From contig JACSRI010000126.1 of assembly GCA_014879845.1 (NCBI GenBank), positions 1 through 64,000 of the forward strand: a DNA stretch of 64,000 nucleotides, read 5' to 3'. Position numbers and translations under genes: made by a program. How positions within the stretch are numbered: the stretch's first letter is position 1; each line of letters begins with the position of its first letter. Shown in pieces: positions 1 to 64,000 of this stretch. The notes under the pieces are model-generated. The model saw nothing but the letters and a program-made list of their open reading frames with translations. It did no database searches and was not told the DNA's origin. The stretch is from Opitutaceae bacterium (GTDB lineage: Bacteria > Verrucomicrobiota > Verrucomicrobiia > Opitutales > Opitutaceae).

Positions 1-71
1 GCGGGCGGACCGGAGCACGTGCCATCGCACACGCGCTTCAGGTGGGCGGCGCGGCATCCGATCCTCGTAGG

Positions 72-677
72 ATGACCCCGATCCAGATCCGCGACCTTCG
101 TCCCGAGGAACTGCCGGCGGCCGGCGCCATCGCCGGGCGCGCGCTCGCCGACAGCCCGATGTTTCACGAGGTGTATCCGACCAATGCAGGCAAACGCACG
201 GCCGCGCTCGGCCAGATCTTCGGCGCGTTGCTGAAGGCCTACGCCTCGCACGGTCGCGTCTTCGGCGCGTTCGGCGCGGGTACGCTGCTCGGCGTGAGTG
301 TGATCCGCGAGCCGGGCGGCAGCCAGCTCTCCGCCCTGGAGAAGCTCGCGTTCGGCAAGGCGGTCGCCGCGGCGGTCTCACTCGGGTTCTCGGTTTCGCT
401 GCAGAAGGTGATGTCCGACCTGGCCCTGCGCGACCCGCAGGTGCGGCACTTTCATCTCGGGCCGGTCGCGGTGGAGCCTTCGTACCAGCGGAAAGGGTAC
501 GGCACGGCCTTGATGCAGGAGTTCTGCCGGCGCGTGGATCTCGCGCGCGAGATCAGCGCCGCGGAAACCGATCGCAAGGCCGTGATTCCCTTCCTGACGA
601 AGTTTGGCTTCAAGGAGCTGACCAGCGCGGCCGTGGGTGGCGTGTCGCACGCCTTCCTCGTTCGCTCCAGGACGTAG
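72..677 (+). CDS. GNAT-family N-acetyltransferase
   Basis: A 201-residue protein of the Gcn5-related acetyltransferase fold, expected to move an acetyl group from acetyl-CoA to an unidentified amine. The acetyl-CoA loop is visible around residues 134-146 (VEPSYQRKGYGTA, matching the Q/RxxGxG/A pattern), after a beta-strand ending HLGPVAV. The C-terminal part (KFGFKEL, then a final strand) is also typical of the family. The frame is open ten codons further upstream to 42, but the ATG at 72 begins the recognisable fold (MTPIQIRDL), so I prefer it. The downstream neighbour is convergent and unrelated. The substrate cannot be read from the sequence. Confidence 0.85.
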   Translation: MTPIQIRDLRPEELPAAGAIAGRALADSPMFHEVYPTNAGKRTAALGQIFGALLKAYASHGRVFGAFGAGTLLGVSVIREPGGSQLSALEKLAFGKAVAAAVSLGFSVSLQKVMSDLALRDPQVRHFHLGPVAVEPSYQRKGYGTALMQEFCRRVDLAREISAAETDRKAVIPFLTKFGFKELTSAAVGGVSHAFLVRSRT

Positions 678-721
678 GGGACCGGACGGCGCGTGCGGCG
701 CCGGACGCGGCGCGCGGCCGA

Positions 722-1126
722 TCAGGGCAGGAGCGCGTGCTTGCGCATGATCGCCGCGATGTCGCGCCAGGAGAGCGGCTTGAAGAGCACGCCGAGCAAT
801 GACGGCGGCTTGCGGCGCGCGATCGTCTCGGCGTCGAGGGCGTTGCCCGTGACCATGATCGAGGGCACATCGGGCAGGCGCCGCGCGACCTCGCGCAGGA
901 AGTCGAAACCATCGAGCCCGGGCATCCGGTAGTCGGAGATCACCAAGGTGGGCGATCCCTCGCTCAGCCCCTCGAGGGCGGCGACCGGGTCGTTGTAGAT
1001 GCGCGCCTTCACGCCGAGCCCGTGCTCGAGCAGGGCGCCCATCAAGTCGGTGAACGGCTTCTCGTCGTCGACGAGAAGGACGACCGGCTCGGGCCGGTTT
1101 CCAGGATGAGAAGGAGGGATCTGCAC
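722..1126 (-). CDS. single-domain response regulator (receiver only)
   Basis: A 134-residue stand-alone receiver domain with no output domain. The acidic pair D20/D21 (LVDDE), the phosphoacceptor D65 (ISDYRMPG), the switch threonine T93 (MVTGN) and the conserved lysine K116 (LFKPLS) are all present, so it should be phosphorylatable by a histidine kinase. CheY-like single receivers act by protein-protein contact or as phosphorelay intermediates. No kinase gene is adjacent, so it is an orphan. It is divergent from trmL, sharing the 126-base gap 1127-1252. The C-terminus ends shortly after the last helix, which confirms that no DNA-binding domain follows. Confidence 0.88.
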   Translation of the reverse strand: MQIPPSHPGNRPEPVVLLVDDEKPFTDLMGALLEHGLGVKARIYNDPVAALEGLSEGSPTLVISDYRMPGLDGFDFLREVARRLPDVPSIMVTGNALDAETIARRKPPSLLGVLFKPLSWRDIAAIMRKHALLP

Positions 1127-1252
1127 GGGTCGTGTATTCGGCTGGACCGTCCGAACGGCTGTTCTTTCGACCCTACAGGACGTTCCTGAAGTCTTTTCTG
1201 CGAAAATGTTGCTAATTGACCCATCACCTCCGGCGCCTCATCGGTCGGAGAA

Positions 1253-1747
1253 ATGCTGCATGTCGTTCTCTTTCAACCGCAGATCCCGCCCAATACCGGC
1301 AATGTCGGGCGCCTCTGTGCCTACACCGGCTGCAGGCTCCACCTGATCCATCCGCTGGGTTTCACCATCACCGACCGCCACCTGCGACGGGCGGGCATGG
1401 ACTACTGGTATTCGCTCGATGTGCACCATCATCAGGATTGGACGGCGTTTCGCGCCTCGCCCGTCGCGCCCCGGCGCCTGTGGCTGCTGAGCACGCGAGG
1501 GGAACGCACGATCTGGGACACCCGGTTTGCCGACGACGATGGCCTGCTCTTTGGCAACGAGGGCGACGGTGCGCCGTCGTGGCTCCATGATGAGCTCGGA
1601 GCGACGCAGCGCATCCGCATCCCGCAGTTCCGCGAGGGCCTGCGCTCCCTCAACCTGTCGACCGCGGCGGGCATCGCCACGTATGAGGCGCTTCGCCAGT
1701 TGCGCGGCGCGCCGTCGACCGTTCCACTGTCCGACTCCAGCGCATGA
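1253..1747 (+). CDS. trmL: tRNA (cytidine(34)-2'-O)-methyltransferase TrmL
   Basis: A 164-residue SPOUT methyltransferase, the usual length for TrmL, which 2'-O-methylates the wobble base of tRNA-Leu isoacceptors using SAM. Family motifs are visible: an N-terminal strand with PQIPPNTGNVGRL (9-21), the RRAGMDYW segment (46-52), the knot motif LLFGNEGDG (98-106) and the final knot helix SLNLSTAAGIATYEAL (132-147). The last codon overlaps the next gene: the ATG of aroG lies inside the TGA region (ATGA at 1744-1747), so the two are probably translationally coupled. It could be a close SPOUT relative, but motif order and size fit TrmL well. Confidence 0.9.
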   Translation: MLHVVLFQPQIPPNTGNVGRLCAYTGCRLHLIHPLGFTITDRHLRRAGMDYWYSLDVHHHQDWTAFRASPVAPRRLWLLSTRGERTIWDTRFADDDGLLFGNEGDGAPSWLHDELGATQRIRIPQFREGLRSLNLSTAAGIATYEALRQLRGAPSTVPLSDSSA

Positions 1748-2835
1748 AACGTCTCGCCGCCAACGGCCCGCAGTCCACCCAGGATCTTCACATCGCCGCG
1801 GTCCGGCCGCTCATCGCACCGGCCGTGCTCCAGGAAGAACTGCCGCTCACTGCCGCCGGCGCGAGCGCAATCGCCTCAGCGCGGCGGAGCATCGCGGAGG
1901 TGATCGCCGGCCGCGACCGCCGCCTGCTGGTGGTCGTCGGTCCGTGCTCGATCCACGATCCGTCCGCGGCGGTCGAATACGCGCAGAAACTCCGCCGGCT
2001 CGCCCGACGACTCGCCGACGACGTGCTCGTCGTCATGCGTGTTTACTTCGAGAAGCCGCGCACCATCGTCGGCTGGAAGGGATTGATCAACGACCCGGGC
2101 CTCGACGGGACGTTTCGCATCAACGAGGGGCTGCGTCTAGCGCGGCGGCTCCTCCTCGAGGTCAATGGGCTCGGCCTGCCGGCGGCCAACGAGTTTCTCG
2201 ATACGACGATCGGGCAGTACTACGCCGACCTGATCAGCTGGGGATGCATCGGTGCGCGCACCGTCGAGAGCCAGGTGCATCGCGAACTTGCCTCCGGCCT
2301 GTCCATGCCCGTCGGCTTCAAGAACCGCACGGATGGCGACATCAAGGTCGCGATCGACGCGATGCGCGCGGCCCACCATCCGCACTGGTTTCCGTCACTC
2401 ACGCTCGAGGGAGCGCCCGCCGTCCTCGGCACGACGGGCAACCGCGACACGCACCTCGTGCTGCGCGGCGGTTCGCAGTCGGGACCGAACTTTTCGACCC
2501 CTGCTGTCGCCGCCGCTGTCGCGGCCCTCGAGGGCGCAGGCCAGCCGGGGCGCGTGATGATCGACTGCAGTCATGCCAACAGCGGCAAGGATCCGGAGCG
2601 CCAGCTCGTCGTGGCCGCCGATGTTGCGGCGCAGGTGGCGGCGGGTTCGCCCGCGGTGCTCGGGCTGATGCTCGAGAGCCACCTGGTGTCGGGTCGCCAG
2701 GAGCTTGTCCCCGGCCGTGCGCTGGTTCGGGGGCAGAGCATCACCGACGCGTGCCTGGGGTGGCGCGAGACGGTGCGCGTGCTCGAGCGCCTCGCGCGTG
2801 TGTCGGCCAAGCGCCGGCGTTCCCGCCGGCGCTGA
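1744..2835 (+). CDS. aroG: 3-deoxy-7-phosphoheptulonate synthase, type I-alpha
   Basis: A 363-residue DAHP synthase of the E. coli AroF/G/H type, which condenses phosphoenolpyruvate and erythrose 4-phosphate as the first step of the shikimate pathway. Diagnostic segments are VVVGPCSIHDP (from residue 64), MRVYFEKPRT, GWKGLINDP, ARTVESQVHRE, GFKNRTDG and CSHANSGKDP, which include the metal and PEP ligands. It starts inside the trmL stop codon with a 4-base overlap. The N-terminus is short, as in feedback-regulated I-alpha enzymes, but which aromatic amino acid inhibits it cannot be read here. A second, divergent DAHP-synthase homologue of the I-beta type lies at 62284-63318. Confidence 0.93.
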   Translation: MKRLAANGPQSTQDLHIAAVRPLIAPAVLQEELPLTAAGASAIASARRSIAEVIAGRDRRLLVVVGPCSIHDPSAAVEYAQKLRRLARRLADDVLVVMRVYFEKPRTIVGWKGLINDPGLDGTFRINEGLRLARRLLLEVNGLGLPAANEFLDTTIGQYYADLISWGCIGARTVESQVHRELASGLSMPVGFKNRTDGDIKVAIDAMRAAHHPHWFPSLTLEGAPAVLGTTGNRDTHLVLRGGSQSGPNFSTPAVAAAVAALEGAGQPGRVMIDCSHANSGKDPERQLVVAADVAAQVAAGSPAVLGLMLESHLVSGRQELVPGRALVRGQSITDACLGWRETVRVLERLARVSAKRRRSRRR

Positions 2836-2985
2836 AGCGAGCCGGCCGGCCGGGCGCCACGGGCACCGGATCGATGATCGCGGGGCTCGTGCGAAACCCG
2901 TCCGCGTGCTTGGTGGGCAAATTGAGACTCGTGTCCGTATTTGCCTCGCCGACCTGGCAAAAGACGCCCAAGCTCCGCTTCACCC

Positions 2986-4848
2986 ATGTCCCCGATTAAT
3001 CGCTTCCTCCTCCAGAACAACCTCCGCATCAGCTCCAACCCCTGCGTCAGTCCGGACTTCTGCCTGGATTGGCCGACCCTGCGCTCGAAGCTCCAGGCGG
3101 GTGGCGCGGTGACGGTCCATGCGAAGAGCCGTTTTGAGATCGCGGCGGGGTTCGTCACGCTGCTCGAGGATCCCGCGACGGGGGACTGCGCCTGGCGGCT
3201 CGATGCGAGCCACGCCGGTGCGACGGCCCAGGGGCTGAGTGAAGGCGCGGCGCTGGCCGACGGCGCGTCGGTTTTCCCGGCCTCCTTTGCCAACCTGCTC
3301 GTTCTGAAAAACCTCGCCCAGTCCTTCGACCCGGCGACGACCATCTTCCCGACGGCCGCGCAGAAGCTCGGCCAGAGCACGCTCGGCATCGGCGCGCGTT
3401 TCACCACGCTGCACTGGCCGGCGGTGGAGTGGGCGATGAGCGCCCTCGAGATCGGCGTGACAGCCAACCAGAACTCCATCCCGCGCGAGCTCGTCTACGA
3501 CGTCAACGCGATGCTCGACGGCCGCCTCGACACCGTGCCGTTCCCTTTCATCGGCACGAATGTGCCCGAGGGGCATCAGGGCCAGAGCGTGGAGGGCATG
3601 AGCCACGGGTGCATCCTTTCGAAGCTCAAGACCGGCTTCCACCGCCGCGGCATCGCCTGGAGCTTCAACGCCGACCACCAGCCGATCGGTGGAAAATTCG
3701 ACTCGCGCGAGGACCAGCTCGTCGAGGGGTGCGTGCTGGCCAGCTACATCACCTTCGACCTGTCTCCCGAACTCGCGCAGACCAAGGTGCCGGACGACGC
3801 CGCCGGCTGGGTGAAGTCCCACGTGCCGGCCGACCTCATCGCCAAGGTGCGCGCCCGCGTTGCGAGCGTCGGGCTCACGCTTAACGAAACCGAACTGGCC
3901 AAGCTCCTCGCCTACGTTTGGCCCTCGATGCAGAAGATGAAGCGCCGCGACGAGAAATACGCCGCCGCCCGCGCCCGGCTCTTCTCGACGAAGGTCGGCC
4001 GCGAGTACCTGCGCGAACTCTCCATCGACGAGCTGCCCGGCCTGACCACGCCCGAAACGACGGCGATCATGCTTTCTCTCTGCGAGGCGCTCGGCATGAA
4101 GATCCACTTCGTCGCTCCGGCCTTTGGCTTCCAGAAAAACATGCCCTATCCGGACAACGCCGCGCTGCGCGGCCTGATCGAGAAGCAGTGGGCGGTGTGC
4201 CGGCGGTTCGAGTCAAGCATCGGGTTCCACTCCGGCTCGGGCAAGTCGGCGGAAAACTACCAGGTCATGGGCGAGGTCACAGGCAGCCGCCTCGAGATCA
4301 AGACGAGCGGCCGCTACACCTACGAGATGGGTCGCGCGATCTTCGCCTCCAAGAACGCCGCCGACCAGGCGCTCTGGCGCGACTGGTACACCTTCACGGT
4401 CGAGCTCGCGCTCAAGGGTGCGTTCTCGTCCGACGCGACCGAACAGAAGATGGCGCGCGTCTTCATCACCGACGCCCTCGCAAAGAGCGGAAAACCCGTC
4501 GACGTCTTCGCCAGCGAGGCGACCGCGCGCGCCGCGATCGAGGCGCTGCCGCCCAGTCCCGAGCACATGTTCTGGTTCGAATACAACTTCCTCTACGTGC
4601 TCGCCGGCGGCGGCCGCGCGGAGAAGGTGGCCCTCGGCGACCACTCGCCGGCCGGCTACCAGCAGCGCGCGCGTTTCTACTCGGTGAGCGACGAGACGCG
4701 GCTCGGCTACGCGAAGAACGTCGCCAGCTACATCATCTTCCTTGCGGAAAACACCGGCCTGGCCTCGAAGGCGCGCTGCGCCGGCGCGGCGAAGTTGCTC
4801 GCGGGATACACGTCGATGGACGCGTTCCTTGGCGGGATCTCGAACTGA
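2986..4848 (+). CDS. UxaE-like (tagaturonate/fructuronate epimerase family) protein
   Basis: A 620-residue cytoplasmic protein without a signal peptide. Three segments resemble the tagaturonate/fructuronate epimerase family: FNADHQPIGG near residue 227, HSGSGKS near 415, and IKTSGRYTYE near 438. These correspond to the ADADH, HSGSDKF and KTAG segments as I remember them for the Thermotoga enzyme. It is longer than that roughly 480-residue protein, with extra sequence at the N-terminus. In the family the reaction is C4 epimerisation of tagaturonate and fructuronate in uronate catabolism. No other uronate gene is nearby, so the substrate here is inferred only. The ATG at 2986 is preferred over an upstream in-frame TTG at 2941. 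Confidence 0.65.
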   Translation: MSPINRFLLQNNLRISSNPCVSPDFCLDWPTLRSKLQAGGAVTVHAKSRFEIAAGFVTLLEDPATGDCAWRLDASHAGATAQGLSEGAALADGASVFPASFANLLVLKNLAQSFDPATTIFPTAAQKLGQSTLGIGARFTTLHWPAVEWAMSALEIGVTANQNSIPRELVYDVNAMLDGRLDTVPFPFIGTNVPEGHQGQSVEGMSHGCILSKLKTGFHRRGIAWSFNADHQPIGGKFDSREDQLVEGCVLASYITFDLSPELAQTKVPDDAAGWVKSHVPADLIAKVRARVASVGLTLNETELAKLLAYVWPSMQKMKRRDEKYAAARARLFSTKVGREYLRELSIDELPGLTTPETTAIMLSLCEALGMKIHFVAPAFGFQKNMPYPDNAALRGLIEKQWAVCRRFESSIGFHSGSGKSAENYQVMGEVTGSRLEIKTSGRYTYEMGRAIFASKNAADQALWRDWYTFTVELALKGAFSSDATEQKMARVFITDALAKSGKPVDVFASEATARAAIEALPPSPEHMFWFEYNFLYVLAGGGRAEKVALGDHSPAGYQQRARFYSVSDETRLGYAKNVASYIIFLAENTGLASKARCAGAAKLLAGYTSMDAFLGGISN

Positions 4849-4872
4849 GCGAGCGAGACGGCCTTGGGGTAG

Positions 4873-4893
4873 GGCGGGTTCTCCGAACCCGCC
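4873..4893. terminator. hairpin, 9-bp stem with TCC loop
   Basis: A perfect inverted repeat (GGCGGGTTC / GAACCCGCC) with a 3-base loop sits between the convergent UxaE-like and P-type ATPase genes. There is no T-run, so classic Rho-independent termination is not shown, but the position fits a shared 3' end. Its context (GGTAGGG before the arm, TC-NCC-GA across the loop) resembles the hairpin at 58830-58850. Confidence 0.5.
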
Positions 4894-4916
4894 GCGTGTG
4901 TCTCTGCACTCCTGCG

Positions 4917-4933
4917 GCGCGCTCGGAGCGCGC
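4917..4933. repeat. G+C-only palindrome at convergent gene end
   Basis: A 17-base near-perfect palindrome (GCGCGCTC, one base, GAGCGCGC), 24 bases after the previous hairpin and 11 bases before the ATPase stop codon. Read on the minus strand it is preceded by CAGGGCG and has CTCCGAG at its tip, like the neighbouring hairpin. Probably part of the same short stem-loop family. Confidence 0.45.
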
Positions 4934-4944
4934 GCCCTGCCGGT

Positions 4945-7200
4945 TCATCGCTTCGCGAACAGCAACCGCAGGCTGTTCAGGCACACGACGACCGTGCTGC
5001 CCTCGTGCGCGGCCACGCCGAGCGTGAGCGGCACGAGCCCGAAGAGCGAGGCCACGGCCATGACCACGACCGTGCCGAGCGAGATGACGAGGTTCTGCTT
5101 GATGACGCGGCGCGCGCGGTGACTGAGGCTGAGCGCGGCGAGGAAGTTCTCGATCCGGTCGTTCATCAGCACCACCTCGGCCTGCTCGAGGGCGGCGTCG
5201 CTGCCACGCGCGCCCATGGCCACGGCGACATGCGCCGCGGCGAGGCTGGGGGCGTCGTTCACGCCGTCGCCCACCATAGCGACTTTCGCGCCGCTGGCGC
5301 CGAGTTCCTGGATCGCGTGCACCTTCTGCTCGGGCAGGAGGCCGGCGCGCACCTCGTCCACGCCGAGCTCGCGCGCCACGGCCTCCGCCGTGTGCCGGCG
5401 GTCGCCCGTGAGCATGACCGTGTGGATACGGTGGTGGCGCAGCTGCTCGAGCACGCCGCGCGACTCGGCGCGGAGCTGGTCGCGCAGGAGGATGCGGCCG
5501 ATAAGGTCGCCGTGAAGGATCCAGACCTCGGTCATTTCGGGACCGGGGGAGGGCACGGACTTGATCCAGTCCTTGAGAGGGCCGTCGTCCATCAACTCGC
5601 GGCGGCCGAGCAGCGCCTGGGCGTCGTCCACCTCGCCGTGCACGCCCTTGCCGGTGAGCGAGCGGAAATCGTTCACGGCCGCGGCCGCGAGGCCCTCGCG
5701 CCGTCCGTGCGCGACGATGGCGCGGGCGATCGGGTGGTGCGACTTGCTTTCGAGCGCGAAGGCCACCTCGAGCACGCGGCGCTCGCGACCCGGCGGGAAG
5801 CTCTCGAGGCCGGCGAGCGTCAGTTCGCCGGTGGTGAGCGTGCCTGTCTTGTCGAGCGCGACCACGCCGACCTCGGCGAGCTTCTCCACCGCGGCGCCGC
5901 CGCGGAAGAGGATGCCGTGCTTCGCGCCCCAGGCGATGGCGGCGAGAATGGCCGAAGGGATCGAGAGGACGAGCGCGCATGGGCTCATGACGACCAGGAG
6001 GGTCATCGCGCGGTAGAAGGCCGAATAGCCGGCCTCCGCCGTGTGGGTGAACGGCGGGATGCGAAAGCCGAGCCACCACACCAGAAAGGCCACCGCGGAT
6101 ACGCTCAGCACCGTGTAGGTGTAGCCGCTGCCGAAGCGGTCGGTGAACCGCTCGCTCGGCGCGCGCAGTTTCTGGGCGTTGCGGATGAGCGAGATGATGC
6201 GTTGCAGCGCGCTCTGCGACGCGAGGCGCAGCACACGCACCTCGACCGCGCCCCAGAGGTTGAGCGTGCCGCCGCCCACCTCGTCGCCCACGGCCTTCTC
6301 GACCGGGCGCGCCTCGCCCGTGAGGTTGGACTCGTCGGCCGCGGTCTTTCCCGAGAGCACGACCGAGTCGACGGGAAACTGTTCGCCCGGTCGCACAAGC
6401 AGGACGTCGCCGACCTCGAGCAGGCCGACCGCGACCTCCTCGTGCGAGCCGTCGCGCGCCACGCGGGTGGCTTTCTTGGGCGCGGCCTTGAGCAGCGAGT
6501 CGATTTCGCGGCGCGTGCGGTGCATCGCGTAGTCCTCGAGCGCGCTCGAGGTGGAGAAGAGGAAGAGGAGCAGGGCGCCTTCGCCGAACGCGCCGATGAG
6601 GCTCGCACCGAAGGCGACGACGAGCATGAGGAAATGGATGTCGACCTCGCCCTTGGGCAGGCCCTCGCGCACGTCGCCCAGGGCGTCCCAGCCGCCGGCC
6701 AGCATCGCGAGCACGAAGATCGCTGGCGCGAGCCACGCCGGGCCGAGCGCCGCGCGCTCGAGCGACCACGCGAGCACGGCGAGGATACCGCAGGCGCCGG
6801 CGAGCACGGCGAGTTTGCGCCACTCCGGCGCCTCCTCGGCCTCGGGCGCCTCTCCTTCGGTCGGCCAGGAGAGTTCGCGCCAGCGCCAGAGCTTGGGCGC
6901 GGTGAGGCAGGTGTCGCGCTGCAGCGTGGCGCCGCCCGCTCCGGTCGTGAGCGAAAAGCCTGCGGGCGCCTGCGCAGCGTGCAGCGCGTCGGCGGTCATA
7001 TCGGCGCGATGGGCCTCGATCACGGCCGCAAGTTTTTCGCGCAGGCGCGCGAGGTCGACGTGGCCGAGCGTCGCGATCGCGACCTTGCCCGCGCCGGGGT
7101 CGATGCGGACGGCCTCCACGCCGGCCTCCCGGAGGAGAAATTGCGCCAGCGTGTCGGTCCAGTTGCCGTTGGCGTCGCCCTTCTTCGTGCTGTGCGGCAT
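4945..7200 (-). CDS. P1B-4-type heavy-metal translocating P-type ATPase
   Basis: A 751-residue metal-pumping P-type ATPase of the inner membrane. Actuator TGE is at 294-296, the transmembrane metal motif is SPC at 406-408 rather than CPC, phosphorylation DKTG at 450-453, the HP dipeptide at 489-490 and GDGVNDAP at 644-651. SPC together with HEGST (732-736) in the last helices marks the P1B-4 group (CoaT/CtpD-like), linked in the literature to Co, Fe or Zn export. Residues 13-65 look like an HMA-type fold without any CxxC. The ATG at 7200 is chosen because upstream codons run into the divergent dinG gene, 61 bases away. Confidence 0.9.
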
Positions 7201-7261
7201 GGTGAGTGGCGCGAAGATTGGTCGATTTTTCCCGGGCGAACCATAGAAATCCCGGCCTTCC

Positions 7262-9331
7262 ATGATCGGCGTGCGCGAAGATTTCGGCGGCGGTCCCGAG
7301 GAGCGCGGTGCATCGACCGCCTGCCTCGACCTCGCCGTGCGCGCGTTTGCCGAGGGCGGCTGGGTCCAGAGCGCGCTCGATCTGGAGCACCGCCCGCAGC
7401 AGGAGCAGATGGCGCTCGCCGTGGCCGAGGCGCTGCTCGCGGACGAGCCGCTGCTCTTCGAGGCGGGCACGGGCGTGGGCAAGAGCATGGCCTATCTTCT
7501 GCCAGGCATCATCCACGCTACTGATACGGGCCGTCCGTGCGTCGTCTCCACGCATACGATTTCACTTCAGGAACAGATCGAGTTGAAGGACCTGCCCCAG
7601 TGCCGGCGGCTCTTCGCCGCCGTGCCGGAGCTGAAGCGTTACGAGTCCTTCCAGTCGGCTGTGCTTCTCGGCAAGGGCAACTACCTGTGCCGCCACCGCC
7701 TCGTGCAGGCCCTGCAGGCCAAGGCCGACCTCTTCGGCGGCGCGGAGCAGGACGAACTCATGCGACTCGCCGACTGGTCGCAGCGCACGAAGACCGGGCT
7801 CGTGCAGGAGTTGCAGCCGCCCCCGCTGCCGGAGGTGTGGGACTGGGTCAACGCCGACAGCTCCTCGTGCAACCGCCGTACCTGCTCGCCGGAGACGTGC
7901 CCCTACCAGGCGGCGCGCGCGCGCATCCGCCGCGCGCAGGTTGTGATCGTGAACCACTCGCTGCTCTTCGCCCTGGTCAATGCCGGCGGGCTCATGCCGG
8001 GCGCGCGCGGGGTGCTGCTGCCGGACGACTTTGTTGTCATTGACGAGGCGCACACCATGCCCGATGTCGCGACCGACCACTTCGGCATGCACATCAGCAG
8101 CTACTCGGTGGAGCGCATGCTCAAGACGCTGTTCAACCCGCGGCGCCGGACAGGCCTGTTGAAGAAGCTCGGGAGCGATGCCGACCGCCAGCGCGTGCTC
8201 GATGCGATCGACGCGTCGGAACAGTTCTTCGGGTTCATTGCCGACCGGCTCCTCGCCAAGCAGGCGATCACGCGCGTGCGCGAGCCGGAGTTCTGCGAGC
8301 CGGTCCTGCTCGAGCCCCTGCGGCTCGTCGTCGACTCGCTGGAGAAGATCCAGAGCCGGCTCGACGAGGGCCACCAGCGCGACGATGTGCTCGAGCAGAA
8401 GGGGCGCGTCAACGGCTGCCACGATCGTATCCGCGCCTTCCTGGCGATGGCCGAGGAGGATCACGTGCACTGGGTCGAGCGCGGCGGCCGCAAGGGCCAG
8501 ATCACGGCGTTGCGCACCGCACCGATCGACGTGGCGCCCTACCTGCGCGAGTCGGTCTTTCGCCGCGACACCGCGGTCGTGTGCACGAGCGCGACGCTCG
8601 CCGTGGCCGGCGAGATCGGGCCCTTCCAGCAGCGGGCGGGTGCGGACGGCGCGCGCACGCGCGTCGTGGCGTCGCCCTTCGACTTTGAACGCAATATGCG
8701 CGTCTATGTCGCCGCCGACATGCCGCTGCCGGGCGCGGCCGACGCGAAGCTCGCGCTCGACCCGCTCATCGACTGGGTCAGCTTCTGCGTGCAGCGCGTG
8801 AGCGGCGGCACCCTCGTGCTCTTCACCAGCCACGGCGACCTGCGGCGGGTGGCCGATGTGCTCGAGGAGCCGTTCAAGCGCGAGGGGCGGCCGGTCTTCG
8901 TGCAGGGCCGGGCCTTCTCGCGCACGGAGATGACCGCGCAGTTTCGCGCGGCGGAGAACGGCGTGCTTTTCGGCACAGACAGCTTCTGGACCGGCGTGGA
9001 CATCCCGGGGCCGTCGCTCTCGCAGGTCATCATCACGCGGCTGCCGTTCGAGGTGCCCACACACCCGGTGGCCGAGGCGCGCGCCGAGTGGATCCGGAGC
9101 CAGGGCGGCAATCCCTTTGCCGAACTCAACCTGCCGGAGGCGCTGACGAAGTTCCGCCAGGGCGTGGGGCGCCTCATCCGACGGCATGACGATCGCGGCC
9201 TCATCACCATCCTCGACGCGCGCCTGCTGCACAAGGCCTACGGGCGCCAGTTCCTCGCGTGCCTGCCGACGGAGCGCTTCACGCGGCTCACCGTAGTGAA
9301 TCGCGAGACGTTGTTTCGGCCTTACGCGTGA
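7262..9331 (+). CDS. dinG: DinG/XPD-type ATP-dependent DNA helicase
   Basis: A 689-residue superfamily 2 helicase with an iron-sulphur domain. Walker A is EAGTGVGKS (67-75) and the Walker B box is DEAH (261-264). Four cysteines suited to a 4Fe-4S cluster (C143, C203, C208, C213) lie between helicase motifs I and II, as in XPD and DinG. Late motifs include FWTGVDIPG, and [12 protein letters not shown] supplies the arginine-rich motif VI. Such enzymes unwind 5'-to-3' and act on R-loops, D-loops and stalled forks. It has no N-terminal exonuclease domain. It starts 61 bases from the divergent P1B-4 ATPase, so both must use that short gap for transcription. Confidence 0.9.
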
Positions 9332-9474
9332 CGAGCCGGTCGGACGCTTCGCGCGATGTCGGCTGCCCGGTGAAAAGCGCGCATGATACGGCGGGACGGG
9401 CGACCCGCGCTCCGCGTTTGGGGCTTTGCCTTTTCCGTCGATTAAGGCCTTCTGTGCATCACTCCGCCATACGC

Positions 9475-10179
9475 ATGCATCTTCGAGTCCATGGGGCGAC
9501 CGATCCGGGTCTCGTCCGCCGTCGCAATGAGGACAACCTCCTCGTCGATCTCGAACACCAGGTCTTTGCCGTGGCCGACGGCATCGGCGGCATGCCCGGC
9601 GGCGACGTGGCGAGCCTCACCGCGACCCAGGCGCTGCGGGCCGAGATCGCGCGCGATCCGACGGCGGCCACCGCCGATCTCCAGGCACTCGTCCAGCGCG
9701 CGCATGAGAGCGTGCGCCGCACCGGGATGCGTTTCGGCGCCGAGGGAATCGGCACGACACTCACGCTCGCCCACATCGCCGGCACGCACCTGCACATCGC
9801 GCATGTGGGCGATTCGTTCGCCCTGCTCGTGCGTGGCGGTCGTTGTCGCGCCATCACCCACGAGCACAACGTCGAGAACGAGCGCCGCGACATCTTCCGG
9901 CTCTCACCGCATCCCCCCGCGTACCGCTACGCGCTGACGCGCGCGGTCGGGCAACCCGACGACGTGCGGGCGGACCTCTATGATGAGGAACTGCGCGAGG
10001 GCGACCGGCTGATACTCGCCACCGACGGGCTCACCGACGTGGTGGAGGATGCGGAGATCCTGCGTGTCTGCGCGGAGTATCCCGCACCCGACGAGGCCTG
10101 CGCCGAACTCATTGCCGCCGCGCTCAAGCGCGGTGGACCCGACAACATCACCGTCATCGTGATCGTGGTGTCAGCGTAG
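9475..10179 (+). CDS. PP2C-family serine/threonine phosphatase
   Basis: A 234-residue single-domain, metal-dependent protein phosphatase of the bacterial Stp1/PrpC type. Metal-binding motifs are in order: RNEDN (17-21), ADGIGGMPGGD (34-44), HVGDS near 104, ATDGLTD in the C-terminal third and GGPDN (220-224). No membrane segment or sensor domain is present, so it is a soluble phosphatase that would reverse Ser/Thr phosphorylation. No partner kinase gene is in the window. The frame is open back to 9259 inside dinG, but the recognisable fold begins at the ATG at 9475, 143 bases after dinG ends. That gap shows no clear site. Confidence 0.88.
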   Translation: MHLRVHGATDPGLVRRRNEDNLLVDLEHQVFAVADGIGGMPGGDVASLTATQALRAEIARDPTAATADLQALVQRAHESVRRTGMRFGAEGIGTTLTLAHIAGTHLHIAHVGDSFALLVRGGRCRAITHEHNVENERRDIFRLSPHPPAYRYALTRAVGQPDDVRADLYDEELREGDRLILATDGLTDVVEDAEILRVCAEYPAPDEACAELIAAALKRGGPDNITVIVIVVSA

Positions 10180-10315
10180 CCGGCCCCCGGAGTTTCCGTT
10201 CGGACGGGCTCCGAGCCCCGGCCGACGGTCGAACACGCCGTCCGAGAAAGAACCGGGCTGCGAGGAAAACGTATGGCCTCACGGCCGGGCTCCGCCATAG
10301 TCGTGCACGACGCGC

Positions 10316-10879
10316 ATGAACGACCCTCGACAGACGACCTCGCACATCAATCTCTACCTCGTCGGCTTCATGGGCACGGGCAAGACCACGGTGGGCCGGG
10401 CGCTCGCCCAGCGGCTCGGCATGCAGATGATAGACATCGATGCGGAGATCGAACGGCGCGAGGGCATGCCCATCCCGGAGATCTTTCGCGAGCGGGGGGA
10501 GCCGGTCTTTCGCGAGATGGAGCGCGCCTTCATCACCTCGGGCCATCCGGCGACCGGCTGTGTCGTCTCCTGCGGCGGCGGGCTCGTCGTGCAGCCGGGC
10601 ATGATCGAGGAATTGCGGCGGCGCGGCGTGGTGATCTGCCTCACGGCGCGTCCCGAGACGATCCTCGCGCGCACCCAGACGCACAAGAACCGCCCGTTGC
10701 TCGACACCGACGATCCGCTCGCACGCATCCGCGAACTACTGGAAAAGCGCGAGGCCGCCTACCGCGCGGCCGGCACCCAGGTGCTCACCGATATGCGTCC
10801 GCTCTCCGAGATCGTCGGACACGTGCAGCGCGTCTACCTGCGCGAGGCGCGCGAGTTTCGCGCGTCGGCGGCGCCGTGA
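10316..10879 (+). CDS. aroK: shikimate kinase
   Basis: A 187-residue P-loop kinase that phosphorylates shikimate at the 3-hydroxyl in the common aromatic pathway. The Walker A is GFMGTGKTT (17-25). The family signatures IDIDAEIERREG, FREMERAF and SCGGGLVV (substrate-binding Asp, Arg and Gly-Gly) follow in the right order, and a lid segment (RPLLDTDDP) is present. It ends with a 4-base overlap onto the GTG start of queG (GTGA), indicating coupled translation. The gap 10180-10315 upstream shows no recognisable site. Confidence 0.94.
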   Translation: MNDPRQTTSHINLYLVGFMGTGKTTVGRALAQRLGMQMIDIDAEIERREGMPIPEIFRERGEPVFREMERAFITSGHPATGCVVSCGGGLVVQPGMIEELRRRGVVICLTARPETILARTQTHKNRPLLDTDDPLARIRELLEKREAAYRAAGTQVLTDMRPLSEIVGHVQRVYLREAREFRASAAP

Positions 10880-12099
10880 GCGATGTGGCGTCGATGGCCG
10901 CGACCACGACGATCGATGCCGAGGGCCTGCGGGCGGCGTTGCGCGCGCTCGGATTCGACACGGTGCGATTTGCCGCGGCGGCGTCGGTCGTGGCCGGCGA
11001 CTTCGCCGCGTGGCTCGAGGCAGGGAATCATGCCGACATGGCGTGGCTCGAGCGCGGCCGCGACAAGCGCCTGGATCCGCAGCGGGTGCTCGCCGGCGCG
11101 CGCTCGGCCATCGTGCTCGGCGTGAATTACCTGCCGGCCGACGCGCGTGCGGCGGCGCAGGGGCGCTGGGCGAAATATGCGCTCCACGCCGACTACCACG
11201 ATACCCTTGGCGATGGCCTGCGCGCGGCCGCCCGCGTGGTCGAGCAGCGTCTCGGGCTGACCTCGGCGGATCATCGTTACTATGTGGATACGGGCCCGGT
11301 GCTCGAGCGCGGCTGGGCCGCGCGCGCGGGCCTGGGCTGGCGAGGCAAGAACGCGATGTTGATCTCGCGGGAGCACGGGAACTGGCTGTTGCTCGCGGTG
11401 ATCCTTGTCCGGGCGGAGTTGCCCGCCGATGAGCCGCTGCTGTCGCGGCGCACGGCGCGGCCCGGGGTGCCCGCGCGCGAGGTCGGCCTGCTCTGCGGAT
11501 CGTGCACGCGCTGCCTCGACGCCTGTCCGACGTCGGCTTTCCCGAAGCCGGGCTGGGTCGACGCACGACGCTGCATCTCCTACCACACGATCGAGAACCG
11601 CGGCGTGATCCCGCGCGAGCTGCGCGCCCAGTTCGGGGGACGGGTCTTCGGGTGCGACACCTGCCTCGACGTCTGTCCGTGGAACCGCTTTGCGCAGGCG
11701 GGGCGGAGTGTGCTGCTCACCGCCCGTCACGAGATCGCCGGCCTGACGCTCCTCGATTTGCTGGCGATGGACGAGACCCGCTTTCGCGAGGTGTTTCGGC
11801 GCACGCCGATCAAACGATCCAAGCTCCAGGGCCTGTTGCGCAATGCCTGCATCGCCGCGGGCAATTGGGACCACTCGCCGGAATGGCATGTCGATGCGGG
11901 GGTGGATCGCGCCGCCGTCATTGCCGCGGTCGAACGTCTGTGCGCCCACGCCTCCGAACTGGTGCGGGCCCACGCGGTCTGGGCGCTGTACCGGCTGCTC
12001 GGGCACGTGGCGGCGGGTGCGCGGCTGGAGGGCCGGCGGCGCGTCGAGAGTTCGGCCATGGTGCGTGAGGAATACGTGGCGGCGGAGTCTGCGGATTGA
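10876..12099 (+). CDS. queG: epoxyqueuosine reductase QueG
   Basis: A 407-residue cobalamin- and iron-sulphur-dependent enzyme that reduces epoxyqueuosine to queuosine in tRNA. Two clustered 4Fe-4S motifs are visible: C207, C210, C213, C217 and C260, C263, C267 with an extra upstream cysteine near 233. The segment VDTGPVLERGWA, with the family's catalytic aspartate, precedes them. The C-terminus (ERLCAHASELVRAHAVWALYRLLG) looks like the HEAT-type helix pair found in QueG. The GTG at 10876 overlapping the aroK stop is my preferred start; an ATG at 10894 is possible and changes little. No other queuosine gene is in the window. Confidence 0.93.
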   Translation: MSDVASMAATTTIDAEGLRAALRALGFDTVRFAAAASVVAGDFAAWLEAGNHADMAWLERGRDKRLDPQRVLAGARSAIVLGVNYLPADARAAAQGRWAKYALHADYHDTLGDGLRAAARVVEQRLGLTSADHRYYVDTGPVLERGWAARAGLGWRGKNAMLISREHGNWLLLAVILVRAELPADEPLLSRRTARPGVPAREVGLLCGSCTRCLDACPTSAFPKPGWVDARRCISYHTIENRGVIPRELRAQFGGRVFGCDTCLDVCPWNRFAQAGRSVLLTARHEIAGLTLLDLLAMDETRFREVFRRTPIKRSKLQGLLRNACIAAGNWDHSPEWHVDAGVDRAAVIAAVERLCAHASELVRAHAVWALYRLLGHVAAGARLEGRRRVESSAMVREEYVAAESAD

Positions 12100-12131
12100 C
12101 CGGCCGCGTCCGCGCCGTTCATCGTGCGCGC

Positions 12132-13055
12132 ATGGCTCATCTTGCCTGCGTCCTGCTTGGGTTTCTTTCCGGTGCCGCCGCCGCGGCGACCGCGGCTGAC
12201 GTCGCGCCGGAACTCGAGTTGACCAAGGCCTGGTCGGTCGAGGGGCCCGGGCGGTTCGACGCCTCGGGGATCACCGCGCGTGACGGCGTGTTCTACGTCG
12301 TGACCGACCGCCACGGCGACACCGTCTTCCGGCTGGCGCTCGAGGGCGGGGTCGCGCGGGCGGAGCCGTATCTGACTTTCGACGGACCGAAGCCATATCC
12401 GTGGATCGGTTACACCGATCTCGAGGGCATCGTCGCGGCGCCGGACGGCGGCTTCTTCCTCGCTCCGGAGTGGGGATTCGCCGTGTGTCATGTGTCGGGC
12501 CGCGCCGGGCGGGCCACGGCACACTGGGTCACACCCGACCTGAAGGCGGCGGGCGCGGCCGTGGGACTGTTTGCGACCAAGGATGCCTTCGTCGAGGGGA
12601 TCGCGTATCTGGGTGAGGGGCACTTCCTCATCGCGTGTGAACGCGGGCCGCGCGGACTCATCGAGATCCGCGGCGGGCTGGAGCCGGCACGCGTCGACGC
12701 GCAGCGCCTGGAGAGGACGCGCTATGCGCTGCCGGCAGGGCGCACGCTCGACTTCTCCGACCTCGCGGTGTGGCGCGGACGGGTCTTCGTGCTCGCGCGC
12801 AACCAGCATCTCGTCGTGGAACTCATCCGCGGCGAGGACGGGGCGTGGTGCGAGGGCGACGCCTGGTCATATGCCGCAGCCGAGAATGCCCCGGAGCATC
12901 GCTTCACCGACATGACGTATGGGCAGGCCGAGGGACTGACGATCGTCGACGACACGATCTACGTACTCATCGACAACAACAACTTCGAGCGGGAGGGCCG
13001 TCCCGGCGACCGCCGGGCCTGGCTTTTCGCCTTCAGGAACGCGATTCCGCGGTGA
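12132..13055 (+). CDS. secreted beta-propeller-like protein (phytase-like esterase or SdiA-regulated type)
   Basis: A 307-residue exported protein. Residues 1-22 form a signal peptide (MAHLACVLLGFLSGAAAAATA). The mature part has repeated short strand motifs such as ASGITARDGVFYVVTDRHGD, DLEGIVAAPDGGFFLAPEWG, FSDLAVWRGRVFVLARNQ and AEGLTIVDDTIYVLIDNN, as expected for propeller blades. The pattern recalls the esterase-like phytase family or the SdiA-regulated family, but no catalytic residue can be assigned with certainty. It lies 32 bases after queG. Its last 23 bases overlap the end of the convergent nhaC gene. Confidence 0.7.
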   Translation: MAHLACVLLGFLSGAAAAATAADVAPELELTKAWSVEGPGRFDASGITARDGVFYVVTDRHGDTVFRLALEGGVARAEPYLTFDGPKPYPWIGYTDLEGIVAAPDGGFFLAPEWGFAVCHVSGRAGRATAHWVTPDLKAAGAAVGLFATKDAFVEGIAYLGEGHFLIACERGPRGLIEIRGGLEPARVDAQRLERTRYALPAGRTLDFSDLAVWRGRVFVLARNQHLVVELIRGEDGAWCEGDAWSYAAAENAPEHRFTDMTYGQAEGLTIVDDTIYVLIDNNNFEREGRPGDRRAWLFAFRNAIPR

Positions 13056-14565
13056 CTTCCGCCGGGGTTGCCGCTGGCGCTGGATGCGGCACGGGTGGCG
13101 GCACCTTCGTGATCGTCCATCCGAGGTAGCCGAGCAGGATCGAGATGAGCGGATTGATAAGGTTGAGAAACGCGAACGGCGCGTAGTGGAACGGGAAGAC
13201 CCCCAGCGTGGCCCACATGTAGGCGCCGCAGGAGTTCCACGGCACGAGCGGTGACGTGAGTGTCCCGGAGTCCTCGAGCGCGCGGGAGAGATTCTTCGGA
13301 TGCAGTCCGGCCTTGTGGTAGGCCTCGCGATACATGCGCCCGGGCACGACGATCGAGAGATACTGGTCGGGCGCGATGATGTTCATGCCGAGGCAGGTGC
13401 AGACCGTGGCGGCGATGAGCGAACCGGTGGACTTCGCCACGCGCAGGATGGCGGCGGCGATCACGCCGAGCATGCCCGTGCGCTCCATCACGCCGCCGAA
13501 GGAGAGCGCGCACACGATGAGCGCGACGGTGGGGAGCATGCTGATCATGCCGCCGCGGTTGAGGAGTGTATCCACGGCCTTGACGCCGGTCTCGGTGGCG
13601 AAGCCGGTCTGCGCCACCTCCATCACGGCGGCGAGGCTCATGCCCTGGACGAGCATCGCCGTGCCGGCGCCAATGACCGAGCCCGCGAGCAGCGCGGGCA
13701 GGGCCGGGATCTTGAAGGCGACCATGACGATGACCAGGACCGGCGGGATGAGCAGGCACCAGTGCACGGTGAATTTCTCGTCGAGGGCGCGTGTGATCGC
13801 CTCGATCCCGGCCGTGTCCATCGTGTCGGCGCCATAACGCAGCCCGATGAGGGCGTAGAGCGCGAGTGCGATGACCAGGCTGGGGCCGGTCGTGTAGACC
13901 ATGTGGCGCACGTGCGTGAACACGTCGGTGCCCGCCACGCTGGGCGCGAGCACCGTCGTGTCGGAGATGGGCGACATCTTGTCGCCGAAATACGAGCCGG
14001 AGATGATCGCGCCGGCCACGAGCGGGAGCGGGATGTTCAGGCCGTGGCCCACGCCGATCAGGGCGATGCCGACCGTTCCGGCTGTCGACCACGAGCTGCC
14101 CGTCGCGAGCGAGACGAGCGCGCAGATCGCGCAGGTGGTGAAGAGGAAGACCGACGGCGAGATGAGCTTGAGCCCGAAGTGGATCATCGTCGGCACGATG
14201 CCGCTGGCGATCCACGTGCCGATGAGCATGCCGATCACCATCAGGATCAGGCAGGCGGGCAGGGCCACGACGATGCCGTCGACCATGCCGCGCTCGATCT
14301 CCTTCCAGGAAAGGCCGAGCCGGATACCCATGAGCGACGCGATGACCGTGCCGAAGATGAGCGGAATGTGCGGCGTGAGCCCGCTGTCGAGCAGCGATCC
14401 GACGACGGGAAGGCTGCCGAGGAAACGCAGGACCGGCGAGATGACGGGAAGCTCCGGCAGGCTGGGGGCGTTGACCACGGACATGCCGAGGAACGCAATC
14501 ATGAGGACGACGGGAATCAGCGCCTCGGCCAATCTGGGTGGCCGGACCGAGCGGGTGCTTGTCAT
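13033..14565 (-). CDS. nhaC: Na+/H+ antiporter, NhaC family
   Basis: A 510-residue inner-membrane protein with about 11-12 hydrophobic helices. Family-like segments include TGSSWSTAGTVGIALIGVG, GSYFGDKMSPISDTTVLAPSVAGTD and PDQYLSIVVPGRMY. These match the NhaC (IT superfamily) core, where the conserved polar GD/SD segment lies in a broken helix. It should exchange external protons for internal Na+, supporting pH and sodium homeostasis. It is transcribed against the propeller-like gene, and the two stops overlap by 23 bases, so a shared bidirectional terminator must lie inside coding sequence. An organic-anion/Na+ exchanger role (MleN-like) cannot be excluded. Confidence 0.88.
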   Translation of the reverse strand: MTSTRSVRPPRLAEALIPVVLMIAFLGMSVVNAPSLPELPVISPVLRFLGSLPVVGSLLDSGLTPHIPLIFGTVIASLMGIRLGLSWKEIERGMVDGIVVALPACLILMVIGMLIGTWIASGIVPTMIHFGLKLISPSVFLFTTCAICALVSLATGSSWSTAGTVGIALIGVGHGLNIPLPLVAGAIISGSYFGDKMSPISDTTVLAPSVAGTDVFTHVRHMVYTTGPSLVIALALYALIGLRYGADTMDTAGIEAITRALDEKFTVHWCLLIPPVLVIVMVAFKIPALPALLAGSVIGAGTAMLVQGMSLAAVMEVAQTGFATETGVKAVDTLLNRGGMISMLPTVALIVCALSFGGVMERTGMLGVIAAAILRVAKSTGSLIAATVCTCLGMNIIAPDQYLSIVVPGRMYREAYHKAGLHPKNLSRALEDSGTLTSPLVPWNSCGAYMWATLGVFPFHYAPFAFLNLINPLISILLGYLGWTITKVPPPVPHPAPAATPAEVTAESRS

Positions 14566-14679
14566 CGGGAGAGGAGAGGTGGCTGCGGCCGCGGCGTCGG
14601 CCGGGCGGCGCGCACGATCAAGCAGCCGGCGTTCCCCGGCACGAGGCGAAAAGGTGCGGTCCGGACCGCGACCGCGCGT

Positions 14680-15663
14680 TTAATACGGCCCGCGGATGTG
14701 GGCGTGCACCTCGGAGCGATAGAACTCCGCCAGCTTCTCGTGCAGGTCGAGGCCGAGCTGCGGAAGCATGCTCGGCACCACGTTGGCGCGCGCCTGCTGG
14801 GGATGGCTCGCGCCGGGGATGATCACGCTCACGGCCTCGTGGTCGAGGATCCAGCGCAGGGCGAAATCGGCCATGGGCATGCCGAACGGCACGAGGTTGC
14901 GCAGCTCGGCGATGAGCTCGAGGCCCTTCTCGAAGGGCAGCCCGGAGAAAGTCTCGCCCACGTTGAAGGCCTGGCCGTCGCGGTTGAACGACCGGTGATC
15001 GTCGGCGCCGAAGGTCGTCTTGCGCGTGAACTTGTCGGCAAGCAGGCCCGAGGCGAGCGGCAGACGCACGATGATGGCCACGCCCTTGCGTTTGGCCGCG
15101 CCGAGCAGCGTGTCGACGGGTTTCTGCCGCAGGACGTTGAAGATGATCTGCAGCGACGAGAGTCCGGGCTGGTCGAGGCAGAGGTGTGCCTCCTCCATCG
15201 ACTCCACGCTGGCGCCGAAGCGCAGGATCTTGCCCTCGGCCTTGAGCTCGCGCAGATGCTCGAAGACATCGCCGCGCCGCAGCACCTCGGTGGGCACGCA
15301 GTGCAGCTGCGTGAGGTCGAGCGCTGCGACGCCGAGCCGGCGCAGCGAGTCCTCGGTATGGCGGCGCATGGCCTCGCGGGTAAAGTTCTGCGGCCAGCCC
15401 GGATCGCCCCGTCGACCGAGCTTGGTTGCGACGAAAATGCGTTCCTTGCGCTTTTTCAGGAACTTCGCGATCCGCTCCTCGCTGCGGCCGTCGCCATAGA
15501 CGTCGGCCGTATCCAGAAAGTTGACGCCGGCTTCGACGGCCGCGGCGAGGGTGGCCTCGGCGGCGCGGTCGTCGACCGGGCCCCAGTTGCCCCCGAGCTG
15601 CCACGTGCCGAGGCCGACCTCGGAGACCTTCGTGGATTCGCTGCCGAAATGGCGAAAATGCAT
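14680..15663 (-). CDS. aldo/keto reductase
   Basis: A 327-residue NADPH-dependent TIM-barrel oxidoreductase. The catalytic tetrad can be placed: D51 and Y56 in DTADVYGDGRSEE, K81 in ATKLGRRG and H121 in TQLHCVP. The C-terminal cofactor segment SVIIPGASHPQQARAN is also typical. It belongs to the general AKR group found in many bacteria, with sugar or aldehyde substrates; the true substrate is unknown. The ATG at 15663 begins the fold (MHFRHFG) and upstream codons are not family-like. Gluconokinase lies 37 bases upstream on the same strand, so the two may be co-transcribed and serve sugar metabolism together. Confidence 0.88.
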   Translation of the reverse strand: MHFRHFGSESTKVSEVGLGTWQLGGNWGPVDDRAAEATLAAAVEAGVNFLDTADVYGDGRSEERIAKFLKKRKERIFVATKLGRRGDPGWPQNFTREAMRRHTEDSLRRLGVAALDLTQLHCVPTEVLRRGDVFEHLRELKAEGKILRFGASVESMEEAHLCLDQPGLSSLQIIFNVLRQKPVDTLLGAAKRKGVAIIVRLPLASGLLADKFTRKTTFGADDHRSFNRDGQAFNVGETFSGLPFEKGLELIAELRNLVPFGMPMADFALRWILDHEAVSVIIPGASHPQQARANVVPSMLPQLGLDLHEKLAEFYRSEVHAHIRGPY

Positions 15664-15700
15664 CCCACCAGCGTCCCCGGCCGGCAGACGGGAATCAAGT

Positions 15701-16189
15701 TCAAGCCATGAGGGCCGCGAGGATGCGGGCTGCCGCCTGCTCGGGCGGAAGCTCCACCGGCACGACAATCGCGTCGCCGCCCGGTTCCTCGAGCGTCTCG
15801 AACTGGCTGCGCAGGAGCGCCGGCGGCATGTAGTGGTCCGTGCGGGCGGCCAGGCGTGCGGCGATGGTGTCGAAATCGCCGCGCAAGTAGGCGAAGTGTA
15901 CGGGCTCGCCCGGACGGCGGAGCAGGGTGCGGTAGCGTTCGCGCAACGCCGAACACGCGAGCACGGCGTGCGTGCCCGAGGCGAGGCGCGCCTCGATCTC
16001 GGATCTCAGCCGCGCGAGCCAGCCCGCGCGGTCGCCGTCGTCCAACGGCACGCCGCCGCGCATCTTCGCGACGTTCTCCGGCGGATGGAAATCGTCGGCG
16101 TCGAGAAATTCGCAGCCGAGCCGGCCCGCCAGCGCGCGGCCGACGGTCGACTTTCCGCAACCTGAGACGCCCATGATGATCACGATCAC
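15701..16189 (-). CDS. gntK: gluconokinase (GntK type)
   Basis: A 162-residue P-loop kinase that phosphorylates gluconate to 6-phosphogluconate, feeding the pentose phosphate or Entner-Doudoroff routes. The Walker A GVSGCGKST (7-15) is followed by FLDADDFHPPENVAKM, which holds the gluconate-site residues. Further markers are PLDDGDRAGW, ACSALRERYR and HYMPPALLRSQFETLEEP. The family normally starts about six residues before the P-loop, so the GTG at 16189 is preferred; a GTG at 16183 and an ATG at 16174 are alternatives. It is divergent from the Cu-type ATPase. Confidence 0.9.
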   Translation of the reverse strand: MIVIIMGVSGCGKSTVGRALAGRLGCEFLDADDFHPPENVAKMRGGVPLDDGDRAGWLARLRSEIEARLASGTHAVLACSALRERYRTLLRRPGEPVHFAYLRGDFDTIAARLAARTDHYMPPALLRSQFETLEEPGGDAIVVPVELPPEQAAARILAALMA

Positions 16190-16247
16190 GACGGGATGCT
16201 CGATGAACGGGGTTGCCGGGGCAAGCGCCGGGCGGTTGCCTGCCCGG

Positions 16248-18305
16248 ATGTCCACGTCGGGATCACCTCGCATGCCAGCGCCCGGGTCGGGCGGAGCGCC
16301 GACGGCTCCGCGGGCGTCGGCGCCCGATGGGGGTCCCGGGGTGGAGGCGGCTGGCACGGTCTGGCTGGGCGGATGGGTGCGCGTCGCGGTCGCGCTCGTG
16401 GTGGCCGGGCAGACGATGTCGTTCGCGCTCGCCACCAACCTGTCGCCGCCGGAAGGCCGCACTTACTGGCTGCTGCAGGCCGGGCTCATGCTCGGCGCGG
16501 GCGTGGTGCTGGCGCTGCTCGCCGGGCCGCTGCTGCGCGAATCGTGGATCGCGCTGCGCGCGCGGCGCATCACGGTCGACCTGCTCTTCCTCGTCACGCT
16601 TGCGGGCACGCTGGCCGTTTCGGTCTACGGGTCGGTATGGCGCCGGCCGACGGTCTACTACGACCTCGTCGCCATCCTTCTCGCGATCTACACGGTCGGC
16701 AAGATGCTCGGCGCCCGTTCCCGCGCCCGCGCGCTGCAGGCGATCGAGGCGCTGCGGGTCGAGCACGATCGTTGCGTGGTCGTCATGGCGGACGGACGCG
16801 AGGAGACGCGGTCAGCCGGCGCGGTCGTGGTTGGCGAGTGGGTGCGCGTGCCGGCGGGCGGGGCCGTGCCGGTCGACGGTCGCGTGCGCGAGGGCCGCGG
16901 GCTGGTCCTGACCACGCCGCTCACGGGCGAACTCGAGCCGGCGGCGTTCGCTCCGGGCGACACGCTCTATGCGGGCATGCGGTCGGTGGACGGCGTCTTT
17001 CTGCTCGAGGTCACGGCGGCGGGCGGCGCGCGGCGGCTCGACGCCATGCTCGGCGAAGTGGCGGCGGCGCGGTTGAAGCCATCGCGTGTCCAGCTCGAGG
17101 CCGACCGCCTTGCCGCGCGGTTCGTGCCGCTCGTCGTGGGCGTGAGTGTGCTCACGTTCGGCGGGTGGCTCCTGGCGGCCTCGCTCGACCGCGCGATCAT
17201 CAACAGCCTCGCCGTCATGGTCGTGGCCTGCCCATGCGCGCTCGGCCTGGCCACGCCACTGGGCATCTGGTCGGGGCTGGTGCGCCTGAGCCGGCTCGGC
17301 CTCGTGGCGCGCACCGGCGACCTGCTCGAGAGCCTCGCCACCGCCGATGTCGTGCTCTTCGACAAGACCGGCACGCTCTGCGAGCCCGAACTTGCGGTGC
17401 GCGCCCTCGCCGTGCTGCCCGGCGCGCCGATGAGCCCGACCGACCTGCGCGCCGCGCTCGCGGCGGCGGAGGCGGGCGTCGACCATCCTGTGGCGGCGGC
17501 GGTCCGGCGCCTCGGTCCGGACGGTGAGGGCGGCCCCGTGTTTCGCCAGCTCGAGGCGCGCGTCGTGCCCGCATGCGGGATACGCGCACGAATCGCCGGC
17601 CCGGACGGCGCGCGCGTGCACGAAGTCGCCGTCGGCGAGCCGGCGTGGATCTCCACGCTCGTTGGGGCGGACGTGCCGACGGCCGGCGCCCGCCGGGAAA
17701 TCGCCGTCGCGATCGACGGACAACTCGCCGCGCGTATCGAGCTGGATGAGACACCGCGGGCGCGCGCCGGCGCGGTCTTCGCGCGGCTTGCCGCTCTGGG
17801 ACTGCCTTCGGTCATTCTCACCGGGGACCGGAATTTCCCGGCATCGGTCTGGCCGGACATCCCGCGCCGCACCGGCATGACACCCGAAGCCAAGGCCGAG
17901 GAGGTGCGGGCCCGGCAGGCGCGCGGCGAGCATGTCGTCTACATCGGCGACGGCCTCAACGACGCGCCCGCGCTGGCGGCGGCCGACGCGTCCATCGCCG
18001 TGCGGCAGGGGGCCGATCTCGCCCGCAGCAGCGCGATGGCCGTGCTCGCCGGAGAGAGCCTGGCGAGCCTGCCGCAGGCGGTGGTCGTCGCCCGCGACGT
18101 GCGTGCGGCCATCCGATCCAATCTCTGGCTCGCCGCCGGCTACAACGCCATCGGCATGGCCGTGGCCGGAGCCGGCTGGCTGCACCCGGTCGCGGCGGCG
18201 TTGCTCATGGCGGGGTCAAGCATCGTGGTCTCCACGCGGGTCCTGCGCGCGGGTGGCGGGCGGGCCGCAGGCGTGGCGACCGCAGGGGTGGACGCGGACG
18301 CGTGA
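16248..18305 (+). CDS. Cu+-type P1B-1 ATPase without N-terminal metal-binding domain
   Basis: A 685-residue inner-membrane P-type ATPase. TGE is at 226-228, the transmembrane CPC at 328-330 (ACPCALGLATP), DKTG at 372-375, an HP dipeptide (GVDHPVAA), and GDGLNDAP from 567. In the last helices YN and MAGSS match the P1B-1 copper signature. The usual N-terminal HMA domain with CxxC is missing: the first membrane helix begins within about 45 residues. It may be a CopA or CtpA/CcoI-type pump for copper export or cuproenzyme loading. Three in-frame ATGs are possible (16203, 16248, 16272); none adds a recognisable domain. The tRNA-Lys gene follows. Confidence 0.88.
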   Translation: MSTSGSPRMPAPGSGGAPTAPRASAPDGGPGVEAAGTVWLGGWVRVAVALVVAGQTMSFALATNLSPPEGRTYWLLQAGLMLGAGVVLALLAGPLLRESWIALRARRITVDLLFLVTLAGTLAVSVYGSVWRRPTVYYDLVAILLAIYTVGKMLGARSRARALQAIEALRVEHDRCVVVMADGREETRSAGAVVVGEWVRVPAGGAVPVDGRVREGRGLVLTTPLTGELEPAAFAPGDTLYAGMRSVDGVFLLEVTAAGGARRLDAMLGEVAAARLKPSRVQLEADRLAARFVPLVVGVSVLTFGGWLLAASLDRAIINSLAVMVVACPCALGLATPLGIWSGLVRLSRLGLVARTGDLLESLATADVVLFDKTGTLCEPELAVRALAVLPGAPMSPTDLRAALAAAEAGVDHPVAAAVRRLGPDGEGGPVFRQLEARVVPACGIRARIAGPDGARVHEVAVGEPAWISTLVGADVPTAGARREIAVAIDGQLAARIELDETPRARAGAVFARLAALGLPSVILTGDRNFPASVWPDIPRRTGMTPEAKAEEVRARQARGEHVVYIGDGLNDAPALAAADASIAVRQGADLARSSAMAVLAGESLASLPQAVVVARDVRAAIRSNLWLAAGYNAIGMAVAGAGWLHPVAAALLMAGSSIVVSTRVLRAGGGRAAGVATAGVDADA

Positions 18306-18372
18306 AATCTTGCGCTTGCCCCGACCCGGTTGATTGCCCCAAATATCGCCCTTTCGCCTTCACGGCGGCGCC

Positions 18373-18447
18373 GGGTCTATAGCTCAACGGTAGAGCAGTT
18401 GCCTTTTAAGCAATTGGTTCTGGGTTCGAATCCCAGTGGACCCACCA
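18373..18447 (+). tRNA. tRNA-Lys (anticodon UUU), CCA encoded
   Basis: A full cloverleaf can be drawn. The acceptor stem is GGGTCTA with TGGACCC, with one wobble pair. The D arm is GCTC-loop-GAGC, the anticodon stem GTTGC/GCAAT with loop CTTTTAA (anticodon TTT), and the T arm CTGGG-TTCGAAT-CCCAG. The discriminator base A18444 is followed by an encoded CCA at 18445-18447. It lies 67 bases after the copper ATPase gene; no clear promoter is visible in that gap. Confidence 0.97.
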
Positions 18448-18512
18448 GCGCCCGACGGCGATGCGTGCGGACCGAGGTCGGCAGGATCGAGGTCGTGCGC
18501 GGACCGGCGGCA

Positions 18513-18526
18513 GTCTCACGTGAGAC
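18513..18526. promoter_or_regulatory. perfect 14-bp palindrome, candidate operator
   Basis: GTCTCACGTGAGAC is an exact 14-base palindrome, 53 bases upstream of the secreted glycoside hydrolase start and 65 bases after tRNA-Lys. Its size and position suit a dimeric repressor or activator site for the hydrolase. No regulator gene is adjacent and no second copy was noticed upstream of another gene. Confidence 0.45.
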
Positions 18527-18579
18527 GCATTTTCGTGTTCTGCCTGTAACGCGCGGATCTAGCGTAGCACCTTCGCCCC

Positions 18580-21228
18580 ATGGAATCGACCGATCGTTCT
18601 TCCTTCGCCGTGTCGTCGCTGCGCACGGCCGCCCTTTCCCTCGCCTTGGCCGTGCCGGCGTTCGCGGCATCGGCCGCCGCACCGCTCGTACCGGACGGTT
18701 GGTTTCTCTGGCCGGCGGTCGAGCCCGCGGATGGTTCGGCGCTCGATACCGGGGCGCTCAACGCCACGCCGGCCGGCGCGCACGGGCGCGTCGCGGTGCG
18801 CGAGGGCGTGTTTGTCGACGGGCAGGGGGAGCGCCTCCGCTTCTGGGGCGCCAATCTCTGCGCCGCGGAGTCGTTTCCGTCGGCGGAGGATGCCGAACTC
18901 ATCGCCCGGCGTCTCGCCAAGGGCGGCGTGAACATCGCCCGCCTCCATCACCTCGACAACACCTGGTCCATCGGCGAGGGCGGCACGTTGTGGTCGGCCG
19001 ACCACAAGACGCGCGACACGTTCGACCCCGACCAGCTCGACCGGCTGCACCGGCTCGTGGCCACGCTCGCGCGCCACGGCATCTATTCGAACATCAACCT
19101 CAAGGTCTCGAAGTCGCTCACGCCCGCCGACGGCTTTGCCGACACCATCGGGCAGTTGCCGGAGTTTCAGAAGCGCGTGGATATCTACCAGCGCCGCATG
19201 GTCGAGTTGCAGAAGGACTATGCCCGGAGGCTCCTGACGGCGAAAAACCCCTACACCGGACTCTCGCTCGCCGAGGATCCGGCTGTGGCGGTCGTCGAGA
19301 TCAACAACGAGAATTCGCTCCTGGGCTACTGGACGCGCGATCTCGGCCGCGGGCTCGACCGGTTTCCGGAGCCGTTCCGCGGGGAACTCGTCGCGCAGTG
19401 GAATGCGTGGCTCGCGCGCCGTTATGGCGACGACGAGGCCCTGCGTGCGTCGTGGCACGAGCCGCCGGTCGGCGGCGCCGTGTCGCTCGTCCAGCCGAAG
19501 GCCTCATGGCGGCACAAGGTGCAGCCGGGCGCGGCGGCCCGGCTCAAGCCGGGGCGGGATGCGACCAGCTTCGAGGTCCGGGTCGAGCGGACCACGGGCA
19601 TCTCGCACCACGTGCAGGCATCGCTGCATGGCCTGGCCCTCGAGGAGGGGCGGGTCTACACGCTCGAGTTCGAGGCGCGGGCGGATCGCGAGCGGCCGCT
19701 GCAGGTCGTCGTCTCGATCGACGGCGAAGCCCGCCCGGGTGCGGAATGGCGCAGCTTCGGATTGCTTGAGACGGTGACGATCGGGCGCGCGTGGGCGCCG
19801 GTGCGCGTGGCCTTTCCCGCGCATTCCATCGCGGGTGACCCGGCCTCGCTCGCCTTCAACCTGGCGGGGGCGATCGGCCGTGTCTCGGTGCGCGGCGTGC
19901 GGCTCGTCGCCGGCTGCGAGGGTTCGGGCTTGCTCGCGGGCCAGTCGCCGCGGGCGGGCACGGTGCCGATCCCGACCTCGCCGTCCGCGCGCCAGTGGGC
20001 CGACTGGATCCATTTTCTCGCGGACACCGAGCGGGCCTTCGCCGACGAGATGCGCGCGTATCTGCGCGATGAGCTGGGCGTGCGTGCGCCCATGGAGTGT
20101 TCACAAATCGACTACGGAGGCCTCGTCGGGCTCTGGCGCGAACAGGCGATGGAGTATGCCGATGCGCACGCCTACTGGCAGCATCCGGACTTTGCCGCCG
20201 GGCTCGGCTGGGACCCGGCGCGGTGGACGATCAAGAATTCCCCGCAGGTCGCGGAGCTGCGCGACCGTGCTTTTGCGGGATTCGGCACGCTCGCCTTCGT
20301 GCGCGTGGCGGGAAAGCCGTTCTCGGTAAGTGAATACGACCACCCCGCGCCGAGCGACTACGCCTGCGAGATGTACGCGACGCTCGCGTCGTTCGCGGCG
20401 CGGCAGGACTGGGACGCGTTGTATCCCTTCGCTGTCGCCGAGTATGGTTCGCGCAATCCCGGGAACGCGCTGCGGGGATTCTTCGACCAGGTGCAGCACC
20501 CGGCCAAGTGGGCGTTCGCGCCGTTCGCGACCCGGGTCTTCCGCCTCGGCCTGGTCGCGCGTGCCTCCTCGCAGGCCACGCTGCATCTCGCCGCGCCCGT
20601 GTGGACCGAGCAGCCGCATGCGGACCTGCTGTGGCGGAAGCTCCTGCCTCCCGGGCGGATCCACTTCCTCGACCAACGCCTCGGCGTGAGCGACCGGCCC
20701 GCGCCGGGGGCGGCGCAGGCACGGCTCGATGTTTCTGGGGCGGTGGAGCCGGGTGCGGTCGCGCTCGTGGCTGGCAGCCGCGGGCAGGTCTATCTGGTAG
20801 CTGCGCCGGCGGCCGCCGCGGTCGTCGGCCCGATCGGCGGGACCGAGATCCGGGCCGGCGCGCTGCAGGTGGCATGTGCGGAGTTCGGACGCGGTTTTGC
20901 CGCGATCACGGCCGTGGCGCTCGACGACCTCGAGCTGGCGCAGTCGCGGCGCGTCCTCATCACCCTCGGGGCGCGCGGCGAGAATCTCGACATGAGCTGG
21001 AACGCCGAGCGGACCTCCGTCGGAGCCGCCTGGGGGAGTGGCCCGACCATCGCGGAGCGCGTGCCGGCCACGATCGTGCTCGCCGGCGACATGGCCCGAT
21101 CCGTCTACGCGCTCGCGCCTGACGGGACGCGCGCGCGCCGAGTCGACGTGTCCCGCGTCGCGGGCGGGCTGCGCTTCGCGGTGTCGCCCGGGGATGCAAC
21201 CATGCACTACGAGGTGGTCGCCGAGTAG
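18580..21228 (+). CDS. secreted glycoside hydrolase (GH5-like clan) with inserted carbohydrate-binding-like domain
   Basis: An 882-residue exported enzyme. Residues 1-34 are a signal peptide ending near AASAAA. A (beta/alpha)8-barrel begins RFWGANLCAAE. The likely acid/base is E244 in VEINNENSLLG (240 and 244 are both acidic), and likely late-strand acids are E585 (SVSEYDHP) and E621 (VAEYGSRN). Between them, roughly residues 300-460, is a beta-rich segment (SFEVRVERTTG, YTLEFEARAD, VRVAFPAHS, RVSVRGVRL) like a family 4/9-type carbohydrate-binding module. That places the module inside the barrel sequence. The C-terminal 200 residues look like beta-sandwich sequence. The substrate polysaccharide is unknown. 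The MFS gene follows after 122 bases. Confidence 0.75.
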   Translation: MESTDRSSFAVSSLRTAALSLALAVPAFAASAAAPLVPDGWFLWPAVEPADGSALDTGALNATPAGAHGRVAVREGVFVDGQGERLRFWGANLCAAESFPSAEDAELIARRLAKGGVNIARLHHLDNTWSIGEGGTLWSADHKTRDTFDPDQLDRLHRLVATLARHGIYSNINLKVSKSLTPADGFADTIGQLPEFQKRVDIYQRRMVELQKDYARRLLTAKNPYTGLSLAEDPAVAVVEINNENSLLGYWTRDLGRGLDRFPEPFRGELVAQWNAWLARRYGDDEALRASWHEPPVGGAVSLVQPKASWRHKVQPGAAARLKPGRDATSFEVRVERTTGISHHVQASLHGLALEEGRVYTLEFEARADRERPLQVVVSIDGEARPGAEWRSFGLLETVTIGRAWAPVRVAFPAHSIAGDPASLAFNLAGAIGRVSVRGVRLVAGCEGSGLLAGQSPRAGTVPIPTSPSARQWADWIHFLADTERAFADEMRAYLRDELGVRAPMECSQIDYGGLVGLWREQAMEYADAHAYWQHPDFAAGLGWDPARWTIKNSPQVAELRDRAFAGFGTLAFVRVAGKPFSVSEYDHPAPSDYACEMYATLASFAARQDWDALYPFAVAEYGSRNPGNALRGFFDQVQHPAKWAFAPFATRVFRLGLVARASSQATLHLAAPVWTEQPHADLLWRKLLPPGRIHFLDQRLGVSDRPAPGAAQARLDVSGAVEPGAVALVAGSRGQVYLVAAPAAAAVVGPIGGTEIRAGALQVACAEFGRGFAAITAVALDDLELAQSRRVLITLGARGENLDMSWNAERTSVGAAWGSGPTIAERVPATIVLAGDMARSVYALAPDGTRARRVDVSRVAGGLRFAVSPGDATMHYEVVAE

Positions 21229-21350
21229 GCGGCCGCCGGGCCGGGTGGCCCGCGTCGCTCGCGGCGCACAGTTCTTGAAATGCTTCGTGCGCCGGTCGTT
21301 GCTAGGGGCATCCGCCGGTCCTCGTCCGACACGGCACGACGACCAACTGC

Positions 21351-22583
21351 GTGAAAGCCTTCAGCCAGGAATTCATCCGTGATCTCCGCGCCATGCCGCG
21401 CGGGCTCTGGGTGCTCGTGGGCGGGCAGTTCATCAACAAGTTCGGCAGCTTCGTCATGCCGTTCCTCACGCTCTTCCTGGCGGGGCGTGGGCTGGGCCCG
21501 GGACAGATCGCATCGATCCTCGCGGCGATCTCGATCGGTCACCTCGTCGCGCCGTTTGTCTCGGGCTACCTGACCGACGCGATCGGCCGCCGCGACACCA
21601 TCGTGCTTTCGCTGGCGGGTGGCGCGGTCGCCATCCTCGGCATCTACTTCGCGGGCAGCTACACGCAGATCATCGTCATCGCGGCGGTCTACGGATTCCT
21701 GTCGTCGATGTTCTCGCCTCCGGCCAACGCGCTGATCAGCGACCTCGTGCCGCCGGAGCTGCGGGTCACCGCGTTCGCGTTGTTGCGCCTCGCGATCAAC
21801 GCCGGCTTCGCGGCCGGGCCGGCCGTTGCGGGGGTGCTTTTCACGCGGGCGCCGATGCTTATCTTCATCGGGGACGCGGCCACCACACTCGTCTTTGCCG
21901 CGCTGGCCTGGGCCTTTCTGCCTCACGGCCTGCGCACGGTGACGGGACGCGTCACGTCGGTGCGCGTGGTGGCGCGCAGCTGGGTCGAGGCGACCACCGA
22001 CATGGTGCGCAACGGACCGTACGTGCAGCTGCTCATCGCCACCTTGTGCATGGCGGTGGCGTTCCAGCAGGTGTTTTGTGTGCTCGCGCTCGACGCGACC
22101 GAGCGCGGACTCGATCCCGTGCACTACGGCCTGCTCATGGGCTCCAACGGGGTGTTCATCGCGCTCTTCGAGCTGCCGCTGTCGCAGTGGACCAAGCGCA
22201 TGGACCCGCGGCGCGTGCTGCGGGTGGGCTACGCCATGGTCGCGCTCGGGTGCGCGTCGTTTGCGTTGGCGCAGACCTTCTCGCAATTTCTTGCGGCGAT
22301 GGCGCTGTTCACCTTCGGCGAGATGCTCTCGCTGCCGGTGGCCGCTGGATACGGCTCGCAGCTCGCGCCAGCTCAGTTTCGCGGCCGGTACTTCGGCTGG
22401 TCCACGGTGGTGTGGAGCCTCGCCGGCATGGCGGGCAGCTCGGGCGTGTGGTTCTACGGCACCGTCGGTGCGGTCTGGTGGTTGTGGTCGGGACTGGTGG
22501 CCGGGGTCGGCACGCTGGTCATGTGGCCGCGGCTGCGAGCGCGTCCGGTGATCGACGAGACTGCCGCGGCGCCCGCGAAGTAG
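21351..22583 (+). CDS. MFS transporter, probable drug or solute exporter
   Basis: A 410-residue inner-membrane protein with twelve predicted helices. The MFS loop 2-3 motif is visible as GYLTDAIGRRDTI near residue 75, and a second related loop after helix 8 reads QWTKRMDPRRVLRVG. Start is a GTG at 21351. The sequence pattern (helix 5 PAVAGVLF; SLPVAAGYGSQLAP late) resembles multidrug or metabolite exporters of the DHA1 group, but the substrate is not shown. Same strand as the upstream glycoside hydrolase and the downstream sensor kinase, with gaps of about 122 and 82 bases, so a role in sugar uptake is possible but unsupported. Confidence 0.82.
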   Translation: MKAFSQEFIRDLRAMPRGLWVLVGGQFINKFGSFVMPFLTLFLAGRGLGPGQIASILAAISIGHLVAPFVSGYLTDAIGRRDTIVLSLAGGAVAILGIYFAGSYTQIIVIAAVYGFLSSMFSPPANALISDLVPPELRVTAFALLRLAINAGFAAGPAVAGVLFTRAPMLIFIGDAATTLVFAALAWAFLPHGLRTVTGRVTSVRVVARSWVEATTDMVRNGPYVQLLIATLCMAVAFQQVFCVLALDATERGLDPVHYGLLMGSNGVFIALFELPLSQWTKRMDPRRVLRVGYAMVALGCASFALAQTFSQFLAAMALFTFGEMLSLPVAAGYGSQLAPAQFRGRYFGWSTVVWSLAGMAGSSGVWFYGTVGAVWWLWSGLVAGVGTLVMWPRLRARPVIDETAAAPAK

Positions 22584-22665
22584 GGCGTTGCCGTCGCGGC
22601 GTCGGGGCCTAGGTTGGCGGCGCGTTGGACTCGGGTCCGGCGCGCCTCGACGCACCGCCCCCGGC

Positions 22666-26732
<4,067 letters not shown>

Positions 26733-26736
<4 letters not shown>

Positions 26737-28766
26737 GCGAGACGCCGCCATCCGCTGACCCCACGCAAGGCACGATCCTGCTCGTCGATGACACGCCGGC
26801 GTCGCTGCGTTTTGTGGCCGAGCACCTCGAGGTCTCAGGCTATCGCGTCATGGTCGCCGAGGAGGGCGGCGAGGCGATCGAGCGGGCGCGACTCGTGGGC
26901 CCGGACTTGATCCTTCTCGATATCATGATGCCGGGCCTCGACGGCATCACCGTGTGCCGCCGTCTCAAGGAGGATCCGGTCACGGCCGTGGTCCCGGTGA
27001 TCTTCCTCACCTCGCTGAGCCAGTCCGAGACGATCGTCTCGGGTTTTGCGGCCGGGGGCGTCGATTTCCTCTCCAAGCCGGTGCAGCTCGACGAACTGCT
27101 CGCGCGCGTGCGCGCGCACATCGCGCTGCGCCGGCTCCAGGGCGAACTCGAGGCGCGGGTCGAGGCGCGGACGCGGGAGCTGGGCGCGGCCAACCAGCGT
27201 CTGCGCGACGAGGCGGCGGAGCGCGAGCGCGCCCAGGCCACCCTACGCGCGAGCGAGGAGCGCTATCGCGAGCTCTACGAGAACAACCCGGCGATGTATT
27301 TCACCGTGGATACGGAGGGCCGCATCCTGTCCGCAAATCGCTTTGGAGCCGAGCAGCTCGGCTACACCGTCGACGAGCTCCTGGGCAGCCCGGTGGTCAA
27401 CCTCTTCCATCCCGACGATCGCGACGCCGCGCTCCGGCAGGTCGGCATCTGCGTGGCCGAGCCCGGGCGGATGTTCTCGTGGGAACTGCGCAAGGTGCGC
27501 CGCGACGGCTCCGGCCTGTGGGTGAAGGAACTCGCGCGCGCCGTCGCGCGGACCGGCGGCGGCATGGTCATCTTCATCGTCTGCGAGGATATCACCGCGC
27601 GCCGGCAGCTCGAGGCGCAGCTGCGGCAGGCGCAGAAGATGGAGGCGTTCGGCCAACTCGCCGGCGGGGTGGCGCACGATTTCAACAACATCCTCTCCGT
27701 CGTCCTCGGCCAGGCTGAGCTGGCACTCGAGGATCGCGCGGTCCCGGGGGGCGTGCGCGAGGCCCTGCTGGACATTCGCGAGGCCTCGCTGCGCGCGCGC
27801 AACCTCACGCGCCAGCTCCTCGTCTTCAGCCGCCGCCAGGAGATGCAGTTCGAGGCCGTGGATCTCAACGCCGTGGTCACCGACGTGGCCGGCCTGCTCG
27901 GGCGGCTGATCGGCGAGAACATCGCCCTCGAATTGCAGCTGTGCCCGGATCGGGCGCCGGTCGTCGGTGATCCCGGCATGCTTGGTCAGGTCATCGTCAA
28001 TATCGCGGTCAACGCCCGCGATGCCATGCCCGCGGGCGGCCGCCTCACGATCACGACCGCGCGCCAGGAGGTCACCGCAGCGGCCGTCGCCCTGTCGGGG
28101 CGGGGTGCGCCCGGCGAGTATGTCGTGCTCGGCCTCGGCGACACCGGCACGGGCATGCCCGCGGAGGTGCAGGCGCGTATCTTCGAGCCATTCTTCACGA
28201 CCAAGGAAGTGGGGCAGGGCACCGGCCTCGGGCTCGCGACCTCGCTCAGTATCGTGCAGCAGCACGGGGGGTGGATCGACGTGGAGAGCGAACCCGGGCA
28301 GGGCGCTCTGTTTCGCATTTTCGTGCCCTGCCGCACCAGTGCGGGGGCGCGGCTCCCGCGTTCGGGTCTGGCCCGGCCGGTCGCACGCGCCAGCCAGGGC
28401 ACGGTCCTGCTCGTGGAGGATGAGACGAGCGTGCGCCGCGTCGCCACGCGCAGCCTCGAGCGGCTGGGCTACCGCGTCATCGAGGCCTCGGACGGCGAGG
28501 AGGCGATCGAGGCCTGGCATGAGCATCGCGAGCAGGTTGACCTTGTGCTCACCGACATCGTCATGCCGGGCAAGATATCCGGCCGCGCGCTCGCCCGCCG
28601 CCTGCGCGAGGAGGCGCCGGGAATCCGCATCGCCCTCATGACTGGATATGATCCCGAGGTGCTGGCGCAGAAGCTGGCCGATCAGGACCGCGACCTGCCG
28701 CATATTCAAAAACCATTCACGGTCGACGCGCTGGCGGAATTCATTCGCCGGGTGCTCGGCCGCTGA
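26733..28766 (+). CDS. hybrid kinase: receiver-PAS-HisKA-HATPase-receiver
   Basis: A 677-residue soluble phosphorelay protein. The N-terminal receiver has D63 (LLDIMMPG) and K115 (FLSKPVQ). A coiled segment (about 130-175) leads to a PAS domain (ERYRELYENNPAMYFTVD to about 295). The kinase histidine is H315 in GGVAHDFNNILSVVLGQ, the NtrB/HisKA_4-like box, with an ATPase domain ending near 530. The C-terminal receiver carries D608 (LTDIVMPG). Its start lies in the stop codon of the propeller kinase (ATGA). This suggests one operon and a relay in which the propeller kinase phosphorylates the N-terminal receiver. No DNA-binding output is encoded beside them. Confidence 0.92.
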
Positions 28767-28933
28767 AGCGGGCGGGGGTGCCGTTGCTCGACGGAGACGG
28801 TTCAGCCACGGCTTTCCATCGCCGGACGCCGGGTGACGGCCCGTTCCGGTAACGATTTGGGGTGGAACGACGTCGAACAAAAGTCGCGGGCCGCGGTCCC
28901 ACTGCGCACGCGGTGTCCGGGCGGGTCGCCCCT

Positions 28934-28963
28934 TTGACTTTCCCGGCGCTGCGGCATTGTTAT
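28934..28963 (+). promoter_or_regulatory. candidate sigma70-type promoter for the ECF sigma operon
   Basis: TTGACT (28934-28939) and TGTTAT (28958-28963) are separated by 18 bases, upstream of the sigma factor start at 29058. The -35 matches five of six consensus bases and the -10 four of six. The 291-base gap 28767-29057 otherwise shows no gene. Confidence 0.4.
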
Positions 28964-29041
28964 GGCCACGGCCACCGGTATTTCCTCACAAACCCTTCAC
29001 GTGCAGCGATCCTTGGGAACTCTAGACACTGACTCGCGTCC

Positions 29042-29049
29042 AAAGGAGG
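29042..29049 (+). promoter_or_regulatory. strong Shine-Dalgarno sequence deciding the sigma factor start
   Basis: AAAGGAGG lies 8 bases before the ATG at 29058. It is the best ribosome-binding site noticed in the window and favours that start over in-frame codons upstream such as the ATG at 28962. Confidence 0.75.
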
Positions 29050-29057
29050 CGGAATCC

Positions 29058-29660
29058 ATGTCCTCCAAAGCGCAGGAAGTTGCCATCGACCGCATCCTTG
29101 TCGACCGCTTCAAGGCGGGCGACCAGGGGGCGTTCGATGAGATGGTCACGCGTTACTGGGATCGCATCTACGGGATGGTGAACCAGTTGCTCCGCAACCA
29201 ACAGGATGCGGAGGAAGTCACGCAGGACGCCTTCATCCGGGCCCACCGCGCCCTGGGCAACTTCCGCGGCGAGTCGTCGTTCTCGACCTGGCTTTACCAG
29301 ATCGCGACGAACCTCGCGCGCAACCGGTATTGGTATTGGTGGCGCCGCAAACGCGACCGCTCGGTCTCGTTCGAGGCGCCCCTGGGCACGGATTCAGATA
29401 CGACCCTGGCCGACGTTTTCCCGGCCGAGGTCGTCAGTCCCGAGGACGCGACCGTTACCCAGGAATTTGTCGATCGCGTCTCGGCAGGCATGGAGCAACT
29501 CAGCGAGAAACACCGCGAAATCCTCATCCTGCGCAATGTGCAGAACCTGTCCTATGAGGAGATCGCGGAAATCCTGAAGATCAGCGTGGGCACGGTGAAA
29601 AGCCGCATCGCCCGCGCGCGCGAAAGCCTGCGCGAGAAACTCGGAGGGGAGACCCTATGA
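29058..29660 (+). CDS. ECF-family RNA polymerase sigma factor
   Basis: A 200-residue sigma-70 relative of the extracytoplasmic-function type. Region 2 is clear (YWDRIYGMVNQLLRNQQDAEEVTQDAFIRAHRAL, then FSTWLYQIATNLARN), and region 4 forms the helix-turn-helix LSYEEIAEILKISVGTVKSRIARARE. Region 3 is absent. It resembles RpoE/SigW-type factors that direct core polymerase to stress or envelope promoters. Its 3' end overlaps the anti-sigma gene by 4 bases (ATGA), the classic sigma/anti-sigma arrangement. The regulon is unknown. Confidence 0.93.
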   Translation: MSSKAQEVAIDRILVDRFKAGDQGAFDEMVTRYWDRIYGMVNQLLRNQQDAEEVTQDAFIRAHRALGNFRGESSFSTWLYQIATNLARNRYWYWWRRKRDRSVSFEAPLGTDSDTTLADVFPAEVVSPEDATVTQEFVDRVSAGMEQLSEKHREILILRNVQNLSYEEIAEILKISVGTVKSRIARARESLREKLGGETL

Positions 29661-30418
29661 ACGAGAAGAAATTCATCCAGCTGCTCAACCTGTACATCGA
29701 CGGAGAGGCCACGCCACCCGAAGCCCGCGAGGTGGAACTCGAGATCGAGAACGACCCCGCCCGCCGACGCGTTTACGACGACTATCGCCGCATCCAGGCC
29801 GCCACCCGCGCACTCTACGCGCAGTTCCGGCGGGACGATGCGGGCACCACCACCCAGGCCGATCCCACCGGCCGCAACCGTGCCGCCGGCGTGCGTACCG
29901 CCGCGGGGGCGCGACCGGGCCGTGCGTCCGGGTATCCCTTTCGCCGCGCGCTCTTCTGGGCGGGTGGCGCCGTCGCCGCCTGCCTGGCGCTCGCGCTCTC
30001 GTTCTGGTCGCTGCCGCGGATCGGCGGCGGGGCTCCGGAGCCGGTGCAGGTCGTGGAGGCGACTGGCCTGAGCGTGCCGACGATCGAACGTGCGGCGACC
30101 GCGGTCGCCGCGTCGACGCCATCCACCTACACTGCGCCGTTTACCTCGGCGATGCGTGTCGATCCCTACCTGATCGGCAACACGCTGCCGCCGGGCGACC
30201 CGTTCTCGCTCACTTCGAGTCCCCGGCAAAACGCCTTCGGCGATCCCGACCTGGTGCTCAGTTTCCCGCCCGCGCTGGCTTCGTTCACCCAAACGATGGA
30301 TACGCCGTCGGCCGAGGCGGAGCGGCTGCGCAAGCTGCAGTCGATCCTGCGGCGCGAGCAGCCGAAGCCCGATGGGAAAGGCCAGTTCGTCCCGGTCAAC
30401 CTCCGGCAGCAGCCGTGA
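29657..30418 (+). CDS. membrane anti-sigma factor without zinc motif
   Basis: A 253-residue single-pass membrane protein. The N-terminal 60 residues (KFIQLLNLYIDGEATPPEAREV) match the helical anti-sigma fold seen in zinc and non-zinc anti-sigma domains. A proline/alanine-rich linker leads to one transmembrane helix at about 98-118 (LFWAGGAVAACLALALSFW), and a 130-residue low-complexity periplasmic tail follows. The usual HxxxCxxC of zinc anti-sigma factors is missing; the only cysteine is in the membrane helix. Overlap with the sigma gene shows the partner relation. It should hold the sigma factor at the membrane until a signal triggers release. Confidence 0.8.
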   Translation: MNEKKFIQLLNLYIDGEATPPEAREVELEIENDPARRRVYDDYRRIQAATRALYAQFRRDDAGTTTQADPTGRNRAAGVRTAAGARPGRASGYPFRRALFWAGGAVAACLALALSFWSLPRIGGGAPEPVQVVEATGLSVPTIERAATAVAASTPSTYTAPFTSAMRVDPYLIGNTLPPGDPFSLTSSPRQNAFGDPDLVLSFPPALASFTQTMDTPSAEAERLRKLQSILRREQPKPDGKGQFVPVNLRQQP

Positions 30419-30442
30419 CCCGGTCGGGGCCGGCCGCCGTGA

Positions 30443-31084
30443 TCAGCCCGCGAGCGCGCGCTTGACCAGTTCCTCGGTTGTCGCCGCGGCGTTGCCGCCC
30501 GCACCCGCGGCGCGCCGCACGGCCTTTTCCGCGTCCGGGACTTTGTAGCCCAGTGCAGTCAACGCGAGCACGGCATCGTGCATGCGCGTGTCGAGCCCGG
30601 CCGCTCCGGGCGTGGCTGAGGCGGCCGACGCGACCGGCGTCGGCGCCGCGCCGCCGTCGATCGCGGCGGGCCCACCGACGAGCCCGATCTTGTCCTTGAG
30701 TTCCACGACGAGGCGCTCGGCCGTTTTCTTGCCGATGCCCGGGCACTTGGAGAGCAGCCCGACATCGCCGCTGACGATCGCGCTGCGCAGCACCGGCAGC
30801 GCGAGGCGGCTCATGATGGTGAGCGCGACCTTCGGGCCCACGCCCGAGACATGCTCGATGAGCAGCTTGAACAGGTCGCGCTCCTCGAGCGTCGCGAAAC
30901 CGTAGAGCGACTGCGCATCCTCGCGGTAGATCGCGACCGTGTGGAGCTTCACCGGGCTGCCGAGCCGCGGCAGTTTCTCCGCCGTCGTGACCGGCACGTG
31001 CACCTCGTAGCCGAGACCGTGGGTCTCGATGATGGCGAGGAGCGGGGTGGCCGAGACAAGGGTGCCCTGGATGCTGACGAGCAT
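30443..31084 (-). CDS. ruvA: Holliday junction branch migration protein RuvA
   Basis: A 213-residue DNA-binding subunit of the RuvABC recombination complex. The N-terminal OB-fold (LVSIQGTLVSATPLLAIIETHGLGYEVHVP), the acidic-pin region and two helix-hairpin-helix motifs (ISGVGP-like HVSGVGPKVALTI and CPGIGKKTAERLVVELKDK) are in order. The C-terminal RuvB-binding domain (LTALGYKVPDAEKAVRRA) follows an alanine-rich linker. It is the last gene of the minus-strand run dapA-dapB-ruvA, separated from dapB by 117 bases that hold the heptamer repeats. ruvB and ruvC are not in this window. Confidence 0.95.
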   Translation of the reverse strand: MLVSIQGTLVSATPLLAIIETHGLGYEVHVPVTTAEKLPRLGSPVKLHTVAIYREDAQSLYGFATLEERDLFKLLIEHVSGVGPKVALTIMSRLALPVLRSAIVSGDVGLLSKCPGIGKKTAERLVVELKDKIGLVGGPAAIDGGAAPTPVASAASATPGAAGLDTRMHDAVLALTALGYKVPDAEKAVRRAAGAGGNAAATTEELVKRALAG

Positions 31085-31095
31085 GGGGAGAAATC

Positions 31096-31197
31096 TAGGA
31101 TTTGGGATTTAGGATTGATGATTGCCGCGTCGCCCGGGGCGGATGCACGACGGCACCGGTGGATCGGAAAATCATCAATCCTAGATCATGAATCTCA
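31096..31197. repeat. heptamer repeat arrays forming a large inverted repeat
   Basis: Between dapB and ruvA, four adjacent 7-base units run TAGGATT, TGGGATT, TAGGATT, GATGATT (31096-31123). Four more run in the opposite sense, AATCATC, AATCCTA, GATCATG, AATCTCA (31170-31197). Positions 31106-31123 pair with 31170-31187 as an 18-bp stem with one G-T pair and a 46-base loop. The A+T content stands out against the surroundings. Confidence 0.75.
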
Positions 31198-31201
31198 TTG
31201 C

Positions 31202-31933
31202 TCACCGCAGCCCGAGCACGTCCTGCATGTCGTAGAGACCGGGCTTCTGCGTCACGACCCAGTGCGCCGCGTGGACCGCGCCGCGCGCGAGGATGGCGCG
31301 GTCGCCGGCCTTGTGTGCGAGTTCGAGTCGTTCGCCGAGCGCGGCGAAGATCACGGTGTGATCGCCCACGACGTCGCCGCCGCGCAGGGCGTGCATGCCG
31401 ATCTGGGCGCGCGGACGCTCGCCGGTGATGCCTTCGCGGCCGTGGACGACGGCCTCGGGAGGCAGCGAACGCGCCTCGCGCGCGACCTCGGCCAGGCTCG
31501 CGGCCGTGCCGCTGGGGGCGTCCTTCTTGAAGCGGTGGTGCATCTCCACGATCTCGATCTCAAACTCCGCGGGCAGCGCCTTGGCCGCGCGGCCGACGAG
31601 ATGGAAGAGCACGTTCACGCCGACGGAAAAGTTGCTCGCCCACACGGTCGGCACCTTGGCGGCGAGGACGCGCAAGGCGTCGCGCTCGGCCACGGCGTGC
31701 CCGGTCGTGCCGATGATCAGTGGCTTGCCGGCGGCGACGGCGGCCTCGATCACGCCGCGCGTCGCGCCGTGAGCGCTGAAGTCGATGACCACATCGCAGC
31801 CGGTGATCGCGCTGCGGATGTCGTCGCCCGCATCGATTTCGGCGGCGACCACGTCGCCGGCTTCACGTGCGGCGGAAATCACGGCGTGGCCCATGCGCCC
31901 GCGGGCGCCGTTGACGAGGATCTTGAGTGCCAT
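31202..31933 (-). CDS. dapB: 4-hydroxy-tetrahydrodipicolinate reductase
   Basis: A 243-residue NAD(P)H-dependent enzyme of the diaminopimelate/lysine pathway that supplies cell-wall precursors. The N-terminal nucleotide-binding loop is NGARGRMG (8-15). Substrate and catalytic residues lie in EMHHRFKKDAPSGTA (130-144, with H132, H133 and K137), and the loop GTTGH is at 75-79. Length is slightly below the usual 250-270. It lies 33 bases after dapA on the same strand, so both pathway enzymes are almost certainly co-transcribed. Confidence 0.95.
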   Translation of the reverse strand: MALKILVNGARGRMGHAVISAAREAGDVVAAEIDAGDDIRSAITGCDVVIDFSAHGATRGVIEAAVAAGKPLIIGTTGHAVAERDALRVLAAKVPTVWASNFSVGVNVLFHLVGRAAKALPAEFEIEIVEMHHRFKKDAPSGTAASLAEVAREARSLPPEAVVHGREGITGERPRAQIGMHALRGGDVVGDHTVIFAALGERLELAHKAGDRAILARGAVHAAHWVVTQKPGLYDMQDVLGLR

Positions 31934-31966
31934 GGAGGGAAGTGGGGCGGACTCGCGGGTCGGGAC

Positions 31967-32857
31967 TCAGGCGATGCCGGCCGCGGCCATCGCGGCGAGC
32001 AGCGCCTGCCGGCTGGCCGGGGCGAGCTCGCAAAGCGGCGCGCGCACCTCAGCCGAGGAGATCAGGCGCGTGTGCACCATCGCGGCCTTCACGGGCACGG
32101 GGTTGGGCTCGATGAACAGGGCCTTGAAAAGTGGATACAGTCGGTGATGGACCTTCAGCGCCGCCGCGAAGTCGCCGGCGAGCGCGGCGCCGACCATGGC
32201 GACCATGTCGGCCGGGATGAGATTTGAGGCCACGCTGATCACGCCCTTGGCGCCGATGGAGATGAAGGGCACGGTGAGCGAGTCGTCGCCGCTCAGGATG
32301 GTCATGTCGGCCCCGAGCGCCTGGCGCAGTTGATCGACGCGATCGCAGCTGCCGCCCGCCTCCTTGATGTGGTTCACGTGCACGAAGGCCTTGCGCAGGC
32401 GCTCGACCGTGGGCACGGCGATGTCGATCACGCAGCGGCCGGGGATGGAGTAGAGCACGATGGGCTTGTCCGTGACCTCGGCTACCGCGGAGAAATGCCG
32501 GAAGAGGCCCTCCTGGCTGGGCTTGTTGTAGTAGGGCGCGACCTGAAGGAAGCCGTCCGCGCCGGCCTCGTGGGCGCGCTTGGTCAGGCTGACGGCCTCG
32601 CTCGTGCAGTTCGAACCGGTGCCGGCGATGACCGGTACGCGTCCGCGGGCCGCCTCGACGACGGCGCGGATCACCTCGAGGTGCTCGCCGTGGTCGAGGG
32701 TGGGGGACTCACCTGTTGTGCCGACCGGCACGAGGGCGTGCACGCCGCCTGCGATCTGTTTTTCCACCAGGGCCCTCAGGTCGTCGAAGGCCACGTGGCC
32801 GTTGCGGAAGGGCGTGACGAGGGCCGTGATGACCCCTGTGAACGGTTTTACAGACAT
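31967..32857 (-). CDS. dapA: 4-hydroxy-tetrahydrodipicolinate synthase
   Basis: A 296-residue class I aldolase-fold enzyme that condenses pyruvate with aspartate semialdehyde. Family residues can be placed: T47/T48 in GTTGESPTL, Y136 (VLYSIPGR), R141 next to it, and the Schiff-base lysine K165 in HIKEAGG. The segment QVAPYYNKPSQEGL is typical. Length and motif spacing equal the E. coli type. It is the first gene of the dapA-dapB-ruvA run and is divergent from pilT over a 158-base gap in which no convincing promoter could be chosen. Confidence 0.95.
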   Translation of the reverse strand: MSVKPFTGVITALVTPFRNGHVAFDDLRALVEKQIAGGVHALVPVGTTGESPTLDHGEHLEVIRAVVEAARGRVPVIAGTGSNCTSEAVSLTKRAHEAGADGFLQVAPYYNKPSQEGLFRHFSAVAEVTDKPIVLYSIPGRCVIDIAVPTVERLRKAFVHVNHIKEAGGSCDRVDQLRQALGADMTILSGDDSLTVPFISIGAKGVISVASNLIPADMVAMVGAALAGDFAAALKVHHRLYPLFKALFIEPNPVPVKAAMVHTRLISSAEVRAPLCELAPASRQALLAAMAAAGIA

Positions 32858-33015
32858 TTGTCAGGTGGGCTGGAGCGTGCGCCGTGTTCCAACGACGGAA
32901 TCGGCGACGAAAGCAAGATCTCGACCGGAAATGACAATCCAAAACTCGGTAAGGAAACCTCCCCGGGCTCACTCGCGTTCAAGGCGCTGCGCAGTCCGGT
33001 CGATTCACCCCATGA

Positions 33016-34116
33016 ATGAGCGACCAGATCATCAACGACCTGCTCCGCCTCGCCGTGGAGAATCAGGCTAGCGATATCGTCTGCAAAACGGGCAAGCCGG
33101 CACTCCTCCGCCTCGCCGGTCGCCTCAAGCCCGTGGACATGGAGCCTCTCACCTTCGACGTCCTGGCCGGTTTCGTGGAGCAGCACGTGCCGGAGTTCCT
33201 GCGTGAGCAGATGGAGGTCGAGGGCCAGATCGACTTCGCCTACGAGATCGAGGAACTCGGCCGCTTCCGCGTCAACGGCTTCAAGCAGCGCGGCACGATC
33301 AGCGTGGTCTTCCGCTACGTGAAGAGCCACATCCCGACCTTCGAGGAACTCAACCTCCAGCCCGAGACGTTGATCAAACTCTCGCAGGCCAAGGACGGCA
33401 TCCTGCTCCTTTGCGGCCCCACCGGTTCGGGCAAGAGCTCGACCATCGCCGCGATGCTGAACTGGATCAACCACAACCTCGATCGGCACATCGTGACGAT
33501 GGAGGATCCGATCGAGTACAATTTCTCGGACAACAAGTCCGTCTTCAATCAGCGCGAGATCGGCATCGACGTGCCGACCTTCGAACTCGGGCTCAAGGCG
33601 GTCCTGCGCCAGAACCCGGACATCATCTACATCGGTGAGATGCGCGATCGCACGACCTTCGAGACCGCGATCACCGCGGCTGAGACCGGTCACCTCGTCG
33701 TCTCGACGCTCCACGCCTCGACCTCGCATCAGGCGGTGTTGCGCCTCTTTGAGTTTTTCCCGCCCGAGCAGCAACTGCAGGCGCGCCGCCAGCTCGCCAT
33801 CGCGCTGCGCGGCGTGATCGTGCAGCGACTCATCCCTGCGCTCGAGGGCGGCGGCCGCATCCCAGCGCTCGAGATCCTCGTGGCCGACCCGGTCGTGAAG
33901 AACCTCATCAACGAAGGCCAGTTCGAGAAACTGCCCGCCTGTCTCGAGTCCGGCATGGAGTCGGGGTCGTTGCCCTTCAACAAGGACCTCTACCGCCTGG
34001 TCAAAGCCGGTCGGATCTCGAAGGGCGATGCCCTCAAGGTCTCGCCGAACCCGCAGGCCCTCGAGATGAACCTCAAGGGCATCTTCCTGAGCGAAGGCCG
34101 ACGAATCCTCGGATAG
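33016..34116 (+). CDS. pilT: PilT/PilU-type twitching motility ATPase
   Basis: A 366-residue secretion-type ATPase expected to power retraction of type IV pili. Walker A is GPTGSGKSS (about 134-142). The Asp box and Walker B region reads PDIIYIGEMRD, and the His box is TGHLVVSTLHAS. The N-terminal PAS-like domain (RLAVENQASDIVCKTGKPALLRL) is typical. No other pilus gene is present in the window, so the partner apparatus must be encoded elsewhere. PilU is a possible alternative: the C-terminus is slightly extended and lacks a clear AIRNLIRE-type motif. The next gene is 279 bases downstream. Confidence 0.88.
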   Translation: MSDQIINDLLRLAVENQASDIVCKTGKPALLRLAGRLKPVDMEPLTFDVLAGFVEQHVPEFLREQMEVEGQIDFAYEIEELGRFRVNGFKQRGTISVVFRYVKSHIPTFEELNLQPETLIKLSQAKDGILLLCGPTGSGKSSTIAAMLNWINHNLDRHIVTMEDPIEYNFSDNKSVFNQREIGIDVPTFELGLKAVLRQNPDIIYIGEMRDRTTFETAITAAETGHLVVSTLHASTSHQAVLRLFEFFPPEQQLQARRQLAIALRGVIVQRLIPALEGGGRIPALEILVADPVVKNLINEGQFEKLPACLESGMESGSLPFNKDLYRLVKAGRISKGDALKVSPNPQALEMNLKGIFLSEGRRILG

Positions 34117-34168
34117 TCGCCGGCGCGGCGAGACCCGGTGAGGTCGATTCGCCGGGTCGGCGGACACA

Positions 34169-34195
34169 GGTGACCGGTTGGACCGGGAGGTCACC
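34169..34195. repeat. inverted repeat GGTGACC/GGTCACC
   Basis: Two 7-base arms, GGTGACC (34169-34175) and GGTCACC (34189-34195), are separated by 13 bases in the gap between pilT and fabD. The same pair of words occurs again between lepA and lepB. Confidence 0.4.
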
Positions 34196-34240
34196 GGAGA
34201 CTTCCCGGTCGGAATTACCGGCCCATTTCCGCCCGCGATC

Positions 34241-34363
34241 TTCCTGCTCGACCTGCCCATCTGCGGACCCGCCGGACCGCGGCGGCCCGCGCCAGCGTTT
34301 CGGTGCGGCCGAAAGCGCGAACGCGGTCCGTTCCTCCGCCGAATTTTCCTGCTCGACCCGCCC
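34241..34363. repeat. two near-identical 18-base direct repeats upstream of fabD
   Basis: TTCCTGCTCGACCTGCCC (34241-34258) recurs with one change at 34346-34363. They are 105 bases apart, inside the 279-base pilT-fabD gap, and the second copy ends 32 bases before the fabD ATG. The rest of the gap holds no gene. Confidence 0.5.
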
Positions 34364-34395
34364 GAAACCGGGCCGCATGGTCCGAGATTCGTACC

Positions 34396-35310
34396 ATGAG
34401 TTCCGCCGTCATGTTTTCCGGTCAGGGTGCCCAGAAAGTGGGCATGGGCCGCAGTCTTTACGAGAATGCTCCGGCCGCCCGCGAGCTCTACGACACCGCC
34501 GACAAGGTCCTCGGCTGGTCGCTCACGAAAGTGTCGTTCGAGGGGCCCGAGGCCGACCTCACGCAAACTCGGGTGTGCCAGGTCGCGCTCTTCGTCCACG
34601 GCTATGCGCTCTTCCGCCTGCTCGAGCAGTCCGGAAAAACCGCCGACGTGCGTTATGGACTGGGCCTGAGCCTCGGCGAAGTGACGGCGCTCACGGCCGC
34701 CGGCGTGTTTGATTTTGCCACCGGCCTGAAGGTCGTGGCCGAACGCGCCCGCCTCATGCAACTCGCCTGCGAGCAGACGACCGGGACGATGGCCTCGATC
34801 ATCGGTGAGGAGCCGGCGAAGGTCGCCGAGCTCTGCCAGGAGTTCGACATCGAGATGGCCAACCTCAACTGTCCCGGCCAGATCGTCGTCTCCGGCGAAA
34901 AGGCCAAGGTCGGCGCCGCTGTTGATGCCGCCAAGGCCCGCGGCATGAAGAAGGTCATCCCGCTCAACGTCGCCGGCGCCTACCACTCCCGCCTGATGGA
35001 GCCGGCGCGCGCGGCCTTCGCGGCGTTTCTCGCGGGCATCGAGTTCAAGCAGCCACGCTTCACCGTGCTGACCAACACCACGGGCAAGGCCGTCGCCGAT
35101 CCTGCCGCGATCCGCGCGGCGCTGGTGAAGCAGGTCGTGTCGCCCGTGCTCTGGGAGGCCTGCATGCGCGAGGCCGCCGCGCTCGGCGCCACGCAGTTCC
35201 TCGAGCTCGGCATGGGCGGCGTCCTTGCCGGCCTTGCCCGTCGTACCGAGAAGGCCTGGCCCGTGAAGAGCTACGCCGAGTTTTCCGACCTCCAGTCGTC
35301 GTCCGCCTGA
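34396..35310 (+). CDS. fabD: malonyl-CoA:acyl-carrier-protein transacylase
   Basis: A 304-residue acyltransferase that loads malonate onto acyl carrier protein for fatty-acid synthesis. The N-terminal FSGQGAQ (7-13) is present. The nucleophile is S92 in GLSLGE, where most FabD enzymes have His before the serine (GHSLG). The catalytic histidine is H197 (AYHSRLM), and [10 protein letters not shown] is also conserved. The ATG at 34396 begins the fold; the frame stays open 31 codons upstream without family sequence. The stop shares its last base with the lepA start (TGATG). No other fab gene is in the window; accD lies at 56979. Confidence 0.93.
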
Positions 35311-37106
35311 TGTCCATCGAGCTCACCCGCAATTTCTGCATCATCGCCCACGTCGACCACGGCAAGACGACGCTCTCCGATCGTCTGCTGCAGGTGACCT
35401 CGACGGTCGCGAACCGCGTGCTCCAGGAGCAGCATCTCGACTCGATGGACCTCGAGCGCGAGCGCGGCATCACGATCAAGTCGCACCCGGTGACGATGTT
35501 CTACACGGCGAAGGACGGAAAGACCTACCGCCTCAACTTGATGGATACGCCGGGCCACGTGGACTTCTCCTACGAGGTCTCGCGTTCGCTCGCCGCCTGC
35601 GAGGGCGTGTGCCTGCTCATCGACGCCTCCCAGGGCGTGGAGGCGCAGACCGTGGCCAACGCCACGCTCGCCCACCAGCAGAACCTCACGATCATTCCGG
35701 TCATCAACAAGATCGACCTGCCCACGGCCAACCTCGAGCTCGTGACCAAGCAGCTCGAGGACATCCTCCAGATCCACTCGGAGGAGGCGATCCTCGCCAG
35801 CGGCAAGTCGGGCATCGGGATCGAGGACATCCTCGAGGCCGTGGTGCACCGCATCCCGCCGCCGCGCTGGTCCGACTACCCCGCCACGCGCGTCCTCGTC
35901 TTCGACTCCGTCTACGACAGCTACCGCGGCGTGATCGCGTTCGTGCGCGTGTTTTCCGGCAGCCTGAAGAAGGGCGACCCGATCCAGTTCATGAGCGACG
36001 GTCGCAAGACCGAGATCATGGAGGTCGGCGTGTTCCGCCCCAAGATGGACGAGACGCCGATGCTCGAGGCCGGCCAGACCGGCTACATCGTGACGAAGAT
36101 CAAGGACGTCACCGACATCAAAATCGGCGACACGATCACGTCCGCGCTGCGCCCCGCCGCCGAGATGGTGCCGGGCTTCAAGGCCGTGCGCCCGATGGTC
36201 TTCAGCGGCCTGTATCCGGTCGACACCGGCGACTATGAGAAGCTCAAGACCGCGCTCTCAAAACTTCGCCTCAACGACGCGGCCCTCGTCTACACGGCCG
36301 AGAGCTCGGTGGCGCTCGGTTTCGGCTTCCGCTGCGGTTTCCTCGGCCTGCTCCACATGGAGATCGTGCAGGAGCGTGTGCGCCGCGAGTACGACGTCGA
36401 GATCATCAACACGCATCCGTCCGTCGTCTACCGCGTGGTGCTGCAGAACGGCGAGACGATCGACGTCGACAATCCCGTCAACCTGCCCGAGCCCGGCACG
36501 TTCACCGAGATCCTCGAGCCCACGATCAAGGCGCGCATCCACATCCCGAACACATCGCTGGGCGACATGCTGGCCCTCATCATGGAGAAGCGCGGCGTGG
36601 TCGAGCACACCGACACGCTCGACGGCAACCGCGTGATGCTCACCTGCCTGCTTCCGCTCAACGAGATCCTCGTCGACTTCAACGACAAGCTGAAGTCGAT
36701 CACGCGCGGTTACGGCTCGATGGACTACGAACTCGGCGACTATGTCGCCTCCGACCTCGTGCGCATGGACATCCTCGTGCACGCCGACCCGGTCGACGCG
36801 TTCTCGACCATCGTGCACCGCGACAAGGCCGCGATGCGCGGCCGCGAGCTCTGCGCCAAGCTCAAGGAGATCATCCCCGCCCACATGTTTTCCGTGCCGA
36901 TCCAGGCTGCCATCGGCGGCAAGATCATCGCGCGCGAGACGGTCTCGGCCATGCGCAAGGATGTCACCGCGAAGTGCTACGGCGGCGACATCACGCGCAA
37001 GCGCAAGCTCCTCGAGAAGCAGAAGGAAGGTAAGAAGAAGATGAAGCAAATCGGCCGGGTCTCGATCCCGCCCGATGCCTTCATCAAGGTACTGAAGAAC
37101 GGGTAA
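35310..37106 (+). CDS. lepA: elongation factor 4 (LepA)
   Basis: A 598-residue translational GTPase that back-translocates or remodels stalled ribosomes. G1 is [14 protein letters not shown] (14-27), G2 lies in [10 protein letters not shown]3 is DTPGHVDF and G4 NKID. The LepA-specific C-terminal domain ends [18 protein letters not shown]. Length equals the E. coli protein. It overlaps fabD by one base. LepA next to the signal peptidase gene is a widely conserved arrangement and recurs here, with lepB 208 bases downstream. Confidence 0.97.
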
Positions 37107-37137
37107 CCCCGCGCGGTAGCCCCCACAGGTGATGCCG

Positions 37138-37223
37138 GGTGACCCCGACCGGCGTCCCGTGCACGGCGCCCGGTGGGTCACCAGGCCTGCGGCGGTGGCT
37201 GGCGCGGCGCTGCTGCGGTCACC
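37138..37223. repeat. GGTGACC/GGTCACC inverted repeat with third copy
   Basis: GGTGACC (37138-37144) faces GGTCACC (37176-37182), and a second GGTCACC follows at 37217-37223. All lie in the 208-base lepA-lepB gap, which has no gene. The words match those upstream of fabD. Confidence 0.4.
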
Positions 37224-37273
37224 GGGCCAACGGGGCCGGCAACCGCAAACCTGTCGGGAAGTTACGGGTCGAC

Positions 37274-37314
37274 AATCCGCGATCCGCCCTCCGAAATCCG
37301 CACTCCCCACTCTC
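37274..37314 (+). repeat. heptamer array abutting the lepB start codon
   Basis: Five consecutive 7-base units read AATCCGC, GATCCGC, CCTCCGA, AATCCGC, ACTCCCC. A final ACTCTC touches the ATG at 37315. The unit resembles the AATCNNN heptamers between ruvA and dapB. Because the array occupies the ribosome-binding region, no ordinary Shine-Dalgarno sequence is visible. Confidence 0.6.
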
Positions 37315-38601
37315 ATGTTCGGCATTTTCATATCGGAGCAGAGCAAGGCCCGGCACGACGCCAAGAACTGGCTCCATCTTGCCAACAAGGTGATCCACTA
37401 CCGCCGCGACCAGGTCTCTGCCCAGGAACTGCACGCCATCCTGCAGGCCGAGAATGATCTGAAGAACCATCTCGTGGGCCGGGCCGATGTCGCGAAACTC
37501 CGCGCCGCGATTGAGCGCCTCGAGGGCTGCCTGCGCCGCTCCGGCGGATCGCATTATCCGAAGTCGGGGATGGCCGACAATGTCGAGTTTGCCCTCGTCG
37601 CGCTGATCCTCTTCCTCGGCATCCGCGCGTTTCTCGTGCAGCCGTTCAAGATTCCGACGAATTCGATGTGGCCGACCTACTACGGCATGACGGCCGAGTC
37701 GTTTGCGACGGTCGAGGAGGAGCCGGGTCGCGTCGCGGAGACGCTCCGGTTGGCCGCGTTCGGGGCGAAGACCTACCGGGTCGATGCGCCGGCGGACGGC
37801 GAGTTGTTCGTCGCCCTGCCGCTCGACAAGGGCATACCGCAGGCCGTGCGGGTCGTGGCCGGCCGCCGCTGGGGTGTGCTGCCCGCCCGCCTCGCCGAAT
37901 ACGTGTTTGTCGTCGGCGGTCAGGCCGCCTCGGTCGCCGTGCCGGAGGAGTTTGAGTTCGGCCGCGTCTACCAGCTCGCATTGCAGCGGCCGATGGGCGG
38001 ACTCGATGCCGCCTATTCACTCGTGCGCGCCGCCTCGCGTGGCGTGAACTCGTTTGTGACGACGAAATATCGGGCCGAGACCATGCGGCTCGTGCCCACC
38101 GGCCGGCAGGTGAAGAAGGGCGAGCGGATCGTCTCGTTCGACATCCTCACCGGCGACCAGCTCTTCGTCGATCGCGTGAGTTACCATTTCGTGCCGCCGC
38201 GGGTCGGCGACGCCTTCGTCTTCCGCACCGACAACATCCCAGAAATCACCGGGGCCAATGCCAACAGTTACTACATCAAGCGCCTTGTCGGTGCCCCGGG
38301 CGACGAACTCGAGGTCAGGGCGCCCGAACTCTGGCGCAACGGCGCCCCCATCACCGGCTCGATCGCGTTCGAGAAGAACGCCCGGCAGGTCGACCGCTAT
38401 CCCGGATACACGTTCGGCGAGACGCGGCTCGCGCCCGGCACGACGCTCACGGTACCCGCGGATTCCTTCTTCGCCATGGGTGATAACTCGCCCAACAGCG
38501 CCGACAGCCGCCGCTGGGGTTTCGTGCCTGCGGACGACGTCGTGGGCCGGCCGCTCTTCATCTACTATCCGTTCACCCGCCGCTGGGGTCCGGCGCGCTG
38601 A
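37315..38601 (+). CDS. lepB: signal peptidase I, enlarged
   Basis: A 428-residue inner-membrane serine protease that removes signal peptides. A soluble, charged N-terminal 85 residues precedes one membrane helix (VEFALVALILFLGIRAFLV). The catalytic serine is S117 in KIPTNSMWPT and the catalytic lysine is K322 in YIKRLVGAPGDE. The box MGDNSPNSADSRRWGFV closes the family core. Serine and lysine are 205 residues apart, against about 55 in E. coli, so there is an insertion of roughly 150 residues of unknown role. It follows lepA. The ATG at 37315 begins the conserved part; the frame is open upstream to 37129 without support. Confidence 0.92.
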   Translation: MFGIFISEQSKARHDAKNWLHLANKVIHYRRDQVSAQELHAILQAENDLKNHLVGRADVAKLRAAIERLEGCLRRSGGSHYPKSGMADNVEFALVALILFLGIRAFLVQPFKIPTNSMWPTYYGMTAESFATVEEEPGRVAETLRLAAFGAKTYRVDAPADGELFVALPLDKGIPQAVRVVAGRRWGVLPARLAEYVFVVGGQAASVAVPEEFEFGRVYQLALQRPMGGLDAAYSLVRAASRGVNSFVTTKYRAETMRLVPTGRQVKKGERIVSFDILTGDQLFVDRVSYHFVPPRVGDAFVFRTDNIPEITGANANSYYIKRLVGAPGDELEVRAPELWRNGAPITGSIAFEKNARQVDRYPGYTFGETRLAPGTTLTVPADSFFAMGDNSPNSADSRRWGFVPADDVVGRPLFIYYPFTRRWGPAR

Positions 38602-38759
38602 GGCGGCTGCACGCGCGTCTGCGGCGGCGCTGCGCGTCCAGCGATCCGTGAGAAATCCGCGGCCGGCTGCGTTGGGAGATTGAGCCTGACCGATGAGATC
38701 GGCAGCTTGGGAGCGTCGCGCGGGCGATGTGTCGCGTCGCGCGTGCCACCCCATTCCCC

Positions 38760-39719
38760 ATGAATCGTCGAAACTTCCTGCGCGATGCCGCCGCGATGGC
38801 CGGCGCCTCGTTTGCCTCCGCGGCGCTCCTCCCTCGTGTCTCCGCCGCAGAACCGGGGTCCCCGTCCGCGCCGCGGTTTCGCCACAAATACGCCCCGCAT
38901 GCCGGGCAATTCGAGGCGCACGCGGGCAAGAACGTCCTCGACCAGATCCGCTTCGCCCGCGACGCGGGCTTCACCGCCTGGGAGGACAACGGGATGCGGC
39001 GGCGCGAGCGCGGCGAACAGGATGCCATGGCGGAGCTGCTGCGCGCGTCCGGCATGACCCTGGGCGTGTTCGTCGCGTATGCAGAATTCAAGCACCCGGT
39101 CTTCGCCGGCAACCGCCTCAGCATCGACGACCGCAAGCGCGACCCACAGGCGGTCCGCGAGATGCTCGCGCGCGAGATGGAGGCGACGGTCGAGCTCGCG
39201 GCGCGCGTCGGCGCCCGCTGGTGCACGGTCGTGCCCGGCGCGGTCGATCCGTCGCTGCTGCCCGAGCAGCAGACCGCGAACGTGGTCGAGAATCTCCGCC
39301 ATTGCGCCGCCATCTGCGAGAAGGCGGGCGTCGTCCTCGTGCTCGAGCCGCTCAACTACATGGACCATCCCGGATGTTTCCTGCAGCGCGCGGCCCAGGC
39401 GCACCAGATCTGCCGCATGGTCGGCAGCCCGTCGGTCAAGATCCTCTTCGACATCTATCACCAGCAGATCACCGAGGGAAATCTCGTCGCCAACATGACC
39501 GACGCCTGGGACGAGATCGCCTACATCCAGGTCGGCGACGTGCCAGGGCGCAAGGAACCGACGACCGGCGAGATCAACTTCAAGCACCTCTTCCAGTGGC
39601 TGCGCGACCGCGGCTACGCGGGCGTGATCGGCATGGAGCATGGCTTGCGCACGCGCGGACTCGAGGGCGAGCAGGCCTTGATCGCGGCCTATCGGGCCGT
39701 CGATGGCGGCGCACCTTGA
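38760..39719 (+). CDS. Tat-exported sugar isomerase (hydroxypyruvate isomerase-like TIM barrel)
   Basis: A 319-residue xylose isomerase-like TIM-barrel protein. The N-terminus (MNRRNFLRDAAAMAGASFASA) is a twin-arginine signal, so the enzyme should be folded in the cytoplasm and moved to the periplasm. Barrel motifs include GFTAWEDNGM, VLVLEPLNYMDHPG and FDIYHQQITEGN. GDVPGRKEPTTGEINF and GVIGMEHGL match the hydroxypyruvate isomerase and sugar-phosphate isomerase group, including the metal-binding Glu, Asp, His and Glu. The natural substrate is unknown. A Tat-exported Gfo/Idh/MocA oxidoreductase follows 55 bases downstream, and together they may act on a periplasmic sugar. Confidence 0.85.
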   Translation: MNRRNFLRDAAAMAGASFASAALLPRVSAAEPGSPSAPRFRHKYAPHAGQFEAHAGKNVLDQIRFARDAGFTAWEDNGMRRRERGEQDAMAELLRASGMTLGVFVAYAEFKHPVFAGNRLSIDDRKRDPQAVREMLAREMEATVELAARVGARWCTVVPGAVDPSLLPEQQTANVVENLRHCAAICEKAGVVLVLEPLNYMDHPGCFLQRAAQAHQICRMVGSPSVKILFDIYHQQITEGNLVANMTDAWDEIAYIQVGDVPGRKEPTTGEINFKHLFQWLRDRGYAGVIGMEHGLRTRGLEGEQALIAAYRAVDGGAP

Positions 39720-39774
39720 TGTAGCGCGAGCCCGCCCGCGGACGTCTCTTCCTCCTCTTACCCCAGTTACCTCC

Positions 39775-41106
39775 ATGGATCCACTCAATCGTCGTCAGTT
39801 TCTCGCCACCACCACCGTGGCGGCCGCCGCCGCGGCCGTCCTGCCGCGCCGCGCCTATGCGTCGCTCAACCAGCCGGACAAGCTCCGCCTTGGCCTGATC
39901 GGGTGCGGCGGTCGCGGGGTGGGCGCGGTGGCCGACGCGCTCCTCGCGGATGCACACACCGAACTCGTGGCTGTCGCCGATGTCTTCGCCGACCAGTTCA
40001 AGGACCTCGAGGTGCGCCTGGCGAAATCGCTTTCCGGGCGGCAGCTGGGCGCCGTGGCCGAGTCCGTCGCCGGCGAGATGGTCAAGACCCGCGCCGCCGT
40101 GCCGGCGGACCGTCGGTTTTCCGGCTTCGACGCCTACACGCGACTGTGCGCGCTGGATACAGTCGACGTGGTGTTGATGGCGGCGCCGCCGGTGTTTCGC
40201 CCCCTGCACCTGGAGGCGGCGCTCGCGGCGGGCAAGCACGTGTTCATGGAAAAGCCCGTGTGCGTCGACCCGGTCGGCGTGCGCAAGATGCTCGAACTCG
40301 CGGCCGTGGCTGATGCGAAGAAACTCAGCGTGGTCGCAGGCACGCAGCGCCGGCACGAGGCTCGCTATCTGGAGGGCCTCAGCCGCGTGCGCGACGGCCA
40401 GATCGGCGAGATCGTCGGGGCGCAGTGTTTCTGGCTCTCCGGCCACTACGTCGGCGCCAACCTCAAGCGCACGGAACTGCCGGTCGACGAGATGGAATAC
40501 CAGCTGCGCAACTGGCTCACGTTCATCTGGACGAGCGGCGACCACATCGTCGAGCAGCACATGCACAACATTGACGTGATCCTCTGGGCGCTCGGCAAGA
40601 CTCCCACGCAGTGCGTGGCGCTCGGCGGGCGCGGCGTCGATCTCCCGGTGCCCGCCTATGGCAACCGCTTCTCGCACTTTGCCGCCGAGTTCGATTTCGG
40701 AGGGCTGATCGTCTCGAGCTACTGCCGGCAGGAACCGGGTACCTACGACCGGGTCGCCGAGCGGATCATCGGGACCAAGGGTGTGCTCAACTTCGGGACG
40801 CGTCGCGCCGAGATCACGGGCGAGAAGCCGTGGACCGCGCCGGACATCGCTCCCAATCCCTATGTCCAGGAGCACGCCGATCTCGTCGCGAGTATCCGCG
40901 CCGGCCGGCCGTTGAATGAGATCCGCGCCGTTACGGAGAGCACGGCGGCCGCCATGCTCGCGCGTGAGTCCGCCTACACGGGCCGCGCGCTGAAGTTCGA
41001 CTGGTTGCTCGCGAAGTCTCAGCTCAACCACACCCCGCAAACCTGGGCCTGGGGCCCCAAGCCGATCGCACCCATGCCGGTGCCGGGCAAGACCGAGCTG
41101 GTCTAG
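39775..41106 (+). CDS. Tat-exported Gfo/Idh/MocA oxidoreductase
   Basis: A 443-residue NAD(P)-dependent sugar oxidoreductase with a twin-arginine signal (LNRRQFLATTTVAAAAAAVLPRRA). The Rossmann loop is GLIGCGGRGVG (from about residue 39). The conserved sugar-site motif EKPVCVDPVGV (Lys of EKP) is in place, and the partner segment GDHIVEQHMHNIDVILW gives the usual second-domain His/Asp. Such exported members are especially frequent in Verrucomicrobia and Planctomycetes, usually of unknown substrate. It is probably co-transcribed with the upstream isomerase. The ATG at 39775 is chosen to start the Tat signal. Confidence 0.9.
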   Translation: MDPLNRRQFLATTTVAAAAAAVLPRRAYASLNQPDKLRLGLIGCGGRGVGAVADALLADAHTELVAVADVFADQFKDLEVRLAKSLSGRQLGAVAESVAGEMVKTRAAVPADRRFSGFDAYTRLCALDTVDVVLMAAPPVFRPLHLEAALAAGKHVFMEKPVCVDPVGVRKMLELAAVADAKKLSVVAGTQRRHEARYLEGLSRVRDGQIGEIVGAQCFWLSGHYVGANLKRTELPVDEMEYQLRNWLTFIWTSGDHIVEQHMHNIDVILWALGKTPTQCVALGGRGVDLPVPAYGNRFSHFAAEFDFGGLIVSSYCRQEPGTYDRVAERIIGTKGVLNFGTRRAEITGEKPWTAPDIAPNPYVQEHADLVASIRAGRPLNEIRAVTESTAAAMLARESAYTGRALKFDWLLAKSQLNHTPQTWAWGPKPIAPMPVPGKTELV

Positions 41107-41160
41107 CCAGGGCTCGGTGCGGCGCGGTGGTGCCGCGCGTGGGCGCGACCGCGAAAGCAA

Positions 41161-41191
41161 ACGGGCCGGACGAGGTGATCGTCCGGCCCGT
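41161..41191. terminator. 13-bp perfect hairpin between convergent genes
   Basis: Arms 41161-41173 and 41179-41191 pair perfectly with a GGTGA loop, between the Gfo/Idh stop (41106) and the cytochrome stop (41220). No T-run follows, but the very stable stem suits a bidirectional terminator. It is flanked by a 12-base direct repeat TGCCGCGCGTGG (41131-41142 and 41197-41208). Confidence 0.65.
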
Positions 41192-41219
41192 GGTGCTGCC
41201 GCGCGTGGCGTGGTGCGGC

Positions 41220-43388
41220 TCAGTGCCCGAGGCGCGAGGTCATCGCGTAGACGATGAGCACGAGGAGCACCAGACCCAGGCCGAAGAACATGAAGCCCAT
41301 GGCCTTGGCGATGTTCTTGCGGCCCTCCCAGTCGTCGCCCTTCACCCGATGGGATTCGAGGCGGCCCTCGGCCACGAGACGGTCATACCAGCGCTTGCGT
41401 TCGTGGAGCAGCTCGGTCTTCGACATCTTCCCGGAGAAGATGACCGTATCCATCGGGAACTTCTCGATGCGGAAGTGGGTGTTGAAGAAGTGGAAGGTGA
41501 AGATGAAGCCCGCGGCGAGCAGCGCCTCGTCCGAGTGCACGACGAGCGCGATGTTGATCATCCAGCCCGGCATGAACTGGGAGAAGAAGATCGGGAACCA
41601 CATGATCAGGCCCGAGACGCCGATGGCGAAGATGCCCCAGAACACGGCGAGGTAGTCAAACTTCTCCCAGTAGGTCCAGCGGTCGAACTGCGGACGCGGC
41701 CCCTTGCCGAAGAACCACTTCTGGTGGGCGACGAAGTCGTGCCAGTCCTGCATCGAGGGCAGCATCGACTCGGGGCCGAACATCGCGCCGACGATGCGCT
41801 TGAGCGACACCTTGCCGGTCTGCGGATCGCGGATCGCGCGGCGATTGCGCCAGAGGCTGAGCGCGAGGTCGGAGAGGTGCAGGATGAAGTAGGCGAACGT
41901 GATGACCGCGCCGAAGTGGTGGAGCGAGCGCGCGACCTCCGCGCCGCCCAGGATATCGAACATCACCTTGGCCCAGTCCGTGTAGTAGAACTTCAGCGGC
42001 ATGCCGGTGATCACCAGCAGCAGGAAGCTCGTCACCACCATGAGGTGCAGCATCCGGTCAAACGGTGTGAAGCGCGTGTAGTTCTCGTCGTCGTCGTGCG
42101 CCGCCACCTTGGCCTCGCGGAACTTCTTCGAGTCGTGCAGGTAGAGGTAGATCGAGCGGAACAGCCAGAAGAGCGTGTGCACGCCGAAGAAGGCGAACAC
42201 GCCGATGAGCAGGCTGGTCATGAAGAGGAACACCTTGTTCAGCGCCGGGTAGTGCTCGGCGTCGAGCGGGTTGGCGTGCGGCTGGTATTGGGCGAAACCC
42301 TCGTTGGCGCCCGGGTGGCACTTCGCGCACGTGTTGACGATGTTCTGCGGCGCGAGGCGGGAGCGCAGGTCGGAGACCGGCAACACGTCGTGGTGCCCGT
42401 GGCAGTCGTAGCAGGCGGCGACATCGGAAGCGACGTTCGGCCGGCCCAGCGCCATGGCCTTGCCGTGGTAAGTGTCGCGGTAGTGGACGAGGCGGTCCTG
42501 ATGGCATTTGCCGCACGTCGCGTCGCTGCCGGCCTTGAAGTGGGCGTTGGTCGGTTTCTCGATCTCGTGCGCGGAGTGGCAGTCCGAGCAGACCGGGCCC
42601 TTGCCGTCACCCTGCTTGAGCAATTGGCCGTGCACGCTCTGTGCATAGACCTCCTCCACGCCGACGTGGCACTTACCGCAGGTGTCGGCGATCTTGGAGT
42701 GGTGCGTGTGCGAGCCGCGGTCGACCGAGCGTTTGATGTCGTGCACCCCGTGGCAGTCGTTGCAGGACGGGGCGACGATCAGGCCCATCTGCAGCAGCGC
42801 GCGGCCGTGAATGCTCTCCATGTAATGGTTCGCGGCCTGCGGGAACTTCATCCGGTACTCCTCGGTGATGCCCTCGTTGCTGTGGCACTGGGAGCAGGTT
42901 TTCGGCAGGTTCAGTTTGAAGACGGGCGAGTCGGCGTGCTTGACCGGGATGATCTCGTGCGAGCCGTGGCAGCTCGCGCAGGTCGCGGCGCTCGACGAGC
43001 CCATGGCGTGGGAGACGCCGTGGATGCTGTGGTTGTATTGGTCGACCGCACCTTCGTGGCAGGAGGCGCACTGGGCCGGCGGGAGCGGCGTGGCGTGGTC
43101 TGCGGACTTTATGCCGTCATGGCAGTCGATGCACGAGAGGCTCCCGTGCACCGACTTGGCGAAGGGCTCGGGGCGCACGCCGTCGTATTTGAGCTGGCCG
43201 GTGTCGGTCTTGACCGGCTCCGGGCTGGCGGTGTGGCACTCGAGGCAGGAGGCGTTGCCCAGCTCCTCGCTTGCAGTTGCGGCGATGGGTTGGCCGACGA
43301 CGAACGCGGCAAGGGCCGCGGCGAAAGTGGCTGCCCGGATGCGGGCACACAGGGCGACAAAACCGGGGGATAAGGAGAGAAGTGACAC
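41220..43388 (-). CDS. undecahaem cytochrome c fused to a cytochrome b561-like membrane domain
   Basis: A 722-residue protein with an N-terminal signal peptide (to about residue 38) and GTG start. Eleven CxxCH haem c sites lie in the first 380 residues (CLECH, CIDCH, two CASCH, CSQCH, CNDCH, CGKCH, CSDCH, CGKCH, CYDCH, CAKCH). The C-terminal half has about five helices with paired histidines (FDRMLHLMV, RSLHHFGAV, VVHSDEALL, FHFFNTHF) like the formate-dehydrogenase gamma/cytochrome b561 family, which binds two b haems. It should pass electrons between the quinone pool and periplasmic haems. There is no CxxCK, so it is not a NrfA-type nitrite reductase. It is divergent from a related 13-haem protein. 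Confidence 0.9.
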   Translation of the reverse strand: MSLLSLSPGFVALCARIRAATFAAALAAFVVGQPIAATASEELGNASCLECHTASPEPVKTDTGQLKYDGVRPEPFAKSVHGSLSCIDCHDGIKSADHATPLPPAQCASCHEGAVDQYNHSIHGVSHAMGSSSAATCASCHGSHEIIPVKHADSPVFKLNLPKTCSQCHSNEGITEEYRMKFPQAANHYMESIHGRALLQMGLIVAPSCNDCHGVHDIKRSVDRGSHTHHSKIADTCGKCHVGVEEVYAQSVHGQLLKQGDGKGPVCSDCHSAHEIEKPTNAHFKAGSDATCGKCHQDRLVHYRDTYHGKAMALGRPNVASDVAACYDCHGHHDVLPVSDLRSRLAPQNIVNTCAKCHPGANEGFAQYQPHANPLDAEHYPALNKVFLFMTSLLIGVFAFFGVHTLFWLFRSIYLYLHDSKKFREAKVAAHDDDENYTRFTPFDRMLHLMVVTSFLLLVITGMPLKFYYTDWAKVMFDILGGAEVARSLHHFGAVITFAYFILHLSDLALSLWRNRRAIRDPQTGKVSLKRIVGAMFGPESMLPSMQDWHDFVAHQKWFFGKGPRPQFDRWTYWEKFDYLAVFWGIFAIGVSGLIMWFPIFFSQFMPGWMINIALVVHSDEALLAAGFIFTFHFFNTHFRIEKFPMDTVIFSGKMSKTELLHERKRWYDRLVAEGRLESHRVKGDDWEGRKNIAKAMGFMFFGLGLVLLVLIVYAMTSRLGH

Positions 43389-43588
43389 GGCGAAGTCGGG
43401 CTGATCGGGCCACCGGATCCGCGCCGCTGGGGGTGTGGGGCGAACTTGGCGACTCTCTTGTTAGAATAGCTGATGTGATTCAGTATCGGCAGCAATTCAA
43501 AAATTCTAATATTGAGCCGTGTGATTTTTGCCGATTAGCTCAACACGATCTCCCGCAGAAGGCCCGCTTGTGCGGTGGATCGACTCCC
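43389..43588. promoter_or_regulatory. A+T-rich shared control region of the cytochrome pair
   Basis: This 200-base divergent gap contains an unusually A+T-rich core (about 43455-43545). Inside it ATCGGC (43485-43490) and GCCGAT (43530-43535) form a spaced inverted repeat. TAATAT at 43507 is a possible -10 element, but no confident -35 partner was found in either direction. An FNR-type TTGAT-N4-ATCAA site was looked for and not seen. Confidence 0.45.
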
Positions 43589-45853
43589 ATGCGTCCGTCC
43601 GCTCGTTCTGGTCGTTCACAACATGCTGGCACCACGTGTCCTGTTGCGCGGGTGCCTCTCGTGCGGCGACTTTTCGCCGTCGCCGCGGCAGTCGCGTTCT
43701 CCGCGGGCGGATTCCTTTGGGCGGCGGACGACGCGACATGTCTGGAGTGCCACAAGGACGCCACCTTGACGACGGAGCGGGACGGCAAAACGGTTTCGCT
43801 ACTGGTCGAACCTGGGCAGATCGCCGCCTCCAAGCACGCCGGCATGGCGTGCGCGGATTGCCACGAGAATTTCGACGCCGAGGCGATTCCGCACCGCGAG
43901 CCGATCGTGCCGGTCAACTGCCTGGGCTGCCACGAGGACTTGGGCAAGTCGCACGGCTTTCACCCGCGGATCGGAGCGCTCAAGGAGATGGGGGCGGCAC
44001 CCGACGTCTCGTGCGCGGGGTGCCACGGCGGCCACGATGTTGGCGGTGTGGCCGATGCGGGATTCCGTTTCGCGGCCGCGCGGCAGAGTGAATCGTGCGG
44101 TGCATGTCACACCGAGGTGCGCGAGTCCTTTGTCCGCTCCGCGCACGCTGGCGCGGCCGATGGTCCGTTTCCGACCTGCCTGAGTTGCCACACCTCCGAC
44201 GTGGTCGATGGCTCAAAGCCCAAGCTCGAGCTGAAGCAGGCGCAATCACGCTTGTGTCTGTCCTGTCACGTCGACTCGCCCGCGGCGGCCGGCCGGACCC
44301 GGCTTGGTGGCAAGTTCGTCGCCTCGTGGGGCGCCAGTGTGCACGGCCGGGCGCTCGACGCCGGCAAGGGCGACGCGGCCAACTGCGTGGACTGTCACGG
44401 CAGCCACGATATGGCGCGCGCCATGGTCGCCGACTCGCGCGTGAACAAGCTCCACATCCCGCAGACCTGCGAGCGCTGCCATGAGGACGTGTCCCGCGAG
44501 TACATGGGCGGCTCCCATGCCGCTGCCCTGCAGCGCGGTGAACTCGAGTCGCCGGTGTGCACGGACTGCCACGGCGAGCACGCCATCCTCGCTGCCTCCG
44601 ATCCGGACTCCCCGGTGGCGCCGCGCAACCTCTCGCAGCAGCTCTGCGGGGACTGCCACGGCTCGGTCAAGCTCTCGCGCAAGTACGGCATCTCCAGCGA
44701 TCGCTTCGAGACCTTTGCCGACAGCTTTCACGGCCTGGCCGTGCGAGGTGGTTCGATCGCTGTAGTCAACTGCGCGAGTTGTCACGGCGCGCACGGCGTG
44801 CTGCGCTCGTCCGACCCGGCCTCGCCCGTGCACAAGGCCAATCTCGTCAAGACCTGCGGCCAGTGCCACCCGGGTGCCAACGAGCAGTTCTCGCTCGGCA
44901 AGGTGCACGTCTCGCTCGCCCCCGGCGCGATCGGCGGGCCCGGTGGGACGGGCGAGGGGACCGACTGGCTCGTCCAGACCATCGCCACGATCTATGTGTG
45001 GGCGATCTTTTGCATCGTCGGCGGCATGTTCCTGCACAACGCCCTCGATTTCTTCAAGAAGGTGCGCCGCAAGGTGTATGGGCACGTGTTCGGCCTGGCC
45101 GATCCCCACGTGCCACACCGGCTCTACGTGCGCATGACCGTCAACGAGCGGCTGCAGCACGGCCTGCTCGCGCTGAGTTTCATCGTGCTGGTGGTGACGG
45201 GCTTCATGTTGCGGTTCCCCGAAGCCTGGTGGGTGGCCGGCCTGCGCAGCCTGAGCGACTCGTTCTTCGAGTTGCGCAGCCTCGTGCACCGCATCGCCGG
45301 CATCGTGATGATCGGCGCGGGCGTGTGGCACGGGATCTACATCACCGCCACGGCGCGCGGACGCGAACTCGTGCGCGAGCTCTGGCCGCGCTGGGGCGAC
45401 CTCGCCGACATGTGGGGCGTGCTCCGTTACAATCTTGGTCTCTCGAAGGAGAAGCCGCGCTTCGGGCGGTTCAGCTACATGGAGAAGGCCGAGTACTGGG
45501 CGCTCATGTGGGGCGCAGTGCTCATGACGGTGACCGGCGCGATGCTCTGGGCCGACGAGATGACCATGGGTGCCGTCGGCAAACTCGGTTTCGACATCGC
45601 GCGCGTCGTGCACTACTACGAGGCGATCCTCGCCACGCTCGCCATCGTGGTCTGGCACTTCTATTTCGTGATCTTCAACCCCGAGGTCTACCCGATGAAC
45701 CTCTCGTGGCTCACCGGGCGCCTTTCCGAGGAGGAGATGGCGGAGGAACACCCGCTCGAACTCGAGCGCATCAAGCGCGCCGAGGCCGCCGCAGGCTCTG
45801 CGCCCGAGTCGCGCGCCGACGAGCCGCACGAACCGAAGCCGCCTGCCTCCTGA
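43589..45853 (+). CDS. tridecahaem cytochrome c fused to a cytochrome b561-like membrane domain
   Basis: A 754-residue protein from the ATG at 43589. An in-frame GTG at 43652 would give a more ordinary signal peptide (PLVRRLFAVAAAVAFSAGG). Thirteen CxxCH sites span the first half, the last being CGQCHPGANE, which parallels CAKCHPGANE in the divergent neighbour. The C-terminal half has four to five helices with histidines suited to b haems (RLQHGLLAL, SLVHRIAGI, VVHYYEAIL, VVWHFYFVIFNP). It is a paralogue of the 11-haem protein with two extra haem sites. A quinol-linked periplasmic electron-transfer role is inferred. The acceptor or donor is unknown. Confidence 0.9.
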   Translation: MRPSARSGRSQHAGTTCPVARVPLVRRLFAVAAAVAFSAGGFLWAADDATCLECHKDATLTTERDGKTVSLLVEPGQIAASKHAGMACADCHENFDAEAIPHREPIVPVNCLGCHEDLGKSHGFHPRIGALKEMGAAPDVSCAGCHGGHDVGGVADAGFRFAAARQSESCGACHTEVRESFVRSAHAGAADGPFPTCLSCHTSDVVDGSKPKLELKQAQSRLCLSCHVDSPAAAGRTRLGGKFVASWGASVHGRALDAGKGDAANCVDCHGSHDMARAMVADSRVNKLHIPQTCERCHEDVSREYMGGSHAAALQRGELESPVCTDCHGEHAILAASDPDSPVAPRNLSQQLCGDCHGSVKLSRKYGISSDRFETFADSFHGLAVRGGSIAVVNCASCHGAHGVLRSSDPASPVHKANLVKTCGQCHPGANEQFSLGKVHVSLAPGAIGGPGGTGEGTDWLVQTIATIYVWAIFCIVGGMFLHNALDFFKKVRRKVYGHVFGLADPHVPHRLYVRMTVNERLQHGLLALSFIVLVVTGFMLRFPEAWWVAGLRSLSDSFFELRSLVHRIAGIVMIGAGVWHGIYITATARGRELVRELWPRWGDLADMWGVLRYNLGLSKEKPRFGRFSYMEKAEYWALMWGAVLMTVTGAMLWADEMTMGAVGKLGFDIARVVHYYEAILATLAIVVWHFYFVIFNPEVYPMNLSWLTGRLSEEEMAEEHPLELERIKRAEAAAGSAPESRADEPHEPKPPAS

Positions 45854-45946
45854 GCGCGGGCCGCGCCGGCCGCCCGGTCTTTGGGCTCGTGCCAGCGGGC
45901 GCGCTGCGACTGCATGCGGGCCCGGCGCGTCGCACCCGCCGGCACG

Positions 45947-47221
45947 ATGACCATTCGCTCGCACGCTCTTTCGTATTCCGCTCTCGGCGCCCGACTGCAG
46001 CCCCCTGCAATCGCCGCGCTGATGAACACGGCGCTGGCCGACCCGGGTATGTTGAGCTTGGCCGCGGGTTTCACCGACACGGCGACGCTTCCGGCCAGGG
46101 CCGTCGGCGATGCGGTGGCGGCGCTGGTGGGCGGTGAGGGACCGGTGGAGTTTCTGCAATACGGCGCGAATCGCGGGCGCGAGCGCCTGCGCCGGCAACT
46201 TGCGGCGCGCACGGCGGCGCTCGACGGACCGGGCGCAGCGGTCGCCGACCCTGACCTCACGATCATCGGCAACGGTTCGCAGCAACTGCTGCACCTCGCC
46301 ATCTCGGTGCTGGCCGACCCGGGCGACATCGTGCTGGTCGAGCGACCGACCTATTTCGTGTTCATGGAAATGCTCGGTGGGCTCGGAGTGGAGCCGATGG
46401 GCCTGCCCGCCCGGCCGGACGGTGCGCTCGACCTGCCGGGTTGCGAGCAGATGATCTCCGCGCTCGGGGCCTCGGCCCGACGCGGTCGGGTCAAGGCGCT
46501 CTACCTCATGAGCTACTTCGGCAATCCCTCCGGCATCTCCCGCACCGAGGCGGAGAAGATCGCGCTGGCCGGCATGCTCGAGCGCGCGGGGCTGATCGTC
46601 CCGGTCCTCGAGGATGCGGCGTATCGGGACCTTGGATTCGCCGGGACCTGGCCGGCGCGCAGCGTGCTCGCCCTGGACGCCTATCGGGCGTTCCCGCGCC
46701 TCTACCTTGGCACGCTGACCAAGCCGTTCGCCACCGGCCTGAAGATCGGCTATGCCCACGCGACGGAGCGCGGCTGGTTTGACCGCATGTGCTGGCTGAA
46801 GGGGCACGAGGACTTTGGTTCTGCGAATTTTCCCCAGGCCATCCTCGAGGCGGTGATCGAATCCGGTGCTCTCGAGCGGCACATCGCGGGATTGCGTGCG
46901 ACCTACGCGGCCAAAATGCACGCGCTCGACGCGGCGCTCGAAGCCGGGGGACTTCGCGCTCTCGGGTGGGACTGGGCGCGTCCGGAAGGCGGCCTTTATC
47001 TCTGGCTGCGCGCGCCTGACGGGATCGACACCGACGGCGAGGGCCCGTTCTGGCGCGCCTGCATGCACGAGCGCGTGCTCTATGTGCCGGGCAGCCTGTG
47101 TCTCGCCGCTCCGGCCGAGCGTCGGTTTGTGCGGCTGAGCTTTGGTGTGCTGGCGGGCGATGCGTTGGCGGGGGCGGCCGCACGATTTTGCCGGGCTGCC
47201 GCGTCCATGGCGCCGACGTAG
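45947..47221 (+). CDS. PLP-dependent aminotransferase, MocR/LysN-like fold type I
   Basis: A 424-residue aminotransferase with no N-terminal DNA-binding domain. Family segments are FLQYGANRGRERLRRQLA, IIGNGSQQLLHLA, PTYFVFMEMLGGLG and YFGNPSGISRT. EDAAYRDLGF follows, and the Schiff-base lysine is probably K259 in GTLTKPFATGLKIG. These resemble 2-aminoadipate and aromatic aminotransferases (LysN type). Which amino acid it uses cannot be read here. The ATG at 45947 begins the fold; the frame extends upstream without family sequence. It is 93 bases after the cytochrome gene and 117 before ugd, and does not obviously belong to either. Confidence 0.88.
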   Translation: MTIRSHALSYSALGARLQPPAIAALMNTALADPGMLSLAAGFTDTATLPARAVGDAVAALVGGEGPVEFLQYGANRGRERLRRQLAARTAALDGPGAAVADPDLTIIGNGSQQLLHLAISVLADPGDIVLVERPTYFVFMEMLGGLGVEPMGLPARPDGALDLPGCEQMISALGASARRGRVKALYLMSYFGNPSGISRTEAEKIALAGMLERAGLIVPVLEDAAYRDLGFAGTWPARSVLALDAYRAFPRLYLGTLTKPFATGLKIGYAHATERGWFDRMCWLKGHEDFGSANFPQAILEAVIESGALERHIAGLRATYAAKMHALDAALEAGGLRALGWDWARPEGGLYLWLRAPDGIDTDGEGPFWRACMHERVLYVPGSLCLAAPAERRFVRLSFGVLAGDALAGAAARFCRAAASMAPT

Positions 47222-47338
47222 GGGAAACCCGGGGAGCGGCGTGTTCCCGCAAAAACCCGTTGCCTGCCTCGCCCGGGCGTGTGCAATCGCCCATCCTTCG
47301 CGGGCACATCCCGCGTCACCCTAAGCTCCATTCCAACT

Positions 47339-48715
47339 ATGAATATCTGCTGCATCGGCGCCGGCTATGTCGGTGGTCCCACCATGGCGATGATCGCCCA
47401 CAAGTGCCCGGACATCCAGGTCAGGGTGGTCGACGTCAACGCCAAGCGCATCGCCGAGTGGAACTCCGACCGGCTCCCTGTCTATGAACCCGGGCTGGAC
47501 CACGTCGTCCGGTCGCAGCGCGGAAAGAACCTGCACTTCTCGACCGACATCGATGCCGCCATCGCCGCGGCCGACATCATCTTCGTCTCGGTCAACACCC
47601 CGACCAAGTCCTACGGCGTCGGCGCCGGTCGCGCGGCGGATATGAAATACATCGAGCTGTGCGCCCGCCACATCGCCCGCGTGGCGCGCGGCAAGAAGAT
47701 CGTGGTCGAGAAGTCCACGCTCCCGGTCCGCACCGCCGAGTCGCTCAAGACCGTCCTCGCGGCCAACAGCCAGGGCGCGGAGTTTCAGGTGTTGTCCAAT
47801 CCCGAGTTCCTCGCGGAGGGCACGGCCGTGGCCGACCTCGAGAGCCCCGACCGCGTGCTCATCGGCGGCGAGACCACGCCTGCCGGCCTCGCCGCGGCCG
47901 AGACGCTCGCCGGCGTGTACGCCCGCTGGGTGCCGCGCGAGCGCATCATCACGACGAATCTCTGGTCCTCCGAGCTGTCCAAGCTCGTGGCCAACGCCTT
48001 CCTCGCGCAGCGCATCTCGAGCATCAACGCGATCTCCGCGCTCTGCGAGGCGACCGAGGCCGACGTCGACGAGGTCGCGTTCGCCATCGGCCGCGACTCG
48101 CGCATCGGGCCGAAGTTCCTCAAGGCCTCGGTCGGGTTCGGCGGCTCCTGCTTCCAGAAGGACATCTTCAACCTCGTCTACCTCTGCGAGCACTTCGGCC
48201 TGCCCGAGGTGGCGCACTACTGGGAGCAGGTGATCAAGATGAACGACTGGCAGAAACGCCGCTTCTCCAGCGCGATCGTCAGCTCGCTCTTCAACACCGT
48301 ATCCGGGAAGCGGATCGCCGTCCTCGGCTTCGCCTTTAAGAAGGACACCAATGACACGCGCGAGTCCGCCGCGATCTATGTGTGCCGCGACCTCGTCGAG
48401 GAGCAGGCGCACGTGGCGATCTACGACCCGAAGGTCACGCGCCAGCAGGTCTTCGGCGACCTCGGGCAGGCCGAGACGACCGCGGACGGGAAGTCGAACC
48501 CGTACGTATCCATCGCGGCAGACGCCTATGAGGCTGCCGCCGGCGCCCATGCGGTGGTCATTCTCACGGAGTGGGATGAGTTCAAGAAACTCGACTACAA
48601 GCGCATCTTCGACGGGATGATGAAACCCGCGTTCCTCTTCGACGGCCGCAATATCCTGAATCTGGCCGAGCTGAGAAAGATCGGCTTCACGGCCCGCGGT
48701 GTCGGCAAGCCCTGA
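47339..48715 (+). CDS. ugd: UDP-glucose 6-dehydrogenase
   Basis: A 458-residue NAD+-dependent enzyme that oxidises UDP-glucose to UDP-glucuronate for capsule, lipopolysaccharide or exopolysaccharide synthesis. The N-terminal nucleotide loop is GAGYVGGPT (8-16), the catalytic cysteine is C271 in [10 protein letters not shown], and the hinge and C-terminal domain ([15 protein letters not shown]) are typical. The pattern [24 protein letters not shown] is like eukaryotic and some bacterial Ugd enzymes. There is no neighbouring glycosyltransferase. The hairpin at 48758-48782 follows the stop by about 40 bases. Confidence 0.95.
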
Positions 48716-48757
48716 GCGCTCCGCCATCTGTCGCGGTCGAGGCGGCTTTCGACAAAA

Positions 48758-48782
48758 AGGCCCGCACGGCAGGTGCGGGCCT
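48758..48782 (-). terminator. Rho-independent terminator of the small minus-strand gene
   Basis: A perfect 10-bp stem (AGGCCCGCAC with GTGCGGGCCT) and 5-base loop. On the minus strand the stem runs straight into five T residues (complement of 48754-48758), 26 bases after the stop of the small gene at 48808. On the plus strand the tail is only CCTTGT, so it may terminate ugd more weakly. Confidence 0.8.
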
Positions 48783-48807
48783 CCTTGTATGCCGCGGCGA
48801 CCGCTGC

Positions 48808-49029
48808 TTACGCGACCTTGTCGGTCGACGATTCGGGCAGCGGATACTCGTCGAAAAGGGGCAGCCGGACGGGAAGCTCGCGCCATTGGGCGTGGCGACT
48901 GGAGTCCAGGGCGGGCAGCCAGCGCGTGCCGATCCACATGGCGAGATCGGAGCTGCCGTCATCGAAGCGCAGCTCCACCGCGGTGTTTGCCGGCGGGGTC
49001 TTGTCGATGGGTGTCCAAATGCGTCTCAT
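48808..49029 (-). CDS. small conserved-looking protein of unknown function
   Basis: A 73-residue acidic-to-neutral protein rich in Trp (RRIWTPIDKT, MWIGTRWLP, QWRELP), without a signal peptide, membrane helix or cysteine pair. I do not recognise a family. It is accepted as real because it has its own strong intrinsic terminator just downstream on the same strand, and because no other gene explains this gap. The ATG at 49029 is preferred over codons further upstream that add arginine-rich residues with no start signal. Neighbours (ugd, glyoxalase) do not suggest a function. Confidence 0.55.
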   Translation of the reverse strand: MRRIWTPIDKTPPANTAVELRFDDGSSDLAMWIGTRWLPALDSSRHAQWRELPVRLPLFDEYPLPESSTDKVA

Positions 49030-49226
49030 GGCAAGTGATTCAGTTATTCGCATCGGGCAACGGCGCAAGAGGCTGATGCATTCAAGGGTGACGGCCGCGT
49101 TAAATCACGCGTGGTGAGATCGTGCCCGCCGATGCGCGGGTGATGCAGGGGCAGGCCGGGCAGGGAGCGTGGCACCGGGCGCGTTCGCCGTTTGCCATCC
49201 GCGGGAGCCTGCGTTTTCTCGGCCGC

Positions 49227-49610
49227 ATGACCGTCACCAAGCTCCTGCACACCCGCATGCGTCTCAACGACGTCGAGCGCTCCGTCCGTTTCTACACGGA
49301 CGCACTCGGCCTGACCGTGTCGCGGCGGCACACCTCTCCGCGCGGCGCGCAGCTCGTTTTCCTCAAGACGCCCGGCAGCGAGGAGGAGATCGAGCTGTGC
49401 CAGATGCCTCCCGGTGCGGAGCCGGTGAAGGTGCAGCCTGATCTCATGCACCTCGCCTTCGAGGTGCCCGACCTCGCGGCCTTCGCCGCGGAGCTGGCGA
49501 AAAAGGGCTACGCCCTGAGCGATGGCCCGACGACGACGGGCAGCGGCAGCGTGATCGCGTTCATCGATGCGCCCGAAGGGTACGAGGTCGAGCTGATCCA
49601 GAGCAAGTGA
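49227..49610 (+). CDS. gloA: lactoylglutathione lyase (glyoxalase I) / VOC family
   Basis: A 127-residue metal-dependent lyase of the vicinal-oxygen-chelate fold, which converts the methylglyoxal-glutathione hemithioacetal to lactoylglutathione. All four metal ligands fit the family spacing: H8 (LLHTRM), E56 (EEEIELCQ), H75 (LMHLAFEV) and E122 (GYEVELIQ). The segments NDVERSVRFYTDALGL and FIDAPEGYEVELIQ are typical of GloA. The ATG at 49227 starts the fold. Length is slightly short but complete. A different thiol cofactor in this lineage is possible. Confidence 0.9.
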   Translation: MTVTKLLHTRMRLNDVERSVRFYTDALGLTVSRRHTSPRGAQLVFLKTPGSEEEIELCQMPPGAEPVKVQPDLMHLAFEVPDLAAFAAELAKKGYALSDGPTTTGSGSVIAFIDAPEGYEVELIQSK

Positions 49611-49711
49611 GCCGGTCGCGCGTGGTGCGCGCGCGATGGAGTATCTTCCGGCGCGTCGGCGCCGAAATCGCTTCCCTGCGCCGGGCTTATCGGCGATGAA
49701 CGGTCGTCTCG

Positions 49712-50584
49712 ATGAGCCAGGAAACGAGCATCTACCTGACGAACATCATCATCGTCGCGATCCTGGCCGCGCTCATCACGCAGCACTGGATGGCTCACGC
49801 ACGAGCGCGGGCGTTGCGTCCGTGGGTGGTGGCCGCGTGGGTCATGCTGGTCGCCGATGTGCTTTTTGTGCTGCGGCCCGAGTTGCCTGCGTGGATCGGC
49901 CGCGTCGTGCCGACCGCGCTCGTGACGGTGGGGCAGGCGGTGTTGCTCGTCGGGGCCCGTCGCACGGCGAATCTTCGGTCAAGCCCGCTCCTCCTCGGCG
50001 GTGTGTTCGTGGTACACGCCGCGCTGCTCATCGTTTTCCTCGCGGCTGCGCCGCAGTCGGACTGGCGCAAGGTGCTCAACGGCGTCGTCTGGGCCGGGCT
50101 GTCGTTCGCATCCTACTGGTCGCTACGTCGCGCGCCCAGGCCCTACTGGAAACCGCTGCAGTCGCCGGCCAACGCCTTTCTCCTGCACGGTTTCTTCCAT
50201 TGCGGACGCGTGGGGCTCGCGTCGGTTTTCAGCATGTATCAGCTGGCCGACGCGGATGCTTGGCTGCAGGCCATCGGCGACCTGGAGGTGAGCTTCTTCA
50301 TGGTCGCGCTGTTCGTGAGTATCCTGATCGCAAGCCTGCAGGTGCGCAACGAGGAGCTCTCCAACGCGCTCACCGAGGTGCAGACGCTCGCCGGCCTCCT
50401 GCCCATCTGTGCCTGGTGCAAGAAAGTCCGCAACGACGATGGCTACTGGCAGAAGGTCGAGGACTACCTCGCGACCCACAGCCAGATCAAGTTCACCCAC
50501 GGCATCTGCTCGGACTGCTACCGCGAGCACCAGACCGCACTCGGGACGCACGACCATTCGGGCAAGGCGCCCGGCGCCCGCTGA
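49712..50584 (+). CDS. seven-helix membrane protein with C-terminal CxxC/CxxC signalling tail
   Basis: A 290-residue protein with seven predicted transmembrane helices in the first 210 residues. A short coiled linker (RNEELSNALTEVQTLAGLL) follows, then a compact tail with C233/C236 (PICAWCKKVRNDDGYW) and C266/C269 (THGICSDC). The tail motif (LPICxxCKKIRdd-GYWxxVExYI-thgiCPDC) is known at the C-terminus of many PAS and receiver signalling proteins, where it probably binds zinc, but no function is firmly established. Here it hangs from a membrane sensor-like bundle. No kinase or cyclase domain follows. It is 60 bases before the rlmI start. Confidence 0.72.
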   Translation: MSQETSIYLTNIIIVAILAALITQHWMAHARARALRPWVVAAWVMLVADVLFVLRPELPAWIGRVVPTALVTVGQAVLLVGARRTANLRSSPLLLGGVFVVHAALLIVFLAAAPQSDWRKVLNGVVWAGLSFASYWSLRRAPRPYWKPLQSPANAFLLHGFFHCGRVGLASVFSMYQLADADAWLQAIGDLEVSFFMVALFVSILIASLQVRNEELSNALTEVQTLAGLLPICAWCKKVRNDDGYWQKVEDYLATHSQIKFTHGICSDCYREHQTALGTHDHSGKAPGAR

Positions 50585-50644
50585 GCGCCGCGCTCGGCGC
50601 GAAGCGGATTGCGCGCGGCCCGCACCGGCCGCCACACTTCGTCG

Positions 50645-51928
50645 ATGCGCGAAAACTCCTCCGACAAGGTGCCCGAAAGCCTGATCGCGGCCGAAACGGC
50701 CCGCGAGACCCCCGCGGCGCCGGTCGATCGCTCGCGCTGGCCGCGCCCGTGGGCGCAACTGAAGTTCTTCACCTTCCAGCCGGCGATCTTCCCGCGCATG
50801 CTCGGCGAGGTCTCCTCCGGCGCAAAGCCCGGCGACCTCGTCACCGTCTACGACAAGTCGGGAAAGATCTGCGGCACCGGTCTGTTCAACCCCCGCGCAA
50901 AAATCCCGCTGCGTGTGGTCTGCCACGCGGCGGCCGCCGTCGATGAATCGTATTTCGAGACGGCACTGCGCCGGGCCGTCGAACTCCGGCGCGGAACGCT
51001 CGGCCTCGACGCCCTCACCGATGCCTATCGTCTCGTCAACTCCGACGGAGACGGCGTGAGCGGGCTGACGATCGACCGCTACGGCCCCGTGCTCTCGATC
51101 GAAGTATTCAGCCTCGGCATCGTGCAGCGGCTCGGCCGCTGGTTGCCGCTGCTCCACGAACTCGCCGGCACGCGGCACCATCTCGTGCGCGTCGATCCCG
51201 AACTCGCGCAGGTCGAGGGCATCCGCGGCACCATGATCTCCGCCCTCGGCGACGGCCCGGGCGGCCCGTCGCCCCGGCGCGTAAAGATCCGCGAGCATGG
51301 CGTGACCTTCGAGGTCGACCTCGAGGAGGGGCACAAGACGGGGTTCTTCTGCGACCAGCGGGAGAATCGCCGGCGCTTCGCGGCGATGGTGGGCGAGGGC
51401 GCCCGCGTGCTCGACCTGTGCTGCTACAGCGCGGGATTCTCGGTATCGGTAGCCGCGACGGGCCGCGCCACCGAGGTCACGGCGGTCGACCTCGACGAGG
51501 CCGCGATCGAGATGGCGAAGCGCAACGCCAACCTGAACCGCGCGCGTATCCGCTTTGTCCATGCCGACGCCTTCGCCTACGCGCGGCAGATGCAGAAGAA
51601 CGGCGAGCAGTGGGACGCCGTCATCCTCGACCCGCCGAAGTTCGTGCTCACGCGCGAGCCGGCCGGCGCCGCCGAGGGTCATCGGAAATACCAGGATCTC
51701 AATCAGATCGCCCTGACCCTGGTGAAGCCCGGCGGGCTTTTCCTCACTTGCTCGTGCTCCGGCCTCGTCTCGCTCGAGGATTTCGAGGGCCACGTGATCA
51801 AGGCCGCGCACCGGCTCAACCGGCGTCTCCAGTTTCTCGACACCACCGGTCCGGGCTCGGACCACCCGGTGCTGTCCAACTGCCTGGAGAGCCGCTACCT
51901 CAAGGCGATCTGGGCGCGGGTGTTCTAG
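50645..51928 (+). CDS. rlmI: 23S rRNA (cytosine-C5)-methyltransferase, RlmI type
   Basis: A 427-residue SAM-dependent RNA methyltransferase. A PUA-like N-terminal domain with the segment GLFNPRAKIPLRVV is followed by a central EEHD-like stretch and the RlmI-type core. That core contains HKTGFFCDQRENR, the SAM loop VLDLCCYSAGFSV and the catalytic motif DPPKFV, and ends LFLTCSCSGLVS. RlmI methylates C1962 in E. coli 23S rRNA. The first 40 residues before the PUA part are a charged extension. The ATG at 50645 is preferred over an upstream TTG at 50609. Confidence 0.9.
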   Translation: MRENSSDKVPESLIAAETARETPAAPVDRSRWPRPWAQLKFFTFQPAIFPRMLGEVSSGAKPGDLVTVYDKSGKICGTGLFNPRAKIPLRVVCHAAAAVDESYFETALRRAVELRRGTLGLDALTDAYRLVNSDGDGVSGLTIDRYGPVLSIEVFSLGIVQRLGRWLPLLHELAGTRHHLVRVDPELAQVEGIRGTMISALGDGPGGPSPRRVKIREHGVTFEVDLEEGHKTGFFCDQRENRRRFAAMVGEGARVLDLCCYSAGFSVSVAATGRATEVTAVDLDEAAIEMAKRNANLNRARIRFVHADAFAYARQMQKNGEQWDAVILDPPKFVLTREPAGAAEGHRKYQDLNQIALTLVKPGGLFLTCSCSGLVSLEDFEGHVIKAAHRLNRRLQFLDTTGPGSDHPVLSNCLESRYLKAIWARVF

Positions 51929-51943
51929 CGGCCGGTCGCAGCG

Positions 51944-52408
51944 TCACACGACCGCGATCTTCATGACGATCTTGCGCACGGCCGACGGCGCCGCGCCCGC
52001 CTGGCAGCCGGGCTTGTGGCCGTCGGCCGGGAAGTAGATGGCGAAGTCGCCGGCGCGCAGGAGCGTGCGTGAGCACGCGGCCGGATCGCGGAAAAACATC
52101 AGGTCGCGCTCCGCCGTATAGGGCTCGGTCACGTCGGGCAGGCGCTCGATCGGCGCGTGCTCGATGATCTCCTCGCCCTCGAGGATGAACTGGATGTCGA
52201 TGAAGCGCCGGTGCGCCTCGAAGCGCTTGGTCGCGGCCGGTGCCGTGTCGTAGCGCTGCGGCAGGGCGAAGAGTTTCTCCGGCTCGAGCACGACCTTGCT
52301 GTCGGGGGTCGCGGGATCGAAGGTGCGCAGGTACTCGAAGGCGCGCGCGAAGAGAGGGTGCAGCCGTTCGTAGGCGGCGGTGGGGCGGGCGAGGGTGTCG
52401 GCGATCAT
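51944..52408 (-). CDS. YhcH/YjgK/YiaL (EbgC/NanQ) family protein
   Basis: A 154-residue cupin-like protein of the YhcH/YjgK/YiaL family. The matched features are KRFEAHRRFIDIQFILEGEEIIEHAPI, the acidic EPYTAERDLMFF and the C-terminal HKPGCQAG with the conserved histidine, plus a final basic strand. Members act on sugars: NanQ on sialic acid anomers, and EbgC as a beta-galactosidase partner. The ligand here is unknown. It is convergent with rlmI (15 bases between stops) and 105 bases upstream of the MoeB-rhodanese gene start side of the same strand. Confidence 0.88.
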   Translation of the reverse strand: MIADTLARPTAAYERLHPLFARAFEYLRTFDPATPDSKVVLEPEKLFALPQRYDTAPAATKRFEAHRRFIDIQFILEGEEIIEHAPIERLPDVTEPYTAERDLMFFRDPAACSRTLLRAGDFAIYFPADGHKPGCQAGAAPSAVRKIVMKIAVV

Positions 52409-52513
52409 GGTCAGGTCAACTCAACCCCGGGGTGGCGATTCGCCCGAGGGTCGAGCGCGCAGGTTGCGGTGCCGGGACCCGGACTTCAACTTCAACTCGA
52501 GAGGGCCGCCCGC

Positions 52514-53701
52514 TCAGTACCGCTGCATCCCGGGCTCGATCTGGCGGGCCCAGGCGTCGACGCCGCCGGCGATGTTGCTGACCTTGTCGTAGCCGTTTTG
52601 CCGGAGGAACTGCGTCACGCGCGCGCTTCGCCCGCCGTGGTGGCAGAGGACGAGCACGTGCGCGTCGCGGGGGATCTGGTCGAGATTGCGCGGCACCTGG
52701 GCCATCGGGATGTGGGCGGAGCCGGCCACGCGGCAGATCTGCAACTCGAACGGTTCTCGTACGTCGAGGATGCGGGCGGCGCCGCTGCCGGCCAGTCGCG
52801 CGGCTTCAGCCACGTCGATTTCGAACGGGACATTCACCTCTGCGGGCGCCGGGCCGGTGGCGCCGACGCCGACGGCGTGGTTGATCGGCGCGCATCCCTC
52901 AGCATAGCGGGCCGGGTCGATCGCGCGGATGGCCGCGCGCGCGCCGCAGAGCGGGCAGTCTGGGTCCTTGCGCAGCTTGAGCGTGCGGAACTGCATGCCG
53001 AGCGCGTCGATCACGAGCAGCCGGCCGTCGAGCCCGCCGGGCACGCCGGCCAGGCGCTTGATCGCCTCCATCGCCTGGATACTGCCGACCACACCGCAGA
53101 GCGCGCCGAGCACGCCGGCCTCGCCGCAGTTGGGCACCGAGCCGGGCGGCGGCGGTTCGGGGAACAGGCAGCGGTAACACGGCGTGCCCGCGTGCGGGTC
53201 GAAGACGGTGACCTGGCCCTCGAACTTGAAGATGCTGCCATAGACGAGCGGGCGCCGCGCGAGGAAGGCCGCGTCGGTGTTGAGGTAGCGGGTGGGGAAG
53301 TTGTCCGTGCCGTCGACTACGAGGTCGTAGGCGGCGAAGAGTTCGACGGCGTTCTCCGGGCGCACGCCATCCACGTGCTCGACGACGCCGACATGCGGGT
53401 TGATCTCGCTGAGGCGCCGGCGGCCGGAGGCGGTCTTGGGCGTGCCGACGTCGCTCGTGCCGTGCAGGATCTGGCGCTGGAGGTTATGGGCCTCGACCTT
53501 GTCGAAATCCGCGAGCCCGATCGTGCCCACGCCGGCCGCCGCGAGGTAGAGCGCGACCGGGCTGCCGAGGCCGCCCGCGCCGAGCACGAGCACGCGCGAG
53601 GCCTTGAGTCGCTCCTGCCCCTCGAGGCCTATCTCGGGCAGGATGATGTGGCGGCTGTAGCGGGCGGTTTCTTCGGAGCTGAGGCCGGCGCGTCGAGTCA
53701 T
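52514..53701 (-). CDS. moeB: MoeB/ThiF-type adenylyltransferase fused to a rhodanese domain
   Basis: A 395-residue fusion. The N-terminal two thirds is an E1-like enzyme: Rossmann loop GAGGLGSP (41-48), adenylation segments RQILHGTSDVG and DGTDNFPTRY, and a zinc site CYRC ... CPLC. The last 100 residues are a rhodanese with catalytic C353 (LCHHGGRSA). It should activate the C-terminal glycine of MoaD- or ThiS-like sulphur carriers with ATP, then load sulphur, for molybdopterin or thiamine synthesis; MoeZ-type fusions are the parallel. No carrier gene is nearby, so MoeB and ThiF cannot be told apart. Divergent from manC over 165 bases. Confidence 0.88.
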   Translation of the reverse strand: MTRRAGLSSEETARYSRHIILPEIGLEGQERLKASRVLVLGAGGLGSPVALYLAAAGVGTIGLADFDKVEAHNLQRQILHGTSDVGTPKTASGRRRLSEINPHVGVVEHVDGVRPENAVELFAAYDLVVDGTDNFPTRYLNTDAAFLARRPLVYGSIFKFEGQVTVFDPHAGTPCYRCLFPEPPPPGSVPNCGEAGVLGALCGVVGSIQAMEAIKRLAGVPGGLDGRLLVIDALGMQFRTLKLRKDPDCPLCGARAAIRAIDPARYAEGCAPINHAVGVGATGPAPAEVNVPFEIDVAEAARLAGSGAARILDVREPFELQICRVAGSAHIPMAQVPRNLDQIPRDAHVLVLCHHGGRSARVTQFLRQNGYDKVSNIAGGVDAWARQIEPGMQRY

Positions 53702-53866
53702 GGTCGCGACGAGCAAACGCGCCTCGGGCCGCTTGGCAAATGTCCTCTGGCGCGGTCGGGCGAGCCGGTGATGGCCCCAGCGGTTCCCCGGCAGCGGCAG
53801 GCGCGGGGCGGTGTGCCCGGGCAAAATCCGTTGACGGAGGTGCCGCCGATCCGACACTCGGCCGCC

Positions 53867-54955
53867 ATGTCGCACCGCTACGCTGTGATCATGGCTGGGG
53901 GCAAAGGTGAACGCTTCTGGCCGCAGAGCCGCCTTGCGCGGCCGAAACAATTGCTACCCATCGTCGGCGAGACGCCCATGCTGGCGCAGACAGTCGAGCG
54001 CCTGCGGGGGCTCGTGACGCCCGAGCAGGTGATCGTGATCACCAACCGCGAGCAACGCGCCGCCGCGGTCGCCGCCTGCCCGATGCTTCCGCCCGAGAAT
54101 ATCGTGGCCGAGCCGGTCGGTCGCGACACCGCGGCCGCCGTCGGCCTCGCGGCGCTCCTGGTCGCGCGCCGCGATCCCACCGCGACGCTCGCGATGCTCC
54201 CGGCCGACCAGGTGATCCACGATACGAAGGCGTTTCGCGAGGTCTTGCATGCGGCCTACGATGCCGCCGAGGCCGAGCCCTGGCTCGTGACGATCGGGAT
54301 TCATCCGAGCGAGCCGGCGACGGGATACGGGTACATCCAGCGCGGGCAGATGATCGCGCGCGCCCAGGGCCGCGATGTGTTCGAGGTGAAGCGGTTTGTC
54401 GAGAAGCCCCATCTCGAAAAGGCGCGCGAGTATCTCGCCTCGGGCGACTACCTCTGGAATGCGGGCATGTTTGTCTGGTCGGTGGCGACCATCCGCGCCG
54501 CGCTGGCCAAGCACGTGCCGCTGCTCGCCGGAGGCCTCGAGACGATCGAGCAGGCCATTGCGGGCGGACGCTCGATCGACGACGCGCTCGCCGAGCATTT
54601 TCCCACGCTGCAGAAGATCTCGGTCGACTACGCCGTCATGGAAAAGGCCGACAACGTCGTGACCCTGGCCGGCACGTTTGACTGGGACGACGTGGGCGCC
54701 TGGCCCGCGGTCATGCGCCATCTGCCGGCCGACGAGGCGGGCAACGTCCTGCGCGGCGAGGCCCTCGTCGAGACCGGCGCGGGCAACCTCGTGGTCTCGA
54801 CTGACAAGCACCTCGTGGCGCTGATGGGCGTCGACGATCTCATCGTGGTGCACACGCCCGACGCGACACTGGTCTGCCCGAAGTCGCACGCGCAGCAGGT
54901 GAAACTCCTGCTCAAGCGCCTGGAGGCCAAGCCCGAGTGGAAGCGGCTGCTCTGA
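53867..54955 (+). CDS. manC: mannose-1-phosphate guanylyltransferase
   Basis: A 362-residue nucleotidyltransferase that makes GDP-mannose from mannose 1-phosphate and GTP for polysaccharide synthesis. The signature MAGGKGERFWPQSR (9-22), the following RPKQLLPI, and later LAMLPADQV, EKPHLEKAREYLASGDYLWNAGMFVW and FDWDDVGAW are all present. There is no C-terminal phosphomannose isomerase domain, so it is the single-function type. It heads the tight run manC-ruvX-truA-comF-accD-panE; ruvX follows after 4 bases. The frame is open far upstream to 52157 on the opposite side of moeB, which is not coding here. Confidence 0.93.
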   Translation: MSHRYAVIMAGGKGERFWPQSRLARPKQLLPIVGETPMLAQTVERLRGLVTPEQVIVITNREQRAAAVAACPMLPPENIVAEPVGRDTAAAVGLAALLVARRDPTATLAMLPADQVIHDTKAFREVLHAAYDAAEAEPWLVTIGIHPSEPATGYGYIQRGQMIARAQGRDVFEVKRFVEKPHLEKAREYLASGDYLWNAGMFVWSVATIRAALAKHVPLLAGGLETIEQAIAGGRSIDDALAEHFPTLQKISVDYAVMEKADNVVTLAGTFDWDDVGAWPAVMRHLPADEAGNVLRGEALVETGAGNLVVSTDKHLVALMGVDDLIVVHTPDATLVCPKSHAQQVKLLLKRLEAKPEWKRLL

Positions 54956-54959
54956 GTGC

Positions 54960-55400
54960 ATGCGCTGCCTCGGCATCGACTACGGTGAGCGCCGCATCGG
55001 CCTGAGCTGGGGCGACGAGCTCGGCGTGGCCGTCCCGCTGGCCGCCGCGACACAGTCAACCTCGGAAGCCCGACTCGCGCACGTCGTGCAGCTCATCCGC
55101 GAGCGTCGCGCGACGGATCTCGTCGTGGGTTATCCCTACAACATGGACGGCTCCATCGGCTTCAAGGCCCGAGAGGTCGATGCCTTCGTGGAAAAACTCA
55201 CGGCGCTCGTGCCGCTGCCCGTGCACCGCGTCGACGAGCGTCTGAGCACGCGCACCGCGACCGAGCACATGTCGAAGCGCCGCGATGACGCCATGCGCCG
55301 TTCCGGCAAGATCGACTCGATGGCCGCGTCGGTGATCCTGCAGGACTTTCTCAATCAGCGCCTCCCGCCGCCCGCGCCGGACGAGCCGCTTGCCGAGTGA
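54960..55400 (+). CDS. ruvX: putative Holliday junction resolvase / pre-16S rRNA nuclease (YqgF)
   Basis: A 146-residue RNase H-fold protein. The metal-binding aspartate is in GIDYGERRIGLS (D7), the second acidic motif in VDERLSTRTA and the third at KIDSMAAS. This is the standard YqgF/RuvX set. In E. coli the enzyme matures the 16S rRNA 5' end, and a resolvase role has been proposed. It starts 4 bases after manC and ends in a 4-base overlap with the GTG of truA. Confidence 0.92.
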   Translation: MRCLGIDYGERRIGLSWGDELGVAVPLAAATQSTSEARLAHVVQLIRERRATDLVVGYPYNMDGSIGFKAREVDAFVEKLTALVPLPVHRVDERLSTRTATEHMSKRRDDAMRRSGKIDSMAASVILQDFLNQRLPPPAPDEPLAE

Positions 55401-56164
55401 AAACCCCCGCCGCATCGCCGACGTCGCCCACGCGCTGGAAAGCCGTCTGCGCCTACGACGGCACGACCTACCACGGCTGGCAGAGCCAGACCAACGCCGT
55501 GGCCGTGCAGGATGTAATAGAAAAGGCGCTCGGCACGATCCTCGGCACTCCGCTGCGCATCCACGGAAGCGGCCGGACGGACACCGGGGTGCACGCACGC
55601 GGGCAGGTGTTTCACTTCGACGCGTTCTGGCCGCATGGCGCGCGCCGGCTGCTCATCGCGCTCGGCACAAAACTCCCCGCCTCGGTGCAGGTGCGCTCGC
55701 TCGCGCCGGCCGCATCGGACTTTCATGCGCGTTTCCACGCCACCGGGAAACGCTACATCTACCACCTCCACTTGGGGGCGGCCGACCCGTTCGAAACGGC
55801 CTACAGCTGGTCGGTGCTCAAGCCGGTGGACCTCGCTCGCATGGAGGCCGGGGCCTGCCTCCTGCGCGGGCGGCACGATTTCGCGGCCTTTTGTGCGGAG
55901 AGCGGCGACGAGCGCGAGACGACGGTGCGCGACCTGCGCCGGCTCGAGATCGTCCGGCGCGGGCGCCGCGTGCGCGTGATCCTCGAGGCCGATGGGTTTC
56001 TCTACAAGATGGCGCGCAGCCTCGTCGGCACACTCGTCAACATCGGCATGGGCCACCTCGAGCCCGCGGACGCCGCGGCGCTGTTGCACACCGGCGGCCG
56101 CATCCCCAAGGTCAAGACCGCCCCGGCCCATGGGCTTTTCCTGGAAAAGGTCTTCTACGACTGA
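55397..56164 (+). CDS. truA: tRNA pseudouridine synthase A
   Basis: A 255-residue enzyme converting U38-U40 of tRNA anticodon stems to pseudouridine. The catalytic aspartate is D62 in GSGRTDTGVHARGQ. The N-terminal strand AYDGTTYHGWQSQ is typical, and the second repeat has RYIYHL and FLYKMARSLVGTLVNIG. It starts with GTG in the ruvX stop codon (GTGA) and its end overlaps comF. Length equals the family. Confidence 0.94.
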   Translation: MKTPAASPTSPTRWKAVCAYDGTTYHGWQSQTNAVAVQDVIEKALGTILGTPLRIHGSGRTDTGVHARGQVFHFDAFWPHGARRLLIALGTKLPASVQVRSLAPAASDFHARFHATGKRYIYHLHLGAADPFETAYSWSVLKPVDLARMEAGACLLRGRHDFAAFCAESGDERETTVRDLRRLEIVRRGRRVRVILEADGFLYKMARSLVGTLVNIGMGHLEPADAAALLHTGGRIPKVKTAPAHGLFLEKVFYD

Positions 56165-56948
56165 CGCACCCCCATCGTGGTGGCGACGCGCCCTCGATCG
56201 CGCCGACCGCGCCCTCGACGTCGTCTATCCGCCCACGTGCATCGAGTGCGAGGGACTGATCGAGGGCGGCGCATCCGAGGCGGACACCGCGGAGGGCGGG
56301 GGACACCGCTACCGCCACATCTGCCCGGCGTGCGCATCGAAGATGCTCCTGGTGCGCGCGCCCCATTGCACGACCTGCGGGTATCCGTTTTTCGGTGCCG
56401 TGGCCGAGGCGGGCCGCGAGTGTCCGCACTGTGCCGGGTTGGTGCCGCAGTACCGCGAGGGCCGCACGGCGACGCTCCTGCAGGGGCCGGTGCGCCGCCT
56501 CGTGCACGGCATCAAATACGAGAGCGCCCTGCACCTGCTCGCCGACGTCCGCGCCCTCGTCCGGGCCAACCCGCATTTTCGCGAGCACCTCGCGGGCGCC
56601 CGCCTCGTGCCCGTGCCGCTCCACCGCCTCAAGCTCCGCGATCGCGGCTACAACCAAGCCGAGCTGCTGGCCCGGTGTTTCGCCGAGGTGGCGCCCGGCG
56701 CGACGGTCGCGCCGCTGCTGGAGCGGGTCGTCTGGACCTCGACACAGACCCGTTTGGACCGCCAGGCGCGCCGGGAGAACCTGAAGAATGCCTTTGCCTT
56801 GGCCAAAGGCGCCCCGGTAATACCCACCGCTCGCCATGTCCTGGTCGACGATGTATTTACAACTGGAGCCACACTCAACGCCTGCGCAGTCGCCCTGCGC
56901 CGGGCGGGCGTGACCAGCATCGACGTCGCCACGCTCGGACACGGTTAG
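56130..56948 (+). CDS. comF: ComF-family phosphoribosyltransferase-like protein
   Basis: A 272-residue protein of the ComF family, linked to DNA uptake in competent bacteria. The N-terminal part has several Cys pairs (CIEC, CPAC, HCTTC, CPHC) that probably bind zinc. The C-terminal part is a PRTase fold with the PRPP loop VLVDDVFTTGATLNAC and the preceding VPVPLHRLKLRDRGYNQAELL. The most upstream reasonable ATG (56130) overlaps the end of truA by 35 bases. No in-frame later ATG or GTG starts before the cysteine region. Other competence genes are not in the window. Confidence 0.88.
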   Translation: MGFSWKRSSTTDAPPSWWRRALDRADRALDVVYPPTCIECEGLIEGGASEADTAEGGGHRYRHICPACASKMLLVRAPHCTTCGYPFFGAVAEAGRECPHCAGLVPQYREGRTATLLQGPVRRLVHGIKYESALHLLADVRALVRANPHFREHLAGARLVPVPLHRLKLRDRGYNQAELLARCFAEVAPGATVAPLLERVVWTSTQTRLDRQARRENLKNAFALAKGAPVIPTARHVLVDDVFTTGATLNACAVALRRAGVTSIDVATLGHG

Positions 56949-56978
56949 CCCTCCTCCTCACCCTCCGCTCTTTCCTGC

Positions 56979-57830
56979 ATGTCCCTGTTCAGCAAGCCGA
57001 AGTACTCGACCGTCACGGTCAAGAAGAAGGACATCCCGCAGGGGCTCTGGAAAAAGTGCCCCGTCTCCGGCGAGATCATCTACATCAAGGAGCTGGAGGA
57101 AAACCAGAACGTGGTGCCGAAGAGCGGCTACCACTTCCCGATCAGCGCGCCCGAGCGTCTGCGCTTCCTCTGCGACCCGGGCTCGTTCCAGGAGTTTGAC
57201 CGCGAACTCGCGGCCATTGATGCGTTGGAGTTCGTCGACTCCGCTCCCTACGCCAAGCGCCTCGAGAAATACAAGCGCGAGAGCGGGCTCAACGATGCCG
57301 TGGTCTGCGGCACCGGCCGGATCCACGCCATCCAGGTATCGCTTGCCGTGATGGACTTTCGTTTTGCCGGCGGCTCGATGGGCTCGGTCGTGGGCGAGAA
57401 GATCACCCGCGCGATCGAGCGCGCGATCGAGCAGAAGATACCGTGCATCGTCGTGTCCGCCTCCGGTGGCGCGCGCATGCAGGAAGGCATCCTCAGCCTC
57501 ATGCAGATGGCCAAGACCAGCGCCGCGCTCGCGCGCTTGGCCGAAGCGAAGCTGCCGTTCTTCTCGATCCTGACCAACCCGACGACTGGCGGCGTGACGG
57601 CCAGCTTCGCCGTGCTCGGCGACGTGATCATCGCCGAACCGGGCGCGCTCATCGGCTTCGCCGGCCCGCGCGTGATCAAGGAGACCACGCAGCAGGCGCT
57701 GCCCGAGGGGTTTCAGTCCGCGGAGTTTCTGCTCAAGCACGGACTCGTGGACATGATCGTGCCGCGCACGGAGATGCGCGACCGCCTGCGCGATCTGCTC
57801 CAGGCCCTTTTTGTCAAGAAGGCCGGCTGA
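56979..57830 (+). CDS. accD: acetyl-CoA carboxylase carboxyltransferase beta subunit with degenerate zinc finger
   Basis: A 283-residue biotin-dependent carboxyltransferase subunit, acting with AccA, AccB and AccC to make malonyl-CoA for fatty-acid synthesis. The crotonase-like core is well kept: [68 protein letters not shown]. The zinc ribbon normally has four cysteines spaced C-x2-C-x15-C-x2-C; here only C27 remains, with S30, V46 and S49 in the other places. The frame and length otherwise match E. coli AccD. A pyrimidine-rich leader precedes the ATG. panE follows after 29 bases. Confidence 0.93.
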
Positions 57831-57859
57831 GGCCGGAGCGCGGCGGCCATCGCATCGTC

Positions 57860-58816
57860 ATGGCGGGCACGCTCGGCAGGATCGCCATCGTCGGCTCCGG
57901 CGCGGTGGGCGCCTACTACGGCGCGCGGCTCGCACATGCCGGCGAGGACGTGCGTTTTCTCATGCGGCGCGATCTTGCGGCCGTGCGCGCCCGCGGGCTG
58001 GAGGTGCGTGTCTTCGCCGCGCAGCAGCCACGGGAGCGTTTCCACCTCTCGCGCGTCGCCGCCTTCGGCACGACGGAGGAGATCGGCCCGGTCGACCTCG
58101 TCATCGTCGGGCTCAAGGCCACGGCCGACGCGACCATGGCCGAGCTGTTGCCCGCGCTCCTGCATGAGCGCACGGCCGTGCTCACGCTGCAGAACGGGCT
58201 CGGCTCGGACGAACTCGTCGGCCGGCTCTTTGGCGCGGAGCGCGTGCTCGGTGGTCTGTGTTTTGTCTGTCTCAACCGCGTGGGCGGGTCCGCGGACGTC
58301 CCGGCGATCGAGTGTTACCACGCCGGCACGGTGAGCCTCGGCGAACTTGGCCGACCGGCCACGGCGCGCACGCACGCGATCGGCGCCGCCTTCCAGCGCG
58401 CCGGCGTGAAGTGCACGGTGGCGGACAACCTCGCCGAGATCCGCTGGCGCAAGCTCGTCTGGAACATCCCGTTCAACGGCCTGAGCATCGCGGCCGGTGG
58501 CATCACCACGGACCGGATACTCGCCGACCCGGCGCTGCTGGCTGAGGTGCGCGCGCTCATGCGCGAGGTGCAGGCTGCCGCGGCCGCCGTGCTCGGCGTC
58601 GCCATCCCCGACGAGTTCCTGCAGAAGCAGGTCGACGTGACCGGTCCGATGGGCGCCTACCGGCCCTCGAGCCTGATCGACTACCTCGATGGCAAGGCCG
58701 TGGAGGTGGAGGCGATCTGGGGCGAGCCGCTGCGCCGCGCCCGCGCCGCCGGTGTGGCGACGCCGCACCTGGAGAGACTCTACGCGCGGCTGCGCGAACT
58801 CTGCGCGGTGCGGTAG
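57860..58816 (+). CDS. panE: 2-dehydropantoate 2-reductase
   Basis: A 318-residue NADPH-dependent ketopantoate reductase of the pantothenate/coenzyme A pathway. The Rossmann loop is GSGAVGAYYG (12-21). The catalytic lysine is K198 in RWRKLVWNIPFNGL and the following helix has the conserved Asn. The C-terminal segment SSLIDYLDGKAVEVEAIWGEPLRRA carries the conserved Glu. Coenzyme A supply links it to the preceding accD. The downstream hairpin at 58830-58850 is the likely end of the manC-panE transcript. Confidence 0.92.
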   Translation: MAGTLGRIAIVGSGAVGAYYGARLAHAGEDVRFLMRRDLAAVRARGLEVRVFAAQQPRERFHLSRVAAFGTTEEIGPVDLVIVGLKATADATMAELLPALLHERTAVLTLQNGLGSDELVGRLFGAERVLGGLCFVCLNRVGGSADVPAIECYHAGTVSLGELGRPATARTHAIGAAFQRAGVKCTVADNLAEIRWRKLVWNIPFNGLSIAAGGITTDRILADPALLAEVRALMREVQAAAAAVLGVAIPDEFLQKQVDVTGPMGAYRPSSLIDYLDGKAVEVEAIWGEPLRRARAAGVATPHLERLYARLRELCAVR

Positions 58817-58829
58817 GCTCCGCGGGTCG

Positions 58830-58850
58830 GGACGCCTCGGTGAGGCGTCC
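58830..58850. terminator. hairpin, 9-bp stem with GGT loop, between convergent genes
   Basis: GGACGCCTC and GAGGCGTCC pair perfectly. The hairpin lies 13 bases after panE and touches the stop codon of the archaemetzincin gene. It has no T-run. On the minus strand it reads GGTAAGG-arm ending CTC-ACC-GAG arm, the same plan as the hairpin at 4873. Confidence 0.55.
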
Positions 58851-60080
58851 TTACCGTTTGAGCGCGACGAGCGGTTCGTTTGCGGCCACGGGTGTCGGGA
58901 CTGGTGATGGGGTGGTGTCGGGCTTGGATTGCGGCGCCGGCGGGGGCGGCGGAAGGTCAGGCGAGGTCGGTGTGGGAATCGGCACCGGCACTGATGGCTG
59001 AGGCGCAGGACTCCTTGGGGCGGGCGGAATGATGTAGCGTGGCGAGTCGAGCTGCGGGACCGACAAATCCTGGAACTGCGGGGGTGTCAGCGGCCCGACG
59101 CGCAGTTTCGCCAATTGCCGGCGCACCCACGCCTCCTCCGCCTCCCAGCCACTGTGCTGGCTGAAGAAATAGGCGAGGTCGCGGTAGCGCACCTCGAGAT
59201 TGGCGCCGGTCGCGTGGCGCAGCTTGCGCAGGCACACCGGGCAGAGGTGATGCGGACGGCTGTCGCTCTCGGCTTCGTGGTTGGAACCGTTTTCGACGCA
59301 ACGAAAGTAGGTGCAGTGCGCCAGGCCGAAGATGTGCGTGATCTCGTGAACCAGCGTCTTCGCGCTGCGGCGCAGCATGAGCGCGTCGAAATCGTCGGGC
59401 CGGTCATTGCTGAAGAACATCGGGTCGTGACGCGCAAAACTGAAAACACCGGCGCGGAGGGCCGACGACGCCTGTCCGTAGACGAAGTTCCACCGTGGAT
59501 CCGGGTAGAGATCGGTCATGGTCACTGCGACCATGCAGAAGGCGTCGTCCGGCAGCCTGGCGTTCAGCCAGGCGAGGACGGCGGTGGAGAGGAGTTGCGG
59601 TTTCCGGGTCTGTCGGCTGATGCGCGGCTCGAAGGCCGCGCTCTCCGTCAGGTCGGCCGGCAGGAGTACGACCTCGACCTGGAAGAAGGCCGCGGCGTAG
59701 TCGCGCAGCGCCTCGAGCGACGGGGCGGAGTCGGCCGGAAACTCGCCGAGCGGCTGCAGGTAGATGACCTTGCGCGACTCGTCGATGCGCTGGGCATCGG
59801 AGCGGACGAAGGCGGCGTAGGGTTGGCCGGGTTCCTCATGCGCGGCGAGCCAGTCGCCCGGAGCGGGAGGTTCGATCGGCCTAAAATCGTCATCGATCGT
59901 GAGCAGTCGCCGCACGGCCGAGGGTTCGTCGTCGAGCGGGCCGAGCGCGGCGACGACCTGTTCAGCGGTGGGTGGGACGAAGTCGACGCCACGGAGCAGG
60001 GTCTGCGCTTGCGCGACAAGCAGGCCCGAGAGCAAACCCGCGAAGCAAAAACCGCGGGCCGGAAAGGTCGGGGTGGACAC
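58851..60080 (-). CDS. archaemetzincin-family zinc metalloprotease (AMZ2-like), exported
   Basis: A 409-residue protein with a signal-like N-terminus (GFCFAGLLSGLLVAQAQ). The archaemetzincin core is clear: HEITHIFGLAH (H245, E246, H249, H255), then cysteines at 256, 261, 280 and 283, with the cys-rich zinc tail LCPVCLRKL. Upstream DLYPDPRWNFVYGQAS and GVFSFAR match eukaryotic AMZ1/AMZ2 more than archaeal forms, as far as I recall those sequences. The Met-turn position after C261-V is E263 instead of Met. The C-terminal 90 residues are proline-rich. The GTG at 60080 is chosen to start a signal peptide; an ATG at 60152 is also possible. Substrate unknown. Confidence 0.78.
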   Translation of the reverse strand: MSTPTFPARGFCFAGLLSGLLVAQAQTLLRGVDFVPPTAEQVVAALGPLDDEPSAVRRLLTIDDDFRPIEPPAPGDWLAAHEEPGQPYAAFVRSDAQRIDESRKVIYLQPLGEFPADSAPSLEALRDYAAAFFQVEVVLLPADLTESAAFEPRISRQTRKPQLLSTAVLAWLNARLPDDAFCMVAVTMTDLYPDPRWNFVYGQASSALRAGVFSFARHDPMFFSNDRPDDFDALMLRRSAKTLVHEITHIFGLAHCTYFRCVENGSNHEAESDSRPHHLCPVCLRKLRHATGANLEVRYRDLAYFFSQHSGWEAEEAWVRRQLAKLRVGPLTPPQFQDLSVPQLDSPRYIIPPAPRSPAPQPSVPVPIPTPTSPDLPPPPPAPQSKPDTTPSPVPTPVAANEPLVALKR

Positions 60081-60300
60081 GGCAGTGAGTAGTTGGCGAA
60101 GGGTGATACCCCATAAGACGCACGACGACCCGATTTCTTGGGCATCGGGCATGTCGGGGCGCGTAGGTGCAGTCGGCGACGATGGGGAGCGTGGGCGGTC
60201 GGGCGGCGGCAAGCCATCGTCACAGGACGGTTTGTGCGCGGTGGCCTCTCGCACTCGCGATTGGACCTTCGGCGGCCGAGGCTCAAGCATGCGGCGCCTC

Positions 60301-60966
60301 ATGGAATCCGCGCCCACGCTTTACCTCGACGCCGCGTCGCCCGCCATCGCGGTCGGCCTGCGCGTGCGCGCCGGGGAGGCGCCCACGTGGGTGCACACGC
60401 ACGACGAGGCGGGCGTGGCGCTCTTCCGCGCGGTCGGGACGCTCGCCCGCGCACGCGGCATCGCCATGGGCGACGTCGCGACCGCCGTGTTGTGCGAGGG
60501 CCCGGGTTCGCTGCTGGGCGTGCGGCTCGCGGCCATGGCCCTGCGCACATGGATGGCGCTGCCGCGCCCAAGGCCGCTCGAGGTGGTTGGGTATCGATCG
60601 CTCGAACTGGTCGCCGCCGGTCTGCTGGCGCGCGGGCAGCGCGGACCGTTTCACGTGATCGTCGACGGACGCCGCGCGACCTGGAACACGCTCACCGTCG
60701 ACGCCGAGGGGAACTTGGGCCCGATCCGGCGACGACCGGCGGCGGAGGCCTTTCCGCCGGGCGAACCGGTGTTTCACCCGCACGGGTTTCCGCTCTGGCA
60801 GGCGCTGCCGACGGGTGTGCAGGCCGTCGAGTACAACCCGGCGGCGCTGCCCGGGCTGGCCACGCGTTTCGGGCTCCTGCGCCCGGTGGCGTCGCCTGAA
60901 GCCTTCATGATCGAGATGCCGACCTACCGCGAGTGGACGCACGAGCATCCCACGCGTCCGGCGTGA
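60301..60966 (+). CDS. tsaB: TsaB-like tRNA threonylcarbamoyladenosine protein
   Basis: A 221-residue protein of the TsaB/YeaZ branch of the ASKHA fold, which partners TsaD and TsaE in making t6A in tRNAs. The N-terminal [16 protein letters not shown], the segment [25 protein letters not shown] (normally GPGSFTGLRVG) and [12 protein letters not shown] (normally DARRGEVY) can be aligned. The match is weaker than usual, so it is called TsaB-like. An ATG at 60289 is an alternative start. alr follows after 10 bases, so the two are probably co-transcribed. The archaemetzincin gene is divergent from it across about 220 bases with no other gene. Confidence 0.75.
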
Positions 60967-60976
60967 TCCGCTTCCG

Positions 60977-62125
60977 ATGAATCCCACCACCACGCTCCCG
61001 CTGCGCTGCTGGGCCGAGATCGACCTCGGCGCCCTCGAGCGCAACCTCAAGCGCATCCGCCAGGAACTGCCCGCGCACATCAAGTACGTCGCCGTGGTCA
61101 AGGCCGACGCCTACGGCCACGGCCTGCACCAGACCGTCGCGAGGCTCATGCACAGCGGCGCGGACTATTTCGCCGTGGCCAACATCACCGAGGCCGCCGC
61201 GGTGCGCGAGCTCGGGCCCGGCTGGCCGATCCTCGTGCTCGGTCCGCTTCTGCCGGATGAGGACCGGCATGTCGTCGAGTACGACCTCATCCCGGCCATC
61301 TCCTCGGCGGCCGAGGTCGAGCGACTCGAGCGGGTCGCCGCGGCGGCCGGTCGCACGATTCAGGTCCACCTCAAGGTCGACACCGGTATGGGCCGCGCCG
61401 GGGTCTGGCATGCCGAGGCGCCGACGTTGCTCTCACGCCTGCGTGCCTCGCGCTATGTCGCGCTCGCCGGGGTGTTCACACACTTTTCGTCGGCCGACAC
61501 CGATCCGGCCTTCACCGAGCAGCAGCGGAAGGTCTTCCTCGGCGTGCTCGCGCATTGTGCCGTCGCCGATCCGTCGCGCCTGCTCATCCATGCGGACAAC
61601 AGCGCCGGGCTCGAGAGCTTCTCGACGGACAGCCCGTTCAATGCCGTGCGTGTCGGGCTCCTGCAGTTCGGCATCCTGCCGTATGAGAACTCCCTGCTCG
61701 CGCGCGTGCATCCGGAGCCTGTATTCAGTTTCCACACGCGCGTCGGCCTGGTGAAGACCGTGCCGGCCGGCACGGGCATCAGTTACGGGCGCACGCACGT
61801 CGTCGCGCGCGAGACGCGCATCGCCGTGCTCACCGCCGGCTACGGCGACGGCATCCCGCGCGCCTCGAGCAACCGCGCCAGCGTGCTCATCCGCGGCCAG
61901 CGCTGCCCGGTGCTGGGCCGCGTAACGATGGATCAGACGATCGTCGACGTGTCCGGGGTGCCCGGTGTGGAGGTCGGCGAACAGGCCACGCTCGTCGGCC
62001 GCCAGGGCGAGGGCCGGATCAGCGTGGCGGAGTTTTCGCAGTGGGGCGATACGATCCCCTGGGAAACGCTGACCTCGGTGACCAAGCGCGTGGCCCGCAT
62101 CTATCGCACGGGCCTCGGCCTGTAG
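60977..62125 (+). CDS. alr: alanine racemase
   Basis: A 382-residue PLP enzyme that interconverts L- and D-alanine for peptidoglycan. The PLP lysine is K42 in [12 protein letters not shown] and the second catalytic residue is Y270 in GISYGRTHV. Other family segments are [21 protein letters not shown] and [18 protein letters not shown], and [13 protein letters not shown] ends the barrel-to-beta link. Length is usual. It follows tsaB by 10 bases. Confidence 0.95.
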
Positions 62126-62283
62126 GACGGGGGCGCGCTCCGGGCGAGCCGAGGTCTTCGGTCGATGGTCGCAGCGGAGATCGAAAAACCCGTCCCACGG
62201 TCGGCGGCTTGCCGGCGGGGCGCCGAAAATCGCGCTCGTCGGCGGCCCGATCCACCGGGTAGATTGCCGGTTTTTCCTCCTCC

Positions 62284-63318
62284 ATGATCATCCCGAAAGG
62301 CCCTCGCCTCACGCCCGAGCAGTTGCAGGAAGTCACCTCGATCGTCGAGGAGTTCGGCTGCCGCATCCAGACGATCATCGGCACGACACGCAGCGTCTAC
62401 GCGATCCTCGGCGACGAGCGCAGCGAGACGATGCGCGGGCGCATCGAGGGCCTGCCCTACATCGACCGCATCGATTCGATCCAGTCGTCCTTCAAGCTCA
62501 TGGACGTGCGCTCGGATCTTGCGTCGCATGAGATCCGGATCGGCGGGATCGGGGTCCGGAAGCAACTCCTCGTCATCGCGGGCCAGTGTACGATCGATCC
62601 CAAGAATCCGAACATCTTCATCGAGACCGCGCACGCGGTGAAGGAGGCGGGCGCACACGTCCTGCGCGGCGGCGTGTGGAAGCCGCGCACCAATCCGTAT
62701 TCATTCCAAGGCGACAATCGCTCCATGGAGATCCTGCTCGAGGCCTCGCGTCAGACGGGCCTGCCGGTCAACACCGAGGTGATGGATGAGCAGCACCTTC
62801 AGATCGCGCTGCAGGCCGGCGTGCAGATGATCCAGATCGGCACGCGCAACGCCCTGAACTACTCGCTCCTGCGCCAGATCGGCGCCGCCATCGCGGGTCG
62901 TCCGACCATCGTGCTGCTCAAGCGCAGCCGCCACATGGGGCCGATCGACGAGTTCATCTCGGCCGCGGAATACATCGTCAACTTCGGCAATCCCAACGTG
63001 ATGCTCTGCCCGCGCGGCACGATGCCCACGCTCGAGGGATACCGCAGCCATCCCGATGAGTCGATCACCCCGCTGCTCAAGGAGCGCACGTGGGCGCCGG
63101 TCATCGTCGACCCCTCACATTCCGTCGGCAAGGCCACCTACGTCGAGGCCTGCTCGCTCGCCTCGATCGCCTACGGAGCCGACGGCCTCTGCATCGAGGC
63201 TCACGTCAATCCCGCCAAGGGCATCGGCGACGACCCCAAGCAATCCGTCACACCCGAGACGCTCCGCCGCATCATCGAGCGCGCCCACGCGATCTGGGCC
63301 CTGACCCGGTCGCGGTAG
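62284..63318 (+). CDS. aroF: divergent type I-beta DAHP synthase homologue
   Basis: A 344-residue protein with an N-terminal ferredoxin-like regulatory domain (1-75) followed by a KDO8P/DAHP synthase barrel, the type I-beta plan of Thermotoga. Metal ligands fit: C102, the His of DPSH (279), the Glu of CIEAH and the Asp of GDD. KPRTNPYSFQGD is kept. Several usual residues have changed: GQC for GPC at 100-102, LLKRS for LLKRG (211-215), and LCPRGTM for LCERGIR (241-247). It may be a working DAHP synthase of a distinct subgroup or an enzyme with another substrate. The window already has a type I-alpha DAHP synthase. Confidence 0.8.
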   Translation: MIIPKGPRLTPEQLQEVTSIVEEFGCRIQTIIGTTRSVYAILGDERSETMRGRIEGLPYIDRIDSIQSSFKLMDVRSDLASHEIRIGGIGVRKQLLVIAGQCTIDPKNPNIFIETAHAVKEAGAHVLRGGVWKPRTNPYSFQGDNRSMEILLEASRQTGLPVNTEVMDEQHLQIALQAGVQMIQIGTRNALNYSLLRQIGAAIAGRPTIVLLKRSRHMGPIDEFISAAEYIVNFGNPNVMLCPRGTMPTLEGYRSHPDESITPLLKERTWAPVIVDPSHSVGKATYVEACSLASIAYGADGLCIEAHVNPAKGIGDDPKQSVTPETLRRIIERAHAIWALTRSR

Positions 63319-63387
63319 TGTCCATCCCGCACTTGCCAGACGCCCGCGGGGTTCTTAGCTGGGGAGTTCGAACGACATTCCATCGCG

Positions 63388-63948
63388 ATGCCGATCTACG
63401 AATACTACTGCCCGGACAACAACCGGATCTACCAGTTCTTCGCGAAAACCCTGGCCCAGGGTGAGACCATCCCGAAGTGCCCGGACAACCCGGCCTTCAA
63501 GATGGTGAAGTTGGTCTCGGGCTTTGCCATCGGCGGCGCCACGAAGAAGTCCGGCGGCGATGCGCCCACAGCCGGCCCGGGCGACGACGCCGGCGGAGGC
63601 CCTGCGGGTCCGGGTGCTCCCGGCGGAGATGCCGGGGCGCCTGACGATCCGCGCATGGAGGCGGCGTTTTCCCAGCTCGAGCGCGAGATGGAATCGATCG
63701 ACGAGAACGACCCGCGTGCGATGGGTCGCATGATGCGCCGCATGTCCGAACTGACCGGCGAGAAGCTCGACGGCGAGATGGAGGAGATGGTGCGCAAACT
63801 CGAGGAGGGTGAGGACCCGGAAAAGCTCGAGGAGCAGTTCGGCGACATGATGGGCGAGGGCGGGCCCGACGACGAAATGGGCGGCATGGGTGGCTTCGGC
63901 GGCGGCCGCAGTGCCCCCACGCGCGACCCGCATCTCTACGACTACTGA
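63388..63948 (+). CDS. FmdB-like protein with degenerate zinc ribbon and acidic tail
   Basis: A 186-residue protein. The first 45 residues (MPIYEYYCPDNNRIYQFF) match the FmdB zinc-ribbon family in spacing, but both CPxC pairs have become CPDN: C8 with N11 and C31 with N34. The middle is a Gly/Pro/Ala linker and the last 100 residues are Met- and Glu-rich acidic helix (EMEEMVRKLEEGEDPEKLEEQFGDMMGE), ending in a Gly/Met tail and HLYDY. FmdB-like proteins are small putative regulators of unknown role. The gene follows the DAHP synthase homologue by 69 bases. Whether it still binds metal is doubtful. Confidence 0.75.
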   Translation: MPIYEYYCPDNNRIYQFFAKTLAQGETIPKCPDNPAFKMVKLVSGFAIGGATKKSGGDAPTAGPGDDAGGGPAGPGAPGGDAGAPDDPRMEAAFSQLEREMESIDENDPRAMGRMMRRMSELTGEKLDGEMEEMVRKLEEGEDPEKLEEQFGDMMGEGGPDDEMGGMGGFGGGRSAPTRDPHLYDY

Positions 63949-64000
63949 GCGGCCGGCCGGCAACGCGCCGGTTCTGAGGCGTGTTTTCAAACCTCAGTTC

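Follow-up and report, generated by a model that had tools for sequence, protein, structure and literature searches.

The 64,000-nucleotide stretch of Opitutaceae DNA analysed here (the window) contains two neighbouring, divergently transcribed genes, which we call A and B. Each joins an exported multihaem cytochrome c domain to a membrane cytochrome b domain in one chain (Table 1). A sequence-only reading of the locus proposed that the pair could be a self-contained electron gate between quinone and periplasm, running in opposite directions in the two proteins. What, then, do A and B do, do they belong together, and which other proteins might they work with?

A divergent pair of multihaem cytochrome c / cytochrome b fusions

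Protein A contains 11 CxxCH motifs and protein B 13, all in the N-terminal part, compared with a mean of 0.04 and a maximum of 1 (A) or 2 (B) in shuffled proteins of the same composition (500 shuffles). Near the N-terminus of each lies a hydrophobic stretch resembling an export signal, and both proteins matched cytochrome c7/c3 repeats and Ni_hydr_CYTB (PF01292) in Pfam above the curated cut-off. These data confirm the sequence-only description of a divergent pair of exported multihaem/cytochrome b fusions, and its haem counts were correct. We took the start of gene B to be the ATG at 43589; the list of open reading frames begins this gene at a TTG at 43271. The two proteins share 31% identity and are the only family members found in their genome, the remaining matched places being pieces of A. 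No cytochrome gene lies next door and the called reading frames between positions 33000 and 54000 of the window hold no CxxCH besides those of A and B, in line with the earlier remark that the pair has no accessory subunit beside it. A plasmid search with A gave no match.

Table 1. Features of the A/B locus, in window coordinates
Feature	Position	Strand	Remarks
Gene A, 11-haem cytochrome c / six-helix predicted di-haem cytochrome b fusion	41220..43388	-	GTG start, 722 aa
A, six-helix FdnI-like b domain (predicted)	41229..42248	-	residues about 381-720
A, last three c haems	42276..42530	-	CxxCH at 292, 326, 354; conserved His 308, 333, 371
A, eight-haem module (haems 1-8)	42531..43262	-	residues about 43-286; twice in 19-haem relatives
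A+T-richer region between the A and B starts, common to both	43389..43588	.	200 bp
Gene B, 13-haem cytochrome c / five-helix predicted di-haem cytochrome b fusion	43589..45853	+	754 aa
B, periplasmic multihaem domain	43727..44923	+	13 CxxCH
B, five-helix FdnI-like b domain (predicted)	44963..45796	+	

The region between the two starts has a G+C content of 55.5%, against 68.6% for the window, with a minimum 60-base value of 37% at 43460, which bears out the proposal of one A+T-rich region common to both genes. An alignment of nine such gaps (the window's and those of eight other divergent pairs) revealed no common motif. A scan for FNR-like, CRP-like and ArcA-like patterns (general-knowledge consensus, up to 2 mismatches) gave 0 matches in the window's gap and, among the eight other divergent pairs, one FNR-like site, in locus L104. 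A GGGCATNTTTTGC-like element is found in two copies, some of them inexact, between divergent A and B genes in L081, L084, L087, L091 and L104; by eye, none was seen in the window's gap.

A and B co-occur and often adjoin

We surveyed 150 genomes of the family, drawn evenly from a larger group and including the window's own. A was found in 42 of them (58-74% identity to the window's A) and B in 41 (51-64%). Of the genomes surveyed, 33 carry both genes, nine carry A alone and eight carry B alone (Fisher p 1.4e-17, a value that ignores kinship). The two genes thus co-occur in relatives, a point on which the sequence-only reading had staked its proposal. In 25 of the 33 genomes with both, A and B lie on one contig with a gap of at most about 8 kb. 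Divergent order, which had been treated as characteristic of the pair, is one of several layouts and not a conserved feature: nine pairs are adjacent and divergent, nine adjacent and tandem, one adjacent and convergent, six spaced on one contig, and eight unlinked, which in draft genomes may reflect merely separate contigs.

We also searched 387 genomes from across the phylum, scoring at most two candidates in each, so that the counts are lower bounds. Matches came from at least 27 genomes, at least 14 of them outside the family. Nine of these 14 hold both genes, and in eight of the nine they are adjacent and in tandem with A first, separated by 3 bp in L163. B has 9 or 11 haems in these nine genomes, and A has 11 or 19. 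When named genomes were scanned once with a profile of the A type, at least 558 stretches encoding a relative of A were found. We kept the best 80, ranked by likeness to a 23-haem A-type protein; records close to the window's own genome may be absent from them, so that counts among these loci are not frequencies for bacteria at large. None of the 80 comes from a record named Geobacter, Dechloromonas, Gallionella or Rhodoferax. The best 80 loci come from 16 taxonomy-named phyla, with 14 loci unplaced, and their fetched flanks contain a B-type gene in 38 cases, a gene for a protein like the quinol oxidase ImcH in 29, and both in 21 (22, 13 and 11, respectively, for the 34 loci of at least 19 kb). 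Those with A and B represent 10 named phyla, and those with A, B and an ImcH-like gene at least eight, in addition to unplaced loci.

Such arrangements could mean that A and B, often with ImcH, make up one inner-membrane complex, for example a loop or a bifurcating quinone complex. The eight tandem pairs outside the family, with the narrow gap in L163, and the recurrence of B-type and ImcH-like genes in the flanks of the best 80 A-type loci speak for it. Yet 17 of the 50 family genomes with either gene hold just one of the two, order and strand vary, and eight of 33 pairs are unlinked, and we regard a single complex as distinctly unlikely.

Histidine counts and predicted folds fit an electron wire joined to a quinone-reactive domain

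The aligned family orthologues comprise 40 of the 42 A and 40 of the 41 B sequences, partial copies and one copy without a gene call having been dropped. All 40 A orthologues have 11 CxxCH motifs. Thirteen are found in 38 of the 40 B orthologues and 12 in the other two (G055 and G093), whose matches to the query begin after haem 1, at residues 78 and 76 respectively. The haem domain of A contains 11 invariant histidines outside the CxxCH motifs for its 11 haems, and that of B contains 12, plus one kept in 37 of 40 orthologues, for its 13. By count, these numbers fit a candidate second histidine ligand for every c haem of A and B, as in a wire without a catalytic haem; judged by the histidine count in the 40 + 40 orthologues, we saw no sign of an open catalytic haem in either protein. 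In 33 aligned B-type relatives, haems 3 and 4 are kept in 15 and each of the other 11 in 32 or 33. His 98 of A (codon 43095-43097) is invariant in the 40 family orthologues. Of the 64 A-type relatives that have 19-23 haems, 63 carry a cysteine in its place, and a His/Cys-ligated haem is possible there.

We built AlphaFold2 models on alignments of 65 sequences for A (mean pLDDT 84.0, pTM 0.74) and 34 for B (79.3 and 0.60). The predicted structures have six membrane helices in A and five in B; the four to five helices of the sequence-only reading hold for B, and A has one more. FdnI, the cytochrome b556 subunit of formate dehydrogenase N, was the sole Foldseek match for either model at E <=0.001. 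The FdnI structure (1kqf_C) aligned to the b domain of A with Z 15.1 over 201 residues at 2.6 Å (next row Z 9.0), and to that of B with Z 15.7 over 207 residues at 2.8 Å (next row Z 10.7). PDB searches with the single sequences gave weak matches, FdnI being among those of A.

Four membrane histidines of A that are candidate b-haem ligands (448, 490, 618 and 633, with 404, 504 and 638 as further membrane histidines) are invariant in all 65 aligned sequences, and the four such histidines of B (524, 567, 675 and 690, with 483 as a further one in the membrane) in all 34. The four of B align with four FdnI histidines, and the four of A align with those of B.

Genomes with A or B nearly always encode ImcH-like and MtrA-like proteins

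Recurrent neighbours of A or B in relatives encode an ImcH-like protein, monohaem cytochromes c and a seven-haem cytochrome resembling DmsE and GSU2203 (MtrA-like), as well as a ~700-740 aa protein, a CcsB-type maturation protein, a HemN-like protein and a set of Fe-S, NrfD and tetrahaem proteins. In several relatives A or B lies near or next to ImcH-like, MtrA-like or monohaem genes, supporting a role in an extracellular route. An ImcH-like gene is present in 64 of the 150 family genomes (66 matches minus two weak short ones) and an MtrA-like seven-haem gene in 71. Where a family genome carries A, B or both, as 50 do, the former is present in 49 cases and the latter in 48; 15 and 23 genomes, respectively, have these genes without A or B, so their route does not need the A/B pair.

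In the window's own genome, contig C77 (L136:7613-12688) carries in a row, on one strand, genes for a seven-haem MtrA-like cytochrome (298 aa), a putative porin (705 aa), a monohaem cytochrome c (118 aa) and an ImcH-like protein (523 aa). This cluster is unlinked to the A/B pair. The ImcH-like gene (L136:7613-9184) encodes three hydrophobic stretches, six CX2CH motifs and a CX3CH at 167, with a PF03264 match above the cut-off; it shows the published marks of ImcH, namely three N-terminal helices, a NapC/NirT-like region, one CX3CH and 5-9 CX2CH. In the portion of PMC6295460 available to us, three helices and the atypical CX3CH mark ImcH homologues, with two exceptions in helix number. The 705-aa protein (L136:9638-11755) had no Pfam match up to E 5 and no PDB sequence match up to E 1 with an eight-row profile, and calling it an outer-membrane conduit of the MtrB/PioB kind is therefore a guess from its place and size.

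The same genome encodes further multihaem proteins besides the C77 set that could be partners of A and B. Contig C272 (L261:5723-8882) has a run of tetrahaem, Fe-S and NrfD genes similar to those of a Cbc/Nrf-type quinol oxidase. Contig C31 (L139:9686-11881) encodes a 732-aa protein whose hydrophobic N-terminal part has a weak, sub-cut-off DUF4405 match and which contains four CxxCH with c7/c554 matches; it is perhaps another kind of b/c fusion. On contig C39 (L137:3-9120), a five-haem protein is encoded beside counterparts of the Fe-S and NrfD proteins seen in relatives, together with membrane and monohaem proteins, a set that may resemble alternative complex III.

These additional proteins raise the alternative that A and B work with redox enzymes of the periplasm, such as those for nitrite, N2O or tetrathionate, and not with extracellular acceptors. 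The multihaem parts of A and B do resemble hydroxylamine oxidoreductase and hydrazine dehydrogenase (Z 6.3-9.1, up to 9.0 for A and 9.1 for B) as well as MtrA (Z 5.8 for A and 8.5 for B), but middling Z values of about 6-9 may reflect common haem packing only. The presence of MtrA-like and ImcH-like genes in nearly all genomes with A or B also argues against this alternative, which we consider unlikely.

A and B belong to two old clades

We excised 146 b domains and, after removing two that had no match and one weak row, built a tree of the remaining 143 by a quick search, which gave long-branch warnings. It separated 94 A-type from 49 B-type rows with 100% SH-aLRT. Each clade contains many phyla, indicating that the split between A and B is old. 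The sequence-only reading had noted that CxxCHPGANE is the last haem motif in both proteins, which is the case, and had taken it as a sign that they are paralogues by duplication. A and B are indeed paralogous; the motif, which two of the 40 A orthologues and three of the 40 B orthologues have (the window's included), is no sign of a recent event, and its rarity together with the age of the clades led us to reject a recent local duplication.

We examined the haem domain of A in an alignment (A3) of 64 of the 77 available A-type relatives; the 13 omitted include cut-off copies and one protein with 18 motifs. Most of the A relatives that we fetched have 19 haems. Nineteen haem columns are common to all 64, and the window's A has exactly the last 11. 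In the 19-haem relatives, haems 1-8 resemble the following eight. We made a module tree of 59 rows from the first 20 19-haem proteins of A3, three further relatives and eight 11-haem forms, the window's A among them, rooted with five B rows as the outgroup. Each of the two repeats formed a single group, as did the 11-haem forms, which lay outside both repeats (100/96). Forcing them to group with repeat 2 gave p-AU 0.0186, and with repeat 1 p-AU 0.0175. We had already seen an earlier tree of 71 rows (26 19-haem proteins) when we defined these groups, and the 11-haem forms sit on a long branch. On the simplest reading of this position, for which the alignment and trees provide moderate evidence, the window's 11-haem A would represent the unduplicated state, before the eight-haem module doubled. 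The same position and p-AU values disfavour a loss of eight haems from a 19-haem ancestor.

A and B as parallel quinone gates

We think it likely that A and B each work alone as a quinone:periplasmic cytochrome oxidoreductase of the CbcL type. They would serve as parallel gates of one extracellular electron-transfer route, together with the ImcH-type quinol oxidase, the seven-haem MtrA-like cytochrome and the putative porin encoded elsewhere in the genome, and are probably tuned to different redox potentials. The FdnI-like b domain, with two b haems, would meet the (mena)quinone pool, where quinol would be oxidised or quinone reduced. Electrons would travel by way of the two b haems and a chain of 11 (A) or 13 (B) bis-histidine c haems, which would hand them to, or take them from, periplasmic carriers and then the outer-membrane conduit. 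In Geobacter, three different quinol oxidases span different redox potentials, with ImcH acting at potentials higher than about -0.1 V, CbcBA around -0.2 V and CbcL at low potential, as set out in the accessible text of PMC12307469 (roles also in that of PMC9129911). By analogy, two CbcL-type gates plus ImcH could be tiered by redox potential like ImcH, CbcL and CbcBA. Against the reading as parallel gates stand the separation of the pair from the C77 cluster, the genomes that have ImcH-like or MtrA-like genes but neither A nor B, those in which A or B occurs alone, and the further multihaem proteins as possible partners.

The sequence-only reading had the two proteins running in opposite directions, one reducing quinone from periplasmic or extracellular donors and the other oxidising quinol. 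For this speak the strong divergence of A and B, seen in their low identity, and the retention of the two together in 33 of the 150 genomes surveyed; on the other hand, either can occur alone, and PMC6295460 found no feature that tells quinol-oxidising from quinone-reducing members. We judge opposite directions to be quite improbable, and prefer the reading of A and B as parallel gates.

A broader and more tentative idea is that A-type, B-type and ImcH proteins form an undescribed, widely conserved inner-membrane module. Its three quinone gates would allow a single periplasmic haem network to operate over several redox potentials or in either direction, and it would include a 19-haem A that arose by a single duplication of the eight-haem module, the 11-haem form of the window's phylum being the surviving unduplicated state. 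The 21 of the best 80 loci that hold all three genes, from at least eight named phyla, are consistent with this idea, which has perhaps one chance in three of being right. Should A, B and ImcH prove to be the general bacterial counterpart of the Geobacter set, the trio would mark out, from sequence, flexible extracellular respiration in phyla about which little is known. With A and B side by side, having fixed unequal haem numbers and the same b fold, direction becomes testable, and the eight-haem module suggests that giant haem chains may lengthen one whole unit at a time.

Comparison with known systems

The closest known proteins are those of the CbcL/MtoC/MtrH family, including Geobacter sulfurreducens CbcL (GSU0274). 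In the portion of PMC6295460 available to us, 138 homologues from 15 phyla, four of them in Verrucomicrobia, are described as oxidising quinol or reducing quinone in extracellular electron transfer. They have 3-23 CX2CH motifs in an N-terminal multihaem domain and a C-terminal HydC/FdnI-like di-haem b domain, for which six helices are usual within a range of four to six and three conserved b-haem histidines are named, and are often encoded near c-cytochrome genes. Set against these descriptions, A and B have the same architecture, with motif and helix numbers in the published ranges, a predicted FdnI fold and four invariant histidines. The b/c fusion, which the sequence-only reading had called unusual, is therefore already known, and our single scan alone found at least 558 A-type stretches. 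As to a match with a characterised complex, the point that was to decide against that reading, CbcL is a characterised relative and so a match in part. The likeness to CbcL is drawn from published descriptions. CbcL has nine c haems (available text of PMC9129911) against 11 in A and 13 in B, and A and B differ from it in being two old paralogues that occur together.

The other systems are more distant. ImcH is of another family, NapC/NirT-type with its helices first and no b domain, and would be a partner or a parallel route. In the accessible part of PMC12133095, a Desulfobacterota bacterium on an electrode expresses ImcH and CbcL homologues with consecutive accession numbers, which hints that their genes are linked. 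FdnI offers the best solved fold for both b domains, with four aligned histidines; unlike A and B, it is a separate subunit without a multihaem domain. A and B differ from hydroxylamine oxidoreductase and hydrazine dehydrogenase in having, by count, a candidate second histidine for each c haem.

The literature searched, with supplementary tables and most subscription papers outside it, included the available portions of PMC9129911, PMC6295460, PMC7096707, PMC9386147, PMC12307469, PMC12133095 and PMC7399161; in it we found no description of a conserved pair of CbcL-type paralogues, of the two-clade organisation or of the history of the eight-haem module. The single-protein fusion design itself is known from metal-breathing bacteria, and what is new here is the repeated pairing of A and B across several phyla and their membership of two old, multi-phylum clades.

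Follow-up and report, generated by a model that had tools for sequence, protein, structure and literature searches.

An archaemetzincin gene of peptidase family M54 (here amz) was identified on the reverse strand of the window, i.e., the whole stretch of 64,000 nucleotides that was analyzed (Table 1). The gene starts with a GTG codon at position 60080 and its stop codon occupies positions 58851-58853; other in-frame start codons are located upstream of the GTG, as far as position 60317, and translation may begin at one of these. A single M54 gene was found in the host genome.

The neighbors of amz are housekeeping genes, namely a mannose-1-phosphate guanylyltransferase-like gene, ruvX, a tRNA pseudouridine synthase gene, an accD-like carboxyl transferase gene, panE, and alr. 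The start of amz is divergent to a tsaB-like gene, which was named from its sequence and has no Pfam match, and its end is convergent with panE. The strong hairpin predicted between the stop codons of amz and panE lacks a T run and may represent a two-way terminator. Across 23 stretches (the window and 22 further loci) no neighbor was found to be shared beyond close relatives, and conserved neighbors were therefore rejected as a pointer to a substrate or partner. Since the neighbors are housekeeping genes and unshared, the setting of amz gives no hint of its substrate.

Table 1. Features of the archaemetzincin locus, with positions numbered in the window.
Feature	Position	Strand	Evidence
archaemetzincin (M54) gene, 409 aa	58851..60080	-	ORF, Pfam/NCBIfam profiles, PDB matches
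signal-peptide-like N-terminus, residues 1-26 (R9, hydrophobic core, AQAQ)	60003..60080	-	hydrophobic segment similarly placed across the family
N-terminal helical addition with conserved DWLxxHxExGQ motif	59769..60002	-	outside matches to archaeal AmzA structures
metzincin catalytic core, residues 105-293	59202..59768	-	profiles, PDB matches, model
HEITHIFGLAH: zinc ligands H245, H249, H255 and catalytic E246	59316..59348	-	alignment
Met-turn position, GAA = Glu263	59292..59294	-	sequence, alignment
Cys4 zinc-finger element C256, C261, C280, C283	59232..59315	-	alignment; role from PMC3427221
C-terminal helices past the core, residues 294-330	59091..59201	-	predicted model
proline-rich tail	58854..59090	-	sequence
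hairpin GGACGCCTC-GGT-GAGGCGTCC between convergent panE and amz	58831..58851		-21.7 kcal/mol, z -3.5

The identification as an archaemetzincin, which had been proposed in an earlier note from the sequence of this DNA, was confirmed by Pfam, NCBIfam, and PDB sequence matches. The protein matches the Pfam family Peptidase_M54 (PF07998) with an E-value of 3.7e-13 and 50.4 bits, the curated cut-off being 24.4. The NCBIfam archaemetzincin model NF033823 is matched with an E-value of 1e-25, yet the score of 90.6 bits lies below its cut-off of 145 bits; this model is matched by all 72 long-branch members scanned, and its cut-off is reached by only one genome in the phylum sample. Archaemetzincins of the PDB match the protein at E-values from 1e-6 to 3e-9. 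A structure model built from 72 relatives has a mean pLDDT of 95.5 and a pTM of 0.92. Its best five Foldseek matches are all archaemetzincin (AmzA) structures with TM-scores by target length of 0.76-0.86 (0.86 for 3zvs), and other metzincins are found far lower among the structure matches.

The features that define the MEROPS family M54 were compared with the protein. Both the HExxHxxGxxH motif (HEITHIFGLAH) and the HCx4C...CxxC cysteines are present, comprising H245, E246, H249, G252, and H255 as well as C256, C261, C280, and C283, in agreement with the first description. The Met of the published consensus CxM is replaced, as also described there, by Glu263, which follows C261 and a valine at the Met-turn. 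Membership in M54 was kept, because the profile, the fold, and the other motifs reflect homology; the protein is a true archaemetzincin by homology which lacks one consensus feature. In addition, T248 stands in place of the usual Gly of HExGH.

The signal-like N-terminus and the proline-rich tail described before are both present in the 409-residue protein. By a count made by eye, 27 of the final 79 residues are prolines; this tail was not seen in the 11 relatives aligned with the protein. In 50 of the 58 family members in which this could be measured, the core is preceded at a distance of about 70-120 residues by a hydrophobic, signal-like segment, so that export, which the earlier note had suggested, appears likely. 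The profile match to the archaeal structures does not extend to the helices ahead of model residue 79 (protein residue 105) or past model residue 265 (protein residue 291).

The protein belongs to a family whose members have about 300 amino acids, a putative signal peptide, and conserved additions at both ends. About 1,400 genomes were searched, and 105 long relatives were included in the tree. The family is patchy in the host's phylum, the Verrucomicrobiota, with matches, weak ones counted, in 25 of the 252 genomes that represent the host's family. It is common in Planctomycetota, where 104 of 392 sampled genomes have some kind of match. Among the named relatives, the nearest (L002) carries the label Verrucomicrobiia. 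The short M54 proteins of archaeal type in these phyla cluster with archaeal AmzA, and the long proteins are placed on the opposite side of a branch with a support of 97, which puts the protein outside the ordinary archaeal type as the earlier note had expected. The tree covers bacterial and archaeal sequences. The label "AMZ2-type" given in the earlier note is a plausible candidate, under which the long branch would be kin to animal AMZ1/AMZ2.

One Planctomycetota-sample genome (G628) carries a tandem pair of long archaemetzincin genes (L078:340-1212 and L078:1489-2448). Furthermore, a sub-branch of shorter M54-like proteins (L028, L105-L108, L113, L115) is set apart by a longer spacer from the third zinc ligand to the first cysteine that is retained; it is not described in the papers examined. 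As to the origin of amz, its GC content of 67.2% compared to 68.6% for the window, and its GC3 of 0.82 compared to 0.86-0.90 in four neighbors, are weak differences, and a foreign origin by base composition was rejected. A phage or plasmid origin was rejected as well: no phage match and no relative on a viral contig were found, and a single relative lies on a plasmid. This Bacteroidota protein is annotated as archaemetzincin, has a lipobox-like N-terminus, and carries Leu at the Met position.

The archaeal AmzA proteins of A. fulgidus (3zvs/4axq), M. kandleri (2x7m), and M. labreanum (3lmc) have the core fold, the HExxHxxGxxH motif, the Cys4 site, and the motif order in common with the protein. 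However, they consist of about 160-210 amino acids, carry Met at the Met-turn, and have neither the DWLxxHxExGQ addition nor the C-terminal helices. Long bacterial relatives of the host's phylum and Planctomycetota (e.g., L002, L005, L003, and the Bernardetia protein WP_338815796.1, named "archaemetzincin") have the same architecture and a putative export signal at 27-51% identity; most of the long relatives have Met at the Met-turn, and others Val, Leu, or Ile. Animal AMZ1/AMZ2, like the protein studied here, are larger than archaeal AmzA, and their motifs presumably resemble those of this protein. For human AMZ1/2 an aminopeptidase activity is given in the literature, which is still to be confirmed (PMC3427221).

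A further bacterial M54 protein with a Cys4 site is CarG of Myxococcus xanthus (NF033824), which has HQxxH together with Met, whereas the protein studied here keeps HExxH and has Glu263; it scores 36 bits against NF033824, far from the cut-off of 250. CarG acts together with CarD in transcription and does not cleave proteins (PMC8156234). The remark in the earlier note that archaemetzincins have hardly any known bacterial function is fair, but one bacterial member, the non-proteolytic CarG, is known (PMC8156234, PMC3427221).

At the Met-turn, 88 of the 105 long proteins have Met, six Val, five Leu, four Glu, and two Ile. The replacements in the 17 proteins without Met are V, L, I, or E only; A, S, T, K, Q, and D do not occur. 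With 17 of 105 long-branch members lacking Met, the published archaemetzincin consensus is too strict. Metzincins are named after the methionine of the Met-turn. Papers describe this residue as present in all metzincins identified, and it is regarded as supporting the zinc site almost universally.

Besides the protein of the window, Glu is found in one protein of the host's family (L051) and in two of Planctomycetota (L003 and L071). These four proteins lie on four separate branches, and a tree with a single Glu clade was rejected (p-AU 0.0028); a careful tree of 51 rows again showed four separate gains. Judged from these trees, there were at least four independent gains of Glu at the Met-turn among related bacteria. 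The earlier note had considered that Glu might be shared by a clade, and with an AU p of 0.003 it had to be given up as a clade marker. In the 51-row tree the nearest sisters of amz are two genes with Ile (support 98/82), and just 5 of the 14 rows in its own clade have Met. At least 11-12 changes between Met and other residues are counted on the trees. Extra sampling around the Planctomycetota genomes with Glu gave only genomes that were already included.

At the Met-turn, Glu is encoded by GAA in all four genes, and a route from Met to Glu through Val (GTG), a residue present in six relatives, is possible. The GAA:GAG ratios of the four genes are 6:13, 4:15, 11:11, and 11:9, GAG being commoner in two of them; the uniform GAA is probably due to chance and a mild curiosity.

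The catalytic site is kept in the proteins without Met: none of the 17 has lost the catalytic Glu, any of the three histidines, or either of the first two cysteines. In alignment A2 with 72 members, H219, E220, H223, H229, C230, C235, and C254 (A2 numbering) are invariant. The dN/dS values (Nei-Gojobori) of four pairs, each with at least one gene lacking Met, are about 0.15 (a pair of Ile genes), 0.22, 0.09 (a Val compared to a Met gene), and 0.41. For amz and its nearest relative the value is about 0.28 and a guide only, the synonymous sites being near saturation.

Of all columns, the Gly of HExGH shows the strongest link with the absence of Met: it is replaced in 13 of the 17 proteins without Met compared to 12 of the 88 that have it (Fisher 5e-7, with no correction for kinship). 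Nine independent pairs on supported branches of the 51-row tree showed none opposite in direction (median p 0.06). This is suggestive of a coupling between the two losses but no proof of it, and kinship may explain part of the pattern. In many members, most of them from the Planctomycetota sample (L003, L010, L064-L067, L079, and others), Ser or Thr replaces the Gly of HExxHxxG, a further departure from the metzincin consensus. Additionally, five long archaemetzincins (L068, L135, L136, L137, L138) have Asp as the fourth residue of the Cys4 site (CPxD), which suggests an altered structural metal site.

Another set of M54 relatives in the host's phylum has a length of about 425 amino acids (L006:622-1893, L026:1438-2712, L030, L058, L060, L061, L109:733-2004). 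In these proteins, which match NF033823 with E-values down to 2e-24, the entire HExxHxxGxxH motif is gone (e.g., LLSSVGFALGVPR) and Arg is found at the Met-turn. They appear to be pseudo-archaemetzincins which are distinct from CarG by score. Their sequences indicate how real loss of function looks in this phylum, unlike the long proteins without Met.

Replacements of the Met-turn methionine were studied in other metzincins. In serralysin PrtC, His, Ser, and Asn in place of Met were reported as too unstable to isolate, whereas Leu, Ala, and Ile were accepted at the cost of impaired kinetics; in MMP-2, Leu and Ser were tolerated, and Glu is absent from the replacements reported (PMC1266349). 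In the mini-zincin Acel_2062 the C-terminal Tyr113 lies at the place of Met and its carboxyl group binds the first zinc histidine, which provides a precedent for a carboxylate at the Met-turn (PMC3890501). The Cys4 zinc directly below the site (PMC3427221) may make archaemetzincins more tolerant at this position.

Based on these observations, we give about an even chance to the reading that amz encodes an exported zinc peptidase, present as a single copy and belonging to the long archaemetzincin branch, in which the carboxylate of Glu263 props a zinc-ligand histidine. After removal of the signal peptide the protein would be located in the periplasm or envelope, where the N-terminal helical addition and the C-terminal helices would frame the metzincin core. 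H245, H249, and H255 would hold the catalytic zinc, E246 would act as general base, and the four cysteines would carry a structural zinc directly below the catalytic site. As a second-shell ligand, Glu263 would form a hydrogen bond through its carboxylate to one of the zinc-binding histidines and in this way keep the site ordered. The instability of the polar replacements in PrtC counts against Glu263 as a support of the zinc site, and the cases with Glu are few, four in 105. Furthermore, two well-built archaeal AmzA with Met were inactive in standard assays and have occluded clefts (PMC3427221), so that peptidase activity cannot be assumed for this protein; AMZ-tk of Thermococcus, in turn, cleaved casein (PMC4681839).

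It is rather doubtful, but deserves weight, that the Met-turn is simply relaxed, i.e., that the Cys4 zinc holds the loop, Met is dispensable, and the protein works like its relatives with Met, Glu263 having no special role. The occurrence of four different replacements, the repeated changes on the trees, the few Met residues in the clade of amz, and the position of the Cys4 site directly beneath the catalytic zinc (PMC3427221) are in line with this. However, the range of replacements is narrower than expected from free drift, and most of the family keeps Met. That the protein is a pseudo-peptidase, which keeps the zinc fold but acts as a binding protein like CarG of Myxococcus instead of cleaving, is unlikely. 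CarG shows that a bacterial M54 protein can be non-proteolytic (PMC8156234), and in another metzincin polar residues in place of Met were harmful (PMC1266349), but no long member without Met has lost the general base (Glu246) or a ligand of the catalytic zinc, whereas the apparently dead relatives of the same phylum have lost the whole HExxH and carry Arg. Finally, most homologs have Met, but a sequencing or assembly error at this codon is highly improbable, since GAA and ATG differ at all three positions, for which a single miscall cannot account, the frame is intact, Glu recurs in three other genomes, and the sisters have Ile.

More broadly, the long branch may include catalytically competent metzincins without Met, in a widespread exported family of Verrucomicrobiota and Planctomycetota in which Glu would have been recruited repeatedly and convergently as a second-shell ligand of the zinc histidines, together with the change of the HExGH Gly. 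This wider reading is put forward tentatively, at somewhat below even chances. The natural occurrence of Glu, Val, Leu, and Ile beside intact catalytic residues offers ready material for testing the purpose of the Met-turn. Point mutants of serralysin had suggested that polar residues destroy the site, a view on which the natural Glu bears. The family would also represent a putative exported protease that is frequent in two phyla of environmental bacteria.
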